Source of the DNA: Corbicula japonica
Taxonomy: Eukaryota > Mollusca > Bivalvia > Venerida > Cyrenidae
Direction: 5' to 3'
DNA: 64,000 nucleotides
NCBI GenBank assembly: GCA_038501625.1
Contig: JAZAYU010000182.1
Coordinates: forward strand, 992,001-1,056,000
The position numbers and the translations under genes are program-made. This document shows, in pieces, positions 1 through 64,000 of the stretch (position 1 is the first letter of the stretch; the number at the start of each line of letters is the position of its first letter). The notes below the pieces were generated by a model that was given only the letters and a program-made list of their open reading frames with translations, was not told the DNA's origin and searched no databases.

Positions 1-1655
1 GTATGTGATAAATGTCTGACTTACGTCTACGTAGATCTATGTACTCATGCATATCTTGTATGTTATAACTGTCTGACTTACGTCTACGTAGATACATGTA
101 CTAGTGCATATCTTGTATGAGATAAATGTCTGACTTACGTCTATGTAGATCCATGTACTAGTGCATATCTTGTATGAGATAACTGTCTGACTTACGTCTA
201 CGTAGATACATGTACTAGTGCATATCTTGTATGTGATAACTGTCTGACTTACGTCTACGTAGATACATGTACTAGTGCATATCTTGTATGAGATAAATGT
301 CTGACTTACGTCTATGTAGATCCATGTACTAGTGCATATCTTGTATGAGATAACTGTCTGACTTACGTCTACGTAGATACATGTACTAGTGCATATCTTG
401 TATGAGATAAATGTCTGACTTACGTCTATGTAGATCCATGTACTAGTGCATATCTTGTATGAGATAAATGTCTGACTTACGTCTATGTAGATCCATGTAC
501 TAGTGCATATCTTGTATGTGATAAATGTCTGACTTACGTCTACGTAGATCCATGTACTCATGCATATCTTGTATGTGATAACTGTCTGACTTACGTCTAC
601 GTAGATACATGTACTCGTGCATATCTTGTATGTGATAACTGTCTGACTTACGTCTACGTAGATCCATGTACTTATGCATATCTTATATGTGATAACTGTC
701 TGACTTACGTCTATGTAGATACATGTACTCATGCATATCTTGTATGTGATAACTGTCTGACTTACGTCTACATAGATACATGTACTCATGCATATCTTGT
801 ATGTGATAACTGTCTGACTTACGTCTACGTAGATCCATGTACTTATGCATATCTTATATGTGATAACTGTCTGACTTACGTCTATGTAGATCCATGTACT
901 ATTGCATATCTTGTATGTGATAAATGTCTGACTTACGTCTACGTAGATACATGTACTCGTGCATATCTTGTATGTGATAAATGTCTGACTTACGTCTACG
1001 TAGATACATGTACTATTGCATATCTTGTATGTGATAACTGTCTGACTTACGTCTACGTAGATCTATGTACTCATGCATATCTTGTATGAGATAACTGTCT
1101 GACTTACGTCTACGTAGATCCATGTACTCATGCATATCTTGTATGTGATAACTGTCTGACTTACATCTACGTAGATACATGTACTATTGCATATCTTGTA
1201 TGTGATAAATGTCTGACTTACGTCTACGTAGATACATGTACTCGTGCATATCTTGTATGTGATAAATGTCTGACTTACGTCTACGTAGATACATGTACTA
1301 TTGCATATCTTGTATGTGATAAATGTCTGACTTACGTCTACGTAGATACATGTACTATTGCATATCTTGTATGTGATAACTGTCTGACTTACGTCTACGT
1401 AGATCTATGTACTCATGCATATCTTGTATGAGATAACTGTCTGACTTACGTCTACGTAGATCTATGTACTCATGCATATCTTGTATGAGATAACTGTCTG
1501 ACTTACGTCTACGTAGATCTATGTACTCATGCATATCTTGTATGAGATAACTGTCTGACTTACGTCTACGTAGATCTATGTACTCATGCATATCTTGTAT
1601 GTGATAACTGTCTGACTTACGTCTACGTAGATCCATGTACTCATGCATATCTTGT
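1..1655 (-). repeat. 57-base minisatellite (about 29 copies), each with a GACGTAAGT donor
   Basis: The unit is 57 bases, 19 codons, reading DMHEYMDLRRRKSDSYHIQ on the gene strand. Each unit keeps CTACGTAGAC|GTAAGTCAG or a close variant, a consensus 5' splice site. Units near exon 23 are open in frame; from about 1355 leftward some units carry TAG in place of the GAG codon. The array runs off the left edge. Confidence 0.95.
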
Positions 1656-1765
1656 AGAGCAAACGGTGTGGTAGGTTTGTCGACCCCGTGCCATCTCTGG
1701 ACCCGGATCAGCAAGTTCTTGTAGTCTTTGACAAGCTTCTCCCAAGTACTGCCACAGAATGTCGC
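1621..1765 (-). CDS. Exon 23 (145 bases); 3' end lies in the 57-base array
   Basis: The acceptor GTCGTTACAG precedes GCGACATTC. The translation ATFCGSTWEKLVKDYKNLLI continues RVQRWHGVDKPTTPFALQ, then enters the first repeat unit (DMHEYMDLRR). The first good donor is GTAGAC|GTAAGT in that unit (phase 1). The same donor recurs every 57 bases, and the first few units stay open in the same frame, so the true end could be at any of them. Confidence 0.8.
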
Positions 1766-4700
1766 CTGTAACGACCAATATATATGCATTACCAAGGTGA
1801 AAATACTGGGTAACTACAATGTTTAAAACAGTTCACTCTGTGAGTAAACTGTAGCAGGAGTAAGCATTTTTTCCATACACTATTTCAAAATTTTTCCAAA
1901 GCTGAACTGCTATAAACAATTTATCACTTATCCTCACCGAATTAACATTTCTCGCTCATCTGGTCTATCCCTTTCCTCCATATATACTCCTTTATGGCAT
2001 TGGTGAACAGTGTATATCCAGATCTGCACTGTTGCTTTATTAATTACAATTTATTAGGTTTTTTTCTGACTAAGTAGGGAACAGTGAAGATCCTGATCAG
2101 ACAGCATGGATGTGCCACTGATCTGGATCTACACTGTGTGCACATGTGATAAAAGGCTTATATATATGGAGTAAAGGGCAATTACTCTTGATAATAACAA
2201 AACTGAAAACGGTAATTTTAATGGAAATTTACCCAAGTCCTGGCACTATTTCAATTACCATTTTGTCTTTGTCATACAAGTGTAAGAAATACAGTTATTA
2301 AAGTGAGACGATAAAGTTACTTAGATAATACGAACCTTTCTCCTCAACTTCTCAAATCTTCTCCTGACCAGAAATCCGCGGGCATATTTCTGTATACACA
2401 CTGATGCCTTATGCATATCTCGTTTAGAAGGCCCAGTTTTGTTGGGGTGGTATATACTGAAACATTAACATCATGTGTCAACCATTTTTAAGAATGTCAT
2501 ACACTTAAGGATTGAATCAATATTTGATGGTTATAATTCGAGTATGTAAAAACAGTTGGGTTGTTTAAGTTGTGTGAGCATGCATACTTTAAACAATCCA
2601 ACTGTTTTCTTACCCAAATCAAAACAATTAAATATTGATTTTATTGTTTTATTTACAAAAATAAATACAGAAATAATGGGAAGAATTTGTGAGATTATGG
2701 CCTTTTTGAATGACTTGCAACAGCTATGTTGACAAAGTGAATGATAGCAAATCCCTTACATTGTAACAAACAATTCAATTTTAAGCCCAAAAATACAAAG
2801 GCATTAGCTCTTTTTGGTTCATTAGGTTATTTCTGACCAAAATGTGACCAGTGCAGATCCTGATCAGACAGCACGGATGTGCCAGCTGATCTAGATCTAC
2901 ACTGGTCGCACATCCGTAAAAATGCGTATATATGGAGGAAAGGGTTAACAATAATCTGAAAGTAACATTGTGTAGATACTTACTCGTAGATTTCTACATG
3001 TGGACCGATTGTTTCTATCTTTGACTTCGCTTTCTGTTGATTGGCCAGCATTCTTCCAGAGAAACATTAATTAGAATTAGATATAAGGGAGTACATAAAA
3101 TATAAACAAAATAAACTGGAGGGAATATTTGATCTTGTTATATTAAGTTAAATTTGTTAAAATAAGGTAGATTACATAGCTGCTGTCACCTGATTATTTT
3201 ATTAAATATGTTTATTACATGATTATGGGTTGGTATGTCTAAATATAATTTGAACCTAAACAAAATTCTTATTAAAATAATTTTCAGCCACGTTATACTG
3301 CCAGAATTCTTTGTAGTGTGTTAACAAATACAGAACTTAAGAAAAAAAAATCTTCAAATCAAGCAAAGCAAGCAGACACATAAGTTAGAGTTTATGATAT
3401 TCAAACAAAAAACCCTTGACCACTTGTTTAGAAAACAATAGTTGTTATTCTAATTGTAATAAGCTGTAAATAAATGATTAATATTGCAATTTATAACCCA
3501 ACACTGCATGGTAAACTATGCTCAATTAAAATGTTGTTAGTCAATATAACTGGTAAAGGTTGTTATATTTTTATGTTACTGTAGTAGTATTATATGTTAA
3601 ATTTCCTTTCTATCTCCCAAACTCATGGTCTGTAAATAAAACAACATATTGATGAAAATTATATGTAAATAGCTGCATCTATTATGCTGGAAATATTTCA
3701 TATTTTTGCATTTCAGTTATTTTACCTAAAGTTTGATAGAAAATTTCCAACTTGACATTTAATTTACAGTGTGGATATTGCCAACTGACATTATTAATTA
3801 TCTTATCAAATTTGGAACTACCAAACTATTGTATAAGATCTGTTAAACTTTAATCACTTGGACTTCCAGTGTATTTGACTTACATGTGTTATGTGTATGA
3901 AATTCATATACAAATAAAACTGTGGAACTTTTACAGAACATCTTCTTGAGGTAATTCCCCAACATTTAAGGAGTGTAAATTCCGCTTCTTAATACATCTA
4001 TAATTATAAACCAGTCTTTATTTAACTCCTTACATGATGCTTTATTGTGGTTTGGTAACTATTTATTAGACTTTGGGTGTCTCAACGAACACTGTTGGTA
4101 GCATGCAGGGTGGCCACCCTAAAAGGATGTCAGCGATGTCACCCATATAATTTACTAGTGTCTTATAAGGATGATAAATAATGTTTATCAGCTACATGCA
4201 TCCAAGCTTTTCTGGGTTTGTTCCGGGTACACAGTTGATTGCAGCTCAGAGTTAAGAGAATGGGTGCTGCTGCTGCAGGGGTTCAATTACCAGTCAAATC
4301 ATATATATACTATTCATAATGTATTGCACAGCCTTTTAAACCATCTTCCTATTATTTTAGTTACAATGACTATGATTCAATTTATTACAAGCTTACCCTA
4401 TTCACACTTATTTCTTGCAGCACAATTTACTGAAATAATACTAACTCTTTACAAATTTAGGACTGGGAATCCATTTGTCTATTTATGGTTACTGACATGA
4501 GTAACCAATAAATAATCAATACCAGATAGAACAGTATATTTACTTGTTAACCCTTTTCTGTATAGATACACCTTTATTGCTAGGGCGAACAGTTTAGATC
4601 CAGATCAGCCGGCACATCCGTGCTGTCTGATAAGGATCTAAACTGTTCGCTTTTTGATTCATTAGGTTATTTCTGACCTAAATGCAACCAGTGCAGATCC

Positions 4701-7700
4701 TGATCAGATGGCAAGGATGTGCCGGCTGATCTGGATCTTCACTGGTCGCACATGTGTAAAAATGCGTATATATCAAGGAAAGGGTTAAACACAAAGTTTA
4801 AGAAAAAGGTGACAATCCTATCCGCACAAGTATACCATAAACTAAACCAACTTTATATTGTAGTTGTGACCTAAGCACAAACAACCATTTAAATATGCTT
4901 GCTACACATTGCTCATATATATGTGACTTTATGTCAACACTTGCAACAGAAATCATGAATTTGATGCTAGCCAACACCCAAACAATAACATGTACTAAAC
5001 TAATAATCAGGTTTTTCATAATCACAGCTTACAGAAACAGGTCTGTTCATTTCCATTTCTTAAATGATACAGACTGAGAATCGGGAATTCCTTCTGTATT
5101 TTTCTTTTCTGCTTGCCAAATATGTTTAAATGTTTGACTTACTCTTGTGCCATGGCATCAACCTTGACCTGACGTTTCCCCTCCTGTTGTATCTGGATCT
5201 CTTTAAAGTCTTTGGCCCACTGTAACAGTTGGGGATCCAGCGGAGGGCGGTTGTAAATCTTGGTCTTCCTGTCTATATGCTTCCTGTACTCTCTGAAGGA
5301 CATGTCAGATATATGTGATCACACCAAATATTATGTCATCAATCAAATATTACGTTACCAAATCAAAGATTATGTTACAAAATCAAATATTGTGTTACTG
5401 AGTGAAGTATTATGTTACCTAATCAAATATTATTTTACTAAATACAACACTTTGTTACCATATCATATATTTTCTTACCAAATCAAGAATTATGTTACCT
5501 AATCAAAATTTTATGTTATCCAATAAAATAAGAGCTGTCGGAGGAGACAGCAAACACTTACATGAAACAAATGCAAAGACTTCGATTTTTTTTTCTTGAA
5601 TGATCACAGCCGTGCAAAGACAAACCAACCTAACAAGTTTAAGGATTCAAGGCACAAGTGTTTTATATTTATTGATCAGACATATTTTCAACCATAAAGG
5701 CCCATGTGACATTGACTTAAAGTGGATAAATGTCATCTACTGGCCATCACTAACTATCCTACCAAGTTAGTAGAATATCTAGTAAACTGATCATCTACTG
5801 GCCATGACTAACTATCCTACCAAGTTAGTAGAATATCTAGTAAACTGATCATCTACTGGCCATGACTAACTATCCTACCAAGTTAGTAGAACATCTAGTA
5901 AACTGATCATCTACTGGCCATGACTAACTATCCTACCAAGTTAGTAGAATATCTAGTAAACTGATCATCTACACAAATTCTCAAAAATTGGAAGTTCTTT
6001 GCCAGGCAGTTACCTCTGACTTTCTTGAAGAGCCATCTGTTTATCTTCCATTGCTTTTCTGTTCTCCCATATCAACTTCCTGTACGAGTTGCGACAGACA
6101 TAGCCTCGAAATATTCGCTGTATGTCCACTGCAGCTTTAGCCTCTTTTTGCTTGGTGACGGCCTCTAATACCTCATCCTGAACAATTATTAAATTAGTAT
6201 AATAAGTTCTTATTGTGCAGATGGTCTTTTACCTCTTTATTCCATAGGATATGGCTGTGATCCATGGGTAACAGTGTTGATCCATAGAATATGGCTGTGA
6301 TCCATGGGTAACAGTGTTGATCCATAGGATATGGCTGTGATCCATGGGTAACAGTGTTGATCCATAGGATATGGCTGTGATCCATGGGTAACAGTGTTGA
6401 TCCATAGGATATGGCTGTGATCCACGGGTAACAGTGTTGATCCATAGAATATGGCTGTGATTCACGGGTAACAGTGTTGATCCATAGGATATGGCTGTGA
6501 TCCATGGGTAACAGTGTTGATCCATAGGATATGGCTGTGATCCACGGGTAACAGTGTTGATCCATAGGATATGGCTGTGATCCACGGGTAACAGTGTTGA
6601 TCCATAGGATATGGCTGTGATCCACGGGTAACAGTGTTGATCCATAGGATATGGCTGTGATCCACGGGTAACAGTGTTGATCCAGATCAGATGGCAAACT
6701 TATAGAATCTTTAGGTTATTTCTGACCAATATGCGACCAGTGAAGATCCAGAGCAGACAACACTGATGTGCAAGCTGATCTGGATCTACAACGATCACAT
6801 TAAAATGCATTTAACAATTTTGCAATTATTTCAAAATAATGATTTTCACAGAAAATTTCTGAAAATTCATTTAATTGAAACAAGAGCTGTCACTTGAAAT
6901 TGACATATGCCCCCGAAATGCAGCTTTGAAATCAAATAGGTATACATATGTAATAAATAAACATATGTAATGAAAAATATGCTTGTGGAAGACAAAACAT
7001 ACTGCATGCATATAAAGTGAAAGATGAAAGGATCATATGTTTCAAGTCTGTAGTAAGTATATAGTTAAATAAAGTTAAATATTACATTTTTTTTTTAGAA
7101 AATTTGAAGATTATTGGGGAAATTATCCTGAAAAATGATTATTAGAGTTATGGACCTTACTACATATGATGTGGGTAATATAAACAAGAGGGCCATGATG
7201 GCCCTTTATCACTCACCTGAGTACAACAAAGTTGTGTTGTACAAGACCCAACGTCTCGATATGGTGAACATTTACACCAAGTTATTTTAAAATCCAATAA
7301 GAAACAACAAATCTACAGCTTGGAAAAGAAAATGCTATTTTTCGTAACAGTGACCTTGACCTTTGACCTACCTGCATGGGTATTGTAAGCAACACATCCC
7401 TTTGTCATGGTGAACATTTATGTAAAGTTATTTTGAAATCACTTCATTCATTAGGAATTAACAGCCCAGACAAGAAAATGTTATTTTTAGTAACAGTGAC
7501 CTTGACCTTGGACCAACAGGCATGGGTATTGTACGCAAAAGTACACCTTGTCATGGTAAACATTTGAGCCAAGCTATTTTAAAATCCAATGAGAAATAAC
7601 AAATTTACAGCCTGGACAAGATTTTTCTATTTATAGTAACAGTGACCTAGTTTTTGACCCCATGTGACCCATACTCAAACTCGTCCAATTAATAACTGGG

Positions 7701-10700
7701 ACATATGTTCTGACCAAGTTTCTTTACAATCTGATAATCAGAGTAAAAATGTGACCACTAATAGTGTAAACAAGAAAATTCTATTTTTAGTAACAGTGAC
7801 CTAGTTTTTGGACCCAGATGACCTGTATTCGAACTTGTCTGAGAAATCATTGGGACAAACATCCTGACCAAGTTTCATGACAATCAGAGCAGAAATGTGA
7901 CCTCTAGAGTGTTAACAAGAAAATTGTATTTTTAGTAACAGTGACCTAGTTTTTGGACCCAGATGACCCATATTCAAACTCGTCCAAGAAATCATCGGGA
8001 CAAACATGCTGACCAAGTGTCATGACAATCAGAACAAAAATGTGACCGCTAGAGTGTTAACAAGAAAATTCTATTTTTAGTTACAGTGACCTAGTTTTTG
8101 GACCCAGATGATTCTTTTTCAAACTCACCCTAGAAATCATTGGGACAAATATCCTGACCAAGTTTCATGATAATTGGAGTAAAAATGTGACTGCTAGAGT
8201 GTTAACAAGAAAATTCTATTTATAGTAACAGTGACCTAGTTTTTGGACCCAGATGACCCATATTCAAACTCGGCCTAGATATAATTGGGACAAACATCCT
8301 GACCAAGTTTAATGACAATGGGAACAAAAATGTGACCGCTAGAGTGTTAACAAGAAAATTCTATTTTTAGTAACAGTGACCTAGTTTTTGGACCCAGATG
8401 ACCCATATTGGAACTCGTCCGAGAAATCATTGGGACAAACATCCTGACCAAATTTCATGACAATCAGACAAAAAATGTAACCTCTATTGCGTTGACAAAA
8501 TTTACCTTAGGGTTAGGGGTTTAGGGTTAGGGTTAGGTAAAAAGGCCCATAACTCAGCCAAAAATAATCCGATCAGAAATTCCTTTGGATATACACAACA
8601 AGTCTTGGTGACAAACACTCCTGTGAAGTTTCAATGAAATCCCTCAAGCAGTTTCAGTTTACGTTAGGGTTAGGGTTAGGGTTTAGGGTTAGGAATTCAG
8701 AATGATGCCATTTGGGCTCATTAATGTACCTTTATAGTTTCAAAATGACTAAGGGCTCATAACTCGGCCAAAAATAATCTGAGCGGAAACTCCTGATGAT
8801 ATGCACAACTAGGCATGGTGACAAACACTCCTGTGAAGTTTTAATGAAATCCCTCAAGCTGTTTTGGGGAAGAAGGGAGGACAAGAATTAGGGTTAGGGT
8901 TAAGGTTAGGGTTAGCAAAAAATGACAAAGTGCTCATAACTCAGCAAAAAATAATCCAATCGGAAATTCCTGACGATATGCACAACTAGGCTTGGTGACA
9001 AACACTCCTGTGAAGTTTCAATGAAATCCCTCAAGCTGTTTTGGAGAAGAAGCGAGGACAACATTTTGCCGGACTGACGGACGGACGGACAGACGGTGCG
9101 ATTACTATATGCCTCCCTTCGGGGGCATAAAAAAACAACTGCACAAGAGAATGTTTTCTTAACTTCTGATTTCAGTTTCATGTATGTTTGGTTAAAAGTT
9201 TTAAAAGAAATTCTAAGGGAAGTACCTAAGGTTTTACTGTGAACTTGATTGCTGAAATTTTAGAAAATTCAATATAACAGTATTTTTTTTTTCTGTAGAT
9301 CATTTGTGGGTATATTGTGTGACTGCTTTATAACGGAACAAATCACGTTTTTGTAAGTCTGCAGCGTACCCAGCAAACGTATTCCAGTACGTAAAACTGT
9401 ATGTTTTATGTATGTCACATTATGTACAAAATATGTATAATTAGTGCCATGGACGTTAAATTTATAGTTGGAACACGTCACATGTACTGGGCTATTTTTG
9501 CTGTGTATAGGTTAAAATACAGTTTACACTGATGGCACACCATATGAAGTTGACACACAAACATACCGGATCAGGTACATGAGACACTTGTGGTATTGGT
9601 CTTCCGATGTTAGCCAGGGATTGTGCCTGCGATGTTGGACGTTGTTTTGTCTGTACCGTGACAACTGGGGGTCTTGCGTATATGACCTCGGGGGTCCCTG
9701 TGTCTGTACTACCATCTTCCTCTGGGTGCTCAGGGTGAGCTGGCAATGAACCCAGTGTATCTGAAATTTGAATAACAATACTGTACATCCAGTAATTTTC
9801 CTGGAGGCAGATTAATATACCAAATTAAAAAAAACACAAAATTATAATTATATATATCAGTAAACTAAAACATATGGAATGTAGGAGCTGTCTGTGCGCA
9901 AAATGATATACTAATTCTCTGCATATGGAATGTAGGAACAGTCAGCACACATGGCAATATACATAATTAGTTATACCTGAGGTTCTCTGCATATGGAATG
10001 TAGGAACAGTCAGCACACATGGCAATATACATGATTAGTTATACCTGAGGTTCTCTGCATAGTATGGAATGTAGGAACAGTCAGCACACATGGCAATATA
10101 CATGATTAGTTATACCTGAGGTTCTCTGCATAGTATGGAATGTAGGAACAGTCAGCACACATGGCAATATACATAATTAGATATACCTGAGGTTCTCTGC
10201 ATACGGAATGTAGGAACAGTCAGCACACATGGCAATATACATAATTAGTTATACCTGAGGTTCTCTGCATATGGAATGTAGGAACAGTCAGCACACATGG
10301 CAATATACATAATAAGTTATACCTGAGGTTCTCTGTGTATGGAATGTAGGAGCAGTCTGCGGATAGGACAATATATATAATTAGTTATACCTGAGGTTCT
10401 CTGTGTATGGAATGTAGGAGCGGTCTGCGGATAGGACAATATATATAATTAGTTATACCTGAGGTTCTCTGTGTATGGAATGTAGGAGCGGTCTGCGGAT
10501 AGGACAATATATATAATTAGTTATACCTGAGGTTCTCTGTGTATGGTATGTAGGAGCGGTCTGTGCACGGGACGATGTACGTAGACTGACAATGGAAAGG
10601 GAGTCCATAAAATCCTCTGTATCTTGTCGTGATCCTGGCGGAGCTGACTTGCAGGTTTCCTTCCTTAACTCTACAACTGTAATTACACAACCGTTTACTC

Positions 10701-13700
10701 CATGGATATGAATCTAATCACATGTGCAACCAGCGTAGATCCAGACCAGCCTTCACATCCATGCAGTCTCATCTGGATCTACACTGTTAGCTCCTTAGTG
10801 AGCAAAAATCTAAAAGCGAAAAGTGTAGACCAAGATCAGACTAATATGAGCCGTGTCGTGAGATTTTCGACCTGCTGGTCAAAATTTCACATTTTCAGGT
10901 TTTTATTGAACCATATAGTTTGAACCTTTGTGATCATTTTGATATAAAAATTAAATTTGAATTCAATCTAGAAATATGTTTATTATTATTTTTAAAATGA
11001 TGTAGTTGAAATCAATAATTATCCCACATGACGTCATCGACGTCATAATCTTCGTGGAAATTGAAAATTGTTTGAAGCGCTCCCGGGAATTGAATGTAAT
11101 ACTACAAATTACGGTTTTGATTAGATTTTGAACCCGCTAGCGAACTCCATAAACATCTTTTGCACTTCCACACTTCAAAAGACGCCGATCACGTTTTATG
11201 TCATGCAACTCCTGTTAGAAGGCCGCTCCAGTCAGAAGACGCTGCGTTCAACTTTCAAGTAAGGTTTTGCTGTCAATGATTTTTTTTCGCTGTGGGTTGA
11301 TTCTCATTGAACTGAAAATTTCGTTTTCTAAATATTTGAATGGTAGGCCTACATGTAAGATAATATAAACCTTAATTTAATTTATTCTGTCAATTAAAAT
11401 TTCCCGCTACTTTTCAAAGGAAATATAAGACGCCCCGCCTCGCGTTTGATGTTTTGGTTGCGAGCCAAGATCTAACTGAAATCGAAATTTGTAATATATT
11501 TAAAGGTCATGGTGTAGAAAACTTTTAAAACACTAGTGTTTGCAGTTAACTATCTATCCTTTATGATTATAAAATAGGATCAACAATAAAAATATTTAGT
11601 TTCAAATTGTTCTGTTTTACCGATTCTGGTTGTTATCAGCTGCAATGTGCGTAGAATATTTCAGAAATCCCAATATCCAATAAAATCTAAGTAATTGTGA
11701 CACTTAAAAATACATTTGCTAAAACAGAAACTTTTCTACAGTACAACTTTTGTGAGTACCGCTTCATTTGTAATATTTCGTAGGTTATTGCACAAAGTTG
11801 TCGTTGACATAAATTAGTATAGTTATGACATGCATAAAATGAAGTATTTTTCCCTATTTGTTAGTCATAAACAAATCCAAGTAAAATATTTTGTGTGGAG
11901 TCCTTATTTATATTGTTTTATGCTATTATAAATGTACAAATTACTCGACCGGCGAAATCGAATTAGCGGCTTTCCGACAGATGAAAATTACAAATCGTGT
12001 CGTACCTTTAGCAAGTATTTTTATTTTCTATCGCGGACATAGTATGAAGTTTTGTGTATATATAAAATATACGGTTCGCTCCAATTCAGAGCTTTATAAT
12101 AAACTTGTGTATTTTTCGAATTTCAATTCACTGGAAAAATGTATAGATTCTTCTAATACAGAAACAGGGACTAAGAACAAAGTCACGAAATATGGCTATA
12201 TACTGTCGCTTTATACTCTATTTGTTTTATTTTTATAACGTAACTCACAGAAATCAGTTTTACAGTACGCAACGCATACATGTATACGTATCGAAGAAAA
12301 TATAACAATTTCATAAAAAGCAAGGGTTGTGTTGTACTGGGGTTGTGGGCATGTCTCAATTTTGGACCTCTGGTCCCATGAACTTCCGTACTTTGATACG
12401 TGGTTCTACAAGTATCTTTGTCTCTAAACAAAATAGCCACGAGGTATCAGTACCTCTCCTACTTTCGTGACCTAGCATTGTTGTATCTCTTTTTCGCATC
12501 GTATTTTCGCTTTTTTGTGGCCTAACTCTCCTGAGAGTGAGACTATAATAGTTTAATTTGCATCGTACTTTCGTGACTTCGCTTCGTGTTTTCGCCTAAT
12601 CGCGTTGTGGTTTCGCATACTCGCGGCGTGTTTTTCGCGATTTTGTGGTCTCGCCAAAGTGGTCGAAAGGACAAAACAACGATGTTAGTTTAAATATCTC
12701 CGGCTGTGGATACGTAACAGATTCGATCGTTCATTGTTGTGGATCTGTCCACCATTGAATGTCCGCAATACAGTCAACATCACAACGTCTGTTAAAAGAT
12801 AGACATGCGACGCTTGCAGTTTTCATAAACTTAGGGGTATTAGAGTTAGATCAAAGCTGGAAACACATAATTGAAAATGTGAAAATACGTATATGAAAAA
12901 TACATGAAGTTCATAACTTAAAAGAACTGTCGCGAAGTCATTAAATAACGCGGCGATAATTTAAACGCCCCAAAAAACAACAAAACGACTGAAATATGCA
13001 GTTGGCGTCATTTCCTAGGGCATGATTGAATTACTGACATCACAATGAACTCTTGATCATTTTTATCAGCCTTTTAAATTTATATAAATTAAATTTATGC
13101 TGATTAATATATATCCTTAAAGTTCGAATTTTTGACGAACATTTCATCAGACAAGATTTCTATGTTGCCGGATGCTTCGTAAGAAAAATCTGCATCGGTC
13201 TCGTTATCTGTTTTTGTTGTGTCAGTAAACTTTCTCGAAGCTGCGTCATAATACGATTATAATATTATCATTAGTCCTTTACCTGCAACAACTAATTTTC
13301 AACCTCATCTGACATTACTAGTATGTTACCTCCATTGTCAAGAACCCTCGTTATTTCCAAAATGTGTTATAAGCATAATATTTTTCATGTGTCTCTTCCC
13401 AAAATTAAATTAACAAGGATATACAGTTTCTGATTTTCAATTAAATTGAACTTGAAGGTAGATGCAATAATGGGATTTTTAACATGAATCAAACGAATAA
13501 CGCATACAGGCGTTCACTACAGTGAGCACCAAGAGTACAAATAACTGGCTTACCTCCCTTGAAATAATGACGTAACAGTTGTAGATGCTCGATAGTAAAT
13601 GGAATAATGATGGGGTGTGTCAGGAAAATGCTTCTTGATTATGGGGTGAAAAAAGAAACACAATAGAAGAATATGACATGTATGTAAATTATATTTCCGT

Positions 13701-16700
13701 AGGTTTGTTTAAGTTTATTTACGCATCTTGCTAATTTTCTTGCTATTTAATAACAATGCGTTAGGGCCTACATGTTGAAACACGTCGGACACCCACGACC
13801 GATCCAATCCGTTACTCTCCATTCGATGAATGTAGCAAAACGGAATATAGTCGAGCGTGGGTATCCGACGCTGGAAACACTACGATACTAAGCAACAACT
13901 CTCTTCTACATTGTCGCGCTTGAAAAACTTTTAGTGACTATCTTTTACATTTGCTGCATTTAGCAACCACATGTTTAGTTTATCGTGTCCGTTTCTACGC
14001 ACAGGCAAGATTGGTACTTCGCAATTTATAGCAATTCGAGCATCAAAAACATAAAGCTAAGCTTATTATTGTACTAATTGGATGACGTCAAACCTTGTCA
14101 ATATTTTGACGTCGTTTTTCTACATGACGTCATTTTGACCAGAAGGTTGAAAATCTCACGACACGGCTCATATATGGATGCTCAGGCTGATGTCAATCAA
14201 CAATGTTCACCCATGGGTTAATATACAATTATTTACTTATTAGCTGGGAAATATGCTGTGATATTGACCTAAAAAATTGTTATTGACCGAGGCGATAGCC
14301 GAAGTCAATAACAATTTTTGCGGTCAATATCAACAGCATATTTCCCAGCTAATAAGTAAATAACTGTTTTATTACATGAACTATAAATAATATAAAAGAT
14401 GGAAACTTTCGGATTCTATTTATAGACAGGTCAATATCAGCGAAAGCGGGTCAATTTCTAGATTTATTGACTCGGTTATTTTGGGGGTGTGACCAATCGC
14501 GTTGCGTCTATTTATAGTTCATGTAATAATTAACCATATCCCATGGAGATAACATGATAAAATGTCACATAGAGCATTAATAACATTTCAAAATAATTAT
14601 CAAGACCGCATTTTTTTCAGTGTGAACTATCCTTCATTTACTTTGAAACTGTTTAACCTTTTCGAAATATTACAGTCCTTTAAAACATTTAAAAATTGAA
14701 TGTATGCAAAATTTTAATCAACAACATATTGCAAAATATTTTTGTGGCGTGTTCCATATGGTGAAAAGTTATAAAAATGTATTTAATTTTCATTCTGAAA
14801 TTCATCACTTTAAAAAAAGCTATATTTCTTTTTCTAATGTTAAACAACAACAAGAGCTGTTAACATCTAAGTAATATAGTTTAATCTGTTAACATTCAGA
14901 TGAATAAGATTTTTATTAGTAAACAAAACTTCCTTATCTTTAAAACCTCTTTTAAACTTAGGTAAGAATGTTCTTCTTTGAGTAAAACTATACTTTGTTA
15001 AGGCAACAAGTCTTTCCATGAAAACCAGGTTCCAAGTTTATAAAACTAAGAATGGGCACCGGTCTAAGATCCAAGCAATCTGAAAGTTTGAAATTGAACA
15101 CAGTCTCAGAAGACAGTGAGATCCAAGACAGGTTTCCATCCTCAGTTGTGTAACCTTTGGGTCAGCTCCCTTCCTTGGTTATGAATACCACTTGAGACCA
15201 GTCTCAAATCTCTGCAAGCTGAATGGTTGATACACACTACAACACAGTGACTTCCCTTTGACGCTACTCTAGACAAAATCACTGAACAAGTTCGAGCAAC
15301 AACATTTGTTCTTAGACCTAAGTTATTGATAAAATGCAAATTCATGTGTACAGCAAACACAAACATAACAATGATGTCACATAACAAGACATTTCAGTTC
15401 CGTGTCCAAAATGCATGACATGGTAAATGTAATTTGTTCAATAAATAAATTTTCTTTCCAACTGAATATTTAATATTAAATTTATTTTATAAATCACAGC
15501 AAACACATATTCAGTGTCAATCAACATGATCTTGGCAACATACTGAGAAGTATACAACTTCTATTGCTGGTAGATCAACCAATGGGCAATCTTGATTTGC
15601 CAAGATGGCTTACAAACCGGCGTTAACCGGTCACCGATCTGCTCGCACCATTGTGAAATATGAAGCAAGCATTCCGGCTAAACTTAAATGGCGTCAATAG
15701 CTAAGGTTGTGGTTGTTACACGCTCGCCGCTCAAACGTAACCGGTGTATTCGGCGTGCACTGGTAAGTGATCCCGGCTTAATAAAGTGACTTGCCGGTGC
15801 CCGTTTAGGAATCGGAGTACTTTGCGTAAGCCATCATGGCAAATCAAGTTGGCCCATTTTTTTCATCTGCCCTCCATGTTGGACAAGACCCTACCAAAAT
15901 CTCATCCTAGCAAAAAACAGTGGTTAAACATGAATCACCAACAACCATGTTTTTATACATTTAAAGACAATTGCAATAGTTTCTGATTTCATTTTACGAT
16001 TTTTATGTGTACCATATGCATGAAATGGTTGCAATTAGCAAACTTTGGACTGACAAAAGTTGATTCACAAGTAATATTTACCAAAGAAAGTCTTTCTTTG
16101 GCTAAATGATTACAAATTTTACATTTCCTTGAGACGTACATGTATGAACAACCCAAACATTTTCCATACCCTGATCAATGTAATATAATATTGTTTCAAT
16201 CCTAAAATGCAAACGCTGTAATCATAATGTTGTGAAATAGGGAATTTCCCAAATTTTCTTTCTATCCAAAATTTAATGCTTTATTCCATGGATAAACCAG
16301 TAATCACATGTGTGACCAGAATAGATCCAGATCAGCCTGCAAATCCATGACCTCTAGTCGGTATCTACACTGTTCACTTTAATATCTATTAGACATGCAG
16401 GCTGATTTATACAGTTTGCTCATGTAATAACAGCCATATCTCATGAAGTAAAGAGTTCATTTTTAAGGTGTTGTGACTCAAGAAATCTACTAATACGACC
16501 ATAACCATCTCAACAAAAAAAGGTCCTGTAACCAGTAAAAACCCTGATCCTTCCAAATGTTTTAAAAAATGTTTACAGACATGTAAATTCTGACACTAGC
16601 AAAACAAAAATGTGAATAAAAGAAGCAGATTTTATAAAGGTGACGAAACTTACGTGGGCTACCACGAATTATTTTTCCGCTATCTAATGGTCACAAAATA

Positions 16701-19700
16701 CAGAATTAAAATCAAAATTCAAACAAATAGTCAAAACTTTTCTTTTAGTAAATATTTTCAGGTCTAAATAAATTAAATGAAAAACACTTCATGGATATAT
16801 TACAATCATGGTGTTTGTTTAAATCAACTAATTTATTTTCAATACATTTCATAGCAATATATACAATTAACTTAATGTTAGCCTTACTTTTAGCAAAACC
16901 GAATCTAATCTTAATCAACACAAAACCCTACCGACAAAATAACACAGTGCTACATGGCTTACCTGGTCGTGACTTTCGTGGGCTGTCTATGAAGTAAAAA
17001 CAGCGAACATAAATAGGTGTTGCTGAATGTTAGGCCCGAACTGTGCAACTTGAGTTACAAACTGCATTTATGGATTTTCATCACTTATTTTTTGTGTGAT
17101 TTAGCCTGTTCAATTTATACTGAACAATCATACATGCTTTAAATGTGCAACTGAACTTATATCAGAACATCAAGCTATGTTACGCTACACAGGCATGTTT
17201 TTATGAGGCCCATTTGAACAGCATAGTTGTATAATCACATAAAAAATATATTTTCAAAATCACTGTTTCCAAATAATCAAGTAACCATAACGCTCATTTT
17301 CATTGCTGTTTAAATATGTTATATTGTTTCTTTTCTCACTTACTAGACAGAAAAATCTCTATTTTTAGCCGTGTGAGATTTCCTTATCTCGCATGGGCTT
17401 ATCTTACACTCCGCGTGCTCGCGTACTTTCGTATTTTTTCGCACCATATTAATTGAGCACTTTCATTATTGATTTAGACTAAGTCATGATGCTTATTTCT
17501 ACGTCATTTAAAAATGTAAAGTGACGTAATTAAACGAATGTTTACTTTTTCAAACAGAGCAATCTGTTGACTTTGTTTTATCAGGATTTTGTTCAAAAAT
17601 AATTTGGAAAAGATACACTCGGAGGTTGCTTAATTCTTAATGCTGGAACTTGGAAGTGTTTATCGTGGTATGATTCTGAAATTGCTACTTTTTAAAGTGT
17701 TTCATTCTTATACCGCTGTTGCGAGCTTCGTTAAACATCAGGATCTATGAAGAAAGTGAATGGAAAATAAAATAGGAAATATACTGCTGTTTAATCGGGA
17801 TATTTCAACTGGTATGTACAGTTCAATTTTTTTTAATTTTGAATTGTGACGAAATCACGGATAACCGTAAAAATCGCAGATTCGTTATCCGTTTTCAACT
17901 GATGAACCAGCTGTTTTCATGCCATGAAAAAAACGATTCTTTTCCTTTCTTTTATTTGTAACGATATTGTTGAAGGCCTACATGTTAGGGGTGTTAAACT
18001 TTGACAGGACTGTGTATTCGTGGCTGATTTACCGTTCCTATTGGAAGTTACACGAAAAAAAAAGTTCTCTAAAATTGTTGCGTTTTTTTAATTTTAAAGA
18101 ATTTTGTTTGAATCTTTAAGAAGTAAGTGAGAAAAATAATCAATCATTGGTATTTGGCGAAGATCGCAATTCCTAACCCTCGGGCAATGCTTTCCAGACG
18201 GAAACTTGGCACAGCCTCGTTTCCGTCTGGAAAGCATTACCCTCGGGTTGAGATACCTTGATCTTCGCCGAATACCAATGATAGATTCTCTTTGTCTATC
18301 ACAATTAAAAACTGTGTTAAGTTAACTGAAAACATAATTTAATAATTTTACCATATTTCATCTTCAAGATCTCAAATAATTTAAAATGTTTCACTTGAGA
18401 GAAATCAACAACAAACTTGCTGGGTTTTCTTACGAAGAAAACACTATTTTTAAAAATTTAAGTGTAAAAACCTTGTGTTGTAATAAATAAATCAACTGTC
18501 TAAAATTAGGTTCAGTGGTTCTATTACACAATCAATACACACACAAAACAATAATACAGCATACATATGTGTACAAGAAAATAATCTCTAGTTGTTTACA
18601 GAACTGGATGAATACAGTTTCTAACATGAATGATGAACAATGGTAGGAACATAGGCCATAGCCTCAAGTTTAGTTGTTTCAAACAAAATAGATATTTCCT
18701 AATACATGTATTTTTATTATTTCCTGACTTACTTATATTAAAAATAATAGCCGACAGAACATCTATACATCTCTTATATACATAATGAATCTTTAGCATC
18801 GTATAAGCCTGAAAAGGAGAAATTGTTTTCTTGAAATATGGGTTTTCCAAGTCTGGGATTCCTATCTTAGAAAAACATTTATTTTACTTTCTGGCTTATT
18901 ACAGGCTTAACTGTGGTATCATTTAATTTTATGTGGGTCAAATTTTGTGCCAAAGACAAACATGACAATTTTGCATAGGAATGACTTTGCACAGTATTTT
19001 CATACCTGTGAACCCTCCCGACTTAGGCGGGAGACTCCCGATTTTTAAGTCCAATCTCCTGCCTCCCGCATATTATGCTATTTCTCCCGACTTTTGACAT
19101 TTCCATGTAACATTTACGAAATCTCCCCATTAAAACACATTTACGATCATGCTTTCATCACGTGAGTACAAATTAGACTGGTTTACGATATTTTGGCGCC
19201 TTTTTGAATGACAGGAAGTCGTAAATGGATTACCAGTCAATGAAATGTCATGCATGGCCTTGAACTTCAGACAGGTTGATGTTTTGATAACAATTATTGA
19301 TTTTCTCACCTTACATGTGCACAAGTGAAATTACCGAGTTGGTCATTAGCATTAGAGTACTGGTGGACATCAAAGACACCACATGCACTTTAGTTTGATG
19401 CTCGTGATAAATTTCAAAGTGCTACTAAGAAAGCGTGTGTACTTTACAAATAAAGGCTATTGAAGATGTTTAACAGTAATGGTCACTAACGAATACATTG
19501 TTTGATATGACAAATAAAAGGGGTGGATCTAGGGGGTTCAGTGGGGTTGATTGACCCCCACTTCTTGGGCCAGAATGTATGAAATCATCATATGACTGAC
19601 ACAAACAACCCCTTTCCTGGAAATCTTCCGTCCAATCCTGAGTAAGATAGTGATTGTTTAACTTTTTGGCTGTTGATTCTTTATGACAAATAAATTATTT

Positions 19701-22700
19701 ATTTATTAAAAAAAATATTTTATCTATGTTTAGTAGTGTTTGTAAACTAGAGGTCTCAGAATAAAAGTATATCTGACAAGAAAAACAAGAGTAAATTTGA
19801 TAATATTCTCACTATCCAGAGCTAAAAATGTTCCACAGTTTACCATAAAACAACGCTTCGTAAAATCTCCCACTTTTTTACCCTGATCTCCCACTTTTTT
19901 GGAGTCTATCTCCCACCTGAGCACGAATAAAGGTTCACAGGTATGTATTTTTCTCAAATTCTCAACAAGAGTGTCAAAGTGCCACAAAATACGCCCATCA
20001 AAGAATTTTCCATCTTTGTACCAATAAAGAGCTATAACACCGAAGTGGCTGAAGCAATTTGGCTGGTTATTGAATCTGGCCAAGATATTATGCCCATAAA
20101 CATTTTCCCGAAGTTTTCATGAAAATCTGTCAACAACTGTTTGTGTTACTGAGTGGACATCACTGTGGATGCCACCCGCCCATCCAGACGACATGGGTGT
20201 TCCCAAAATACAACCTGTCTTCAACAGGCATATAAAAAATGAGATATTCAATGGTTTTATTTAACTGAGAGAGAGAGAGATGTTTGGAAATAATGGTAAA
20301 AATTGGTAAATACATATTTTGTTTGAATTGGTAAAGCCCGAGGATATGACGTCTGTTCCTACCAAAGGTGACAATGAGAGTCTGTTACTTCAAATGAAAA
20401 TCCTAGATGAAAACAACTGCAACTGAATGTTATTTTCTGTTTGTCAATAGCACAATGTAAGAAAATTCCAAATTCAAGCAGGCTTATCTTTTATTTCCTT
20501 AACCTATTGGTAGCTGTAAAAAGAAACATCCAATCAGCAAATTATTAAACCTCTGCAAATGAAATACTGTTGATTTCAAATTTATTTTAGTTCAGTACTA
20601 TATTTTATGGATTTTACTGTTCTATTGATCAAGAAATTGATCTATTGTTAGTACAAATCCTTTAAATTCTATCAGTTTCAATGTCAGTTTTTTTTCACGA
20701 GATTTTTTCAATGTTTTATGTGAAATTTACCATCAGTACAAACTGTTCTATTTCTTATTTGTAAATGTTGAATCACTTAAAAACAAACTTTATGATCAAC
20801 AGGTGCTAAATTCAAAACTAATACTTTCGAATTTGTGTGTATCAAAATGTGCAGAGAAATTACTGAAATATTTTAAAGAAATCGAGGTGTTTAATAAAAC
20901 AAATGTTTGACCCCGATACATTTCACTGTTCAAGTGCATAATTGATGAGTTATGTACAGCTCACTCCAAAAGTTCTTGGACCAGGTATGTCTTGGCTGAA
21001 AGATTGCCAGTTCTTGTATTTTTTATAATATACAAGCATAAAATAGTACAATACAAGTGGTTAAAATTTCATTTTTGAAACTGTGTTGTATTTTCTTCAT
21101 TTTTAGAGCATTTTGTTATCAAAATTGGTTAAATGTGTTTATGTTATGTAGATGGTTGTTCAACGAACTTTTGGATGAAACTGTATATGTGTAAAGTGCT
21201 AGGAAAGAAGCACTGAAAAGTTTTGATGTTAAAAAGATTTTTGGAGGGAACAGTATATATGGAAAGTAAAGCTCAACCTTGGGATTGACAGTGTATAGGG
21301 AGAAGCTGCCATTAATTGAACAGTTTGCCCTATCCCCAATAAATCTGAGAAAATTTATATCTACAATTTTATAGTTCCAAATGAAACTTTTCTTTTAATA
21401 TGAATCCCCAAATTAGTTTATTTCAATTAATATAATAATGTCAGAAATTTATAATTTTAAAATTTCCTATTATTTTTTTCAAACAAAAGTCATACTGTTT
21501 AAAAATATGGAATAATGATGCAAAATAAACAACGAAAACATCATAACTGTATCGTTCAAAAATTTAAAACTAGGGCAAACTTTTGTAAAATCTATACTAA
21601 ACACAAAAAGTACTTTGAAAATTACTGAGTAAACATTATAATTGTCAATGGTCAAACTTTTGAAATATGGCTTTAAGTCCACTGTTTTGTTTTGTTAAAT
21701 GCTAATGTCAGGATAAATAAATGTTTTGAAAAAATATATTTTTTTATAAATATATCAATTCATATCATAACCAAGGCAATATTTGTTCTGTCAAGTAAAC
21801 CTTTTGTGTTCAGTATATTATATGAAATCTATAAAATGGAATATATGGATAATTACCATGTTCCATAAAATGCCTCGGACTTTTAACTTTGCGAGCGTGG
21901 TGCTCCAGTTCTGAACTGTACTGCTGACCCTGACGGGGAGATGGCGCACTGTGCATATGATGGGTGCTTGGAATGGAAGGTGGCGTCCGCACTAGCGGAC
22001 TCTTCTTAAAATGTTCATTCTGTCGACGTGACATGCGCAAGACCTGACCAGCAGGACTCTGGATCCCGCCAGGCATTCGGCCCGCAGAACGACCCACTTT
22101 GGTACTCATATTTTCTGGTATGCCCTGAAAACAGTAGTTCTCTGGTTTCACAATAGATTTAGCCCAGTTACCTTGACGACTTTCTATGTCTAGTCTGTGA
22201 TGAGCATAATGATGCTGATGTCGTAAATGCTTTTCATCTTGTTCTAAATCTTTCACTTCAAACCTAGCATTTTCATTCAAACTTTCCTGAATGTTCTGAG
22301 GTTCCTCACACGGCTGGAAATGCCAAGTTTCCGATTCTGAGAGAACTTTAAGGGTTGATTCAGTTGGTGCAGTAACTGGGCGACCTATTGCTGGAACTGC
22401 TGTGACCTCAATACGGGTACCATCTTCACGATGTTCACTTTCAACATGTACTATATCTCTAGTGATCTCATCTGGTGGCGTTGGTACTGCAGTGACCTTC
22501 ACCTCAGTGACGTGTGTTTCTGGCTCATCCCCTACAGTGACCTTGACCTCTGACCTTTCTTCACTCACTGACCCCTGTGTTGGATGTTCCTGTACGGGCT
22601 GTGAACTATCTACAGTTGATCCTATGACTGGTGCTTGAACTTCAAGGTCTGCCTGATTTTCTTGGTCCTGCAAAACAAATATACAAAACGTATAATGCAG

Positions 22701-25700
22701 CATCGCCAATTCCTCATGATAACATTACCAAATGAAGTGCTGCCTATACACAAACTATTATTTTTGTATTTATTTGATAAATCCTTATACCAGTTAGGTC
22801 CTTGATTTTTATAATATGTTAAACACTGCATAAATAAAGCAGAAAAGCAAATTTAACCTTTTCTCCATATCTACCCATTTTAAAGCATGTGCAGCTAGTG
22901 CTGATCAAGATCAGCCAGCACATCCATGCTGTCTGACCTGGATCTGCACTGGCTGATTCTCGATCAGAAATAACCAAATACATCTATAAGCAAACAGTGT
23001 ACAACCAGACCAGACAGTTTGATGTGCCAGCTGATCTGGATCTACACTGTTCTCCCATCAATATAGGTGTATCTATTGATTAATGGGTCACCATTTCAGC
23101 CAATCAGACGCTTGAATTTGAGACAGGTCTCCAAACTCAGGTTTTGATCTTGGGCCAGGTTCTTGTAGATATGTGCCCAAGGTTATAAAACTGAGCATGG
23201 AAACCAGTCTCAAATCTCAAGCATCTGATTGGCTGAATGGCTACCAGTCGCCATTTCAGCCAATCAGATGCTTGAGATTTGAGACTGGTTTTCAATCTCA
23301 GCTTATAACCTTCAGCCCTGGTTTACTTACTAGAAGTTGATCGAGTTGCAGCGGTGGTACCAATGAGCTGTCCTCCACTGGTGCAAGTTCTTCCTCCCTC
23401 TCAGTCAGCACATCTTGTATCCTGTAAGTAGATCACATTACTGCCCTGTCTCATACAAATGGAATATTATAACTGTATTAAGTCTAGGTTAATATTTTTT
23501 GAGTTGCATGTATAAACAGTAAAACGTGAGACCAAAGGTCCAGTGTGATGTGGTTTACATACACATGGAGAAATAATTTGAACCTACAGACTTCACAGTG
23601 TCATTATGTTCCTTTTGTTATATACCCTTCGCACTCAAAACATAATTATATAAATACACTAAACAACAAAATTTCAGTAAACAATATGGTTTTCATAATA
23701 GCAGTGATCAAAATAGTAATGCTAAAGTAAATTTACGAATGGCATAAATATATCATAATGATTGTAAAACAGTTACAGAACACAGACAACTGTAGAAATG
23801 GAGAGTCAGGAAACCACACTTTATTGTATGCTTTTCAGTGAATTATAGAATTTTCCCAGTGAAATAAAAGTGGTATTTCACTATTTTCAAACAGTGGAAT
23901 ATCATTTATATTTTCACTATTTTTTCACGTTTGTACCCAAACGTTTAGAAAACTTGCTCAAGTTTGGGTATATGATGTCATTTTGTAACTAAACAAACAT
24001 TTTTGGCACCATTTCAGGAAATTTTTTGTCAGATTCACTCGAATTGTGCACTAAAAGCATAAAATAAAAAGAAAATTTATTTTTACCAGTGAAAGATAGA
24101 AATATATTTGACTTGTGAACTCTGGAATTCGCCACTCGTGAAAATACAAATTGAATTTGAATATAAATTATTACACTGATAATAGTTAAGTTAAGACGAT
24201 GATTGGGGGTCCTTACAAAGTAAGTAACTTACTCAGTGACATCTGGTTTTCTTCCACCTTGTCTACTTGTTGATCGACCATCTGAAAGAGAAATACAATT
24301 TTGTATAACTCACTGTGGATAAGTAGATAGTCCATATATAACCAAGAATTATGTTATGTACCAGCTGATCTAGATCTACATTGGATGCACACGCATAAAT
24401 GGAGGAAAGTGTTATTCAATAATGATGAACATGTGCCTTTATTTTGTTCACTGATACTATGTACAGAAACCTACTTTTAATGTTTACATGGTTTTCTTTG
24501 GAGAATCCTGGCTATTAGATTGGGATATGTTGTTCAGCAGGCATATGTCAAGATAATTTGCTTGTTTGTTTGTTTGGGGTTTAACGCCTGGTTTCAACAC
24601 CTTTCTGGTTATATCCCGGCGGTCAGTCCACCTAACCGGTGTTCCTGGGTCTCTAACCAGTACTAACCAATTTCTCTGCAAGCGACTGACTGCTTCCTCA
24701 CTTGAATCAGAGGTGAGGGACAAATGACTCTCAGACGCAATGTCCGAGTTCAATTGTCACGGAGAAATTTTTCCCGCCTCGGCTGGGGATCGAACTCACG
24801 ACCCCTGGATTGACAGTCCGATGCTCTATCCACTGAGCTAGCCGGGCGGATATATGTCAAGATAACATTAAGTCTTTTTGTTAAAGTTCACTTTTTTTTT
24901 TTTCTCAAAAACCATGTGCCGACTGATCTGGATCTGAACTGGTCGCATCTTGTTCCCAAATAACTAAATTAATCAAAAAGCAAACAGTGCTGATCTTGAT
25001 CAGATGGCACAGATAAGCCGGCTGATCTGGATCTACACTGTTCACCCACGCCATAAAAAGCATATGTTTTGAGTAAAGGGACAACTAGTACATAGCACAA
25101 GTGATTTATTTTAAGTCACATCCAAACAAATGAATGTATTTTATTTACTGACAAAGTACAGAAACTAATTTATTATACCGATTCTAACCATGTAAGTATT
25201 TCCCACTTCAAAGTATTGCAGTTGTAAATATGCTTGACTTGTTTTATTTGTAGAGTACATAAAAATGATGTCACCATAAGAGTATTAGCATTTAGACATG
25301 TTCAATCTGATTAAAATCATCTCCTGAAAACCGCTACGCTATCAGGATCTGAAGACGAGTAACTAAATCATGCTTTTATCACTAACCCTTCGAACCAATC
25401 AGATTGTCGCCTACAAAATCGCAAAAGTGAAAGTAAAATTAGTGTTTCAAACCATGGAAAGTGTTGACAGCCTGCTTAAGACATATTTTACTGCAAATGA
25501 TTGTGTTTATGTAGTATTGCATTCATTTCTATCTCATGACATCTTCAGATCATTTTGCGAATTATATAAATCATGCTTCCTATGTCGACAATTTCTACAA
25601 GTAGTAATCGGGGAAAACCGCTATTACTTATGTATGTTGTCTGCGGGTCATCATCAGATCTAACATTTTGTTAGATACGACTTTAGTGAGATTGAGACAT

Positions 25701-28700
25701 GTTTTACTGGGTATTAAAATCACAGCTGATTCATGATATGGCTTTCACCTTTAACTTTTTAAAACCATAGATAAACTTTAATCACATGGTCATTGTATAT
25801 CAGCCACAATGTATGTGCTATCAGATCTAAACTGTTTACTTCTTGACCACAAATAACCCTATGAATCTAAAAGCACACTCTAGTTTAGAGTTAAAATTAC
25901 ATATTTTACATCGATTGTGAAACAAGTTATTCCAACTTATATTAATCACACTGGATGACTGCTTTCTGGGTGTCTAACCAGAACTCGCGCCAAATGAAGT
26001 TTGGGAAAACTGCAGACGAATCTCATCCATGGTGGAATTCGAACTCTCCGGATCTGGAGTCCGACGCACTTCCCCTAGACCACTGTTACTCCAAGCACAC
26101 TGTAGATCTTGATCAGCTGGCAGATATGAATCTGCAGTGGTTGCCCGTGGGATAAAAACCATATTCCATGAAGTAAAAGGTTAAATGTTTGTCTTCACCA
26201 ATAACAGTTTGCTTTTCTTTTATTACCATGATAATAAAAGACGTTCTGTTTTCTGATGGTAACACTGAAGTTGTAGCATGTTCGCAATACAGAGTATGGT
26301 ACGGAGCCCCTAAATTGACTTTTTCAGAACTTTGTGATATTTTTTCATTTAAACCAAATAATATTTGTTATAATACCCCTAAAAAGTATGAAAAATGTAT
26401 AATAATATTTTGTTTGAACAAAATTGTAGTTAATTAAACTGAAATATTGTTTTATTAAAACGAAACAATACCCCTAAAAAGTATGGAAAATGTCACTTTA
26501 GGGGCAAAGTAGTATGGAAAGTCAATTGCTATCTTTCTTCATAAGAATTCATAGATCTAAGGGTCATTCTGACATCAACAACTTAAATACTCTTGCCAAC
26601 TAAATTGTCTATTCATCCTTAAACTGTACCTGAACTGAAATCTGAACATTGCACTTTTAAGAAGCAATACTTGAGACATAATATTTAAGCAACATAATAC
26701 CAATAATTAGGGTTAACCATCAGTGGTGAGTGCTCCGCAAATAATACCTGCCTGCTCTATTTGTTTTGTATTAGCTTTAAGCTACGATAGTCATCATTTT
26801 CCAAAAAAGGAACAAGTTCAGTAAGTTAATACTGAAAGCTGCCATGTTTTCTTAAAAGCTACACTTGTTCATTGTTAATGAATAGTAGAATTCCTATCCC
26901 AAACTGTCCCTGTAAAATATACTTAAAGAAAATATAAAACGCCACTTGTTTTATCACGAAATATATTTCGTGATTAAAGAAGTTGCATTTCTAATTTCTT
27001 TAAGAACATGTATACATATACAGCAGAAGCATAACCCTACAGTGTATTTCATTTTGATAATAAAAGTTAAAAATAAATTAATTTAAGACAATTGTTGATG
27101 GATAATGCAAAAACTTATAATTGTTAAAGAATTTTAATTAGATAAAAAAGTGAATTTTTCAAACAAAACTTCAAAAATATTTATTTGGAGTATTAGTTTT
27201 AAGATTAATAATAACAATAATAAAAATACAAATTATAGTTAAAATGTAATGAAACCATAACTATGTTTCTTGATGAAATATTATAAACATTATAAATAAT
27301 TATTAAAATGTTTGTCACATCTTTAGCTGTTATTAAATTTTAAATAATTAAATATTACATTATTTTAAACCGCATGAATTAAATGTAAAAAGGTTACCTA
27401 CCAGCAGAATTTCAGATATTCCAATGCTTTTTCAAAATTTGTTTCGCAATAAATTTAACAATTTACTGAATTTAGAATTCCATTATAATTATATCAATAA
27501 AATATCCATTTGTCCTTTAAACAACTTGGTCTGAAGTTTTTAAAAACTGAGCACATTAAAAATGCACCTTCAAATTCTCATACCGGTTATTTTACTGTGC
27601 ATGCAGCTTTTTTAAACAATAATTTACTTATATCTTTCCCACTCTCTAAGAAGAAGCAGAAAAAGTGATTAATCATAAATGTATATTTGAACCAACATAG
27701 ATATTCCACTTTAAAGATTTCAGGGCACTTAAAGATAAAACAAGTATGACCAAACCCTTGAAATCACTGTAAATTCCAAAAATTGAAACCAAATTGGGGT
27801 TAATATTGTTTGCCTCTTAAACTATCTCTGTTTATGTCATAAATATGAATGCTACTTGAAAAAGTAATGTTTGTAACATACGGCCATTGAATAGTTTCAT
27901 ATTTGTTGATAACATTTTTGAAACTTGTTGCAAGATTTTATCCACCTAAAGCTTCTTTGTAACGAGTACCACTATTCCTGATATAAATATTTGATTTCAA
28001 ACAGTGGTGTCTGTATATGTTACAAAAAAACAGCCTTATTGCAAAAGGCCAAAATGCTCCTTTGCAATTATTTTGGACATTGAACTGAAACATAAATGCA
28101 AAATTTTTAATCAAATTTGGTCATAATCATATTATATTGACCAGACTGATGGTTGTTCAGTTAAACACGTGGGTCACCCTCAGATAATTTTCCAGAAAAC
28201 AACAACAATTGAAATATGTTTAATTTAAAACCCACAACAAATTAAAGTATTACAACTGTAATATGGAAATATTACAGCTGTCTCGTTTAGCAGAAATCTT
28301 TCCTTTGCACAAAATGTAATTTTCCCACTACAACATTTTTTTTTACTTGTTGTTTAACGTCTGAAACTTTAATACCAATAAGTTAAATCCAACTTTAACT
28401 GGCTGGGATAAACGATCTGATTATAAAGTATTTGTTGGAATAAAATCCAATTAGTTACCACAAAAACAGTTCCAAGTAAAACAAATATAATTCCACTTCT
28501 ATCAATATACCAGAGCGATTTGACCTGCTTAAAAACTAAGCTTGACAAAATATTCTGTAATAAAAACCTTTAATCCTTTTCCCCCCGACCTTTATCGGCC
28601 CTCTTATCCAATATATATGCAAATTACTCAGGGTTGCAAAGATTTCACATGCTACTTAAATCTTTAATTCCAAATAAGCCATAAACGAGAATCCAGTGTT

Positions 28701-30078
28701 AATCCAATGGATATTTAATAACAGTTTTGTTAGAGCACACTTTGAATAGTAGAAATGACAGCTGCCTGTGTTCAAAACTTAGGCTAATTCTGGGATATTA
28801 TTGACATAAAGAAATGTTTTCTTTCTCTCAATGACTGCACTGTTTACAGATGATATGGATTTTTCATATTTATACAAGAAGTAACATCCAATTACTTCTA
28901 TAAACAAAACCTCCCATTGATTGTGTCACCCTGGCCAATTAAAATATAAAGTTCTTTCTTTGAAAGAATGAGTTTTATGACTAAATGACAATGTTATTGG
29001 GAGTTTTAGATGCTGTGTTAATGGCAACAGCAAATTTAATTGTAATTAAATGGATGAAACACACATTCAATATCCTGAACAAGGAACATTGTTCAGAACA
29101 GGACCTGTTCCCTTAACCCCTTTACTACATTTACATGCATTTTATTGCATGTGCCACCAGTGTATATCCTGATCAGCTGGAACATTCATGCTATCTGATC
29201 AGGATCTGCACTTTTCTTTTTTGATTACGAAATAACCTAATAAATGAAAATGCAAATACCGTGAATTTGATCTGGATTTGCACTGTTTGCCCATGGCAAA
29301 AAGGTGTAAATATGGAGGAAAGGTTTAATAATTTGACTAACTTTTCAAAATACACAAAATTCAAGTTAGGGCAGATGACGTTATTCCTATCGTTTGGCAC
29401 AATTTAATGCAAGTTTTCTGTCTAGCTAACACATACTGTACTCAAAAAGCATAAAATAAAAAGAACATTTATTTTTACCAGTGAAAAAAAAGCAATATAT
29501 TTCACGCGTGAACTCCGGAATTATGTATATTCATCGGAGCACACTCAGTGAAATATATTTCTATCTTACGCTGGTAAAAACAAATATCCTCTATTTCATA
29601 TTGTAAGCCTTTACGCTGATCATATGCTAGGTATGGTTTCTTACCGTCATTGTTTGAATATAAGCCGCACTTTTTCCCCAGAATTTGGAAGTAAAAAGTT
29701 GGGGTTAATACACAGGTTTGGCTGCTTATACTTTTCGTTAAGCCATTTTCATCTGTTCTATCACGTTTTGGTGCAGTGCGGCTTATACATGAGTGCGGCT
29801 TATATTCGAATAAAGACGGTATGATAATTTCTCCTAGATCTCATTATGAAACTCTTCTGATCAAACATCCATTCCCCTGTTTATTTTTCAATTTAAAAGT
29901 TGCAGCACTTTTGATATATCTGCACCTAAATGAATTTTCTGAATGTACTCTTTTAAAATGTCAAAATAAATTTAATTAAAAGGAAGTCACATTGGATAAG
30001 ATTGTCTTTACATTTCCTTAAAATTCATTGAACCCAAACAATGTTTACAATGGACATACCCACCTGTGCTTTTTTTTC

Positions 30079-30109
<31 letters not shown>

Positions 30110-33100
30110 TGCAGCTGTTGGGGGATGGGGGAGTGGGCCCTAAAATCTAAGAACAATGAAGCATTTCATGGAAAGTTTTGCACAAATGACATCTGTAAAA
30201 ACTAGAACTGCTTTTGGGAAAAGCATATGTCTCCCACAAAGGCATCATCTTTGATGATGCACAGGATAAAACTGGTGAAGTGAATATAAAGATGGCAATT
30301 TATTAAAAGGGCATACGGAAGTTCTGTGCAATATTAGTCATAAACAATGTCACAAATTTTTGGAGGATCAGGAAAAACATAAGCGACAGCAAGTGAAGAT
30401 TTTTTTTTTAAACAATTCAAGGGCCATAATCCTGAAGTGCCTCAAGCAATATCGATGACTTTATAGCCTGGTTAAGATATTATAGCCATCAACATTTTGA
30501 TAAACTTTGATGAAGATACAATGAAAACTATCTGACTTTGAGAGATGAACCAGGTTAGTGACATGTTTAAAAGGCTAATTTCGGATAAATCAAAGGGCCA
30601 TAAATCTGATATGCCTGGTGCAAAGTGGCTGGTTTTCGAACTTGGCCAAGATATTAAGGCCACACACATTATCATAATGTTAATTGAAAATCAGTTGATG
30701 AATATTTCAGTTACATAGCAGACAAGGCTTAAACAGCCAATTTTGGATAATTCAAGGGCCATAAATCCGACATGACTGGGGCAATACGGCTGGTTATCGA
30801 ACTTGGCCGAGATATTATGGCCACAAACATTTTCATAAAGTATGGTGAAGATCAGATGATAACTGTTCAAGTTACAGAGTGGACAAGCCTCAAACAACTT
30901 ATTTTTGATAATTCAAGGGCAATAATTCTGAGATTCCTTGGGCAATATGGCTGGTTATCGAACTTGATCGAGATATTATGGCCACTAACATTTTGATGAA
31001 GTTTGGTGATGATCCGATGAAAACTGTTTGACTTAGAGAGCGGACAAAAAAAAAAAAAAAAAAAAAAAGAATTTAACAGTATGCCATTCGGTCTCACTCA
31101 AGCACCTTTTAAGTTTCAAAATGACCAAAAGGGCCATAATTCTGAGATTCCTTGGGCAATATGGCTGGTTATCGAACTTGATCGAGATATTATGGCCACT
31201 AACATTTTGATGAAGTTTGGTGATGATCCGATGAAAACTGTTTGACTTAGAGAGCGGACAAGTGTGACAGACGGACGGATTTAACAGTATGCCATTCGGT
31301 CTCACTCAAGCACCTTTTAAGTTTCAAAATGACCAAAAGGGCCATAATTCTGAGATTCCTTGGGCAATATGGCTGGTTATCGAACTTGATCGAGATATTA
31401 TGGCCACTAACATTTTGATGAAGTTTGGTGATGATCCGATGAAAACTGTTTGACTTAGAGAGCGGACAAGTGTGACAGACGGACGGACAGACAGACAGAC
31501 AGACAGACAGGAGCAAATCAAAATGTCTCCCACACCACTACGTGGTGGGAGACATAATAATTGAGTCATGAAAGAGTACATATTTGACAAAAAGAAATCA
31601 ATTTTACCCTTTCCTCCATATATACACATTTTATTAGATGTGCAAACAATGTAAATCTAGATCAGCTGGCACATCTGATCAGGATCTACACTGTTCACTT
31701 TTGGTTTCATTAGGTAATTTTTACCAAGATGCGATCAGTGTAGATCCAGATTTGATGGCACAGATGTGCTGGCTGATCTAGATCTACACTGGTCACACAC
31801 GCGTCCATGCAATCTATAGGGAGTAACGGTTAAAATGTTACATAAGACTATTCAGATAAGAACGGTCAAATTTTTCATAGAAATAAGTCACAAATGTTCA
31901 TTACAAAAGTTAAAAAGTAAACTACCCAGCCGTTCTTAACCCTTTACTATGTATAAGTACTGTCTTATACATATTGTGATTTTATATATGTTTCCTTTAT
32001 TTTAATTTTTTTATTATTGCTTGTGCCAAATAATGTGCAACTTCTTTTTGCGCCAAAGTTGACGTCGTTTATATTGCTATGTGACGTCTTTTTTACGCCA
32101 AATGGTGACGTTTATTTAGTATATAAAATTACATCAGTTTTTACGCCAAAATAAGACATTGTTTGTAAGAGATGTTGATACAATAACATTCACCTGAAGA
32201 AGAGTCAAATAAACTCGAAACGCGTAGTGAAATATTGGAGTTTGTCTTCCTTTATTTGTTTATACTGTCTTATAGGGCGTTTTTGTTGGTAACAAACTAG
32301 TTTCGGTTTCGGTTTCAAGGGTTTTAACAGTTTTGCGAAAAACTGAAACTGGTTTTTAATAGTTTTGTTTGAAGTAACAAATGCATTGTTTTCTTCACAG
32401 TTTCCATCAATATGGCGCTTGCAGTGCATTTAGCTGTCATTTCAGAAATATTAGAAGAAGCTCATGATACATATGATCTTTTGCCTGTTTTGACTAACTG
32501 GAGATAAAATGTGTTGTCTTCGGAGTTTCAATACGCGTGCTTTTCCTTCGGCCGCCATTGATTCTCGCTGGTGAACTATTATTCGGATGAGACGAACCGA
32601 CCAAACCGCCTCCGGAGGTGGTTTCGATAGTTTCAAAAACCAGGTTCGGTTTTTGCAAAACAAATGAAAAAACTGGTTTCCGTTTAATGTGAAACTTTTA
32701 CAAGAAATAGACAGTTTGTGAAACCGATATTAACCCGAAACGCTCATAGCATGATTGTGTGACCAGTGTAAATCCAGCCCAGCCAGCATATACATGCCAT
32801 CTGATCTGGATCTGCAGTGGTCCCTTCTTGGTATTATAAGAAGAAACAGGAGATGTTTGTAAAACATGTATGCCCCTCAAAAGCCAATTGGAAAGTAATC
32901 TGCTGTTCTTTTATTGAAGGTCACTGTGACCTTGACCTTTAACCTGTTGACCTCAAAATCAACAGGGGTCATCTACATGTGATGACTAACCTCCCTACCA
33001 AATCTGAGGACTGTATGTCAAATCTTTTTGAAGTTTTTGAGAGAACAAGGTTGGTTATGAATGGACCGAACGGACGGACTGACCGAATGACCGATATGAT

Positions 33101-36100
33101 CAAAGCAATATACCCCTGCTTCTTTACAGGGAGGCATAATAGTTTTTTTTATTATATACCCATAAATGATTTTAGCATAGTGCAGCGTTTTTTGATACAA
33201 CTTATCAGATTAGTAATTCCGTATTGGACAATGTCCGTTTTCCAATTTTGCAGCTTCCCGTGTTAAATTTGTTTTGAACAAGAAGGATATATAATAAAAG
33301 GAACATTATGACAGTATGCATTCTGTATGTTCCTATTATTTCTCGTTGCATATGTAAATCACATCACACTCAACCTTCAGTCTCGTGAGACTCTGTTTAC
33401 ATACACAACTCGAATAATACAAACCTACAGAATGCATACTGTTATAATATTCCATATTTATCTAACTGCAGATCTTGATCACACGTAGCAAATGTACTAA
33501 GTGATCTGGATCTACACTGTTCACCCATGAGATGTATAACCTTGTGATTCAAAGGTTAATATTATTATTAAAAACCGCAGGAAATAAAAAGGTTACATAG
33601 ATTAGCCAAGCTCACCTGCGGGGGTCTGCCGGGGTGTTTTAGGGGCCACAAAGCTAAGGTACTCCTTATTCTGCGAGCCGGATGTCAGGTGACTCATGGA
33701 GGAAGCAGTGGCATAGCGAGAGTTCATGGAACGCAGGAATTCTTCATCCAGGAACAATGAACCCATCGAGCCATATCTACCATAAACAAACAATAATCAA
33801 CATGATCATAGAGCGATATCTAAGAAAAAATTAATAAACATCTATAATAAACAAACAATAACTTTTCATAAAGATTATAGTCAGGGCCCAAGATCATAAA
33901 ACTAAAATAGAATACTTCTTGCAGATCTCAAGCATGGTTGAAATGGAGACTAGTCCTTATTTCTACTAATCAATTGCTTGAGATTTGAGACAGATCTCCA
34001 CTTTCAGTTTTCTGATCTTCGACACAGTTGTATGAGATTTCTATTATTTACAATAACCAGCCTCACAGCTGTATTACCCAGAATGAGAACCAGCCTTACA
34101 GCTGTATTACCTAGAATGAGAACCAGCCTCACAGCTGTATTACCCAAATGGGTACCAGCCTTACAGCTGTATTGCCCAGAATGAGAACCAGCCTCGCAGC
34201 TGTATTACCCAGAATGAGAACCAGCTGCACAGCTGTATTACCTAGCAGGAGAACCAGCGTCACAGCTGTAAATACCTAGAATGGGAACCAGCCTGACAGC
34301 TGTATTACCTAGAGTCACTGGTGATGAGAAGGTGCTGTATATACCTAGAATGATTACCAGCCTGACAGCTGTATTACCTAGAATCACTGGTGCCGAGAAG
34401 GTGCTGTATATTCATGATCCTGTCCATGTCCTGGTCATCTACCTGGGTCATGGTGTTACTGGCCGCCTGTGCCGACACGCGGGAATTCTTGTCACACTCC
34501 TACAAACAAATAGAGCAAATGTTAGAATAATCCATACTATTGAGTCATTTTTGTACGAGACTTATTTTATTTATTCCACAAACAATATTTTATTTAAAAC
34601 ATTTACCCCTTTCCTCCATATATATATGCCGTTTTGGTATGGGCAAAAAGTGTTGATCCAGATCAGCTGGCACATCATCTCATGCACTGTTTTCTTTTTT
34701 ATTTATTTGTTAGGTACGATCCTGATCAGATGGGCAAAGATGTGCTGGCTGATCTTGATCTACAATCGTTTCACATGTATTAAAACATGTATAGATAATC
34801 TAAGATAAAGTAAAGGGGTACAAAGCTTTTCGGACGAAGAAATGTTTCATCTTCAAGATAAACATGAAAACATGTAATTTCAAAATGGTGTGGCATATTT
34901 ATAATTGAGGGGGGGGGGACTCTTAAAGTAATGCGACAAATTTGAGAAAATAACATTACTTATTAATATGCATTTTGTTGTAAAAATAACATTGTATTAT
35001 GAAAATGTGTAACAAAACCTCCAATTATTTATGAGAAAATAATACATAATTTTAAGCCCTTTCATAATATATACTAATAACTATTAAAATGTCAACAAAT
35101 ATGATTGAAAACACATTTTCCTGTGGCGTGTTCCATTTCATATTATTGAGTACTTTTTTTAATTCGGACTCATACGATAATCAATCAACAATCAAGTGCA
35201 ATAACCAAATAATAACAGCAAAAGTAAACTCATAGTTTACAATTAAAACAAAACACTAACATTATATTTTTACTTTATGTTTTCTAGTGAATTGATGAGT
35301 TTTCATAGAGAAATAAAATTTGAATTTTATTGTTTTAAAACTGTTATGCCAAATTAATTTTTCAACTTATTATCTCGCAAATTTTTCAGATTTGTTTTAC
35401 AAGAAAACATAAAATAAAAATAAAATGTGTTTCTAGGAAATATCCATTTTTTTAAGAGTGAACACCAGGAAATGATATTTTCATGAGTGGCATACTGATA
35501 TTTTCATGAGTGAAAATATAATTTTCTGGAGATCACTCGTGAAATGAATTCAGTATTTTACTGAAACGAATAAATATTCTCTATGTTGCTCAAATAATCA
35601 AAAATAATTAAACAATATTAAAAATAAAACAATATTCAGTGATAAGGAACCTACTTTAATACAAGGGAGAACGCACCTGTCATCTTCAATTACCTAAAAA
35701 TAGTACCTTCAATGATTCAAATGTAAGAGTCTGCAATAATGTATTAGTGCAGTTCACACATTCTTTTCTTTTATCCATGTAGGGATAGTGAATAATATCC
35801 TCAGATCTACTTAAACTCTTTTATAAGCAAAATGTTTCAGCCAATGGCCTTCTTCAGTTGATATTGTCATAACAAGTCTACATTTTCTTTCATATACAGG
35901 AAGATCTAAGCAATGCTTGTATGATGTCATCGACGTCATCATTGACGTCTGACGTCGCGCTATTCCAACAAATGCTTTTTGGCGCCAAATTTCTGTTCAG
36001 TAATTTTCTAATCAACTGATGTTGTTTAAGTTATACGATATCAACAATCATGTTGTTGTTGGCAATTGATGAGTTGATGATGATGATAATGGAAGTTGGC

Positions 36101-36236
36101 AATTGATGAGCTGTTTATGATGAGGATGATGATGATGATGATGAATGATGATGATGATAATGGAAGTTGGCAATTGATGAGCTGTTTATGATGATGATGA
36201 TGATGATGATGAAAGTTGGCAATTGATGAGCTGTTC

Positions 36237-36310
<74 letters not shown>

Positions 36311-39300
36311 CAAGATGATCAAGACAATGGAAGTGATGATGTTATATAATGATGGTCACATTATAATCTGTTATCGTTGTAAAGTTTTTGGTGTTTTCTG
36401 TATCTAAAGGCAACAATGTTTGTAGGCATTACATATTTCTGTCATATATATACGGTGGGAGTCAGCCATGTTTAAATGTTTGGTGAAATATATGTATGGT
36501 TAAAGAAGTTTTACATGTAGAATTATGGGTTTAACTAAACACTGCCAGTATGACATGTTACAAATTTAAGGTGCTATGGCTGTTGTCATTGATAAAAAAA
36601 AGAAAATTATCAAAGTCTTTCTAACAGCAAAGTTCAGTTCAATTAAAACTTTTCACAAATCAATGTTATTGTGTTTGATTGCAAATAGAAATTTAGGGAT
36701 TTTTTAGGTCTAACTATTTTTGTTACTGTTCTAACTTTTCTTAACATATGTAAAATAAACATAAGGCTTATAACATTGATTTGTACAAAGTTTGATGGAA
36801 CTGCATTTTGCTGTTTGAGAGATGTTGATATTTTTCTTTTTTTATCTGTGACATAGCAATGATGAAAGGAGCAACGCCTTAATCTTGTATAAGTATATTA
36901 ATGCCCATATAAGGTTTTTCCCATTAACCCTTTCCTCCATAGATACACCTTTATTGCATGGGCGAACAGTTTAGATCCAGATCAGCTGGCACATCCGTGC
37001 CATCTGATCAGGATCTAAACTGTTCGCTTTTTGATTCATTAGGTTATTTCTGAGAAAAATGTGACAAGTGCAGATCCTGATCAGATGGCATGGATGTGCC
37101 GGCTGATCTTGATCTACACTGGTCGCACATGCGTAAAAATGGTATATACGGAGGAAAGGGTTTTTAATTAATATCAAACCTATGCGAAAAATAAAAATGA
37201 AACAAATCGCAAACGTGTGTTGATATGGTCTCCAGTCAGATACTTCAGCAGTGCATCACAGCAACACAGACCCTACGCAATTCCACAGCACAGTGTGCAC
37301 TGGGGTTTGAACTTAAAAAGTGATTGCGCAAATTAAAGTTTAAAGTATAGTTCTAGCTTAAAATACAGGCCTGGTAAGAGCTTGATGATTACTGTTAACT
37401 ATATAATAATATTTTTGGGCAACAATTATTGTATATTTGTACAAGTTGACCATATCTTTCACTAGCAAAAGAAAAGGTTTTCTTGCATACCTGAAAATAT
37501 AGGAATAACCATGCCGTAATTTTGAAGTTTGCGACGGTATACACAGATTTTAATGGTTGCAAATATTTTTAACGGCCAAGGCGCAGCCTGAGCCGTTAAA
37601 ATGATTTAAGACCATTAAAATCTGTGTATACCGTCGCAAACTTCAAAATTACGGCATGGTTATTCCTATTCTAACGCTCTACCATACTACCCTCAATCGG
37701 GCCTCATTCCATACTTAAACGGGTACCATGTTCTATTTATCCGTATAGTAAACAATGGTACGGTATTACCCAAGGGAACCCGATTATCCATACGTCGGTG
37801 AGATTACCGACAGTAAACTAGTTAAATAAATCACAAATAGAGGTCAAAACTTCAACATTTTTTATTACATCGACGTTTCGGCCATAATGCCTTCTTCAGG
37901 ATTGTTTGTCATAACAGGAAATGACGTCAGCGTCAAACGACAGTAAACAAGGAATTTTACGGTCGCAAATTTTCGCCATCTGACCAATCAGATTGCTCGA
38001 AATTTATTTAGTGCGTTAGAATATGTTTTTAAGTGTTTTACCAGGGAATGATAATTATTATTAAAAAATACCATTCACAAGCTTAGATCTACTTTCTAAA
38101 TCATAATTTCGAATAATACTGAATTAATGTATGAGTACTTGAATCATAACATAACAGATACAGTTACATTTCATGCATATTACATGCATTAATCAGTTCA
38201 CTAACTTAAACAAAGAAAGAATAGGAGGGAGTTCAATCAACAAGTTTACAAACTCACGTCAAAGCTCAGACACTGAATAGGGATATGATAGTTTGGTTTT
38301 TCTTGTTCGCTCTTCACGAAGGAGGAGCGAAAACACTACAGAGGTTCTACAAATATCTACCATGTTCTGACCTCTTTTGGCATAGCTGAAGTATAGTCAG
38401 TATTCGAAATATAACTGTGGTGTTTGCAGCCTTCTTTCTGTGAAGGGCGAAAATGAGAAACTATACTATATTTTTATCCTTTCTTCTATATCCATGCCTC
38501 TATGGCATGGGTGAACAGTGTAGATCCAGATCAGCCAGCAAATCTGTGCCATGTTCTGCATAGTTTACTTACTTATTTGTTAGGTTATTTCAGACCAAAA
38601 CATAAACAGTGCAGATCCTGATCAGACAGCACAGATGTGCTGACAGATCTGAATATACATTCTTCGCCTTTGCCATAAAAGTAATATATATGAAGTAGAG
38701 GGTCAATTTTTTTGTGTTGGCACTTCTGCCATAGTTACTAAAGTTGTTGATTGAACTCGCTCTCAGACAGTTACACAAGCTGCGGTTTGCTCCATTACAA
38801 GTGCGGCTCTTACCGTAATTGTTATCAAAACCGGCATTTTTTCATCTCGGTGTTTCACCGGATAAAATGGATACTGAGGTACTATAGATGGGTAGTTCTT
38901 GAAACCAAAATAAAAGTCATATGAACAAGTGTCTTGAACTTCCTTTCCCAAAATTCAAAATTTTACGAAAATAAAAATCTATATACCTATGGTCAAAAAC
39001 TAATTCCACTTTAAATAATTTAAACAGTTTATTCCCGATATTATTCACATGAAAATTATGTTGGAAATGTATATAAACTCTAAAATGTAAATGATTAAAA
39101 ATTTATTGGACAAAGATTTTTTGATTTTTTAAAGGTTTAATTGATAAAAGTATCATACACAATAACAAATTTTTCTCCTATATAATTTATGAAAAGTTCA
39201 CTTTGGACAAGTGTGCTAGCAGAAATTACCAAGTTCTATTACCATAAACATGCATGCTGTGTGACTTACATACCTGTGTTTGAACGTCAGGCAGTTTTAT

Positions 39301-42300
39301 TGGTGCACTATTTGCTTTTTCCTCCTAATTAAGCAAGCATTGAAACAACAATGATCAAAATAATCTCTCAATCTTATAACATCAAAGTATTATTAAAGAA
39401 TGCTTTATTCTAATAGAAAATATAAATGATTCAGTAATGCAAGCTTACTGAAAACTATCCAATAATTGTCCGTCCGTTAGACACATACAGTAATCATCTA
39501 AAAACATTCGTAATTTTAACCCTTTACTTCATTGGCATGTGTGAGAAGTGTAGATCCAGATCAGATAGTATATCTGTGCCATCCAATCAGGAACCACCCT
39601 GTTCACCCTTATCCAATGGCATAAAGAGTTAAAAATAGTTGGGTTTGTTTTTTTATTTTAAACTTTTGCCAACTGGACATCAAACTTTTAGAAAGCACTC
39701 TGAAAGTTTGAATTTTCTTTTTACCCAAACTGTCACATATAATTTCCAGTATTTAAAGAAAAACATTTTGAAAAAGTTTGATGAAAGCACAGCAGGTACT
39801 GTTACATCAAATCTTTCTTTCATACAGAAACTATAAATGTATATCTAATCTTTCTTGTTGTGCAAGCCAACAATTTCAGAAAGCTTGCACTCCAGTGTAC
39901 AGTATTCTGAGTAAACTATTTAGTGAAAATCTATCAGCATTCTATAATTGTGAAATTCTAAATATAGCATTAAAGATAACAAGTTTAAGCCGTGCCTTTA
40001 ATTTGCTCTGAAAAATTGTATAAAAGCAAAATTCTGAATAAACACATTTCCCGAGATTTATTTTCTCCTGTACTTATCATTTTGTTGATTATGCTGATTT
40101 AACTCCCTTTTTCTGGAACATATTATACTTGGATTTTAACGTCCTTGGTGAGATATAACATAGTGACTCTTAGGTGAACTGTGTAAATTAAGATTAGGAT
40201 GGTACATTTGTGCTATCTGATCTGGATCTACACTGTCCACTTTGCATCTTGGTCGGAAATAATCTAGTGAATCTGAAGCAAACAGTGTAGATTCAGATTA
40301 GATGGCACACCTGTGCAGTCTGATCTGGATCTACACATTTTGTCCATGCAATGAATACAAAATCAATGGAATAAAAGGGTGAACACTTTGAATTGAAAGT
40401 GTCCAAAGTTAGAAAATAGCCCTTAGTGCGAATTTAGAAGGCAAAATTGAGGTCATTTTTTAATTAAAATGAAATTTATATCCAACTGTGCCAGAACCTA
40501 AAGCAACAAAAATGTTTTTATCTGGATATGTAAAATCTTTCACTCTTAACCCTTTCCTGTATAAATACACCTTTATTGCTAGGGCGAACAGTTTAGATCC
40601 ACATCAGCCGGCACATCTGTGCCGTCTGATCAGGATCTAAACTGTTTGCTTTTTGATTCATTAGGTTATTTCTGACCAAAATCCGACCAGTGCAGATCCT
40701 GATCAGACGGCACGGATGTGCCGGCTGATCTGGATCTACACTGGTCACACATGCGTAAAAATGCGTATATATCAAGGAAAGGGTTAAAAGATGTGTGTTC
40801 AACCTACACATTTCAACACATCAAACCAACAGCTCTCACAAACACAAGATACACTTAACCAATGTTCTTACTACACTGATCATATTTTTTAAATTTCTCA
40901 GCATGTATTCGGAATATACTCTTCAAACTTGAAATATAATTTGATACATCATTTTCACTTCTTTTTATGAAATAACCATAAAATTCCCAACATCCGTTTA
41001 GATACCACAAGCAATTAATAGAGGTAGGGGCAAAAACAAAAGTCACAAAATTTTCAGTAGCGGGTATAGTCTCTGTTAACGAAAATGCATGTTTCATTAT
41101 TTAAATATGGAATCTTATGGTTTGAACAAATCTATGCAATTCTGCAATAATACAACTGATTAGCTGTTACACAGAAGATGTTTCAGCAGTTTTAGTCGGT
41201 TTCAGTATATCCTCTTTACAAACGCTAAGGTCAATTTTGTGACTTTTGGTTTTAGACTCACCTCAATAAAATGTCCTAGGTTTTTTAATACATAGGGGGA
41301 TTTTAATGGCAATTTCATAAAAAAGATGTAAAAATGATGGTTCTTAATGTGTTTTAAATTTGTACTCCTATTCCATGCAAAGAAATTAAAATTTTATGAT
41401 CGGTGTAGTTAGAACATTGGTTAAGTGTAGTTTTATCATATATTATTAAAATTGCTCAAAAAAGCTTTTATTCAGCACCTATCGCTTGCATGATCTACAT
41501 GTTTTCAAACATGCATCTAAAGCTTTCATCTATAACTATAAAAAAAGAAAAACCAATAGATAAAACTCCATAGTTCACACAGGGGAGAAAATGTTCTTAG
41601 AGACCTATACTTAACCTTTTCCTGTATAGATACACCTTTATTGCTAGGGCGAACAGTTTAGATCCAGATCAGCCGGCACATCCGTGCCATCTGATCAGGA
41701 TCTAAACTGTTCGCTTTTTTATTCATTAGGTTATTTCTGACCAAAATGCGACCAGTGCAGATCCAGATCAAATGGCACGGATGTGCCGGCTGATCTGGAT
41801 CTAAACTGTTTGCCCTCGCAATAAAGATGTATCTATACAGAAAAGGGATAATTACCTTTTCTTTTGTGTGCCACCTCTCCTTCATTGATATCGGGGCAGT
41901 TTTAGGTCGTTTCCCGGCACTCACGGCTCCGGCAGTTCTGAGCGAAGGCTTCAATTTCTGGACATAACTGTGCCCACCAAATCTATTTTTTGACCTGAGA
42001 GAGTAGAAAACAAGCCATGATAAAGAGGATATTTGTTTTTACCAGTGTAAGATAGAAACATATTTCACCGAGTGAGCTCTGGAATTCATATTTTCACAAG
42101 TGGCGAAGTCACAAGTGAAAATACATAATTCCTGAGTTCACGAGTGAAATATATTTCTATCTTTCACTAGAAAAACACATTTTCTTTTTATTTTATGCTT
42201 TTAGTTCACAATTTACGTGAATTCAACACTAAAATTGCATGAAATGGCACCAGAAACGTTTGTTTATGATGTGACGTCATGACGTCACATACCTATTTGA

Positions 42301-45300
42301 GCCCATTTTCTTAACGTTCTCATTTGGAATGTTCTGTACGATTGGGTACCAACGTGAAAAAAACAGTGAAAATAAAAATGATAAATTCTATAATTCACTG
42401 GAAAACTTAAAATAAAATGTCTTCATACAAGCTTTATTTCATACTTCACACTTTACCTGCTAAGCTTGTGTAATGGACTGTTTTGACAGTTGTTTTGTAA
42501 ATGCCATTTCGATTCATTAAAATAAGAGTTAGGGTTCTTCTGCATTGCACATCCTCCCGTTGCCCTTTATCAATATTCCAAGAATTATCTAGTTCCTTTT
42601 TTACAGCTGTAGAGATAAACTCTGGACAAGCTTTATAAAGAAAATGTCAAAGGGATATAATTCTTAGATAACTGAGGAAGAGTTATGGTTCCTGTGCACT
42701 GCACGTCTTCTCAATGCCTTTATCGGATATTTGTTTCAAATTTAAAATAAAATTAACAGTGAACAGACTGTTGGCTGTGCAGGCTAATTTGGGTCTACAC
42801 TGGTCACAAATGTGATACAAGGTTCCTTATGATTAGAACTCAAAGTTCCCATTTCATCTATATTTATAATAAATCCTCTAAAACACTTGACATTAGAACA
42901 TTTATGGAAGTATTAGGCTCTCCAGGAGGTGTTTAAAAGTATAAATATGTTATGGCCTCTTTGCGTTTATTTTCAGAACAATCCAACAGCCACACGTTTT
43001 ATTTACAATCACCATTTAAGTCAAATAATGGTCTACCATGTTTTAATTAAATCTGATAATGAAAAAATTGCAGATGTACTTGATCTTTGCTTGCTCTGGT
43101 GTGACTTTGCCTCTCCAGTCAACGGCTTTGCTGACAGTGGCGGAGTGGGGTCTGTTGGGTATGGTAGATTTGAAGGTGTCTGTCGGAACTTCTGGTTCAC
43201 CCATCAGTATCTCATCTTCTTCCCTACAGTAAGCAACTCCAGATTTATTATATGTATAAAATCATAATTAATTAATTATTCATACAATAAACAAATGATT
43301 AGGCAACATTTTGTCAGGTAAGTGAAACAACGTCAAGTAAGTTGAAACAATGTAAGGTAAGTGGAACAATATCAGGTCAGTGAACAATGTCAGGTAAGTT
43401 GAATATTGTCAGGTAAGTGAAAAAAATCCTCGGTAAGTGAAACAATGTCAGGTAAGTTAAATGTTGTCATGTCAGGTAAATAGACCAATGTCAGGTTAGT
43501 TGAATATTGACAGGTAAGTAAAAAAATTTCAGGTAAGTAAAACAATATCAGGTAAGGAGAACAATGTCTGGTAAGTGAAACAAAGTCAGGTAAGTGGAAC
43601 AATGTCAGGTAAGTGGAACAATGTCAGATAAGTGGAACAAAGTCAGGTAAGTAGAACAATGTCAGATAAGTGGAACAATATCAGGTAAGTGGAACAATGT
43701 CAGATAAGTGGAACAATGTCTGATAAGTGGAACAAAGTCAGGTAAGTGGAACAATGTCAGATAAGTGGAACAATATCAGGTAAGTGGAACAATATCAGGT
43801 AAGTGGAACAAAGTCAGGTAAGTGGAACAATGTCAGATAAGTGGGACAATGTCAGATAAGTGGAACAATATCAGGTAAGTGGAACAATGTCAGATAAGTG
43901 GAACAATGTCAGTAAAGTAAAACAATGTCAGGAAAATAAACAATGATAGGTAAGTGGAACAATGTCAGGTAAGTGAAACAATGTCAGGTAAGTAAAACAA
44001 TGTCAGGTAAGTGGAACAATGTCAGGTAAGTGAAACAATGTCAGGTAAGTAAAACAATGTTAGGTAAGTGGAACAATGTCAGGTAAGAGGAATAATGTCA
44101 GGTATTTGAAACATTGTTAGCCAAGTGGAACATTGTCAAGTAAGTGGAATAATGTCAGGTAAGTAAACAATGTCAGGTAAGTGAAACAATGTCTGGTTAG
44201 TGAAACGGAACCAATGTGAGTAGGATAAAACAATCTCTGGTAAGTAAACAATTGTAGGTAAGTGGAACAATGTCAGGTAAGTGGAAAGTGGCCAATATCA
44301 GATAAGTGAAATTGTCAGGTATGTGGAATGTCAAAAAATTTCTAGTGTCTGACTTGCGAGAGAAGTTTGGCTATTACTTTTCATTCTAACATATACAATT
44401 TACCATTTGGAATTAAAAAAACAAAAAAATCAGAATTATAAATATGCTAACCGTAACAATGTAAGTAAAAAACTTAACATGAAAAAAATTAAATGAAACT
44501 GGTAACTCCCTAAATGTAACTAGTTGCTTGATGTTAAACAACAACATATAACACACAATTACCATGCATCAAGCTTTTTCTTTTCCCTAAAATGCAAGTT
44601 ATCATTGTGTTGTTACTTTTTTGAATAAAATACCAATAACATTTGAATGGAAATACATGTCAAATAAGTAAACTAATACATAATAAAGGAAGAGCTACTA
44701 CCAGCACTCATTTCGTCTGAACACCAGGATACAATGTGGGTAGGGTAGACACTGTCTAATACTGGCCTAATTCTCTGGGGATGGAACTGATAAATAATTA
44801 CCATCTTGGCCAATGATTTGCTGTCACTTTAAACTGGATAAAATTAATGCAATGTTGTTTGCCTACTTTGTTTGTTTTCAAAGCTACATGGCATATATTT
44901 AAACTGTTATAACTTCCTGAAACATGCAGTGGAAGTAGGTGCCAGTTACTTACTGTGATGTGCCAGGTCTGCCCTGTTGACTGGGTGACCTTGGTCTGAA
45001 CTGTGATGAATTTGGCCTACTTCTGTGACATGTAGTGGATGTAGGTCCAAGTTACTTACTGCGGTGTGCCAGGTCTGCCCTGTGGACTGGGTGACCTTGG
45101 TCTGAACTGAGATGACTTTGGCCTACTTCTGTGACTTGGAGTGGATGTAAGTCAGTTACTTACTGTGGTGTGCCACGTCTGCCCTGAGGACTGGGTGACC
45201 TTGGTCTGAACTGTGATGACTTCTGTGACTTGCAGTGGATGTAGGTCCAAGTTACTTACAGTGGTGTGCCAGGTCTGCCCTGTGGACTGGGTGACCTTGG

Positions 45301-48300
45301 TCTGAAATGAAATAACTTTGGCCTACTTCTGTGACTTGCAGTGGAAGTTTGTCCAAGTTACTTACTGTGGTGTGCCAGGTCTGCCCTGTGGACTGGGTGA
45401 CCTTGGTCTGAAATGAAATAAAAGTGGCCTACTTCTGTGACTTGCAGTGGTTGTAGGTCCAAGTTACTTACTGTGGTGTGCCAGGTCTGCCCTGCGGACT
45501 GGGTGACCTTGGTCTGAAATGAAATAACTTTGGCCTACTTCTGTGACTTGCAGTGGATGTAGGTCCAAGTTACTTACTGTGGTGTGCCAGGTCTGCCCTG
45601 TGGACTGGGTGACCTTTGTCTGAACTGTGATGAATTTGGCCTACTTCTGTGACTTGTAGTGGATGTAGGTCCAAGTTACTTACAGTGGTGTGCCAGGTCT
45701 GCCCTGTGGACTGGGTGACCTTGGTCTGAACTGTGATGACTTTGGCCTACTTCGGTGACTTGCAGTGGATGTAGGTCCAAGTTACTTACAGTGGTGTGCC
45801 AGGTCTCCCCTGTGGACTGGGTGACCTTGGTCTGAACTGTGATGACTTTGGCCTACTTCTGTGACTTTCAGTGGATGTAGGTCCAAGTTACTTACTGTGG
45901 TGTGCCAGGTCTCCCCTGTGGACTGGGTGACCTTGGTCTGAAATGAAATAACTTTGGCCTACTTCTGTGACTTGCAGTGGAAGTATGTCCAAGTTACTTA
46001 CTGTGGTGTGCCAGGTCTGCCCTGTGGACTGGGTGACCTTGGTCTGAAATGAAATAACTTTGGCCTATTTCTGTGACTTGCAGTGGAAGTAGGTCCAAGT
46101 TACTTACTGTGGTGTGCCAGGTCTTCCCTGTGGACTGGGTGACCTTGGTCTGAACTGTGATGACTTTGGCCTACTTCTGTGACTTGCAGTGGATGTAGGT
46201 CCAAGTTACTTACTGTGGTGTGCCAGGTCTTCCCTGTGGACTGGGTGACCTTGGTCTGAACTGTGATGACTTTGGCCTACTTCTGTGACTTGTAGTGGAT
46301 GTAGGTCGAGACAACGGCTTGCTGGACACAGTGGTACTGGCAGGCTGCCGGAATCCTGGCATAGGAGTAGGGGCAAGCTGCAATCACAAACCAAATCTGT
46401 ATTTACATGTTATATAAAGTTCAGGTCCTTCTTTTAAAATAAGCAAAATGGCATTTGGCAATGTGTAATTCTGAAGTTTCATTTAATGCCAAGAAATAAA
46501 GAAACCTTGTGAATAGCTCAATTCATAGTTTGAAAATAAACATACAGAAAAAATGAGACTGTATCCACGGAACGCTGATGCTCCAACACCCATCCCCGCC
46601 CAACTTCTGCATATTTGTCGCAAAAATTTTGAAAAAATATATTACAATCTAATTACTCAATTAGAAGTTTGACCAATATGGTTTAGCCCTTTCCTCCATA
46701 GATCCACCTTTATTGTGTGGGTGAACAGTTTAGATCCAGATCAGCTGGCACATCCGTGCCATTTGATCAGGATCACTTTTTGATTCGTTAGGTTATTTCT
46801 GACCTAAATGCGACCAGTGCAGATCCTGATCAGATGGCACGTAAAAATGTGTATTTCTGGAGGAAATGGTTGATTTTACAGAAACTACTGAGTGAATGAG
46901 GTGAAGGATTGCTTCACAAAACTTTGGTTTACTGAAAATAACAACCAGACATTACTCTTTTCACAATTATCTTGGATAAAATTCCCGTCTTTCTGATCCT
47001 GCCTGATCATCTGTCCAGGTTTGAAAGAAATCAAATGTCAATTATGAGTTTAGATAAATGAGTTTAGATAGCATCATCCATACAGTCCGATCTAGATCGG
47101 CACTGTTCATTTCCGGATTAAAGAGATTATTTTTAACAAGAAGTCAATTAAAAGTATCATGCATGAGTGTGAGGTGAAGATGGAAAAATCTGTCACCGAG
47201 GGTTAACTGTTTTGCAGGAATGAGGCTCTGCCGCGCCAAAACAGTTCACCCGAGGTGATAGATTTTTCTATCTGTACTGAATGTCTCATGCATGATACTT
47301 TTTCTTGCATAACTTTTATTATTCATAACATTTGTATTTATGAATTATTGATATTAATGCAAACCTTATTTTAAAAATGACGACACTAACTTGAATATAT
47401 TATGTCAGATACTTCTAGATGTGACGTCACTCATGACTCATTCTACATGGAGGTGTAGGATCTGAATTTCCTACAAGGGTGAAAACACCGGATGACCTAA
47501 TCTGGTATGCAAGAAAATGTAAATCCTGATCAGATGGTATAGTTGTGCTGGCTGATCTGGATCTACACTTGTTAATCATGGGCTAAACAGCCATATCCTT
47601 GGAGTAAGAGATTAACTACCGTCATTGTTTGAATATAAGCCGCACTCATGCATAAGCCGCACCCCCCATAAACCTGATGGAACAGATGAAAATAGCTTAA
47701 TGCCATATATAAGCAGCCAAACCTGTGTATTAGCCGCACACCCAACTTTTTACAACCAAATTCTGAAAAAAAGTGTGGCTTATATTCAGATAATGACGGT
47801 AGTTGTGATCATGTAGCTGGTATAAAACCCACCTTCTCTCTGAAGTAGTTCATCTCATCCTTGACCTGGTCGATCATGGTAACCACAGTCTCTAGCCTCA
47901 CCTCGGTAGCTGGCTTATCATCGGAATATAAAACCTCGTCCTCCTCTGTATCGTGCTTCTCTGGTCTGAAGAGTAAAAATCATATCATTTCAAACTGTTC
48001 AGTATAGACACTTTTTGGCCAGTGTGTTAGTTTGACATTGTAATTGCCTTGTAAAACAATTGGATCTGCAAAGATACCGCATAGGGTCTTCTTTTTCATG
48101 AAAATGACTCCCCTTTAGAACTTGTTTCTTCTTTATCATTTTAATGCATTTTATTGTCAGAAAATACCGTCATCATCTAAATATAAGCCGCACTGATATA
48201 TAAGCCGCACCCCCCAAAACCCCAATGGAAATGGGTGAAAAAAGCCTAACTCTATCTATAAGCCGCGGTCTCTTTTTCAGACTGGTCGCCATTTTGAATC

Positions 48301-51300
48301 GCCGGTTCCGTGTGCCTTAGCGTAGGCAACAATAGCCAGCTATACTTTTTCAGTGAAGTACATACGCGTTTGACCCATAATAATTATTATGTTTGACAAT
48401 TTGAAGGTATAGACATTTTAAATGAAGTGTAATATTCGAGAAAATTGGCGGGAATGACATTTGACAAAAATGTGCGATTTTTGAATAAAATTCGAGTTGA
48501 CCATGTCATCTCAATATCTTGTCAAACATTCCATAAGAATCTCAAACATGACATCATGCTTTCAGTTTTTCACACCTTAGTCAAGTGACATACCCTCTGT
48601 GACAGGTGAGACCAAGCTGCCAATTAAGGGTGACACTGATTTTACCAAAGGAATCTTAAACATGTCATCTGGCTTTCAGAGTTTTTCACACGTAATGTGA
48701 TTTTACCGATACACGTTTTTTTAAGTATTCAATCTGATATAATGCGTAATTAAATAAAACGCGATCAACTCATGGACCCCACTTTTTCCAAAAAATATGT
48801 AAAACACTGGTAAAAGCCAGTTTGCATGATTTAAATAAGTGAAAACAATTACCTTGATGGTGATGTCGGTTCTTACGAAATCCGCATTTTATTTCCATTT
48901 ATCTTTAATTATTACATTTATAATCCGCATAATTTGAAAAACAGCCGTTAACTTATAAAAACCACATGTATCCCTTACAAAAAACATGACCATACTGTGT
49001 ATTTCGTATGGAGGCAAAACAATCGATACCGCCAAACATCAAACGCGACTTCAAAAGACGTTGTTGGCTCGAAACAACCATCAGTGTTTATTTCGGGTCC
49101 TGTGGTCGCTCACCTGTCAGTTTGAAGAAGATCAGACCAAAATTAAGACCGCTAGAGTGCGGACAAGCTTTTTCTATAATTTGACCTAGTGACCTAGTTT
49201 TCAAGGTCACATGACCCAGTTACGAACTTGATCTAGATATCATTGAGATAAACATTCTGACCAAGTTTGAAGAAGATCACACCAAAATTACAACCGCTAG
49301 AGTGTGGACAAGCTTTTTCTATAATTTGACCTAGTGACCTAGATTTCAAGGTCACATGACCCAGTTCGAACTTGACCTAGATATCATTGAGATAAATGTT
49401 CTGACCAAGTTTGAAGAAGATCCCACCAAAATTAAGACCCCTAGGGTGCAGACAAGCATTTTCTTTAATTTTTCCTAGTGACCTAGTTTTAAGGGTCACA
49501 TGACCCAGTAATGAAATTGGTCTAGATATCATTGAGATAAACATTCTGACCAAGTTTAAAGAAGATCGCATCAAAATTAAGACTGCTAGAGTGCAGACTA
49601 GCTTTTTTCTATAATTTGACCTAGTGACCTAGATTTCAAGGTCACATGATCCAGTTTCGAACTTGACCTAGATATCATTGAGATAAACATTCTGACTAAC
49701 TGACTAAGTTTGAAGAAGATCCCACCAAAATTAAGACCGCTAGAGTGCAGACAAGCTTTTTCTTTAATTTGATGTAGTGACCTAGTTTTAAGGGTCACAT
49801 GACCCAGTTACGAACTTGATCTAGATATCATTGAGATAAACATTCTGACCAAGTGTAAAGAAGATCGCACCAAAATTACGACTTCAAGAGTGCGGACAAG
49901 CTTTTTCTATAATTTGACCTATTGACCTAAATTTCAAGGTCACATGACCCAGTTTTGAACTTGACCTGGATATCACTGAGATAAACATTCTGACCAAGTT
50001 TGAAGAAGATCAGACCAAAATTAAGACCCCAAGGGTGCAGACAAGCTTTTCCATAAATTTTACCTAGTGACCTAGTTTTAAGGGTCACATGACCCAGTTA
50101 CAAACTTGATCTAGATATCATTGAGATAAACTAAGTTTAAAGAAGATCGCACCAAAATTAAGAATGCTAGAGTGCAGACAAGGTTTTTCTATAATTTGAC
50201 CTTGTGACCTAGATTTCAAGGTCACATGATCCAGTTTCAAACTTGACCTAGATATCATTGAGATAAAGTTTGAAGAAGATCCCACCAAAATTAAGACCGT
50301 TAGAGTGCAGACAAGCTTTTTTCTTTAATTTGACCTAGTGACCTAGTTTTAAGGGTCACATGACCAAGTTACAAACTTGATCTAGATATCATTGAGATGA
50401 ACATTCTGACCAAGTTTAAAGAAGATCACACCAAAATTACGACCGCTAGAGTGTGGACAAGCTTTTTCTATAATTTGACCTAGTGACCTAGATTTCAAGG
50501 TCACATGACCCAGTTTTGAACTTGACCTAGATATCATTGAGATAAACATTCTGACCAAGTTTGAAGATGATCGTACCAAAATTACAATCGCTAGAGTGCG
50601 GACAACAATTGTGAACGGACGACGGACAAAGGGCGATCACAAAAGCTTACCCTGTCACAATGTGACAGGTGAGGTAAAAAAAAAAAACAACAAACAGTAT
50701 AGGTTTTCAACTTTTCAATACTACTTAGACTGTTACTGCAAGTATGAGGCAACTTATAGCATGAATATTATGTCAAAGAGAAAAAAACACTTTTTTGTTT
50801 TCCATGTTCTAAGCCAGGTCACTTCACATACACACACAATTAAAAGCCAATCTTTATTTTTCTGTTAAAAGGTGAACAATAACCTATTTATGAAGGCCTG
50901 AGTCAGCATTTAAAAATGATTATCATGACATTTTACTGCATATAACAAATATTCTGACTAGATTTGTGTTAAGTTTGACTCACTTTTCATCCAGCAGAGA
51001 TTTCCCAAGTTTCTGTGTGCTCTGAGTCTTTGCAGGAGACGACGATCGGTCTTTCGGTACAGCAGTTTTAGCATTACGGTTGTTGTTGATTTTTCTGGAT
51101 TTGGTGCTCATCACTCTCGGTGCTGGAGCTGACTGTATGCGGGAAAATGGCCTGAGGGCCGGGCTGAACTGTTCCGACGATTGGTAGAATTCCTCCAGTG
51201 TCTGATGGTGTATCATCGATTCCGCCTGCTTTGCTAAAATGGTATATATATTATATTATTATATAATGTCCATGCCTGTATATAATAAAGTTTGGTAGTT

Positions 51301-54300
51301 TATTTATAGAAATTATTAGTAAAGAAATACAAATACAACAGTTTTGATACTCAACATTTAAATTAAGCAGAAATACAGATATCTGGGTTATTCTACAACT
51401 AAAGTTAAGTTGTTAAACTTATGTCCAAAAAAGTACACTAATAATTTCTTCATGATTAGAACAGTACAATCCATGACAATGACCTTGTTGCAGTGTTAAC
51501 ACTTAACCCTTTCCTGGATAGATACGCATTTTTACGCATGTGCGACCAGTGTAGATCCAGATCAGCCGGCACATCCGTGCCGTCTGATCAGGATCTGCAC
51601 TGGTCGCATTTTGGTCAGAAAAAACCTAATGAATCAAAAAGCGAACAGTTTAGATCCTGATCAGACGGCACGGATGTGCCAGCTGATCTGGATCTAAACT
51701 GTTCGCCCTAGCAATAAAGGTGTGTCTGTACAGGAAAGGGTTAAAACATGGAGTGGATGTATCAAAAATTGTATTGTCAGTGGGCAGCAAGCAAAATGTT
51801 CAACATTGGGCTCAGATCATGAATATTCAAGATATTGTTATGACTCTTAGTACATATATTAACAATAACTACTGGCAAAGTTCACCCTTTCCTCCATGGA
51901 CACATTAGTTGTAGAGTAGAATAACCTATGTTTGTTCAAACATTTACTTCAACAAGGAATTATATGAGATTTAGTCATTAAAAATGTACACATATAAAAG
52001 AAACCAATGCCCAAGATCATAAAACTAAGTTTTGAGATCAGTCTCAAATCTCAAGCATCTGATTGGCTGAAATGGCGACTTGTCGCCATTTCAGCCAATC
52101 AGATGCTTGAGATTTGAGACTGATCTCCAGATTTAGTTTTATGATCTTGGGCACAAATAACATCAAAAAGAACAGTAAAGATGTGCAAGGTGAAGGTCAA
52201 AAGAGCACCAATGTAAGTCCTAAGCTTCTATGCCTTTGTGAATTGGTTAATCAAAATGACATTAAGGATGAGTGCTTTGCTTTACAAACTAAACATTAAT
52301 TTTACAATAATAGAACAATAATAGATTTTTTATCTTTATTTATTAAATAAACAAAACAAAAGAAATACAATTTTTTAGATTTTTTTTTTTTAATTTCATG
52401 GGGTAAAAGTGAAAAAGTTCTAACACCTTTGCAAATTCACTTCACTAGTTTTCATTCTGTGAGGAAGGAAACTCAAGGAATTGAATAAAAATCAAAACTT
52501 GCTCCAAAAGAACAAGTAAGCTTGTCCTGAATCATTGAAATTGATCAAAAGTCTGCATGTGTAATCCTGAACAATTTTCATTAATACTGTGCTCAAGATC
52601 ATAAAACTGAGATTGGTGACCAGTCTTAGAACTCTTAGGCTAGTTTTTGAAAGTTTTAGTCTGTTTGAAAACTAGACTCAGTTTCAACCAATCTCATGCT
52701 TGTGATCTCAGACTGGTATTCAGTCTTTATTTTTGAACTTAGACACTGAAAACAAAAGGTGACCGTTTATATGCTTAGCACAGTTTGTCACATTTGGAAC
52801 CCGTTTTGACCCAGTTCCGCTTGGGCTTCCATCCAGGCAGATCAGGGTCTACACTGTAATTAATATGTCTGGGCTGAGCACGGAGGAGTAAATACAGCCA
52901 CAAATAAATATATTTCATTACTTTAGTCTGGCTGGTAATGAGTAATTTTTATGAAAATTCGTTTTAGACATTTTGATTTGTTATTGCCATTAGCTTTAAA
53001 GTGAAGATCGAAAAATTAATATCTTCTTTTATCAAGAAGAGGGAGAGGTTTTCTCCCCAGAAATTCCTTCATGACGAGCTTATTTGTTACAGGAAAACTA
53101 TCAGTGTTACCTCCTGCAGAACACCTATGTCCTAGCAAAAAGTTTCAACATTTTTTAAGGAATATATTTCACTCTTGTACTCTTGTGCTTAGCAGAAATC
53201 AGATCTATCTGATATTATAGAAGGGTGCTAGCAGAACCCTGCATACTCAGTTCACACAAAAGATGATGTTTGTTTCTTCACTGCAAACATTCTATAGCAA
53301 ATACATGTATACTAGCCTTCATCACAGATTTTACAGTAATGATAAAAGTTTTAAATGATTTCTTTTAAGACACATTCTACTTTCGTTGTTCAACATCTGA
53401 GAATGTTTTAGCAGACGGCTTATTTTGGGATTGCATGTTATACGCATGTGCAGCTAACACGAGAAATGATGGTAAATGGAATTACTAGCGCCTTCAAACA
53501 ATCAAAAGGGTGATACACTGCAACTCCGTTATATCGCGATCCGTTATACACAACTGTATCAGGAGTACCAATATAATATTATACTCTCTGCCCTTTAGTT
53601 TACCCTTTATTCAACTGTCATGACTTCCAAGGTATATTTAACAAACACAGAAGCAATTCTTCTAAATAAATATGTGAACGCTTAAAAACAATCCACACAA
53701 GGCTAAAGGTTGTCCCACACTTCAAGATATGTGTAAACACACAGACTGCTGAAACAATATGGCATATGTAAACAGACTAGCTTATAGCACAATAAGCATG
53801 AGTGTGACTAAAGCTTTTCAGGGATTGGTATGCACAAAGCATCTTTAATAATATCTTAATGCTTCTTTTTATGGACAAAAAGCGTCCAGATGGTGTGAAA
53901 AGTTTGGTTGCTTTAGTTCATTCAGGGACTGTAATGACAATGGAGAAAAGTGTTAAACATTTTAATTGTGCCAAATGATGAGGGAATAACTAAGAAAAAT
54001 AAAAGAGTTATGTTAAAGACATGCATGCAGTAACAAATATGAAAGCAACATAAGTTTTAAATAAAAAAGTTTGGAGTTATGGAAAAATAATATGATTATG
54101 TGATGAGCGACAAGGATCATATGAGAAAATTTTGTTATAAATTATTTTTAAAAGTCATCAATCTTGTTCAAAGACAGCAAATTCCCACCGGACATTTCTG
54201 AAATCTTAGACTTCAGATGCTTGGTGAATTCCATCCCTGATGCTTAACACTTTCCTCTATATATATGCCTATATGATATGGGTAAACAGTATAGATCCAG

Positions 54301-56972
54301 ATCAGGCAGCACATCTGTGCCATCACTGATCAGGATCTACAATGTTTGCTTTTTTGATTTTTTAGGTAATTTCTGACCAAAAAGCGAACAGTGCAAATCC
54401 TAATCTGAGGGCATGGATGTGCCAGCTAATCTGGATCTACACTGTTTGCTCATGCAATAATAGGTATATTAACTGGAGGAAAGGCTAAAATAGAGACTGC
54501 GACTCATTGATATATAATCATAGGAAGCTAAGTGATGTCGGTGCATTCATGTATTCTACAACAAGTACAAAGTTCTAACCCAAATCCTTGAACCACTCAG
54601 ACTCAAGAATTTAGGAAACCCACAAAAATAGTGTCTGTGAGAATGGTGTCTTACGAAAAACCACGAAATTTTATGCCCACAAATCTAAGTGTAACCATAG
54701 TATTTGCGTTGTTGTAGACTACAATATAACCATAAAAGCTACAGGATAAAGAAAAGAGAAGAAGTGATTAGTGATATATTCTGCCACCAGTACAAGGTGC
54801 CTGGCCACACCCTCCCACCACAGTACCCTGGGGCTGGAGCCCGTTGCTGGTCAGCAGGCTGTATAGCTGGATCACATCCTTGGTGTGCTTCTCTGGTTGA
54901 TCACCCTGGCCGTGCGCAGTGTAACGCACATCGAGTGCAGTACCACTGCGCCCAACAAAGTTAAGCTTACCTATGTATGAAATATATTTGTTATTAGTTA
55001 ATGCAAAGTTTTAATATTTGTGGGGTAATATGTATGGATTTAGCAGTCATATGTTGAATCTAGTAAACTGGGTGGAGATATAATGATTATAAACATTCTG
55101 ACTATGTTTCATCAAGATTAGATGAAAGATTTCCAAGTAAGTTATCATACTTCGTAATTTGGTGAAATATCAGCAATTTTATGGGCTGTAACTCTGGGGT
55201 AACTAAAGCTGAAGAATAAATAAAAGTCAGAGAGCTGACGGTGCTTTTTTGGTCAAGAAAAGGGCCATAACTCCAGAGTTTAACAAGAACTCTGTCAGCT
55301 TATGTATCAAAATTGATTAATATATTCTAGCTATAAAAATTCAGACCAAGTTTGATGCAGACTGGATATTAGTTACTCATACACTAGAAAGCAGGTAACT
55401 TGTGTGGATGCCACCCACCCACCACAGGAGTTTTTATAATACATTCTTTGTTTTTTTAATGATTTTTATTAAAATCCCACAAATATTAATACATTCGCAG
55501 TTATTACAAATTTTCACTATAGCAGTTTTATTAGTTAAAGTATCCGAAAGAGAGAGTTAGAAATAATTAAAATGAAGTAGAAATAAAGTTGAATGATTTA
55601 ACCGTTTCCTCCACAGACACACCTTTATCACAGACACATCTGTGCCATCTGATCAGCATCAGGATCTGCCCTGTTTGCTTTATTATACAGTTATTTACTT
55701 ATTAGCTGGGAAATATGCTGTGATATTGACCTAAAAAATCATTATTGACCGAGGCAATAGCCGAGGTCAATGATTTTTGCGGTCAATATCAACAGCATAT
55801 TTCCGAGCTAATAAGTAAATAACTGTTTTATTACATGAACTATAAATAGTTATAGTTTATTACATGAACTATAAATAATATAAAAGATGGAAACTCTCGG
55901 ATTCTATTTATAGACAGGTCAATATCAGCGAAAGCGGGTCAATATCTAGATTTATTGACTCGGTTATTTTGGGGGTGTGACCAATCGCGTTGTGTCTATT
56001 TATAGTTCATGTAATAAGATTTGTTATTTCTGACCAAAATGTGAGCAGTGCAGATCCTTATCAGATGGCACAGATGTACAGACTGATCTGGATCTACACT
56101 GGTTTCACATGCGTAAAAATGCGTATATTAGGAGGAAAGGGTTAAATAAAAGTTCTTTGACGCAGAATAATCATTAGAAGGCATCTTTACATTCATTGCA
56201 AAGTTTATTCCATCAATTCCAATGCTGAAATCATTATGTGGGTTGAAATTCTCGGATTTGAACCTCCTGCATTAAGTACCTTGTCTTTTTTTCTTACATT
56301 CTTATTTCATTAAAATCTTCTTTACTCCATGAATAAAGCTTATTTATATCAGCTTATATCTCTTGTGCCATTGATTTAGATCTGCACATCTGTTTACTTT
56401 CATGATGTGCAAGCTGATCTGGATCTAAACTGATAGCACATGGGGAATAAGCTGTATTCCTGGAGCATTGGCATTTATTTTTTTGCCAACAAACACTGAC
56501 TTTGTTCTCTTAACCCTTTCCTGTACAGACTCACCTTAATTGCTAGGGCGAACAGTTTAGATCCAGATCAGCCTGCACATCTGTGCCGTCTGATCAGGAT
56601 CTAAACTGTTCGCTTCTTGATTAATAAGTTATTTCTGACCAAAATGCGACCAGTGCAGATCCTGATCAGACGGCACGGATGCGTAAAAATGCGTATCTGT
56701 ACAGGAAAGGGTTAAAACTTATTTAATTAACTCTTGACTCTATTCCATGAGGGAACAGTGTAGATCCAGACATGTGACCAGGATCTATACTGTGTGCTTT
56801 TTTATTTATTATACAAATAAATAGGTTATATGATATAACAAGTAAATACTAATGTTGAGGTCAATATGTAGTTTTGCGGACCTGGGTAGTGTGATATCGA
56901 CCTCAACATTAGTATTTACTTGTTATATCATATAACCTATGAATTTAAAGCATTCTGATAATGATGATGATA

Positions 56973-57004
<32 letters not shown>

Positions 57005-60000
57005 AGCAAAGGTAGTTATTAATTCCCGGGGTAGTTATCACTTTTTTCGGACTGGCAAGTACGGAGCTCTCGACCAATCAGAATGCTTTAAATTCATAGG
57101 GGATATGATATTAGGCAATATCTGAACAAGAAGAAAACATTGTAGATCCTAATCTGATGGCACAGATGTGTGAGCTGTTCTGGATCTTTAAGAAAATTCA
57201 AACCACAACAAATCAACCTAATAGCTTATTTACTTCTAGCTGCTGGTGAATAGGTTAGTTTAAAGTTGAAAATTTGATCATATTAAATGTTTACTTTTTA
57301 CCCTGCCTACACATTTTTAAAGCCGCTGTCTCTTGACAAAGTATAAATATGGAATATTATAACAGTATGCATTCTGTAGGATCGTATTATTCGAGTTGTG
57401 TATGTAAACAATATCACACGAGACCAAAGGTCGAGCGTGATGTGGTTTACATACACAACGAGAAATAATACAAACCTACTGACTGCATACTGTCATAATG
57501 TTCCTTTTATTATATACCCTTCTTTCCAAATTAGCTGCATTAAATATTCTCCCAATTAGTTGAGATTTTCACCAATTAATGTATGCAGACACTGAGTTTA
57601 TATGATTTTATATTAATTATATGAATAGTTAGTTGTTAGATTATAATTTATTCTTAATTTTAATGGTTAAAGTGTTCAACACAATCTGGTATGTTCATAT
57701 AAATCATGACATGCTGTGAATGATTTCCAAACGGATGATCAATGGAGGTTAACTTTGCCATTCTTCACAGTCCTCAAAGAGATCTGAGAGGTACATACAT
57801 CATCATCATACCACAAATACAGTGATCACTTTTGTTTTTTTAAAACACAGAGTACCTTGGACCCATTGGGAAAAAGCAACTGGCAAAAATCAAGAAAACA
57901 ATAAAATATTCTACACTGTACACAAACCAACATTGTCACAAACTTTTTGAATTAACCTTCCTTGTATACTCAAAACAAATAAACACGCTCCCCAACTTAT
58001 GATATATCCTTATGCATCTGAACTGTGCCCCATGATGAATACTTCAATACATCACCCTGGCTATTTTTTATTTCATAAACAAGAGACCGTCGAAGACGGG
58101 TGATGCTCCCGAATGAGTACTTTGTCACAAAAACTGTTATTTGTATAACAATTGAGGTGAATTTTGAAAATAGTGTAGTGCTATAAAATCAGACAATTTT
58201 AAAATCCAACTACACCATTTTGCTTCAAGCTCATGCTGTGACCTTGACCTTTAAGCAAGTGACAAAAATGTTGCACACATATGTCCTCTCATTATGGTAA
58301 TCATTTCTGTAAAATAATTTTAAAATCCAACTTCAAACAACAAAGTTATGGGCAGGACACGATGTTGCTACAAGGTCTTGCTGTGACCTTGACCTTCAAG
58401 GTATTGACCCAAATGTTGCAGGCAACACATTGTCTCAATATGGTTATAATTTCTGCCAAATTATTTTAAAATCCGACTTCATATAACTAAGTTATGGGCA
58501 GGACACGATGTTGCTACAAGGTCATGCTGTGACCTTGACCTTAAAGGTAGTGACCCAAATTTTGCTCGTGACATGTCGTCTCATTATGGTGATCATTTCT
58601 GTGAAATAATTTTAAAATCCGACTTCAAATAACAAAGTTATGGGCCGGACAAATTTTTGCTACAAGGTCATGCTGTACCTTAACCTTCAAGGTAGTGACC
58701 CAAATTTTGGGAGCAACACGTCGTCTCATTATGGTGATCATTTCTGTTTTAATATTCCGTATAATGGTTTTTTTCGCGAGCATAATATTTTCGCTATTTT
58801 CGCGACCAACGTGAATTCGCTAAAATTAAAAACGCTAAAAATTCCCAACAACTTAAGAAGTCAATTTCTGTGAGCGCAAATTCGCTAAAATAACAACCGC
58901 AAAAATTAAAATTACGACAAAATCGCGAAAATGTTCGATCGCAAAAATAACCCATTATACGGTAATTCTAAAATCCGACTTCAAAAAACAAAGTTATGGG
59001 CCGGACACGATTTTGCTACAAGTTCATGCTGTGACCTTGACCTTCAAGGTAGCGAACCAAATGTTGCGTGCAACACGTTGTCTCATTATGGTAATAATTT
59101 CTGTGAAATAATTTTATAGTCTGATTTCAAATAAAAAAGTTATGGGCTGGTCATGAATGCGGGACGTATTGACGGACAGACAGACAACCCAGCGACTTTC
59201 TTCGGGGAGCATGATCAGTAATGTCGTCTGCTCAACTTTATGACATCATGTCAAGGAATGGCGATTTCCTGAAGACAACTTTTACCGTGATGCGCCCCTT
59301 AGGGCTTTTAAAGCATTATGGAGATGTTGTGTAAACCTCTGCAAACTCTTCAATGACTGTGACTTATGAAAACAGACAAATTATCCCTTTTCTCCATATA
59401 TACGCATTTTTATACATGTGCAACCAGTGCATTTTGGTCAGAAATAACCTAACAAATCAAAAAGCGAACAATTTAGATCCTGATCAGATGGCACAGATGT
59501 GCTGGCTGATCTGAATCTAAACTGTTGGCCCATGCTATAAAGGTGTATCTATAGAGGAAAGGGTTAAATGACTGTGGTTTATTAAAACCGGCAAATTATC
59601 TTGAAGCATGAGCTCTATATGAGAGCACACAAACAAACCTGTCGGGATGTACGGCAGGTGTGTAAGGGTTGTGCGAGGTCTCGGATAATAGGACCGCTTC
59701 AATTCTAACGCTAAACAAAGTAATAACGGCTCTCAATTTGTATCTTAAAGAAAAACCCTCTTAACTCTTAATTCCATAGACTTTTGTTACATGTGCAAAC
59801 AGTGTAGATCTAGATCAGATCAGCCAGCACATCTTTCCCATCTGATCAGGATCTACACTGATTGCATTTTGATTCATTAGGTTATTACTACTAAAAAGCA
59901 ACCAGCTTAGATACAGATCAGACAGCACAGGTATGCCGGTTGATCTGAAACTTCATAGGTTGCGCTTGCCATAAAACTGGTATACATGGAATAAAGGGTT

Positions 60001-62594: not shown

Positions 62595-62599
62595 CTGAA

Positions 62600-62780
62600 G
62601 TTATTAATAAGCAGTATAAAATGCATTATAAAATCGAACAATTTGTCACCTTAGAACAATAAAAGAATAAGTAACATTGAAATAATAAGAAGCTAAACTG
62701 TTTTTGCACTAAGGAGACAAATTATTGATCTGGCAAGCACCTATTGCCAATTTTTACATTCTGTTGCTCATGATGTTTTA
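62600..62780. other. AT-rich intron, nothing recognised
   Basis: Sequence upstream of exon 1 on the gene strand. No promoter or earlier exon is seen. Confidence 0.5.
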
Positions 62781-62784
62781 AAAC

Positions 62785-63850
62785 TAGAAGGGTGTTCAGT
62801 TGAACACTTGTGTCGCCCTCTGGTACAATATCGGAAAAAAATGCAAGTTCAAAAAGGGGCATAACTCCATCTTGATCGAAACAACATCTCATCATCACGA
62901 GTGTGTTGTCTTGAGCAATATAATTTGAAAGTTTCATGAAGAAATATTGAGAAATGGTAAAGTTATAGCCAACATTAAGTTTTCGTGTAAAAATCCAAGT
63001 ACAATAAAGGAGCATAACTCCAACAAATCTGATCTTGACCTAAAGAATTTGGCATCATAATGAGCATGTTGTCATAAGCAATATAATTTGAAAGTTTCAT
63101 GAAGAAGTATAGAGAAATGGCAAAGTTATAGCCAATGTTAAGTTTTCATGTCAAAATCCAAGTACAAAAAGGGGCATAACTGCAACAAATATGACCTTAA
63201 CCTAAAGATTTTGGCATCATCATGAGTGTGTTGTCATAAGCAATATAATTTGAAAGTTTCATGAAGAAATATTGAGAAATGGCCAAGTTATAGCCAAGAT
63301 TAAGTTTTCATGACAAAATATAAGTATGAAAAGGGGCATAACTTTGTTGCATGTGACCTTGACCTAAAGATTTTGGTATCATGAAAACAGTGTTGTTGTA
63401 AGCAATATATTTTGAAAGTTTGATGAAGAAATGTTAAGAAATGGCAAAATTATAGCCAACGTTAAGTTTTCATGACTAAACAGGGGCATAACTCCATCAA
63501 ATGTGACATTGACCTAAAGAATTTGTCATCATCATGACCGTATTGTCATAAGCAGTATGATTTGAAAGTTTGATGAAGAAATATTAAGAAATGGCAAAGT
63601 TATAGCCAACGTTAAGTTTTCGTGACAAAAAAGGTGCATAACCCCATCAAATGTGACCTTGACCTAAAGAATTTGGCATCATCATGACGGTGTTGTCATA
63701 AGCAGTATAATTTGAAAGTTTGATGAAGAAATATTAAGAAATGGCAAAGTTATAGCCAACATTAAGTTTTCGTGACGGACGGACCGACGGAAGGACGGAC
63801 GGACAAAGTGATCCCTATGTATCGCCATTTTTTCGAAAGGGCGACACAAA
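62785..63850. repeat. Tandem mollusc-type repeat, about 7 units of roughly 140 bases
   Basis: Units contain AAAAGGGGCATAACTCCATC, GACCTAAAGAATTTGGCATC, GTGTTGTCATAAGCAATATA and GAAAGTTTCATGAAGAAATA. The block opens GTGTCGCCCTC and closes GAAAGGGCGACAC, after GACGGACGGACCGACGG. Confidence 0.92.
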
Positions 63851-63859
63851 AAATCTTGA

Positions 63860-64000
63860 AATAAACCAACAACAACACAACTCTGTTCTTCAGAATTAGA
63901 TTCTGTGTTTCTAAATTTCAGTTTTTCGGAAGAAACATTTGTATAAGGGGAAAAATTTAAATGTAAATTTTACACCATCTCTGACCTTGACCTTTGACCT
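63860..64000. other. Right edge; start of another TGACCTTGACC repeat
   Basis: The last 18 bases, GACCTTGACCTTTGACCT, are the usual motif of the mollusc-type repeats. No exon of the gene was found here. Confidence 0.5.

Follow-up and report, generated by a model that had tools for sequence, protein, structure and literature searches.

Five candidate in-frame microexons in a minisatellite formed across a 5' splice site of a bivalve IQ-motif gene

The window (the whole stretch of DNA analysed, 64 kb from the bivalve Corbicula japonica) shows 21 exons of an uncharacterised IQ-motif gene, which lies on the minus strand. The part of the gene considered here consists of the following features:

47833..47965, minus strand: preceding constitutive exon (splice sites; tblastn with orthologs)
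46214..46377, minus strand: parent exon, seventh of the 21 in view (splice-site reading; tblastn with orthologs)
44925..46307, minus strand: tandem array with a period of 106 bp (TRF; aligned copies)
43080..43223, minus strand: next constitutive exon, EEDEILMG... (tblastn with orthologs; splice sites)
41856..41994, minus strand: second exon downstream (splice sites; tblastn with orthologs)

The parent exon was numbered 8 in the initial annotation, but homology makes it the seventh in the window. It is supported by 86% identity to the orthologs from Mercenaria and Mactra (tblastn), and splice-site reading has it entered in phase 0 and left in phase 2. The codon split at its end is completed by one base from exon 43223-43080, which has a weak acceptor and a weak donor (GTACAT). 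No solved structure matched the Mercenaria ortholog (E up to 0.1) or exon 5318-5142; the IQ exon has two matches, both weak. The module region of the protein is of low complexity.

TRF reports the array (44925-46307) with a period of 106, 13.2 copies and 92% matches. It comprises 13 copies including that of the parent exon itself, and thus twelve extra copies. According to the copy alignment, the repeat unit consists of a 93 bp exon tail, the first copy of which is the final 93 bp of the parent exon, and a 13 bp intron start (GTAAGTAACTTGG). The array is therefore a minisatellite that spans a 5' splice site, each unit containing exon tail and donor, and its origin by tandem duplication over an exon's 5' splice site is secure. 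The array is certainly beyond chance. All 13 copies contain the donor GTAAGTAACT, and in each 64-nt spacer 51 nt can be aligned with the parent exon. The copies differ privately, and two of them carry private deletions (unit 11, 10 nt; unit 12, 2 nt), which were excluded from the tallies of changes. That the unit is made up entirely of the end of the parent exon and its donor had previously been missed. In five clam orthologs the exon tail is present as a single copy and is joined directly to the next exon, so that exclusion is the ancestral default. On unit structure and single-copy orthologs, we assign the array as a young, lineage-specific minisatellite. With a unit of this composition, neutral processes are enough to explain the array. 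They account less well for the acceptor form described below.

Five of the extra copies contain segments with the anatomy of a cassette exon:

46002..46043, minus strand: candidate 42-nt cassette exon A (unit 3); acceptor 3.8 with a vertebrate-like matrix, 4.8 with the gene's own; GTAAGT
45896..45937, minus strand: candidate 42-nt cassette exon B (unit 4); acceptor 3.8 vertebrate-like, 4.8 own; GTAAGT
45472..45513, minus strand: candidate 42-nt cassette exon C (unit 8); acceptor 3.8 vertebrate-like, 4.8 own; GTAAGT
45366..45407, minus strand: candidate 42-nt cassette exon D (unit 9); acceptor 8.8 vertebrate-like, 7.4 own, the highest of the five
45260..45301, minus strand: candidate 42-nt cassette exon E (unit 10); acceptor 3.8 vertebrate-like, 4.8 own

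Each segment is exactly 42 nt long, has phase 2 and is followed by GTAAGT, as the initial annotation had stated. The claim that any number of modules keeps the frame also holds, since all 32 inclusion patterns are open. With all five used, the gaps are 170, 64, 382, 64 and 64 nt, in line with the earlier figure of about 64 or more bases between neighbours, and 2036 nt separate the last candidate from the next constitutive exon. The encoded Ser/Pro/Arg module, QPRSPSPQGRPGTP, has the 14 residues that had been proposed; the string originally printed has only 13 and is corrected here. In candidate exon E the last base is T, and the following Gln would become Leu. The cores of the twelve extra copies are free of stops (0/12); in a 57-bp array at 1-1656, 13 of the 28 copies contain stops. 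Having an acceptor, a donor and a frame-keeping length, the five segments are, judged by sequence, complete optional cassette exons. This upholds the anatomical part of the earlier proposal of five in-frame cassette exons; the coding constraint that would be expected is weak (see below), and the five orthologs join the flanking exons directly.

It had been proposed that a sequence change creates a good acceptor in these five units, and the acceptor scores confirm this. The acceptor form consists of four linked changes, all to T and common to units 3, 4, 8, 9 and 10, which build a pyrimidine tract and remove a competing out-of-frame AG. TTTT has the top score among the 81 base choices at the four changed sites. 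Unit 9 has three further changes, all to pyrimidine. Each segment is preceded by TTATTTCATTTCAG, which has five exact matches in the window, all at these positions. A templated origin of TTATTTCATTTCAG was considered and rejected, there being no additional exact copy in the window; the other two of the seven matches (2.6 expected by chance) have two mismatches.

The gene's own acceptor matrix was built from 19 of its acceptors; the matrix and the ranks omit two of the 21 exons, 10 (near 38903) and 19 (near 3051), the acceptors of which are not exactly fixed. Four candidates score 4.8 and one scores 7.4, compared with a constitutive median of 2.1 and a range of -1.6 to 0.7 in the other array copies. 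When each constitutive acceptor is left out of its own scoring, 3 of 19 reach 4.8 and none reaches 7.4; among the other AGs on the strand (n=3413), these values are reached by 0.53% and 0.09%, respectively. The candidate acceptors match or exceed most real acceptors of the gene in strength. With the vertebrate-like matrix, acceptors of candidate strength account for 3.5% of intronic AGs, or about 1.9 per kb, so that chance pseudoexons are common. Four random changes clustered within 8 nt reached candidate strength in 1.5% of the trials (n=200,000) with the vertebrate-like matrix and in 0.009% (n=100,000) with the gene's own; both tests were chosen after the data had been seen, and their results differ widely between the matrices. 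Changes are to pyrimidine in 7 of 7 cases in the tract and in 5 of 10 in the rest of the spacer (Fisher 0.04; 0.13, not significant, if each linked block is taken as one event). This count omits a G/A difference at -38, the direction of which is unsure, and takes shared or repeated changes once.

Two other properties speak against use of the candidates. A yTnAy branch-point motif at -45 to -18 is found in 0 of 5 candidates vs 14 of 21 exons; since it is absent from 7 of 21 exons too, its absence in the candidates is not decisive. Three predicted mini-introns have 64 nt, and the shortest other intron of the gene has 399 nt. Both the branch-point and the intron-length counts include exons 10 and 19 with approximate ends.

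Evidence for coding constraint on the core is weak: there are 10 distinct changes in its 42 columns, compared with 10-11 in 33 columns of the spacer that derive from the exon and lie beyond the pyrimidine tract. By the terms of the splicing proposal, a core that changes no differently from the spacer would count against it; this may be the case, as the core is not clearly more conserved. The bias to third codon positions that had been reported holds for the acceptor units, with 2 of 3 distinct changes, whereas across all copies the figure is 5 of 10. Random core changes would be silent in 34 of 120 cases (28%); internal core changes are silent in 2 of 2 cases in the acceptor units and in 5 of 9 across all copies, the numbers being small. 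All four internal replacements occur in copies that lack the acceptor, which has a chance of about 0.12 given the acceptor in 5 of 12 copies.

Protein searches revealed no module-bearing isoform or transcript of the species, the matches being 90% cluster representatives, which can hide ortholog isoforms. A search with five modules added to the protein gave none at E <= 0.001 among 7992 candidates scored; as Ser/Pro words like those of the module are common, this says little. Three scallop proteins (P0016, P0017 and P0019) have three RSxSP motifs at the corresponding place.

We propose the following course of events. The array arose when the end of the parent exon was duplicated in tandem together with its 5' splice site. 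The exon's own donor stands first, with the copies behind it, and the orthologs suggest that these copies became intron; because the own donor precedes them, splicing from it leaves the protein unchanged. In one copy, a cluster of changes would have created a good 3' splice site out of what had been coding sequence. Array turnover would then have spread this acceptor form, so that five of the twelve extra copies now have it; their present states are observed, and the order of events is deduced from them. At least one candidate is predicted to be spliced into some transcripts, adding the module in frame, and direct joining of the two constitutive exons probably remains the main form. We consider this scenario, with at least occasional inclusion, to have an even chance of being correct. 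Judged by sequence features, use of the candidate microexons is about evenly balanced, and a regulated, length-variable domain is possible.

The array might instead be an inert intronic minisatellite, and we regard this as a tentative but serious alternative. Duplication across the donor would be invisible to splicing, the segments would be pseudoexons that are practically never included, and the T-rich form would be one multi-base mutation spread by array turnover. Arrays of tail and donor are found at three other exons of the gene, one of them with 13 stop-containing copies out of 28, and local repeats cover about 19% of intronic positions, so that such arrays are ordinary in this gene. At exon 34499-34378, one further copy is within the 5-mismatch limit, the remaining copies being more diverged; a 68-bp array, also among those compared, contains indels. 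We rejected the idea that arrays are enriched at 5' splice sites: local repeats include 4 of 21 donors, but also 19% of 2368 intronic positions (P(>=4) 0.59); 0 of 21 acceptors lie within local repeats, and the donor-versus-acceptor numbers are too few to decide. Weak branch points, 64-nt introns, the lack of clear core conservation and orthologs that skip the segments are likewise consistent with inertness. It explains poorly the direction and strength of the acceptor changes, and that the same tract changed twice, once in the form common to the five units and again in unit 9.

At the other extreme, tissue or stage would set the number of modules in a regulated, selected microexon array, and the acceptor would have spread through its usefulness. 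The exact frame, the identical modules and the strong acceptors are in accord with this, and the three RSxSP motifs of the scallop proteins suggest that module number is changeable at this place; coding constraint does not, however, exceed that of the rest of the array, and we consider this option unlikely. Much less probable still is that the repeated donors act as decoy 5' splice sites or U1 binding sites and would tune splicing of this intron or premature polyadenylation. The donor is unchanged in all copies amid about 28 distinct changes, but ten unchanged columns of 106 have a chance of about 0.06, so that conservation is weak as a signal of selection and youth alone may suffice; donor action also leaves the acceptor changes unexplained. 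Tandem arrays are prone to assembly error, and copy number or order could be affected. An artefact is nevertheless very improbable, as the private differences and the two private deletions do not fit simple repetition of one read, and the two kinds of copies would persist regardless.

Several known systems share single aspects with the clam array. Human polyubiquitin UBC has a tandem array of dual-specific splice sites (PMC10809524). There, as predicted here, repeats supply splice sites, and splicing can alter the number of tandem modules without a frameshift. In UBC, however, one AGGT serves as donor and acceptor, each module is an entire ubiquitin and intron lengths are multiples of the unit length. 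In the clam, the array is intronic with a 106-bp unit, the acceptor (TTTCAG/A) and the donor (CA/GTAAGT) are separate and 42 nt apart, without dual use of AGGT, and the predicted introns have 170, 64, 382, 64, 64 and 2036 nt. In potato and fission yeast (PMC3629103), tandem duplication of an exon-intron border likewise makes former exon sequence intron; in potato, it was the acceptor side of the parental intron border that was duplicated, with activation of a cryptic donor, whereas in the clam the donor was duplicated, the acceptor is new and there are many copies. The ABCA7 intronic VNTR (PMC5954066) also adjoins an exon, has a unit that starts with a splice donor and affects splicing, including retention of one unit; it differs by a 25-bp unit that is out of frame and has no cassette exons inside. 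In another mollusc gene, oyster alternative oxidase (PMC5589949), duplicated exon sequence is reported to be used alternatively, giving two mRNAs; in the clam, duplication involves only the exon tail, and inclusion would add identical modules one to another. Among the literature matches listed, neither titles nor the opening lines of abstracts mention this array or acceptor gain within an exon-tail minisatellite.

It is conceivable, if rather doubtful, that this is a spliced minisatellite domain in which the modules available vary by individual and the modules used vary by tissue. On the same tentative footing, the presence in one array of five acceptor-bearing and seven acceptor-free copies would represent exon birth caught midway. 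If the segments are not spliced in, the locus is a warning that an array spanning a donor can yield perfect-looking in-frame microexons. If they are, the locus would show directly how tandem repeats can make intron, and later optional exons, out of coding sequence, the ancestral and the derived form of the unit standing side by side, and repeat turnover could create identical in-frame modules, the number of which would be chosen at the RNA level.

Exon 46377-46214 of the minus-strand gene overlaps an array of which its own 3' part is the first copy:

44925-46307, in the minus-strand gene, tandem array of period 106 (TRF)

The copies, aligned in register, consist of the 93 bp end of the exon and the 13 bp start of its intron, so that the duplication spanned the 5' splice site. 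The array and this origin are nearly certain. There are 13 copies, including the exon's own, and the donor GTAAGTAACT is found 13 times. Read-through past the first donor yields GTPQ and then stops at once, so that the copies can only be intron or be spliced separately.

According to the alignment, seven of the 12 extra copies remain coding-like, with TCATCACAGTTCAG or a sequence one base away from it, while five (units 3, 4, 8, 9 and 10) have TTATTTCATTTCAG. The two forms differ by four changes (two C>T, one A>T and one G>T), which create a pyrimidine tract in these five units and, as read from the sequence, also abolish an AG that would yield a 47-nt out-of-frame segment. Unit 9 has three additional changes (AAG to CTT). 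Unit 12 has a single one of the four, A>T at -9, which is either a parallel change or an intermediate.

The initial annotation had proposed a good acceptor in front of a 42-base segment in these five units, and this is borne out. When scored with a matrix derived from 19 acceptors of the gene itself, the five reach 4.8 (four units) and 7.4 (one) (remaining copies: -1.6 to 0.7), compared to a median of 2.1 for the constitutive acceptors, each scored with itself left out; 4.8 is reached by three of the 19 and 7.4 by none. Among 3413 other AGs of the same strand, 4.8 is attained by 0.53% and 7.4 by 0.09%. A vertebrate-like matrix gives 3.8 (four units) and 8.8 (one), with -1.8 to 0.5 for the remaining copies, the exon's own included; 13 of 19 constitutive acceptors score 3.8 or lower, and among 3068 intronic AGs the share that attains 3.8 is 3.5%. 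Four random changes within 8 nt produce the observed strength in 1.5% of trials (vertebrate-like matrix) or 0.009% (own matrix), a wide gap in a test picked post hoc, the own matrix being built from few sites. Changes are to a pyrimidine in 7/7 cases in the tract versus 5/10 in the other exon-derived spacer (Fisher 0.04) or, counted by events, 4/4 versus 5/10 (0.13).

Any number of the 42-nt modules could be added without a frameshift, as had been anticipated: over the four exons 47965-41856, all 32 inclusion patterns are open, giving 10 distinct proteins of 193 to 263 residues. The five modules are the same in protein, QPRSPSPQGRPGTP. None of the 12 cores (the 42-nt segments) has a stop codon, versus 13 of 28 copies in the 57-bp array listed below. 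There is no clear substitution contrast between core and spacer of the kind expected under coding constraint. Distinct changes per column are similar (10 in 42 core columns, 10-11 in 33 spacer columns outside the tract), and that the five acceptor units have no replacements may be accidental (about 0.12).

Two features speak against use of the segments. A yTnAy branch-point motif at -45 to -18 is found in 0/5 candidate segments versus 14/21 exons. Three mini-introns would have 64 nt, versus a minimum of 399 among the 20 introns of the gene. If a single module were included, the first intron would have 170 nt or more, so that single modules would not need the 64-nt mini-introns.

The gene has 21 exons in view, modelled by tblastn with clam orthologs (rows from two of five queries) and splice-site reading. 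Exon 13 (23421-23331) was placed solely through its splice sites, and for exons 10 and 19 the acceptor position is approximate. The gene (1620-62594) represents an uncharacterised IQ-motif family with members in molluscs, the brachiopod Lingula, annelids and one nemertean. IQ is the sole Pfam family over its cut-off (two relatives scanned; two exons of the window gene). Identity is highest, at 60% over about 750 residues, to the proteins of Mercenaria and Ruditapes; the Mactra protein has 51% over 1046 residues. The most likely source of the window, by these identities, is a heterodont bivalve. Related proteins are mostly named uncharacterised or hypothetical (slx4 in one Biomphalaria record), and a search of solved structures with the Mercenaria member found no relative.

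Proteins from Mercenaria, Ruditapes, Mactra, Mya and Dreissena have a single exon tail, joined directly to the next exon (EPDDILMG, EVDEILMG, DADDIMMG, ESEEILMG and ETDEILMG, respectively). The motif P[RK]SP[SN]P occurs once each in four of 35 related proteins and twice in none; these are representatives of 90% clusters, which can conceal isoforms. Three scallop proteins have three RSxSP motifs at the corresponding place, so that module number can change there.

The window has a G+C of 35% and abundant tandem arrays (39 TRF rows). Tail and donor are also repeated at three further exons, and another array precedes an acceptor:

1-1656, about 29 copies of a 57-bp unit built from the tail (DMHEYMDLRRR) and donor of an exon whose end is near 1621
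9915-10555, 68-bp array, built from the tail and donor of an exon whose end is near 10527
34055-34411, 33-bp array, diverged, tail and donor of exon 34499-34378
43312-44286, about 50 copies of a 19-bp unit, the last of them 89 nt before the weak acceptor of exon 43223-43080

In the first, GTAAGTC is intact in the 29 donors listed, and the stops are in the exon frame. Later copies of the second have linked changes to CTGAC, a pyrimidine-rich stretch and GCAG; they resemble a 3' splice site, but the next GT is only 10 nt on. Units of the third are TTCTCATTCTAG/GTAATAC and resemble AG/GT recursive or dual splice sites. The fourth has 31 branch-point-like CTGAC words on the sense strand and 27 AGGTAAGT on the other. 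Tail-type arrays are found at none of the 21 acceptors of the gene. This fits with tolerance, because copies past the first donor get spliced out, but donors in arrays (4/21) are not above the intronic repeat background.

Known related mechanisms are a change in the count of tandem modules by splicing in UBC (PMC10809524), introns created by border-crossing tandem duplications (PMC4974935; see also PMC3629103) and a donor-bearing VNTR in ABCA7, with one unit retained (PMC5954066). In the clam array, the donor is a different site from the acceptor, the latter was born within former coding sequence, and both states occur side by side. The chances are roughly equal that at least one 42-nt segment is optionally included or that none is, and it is possible that the modules would constitute a selected, regulated domain.
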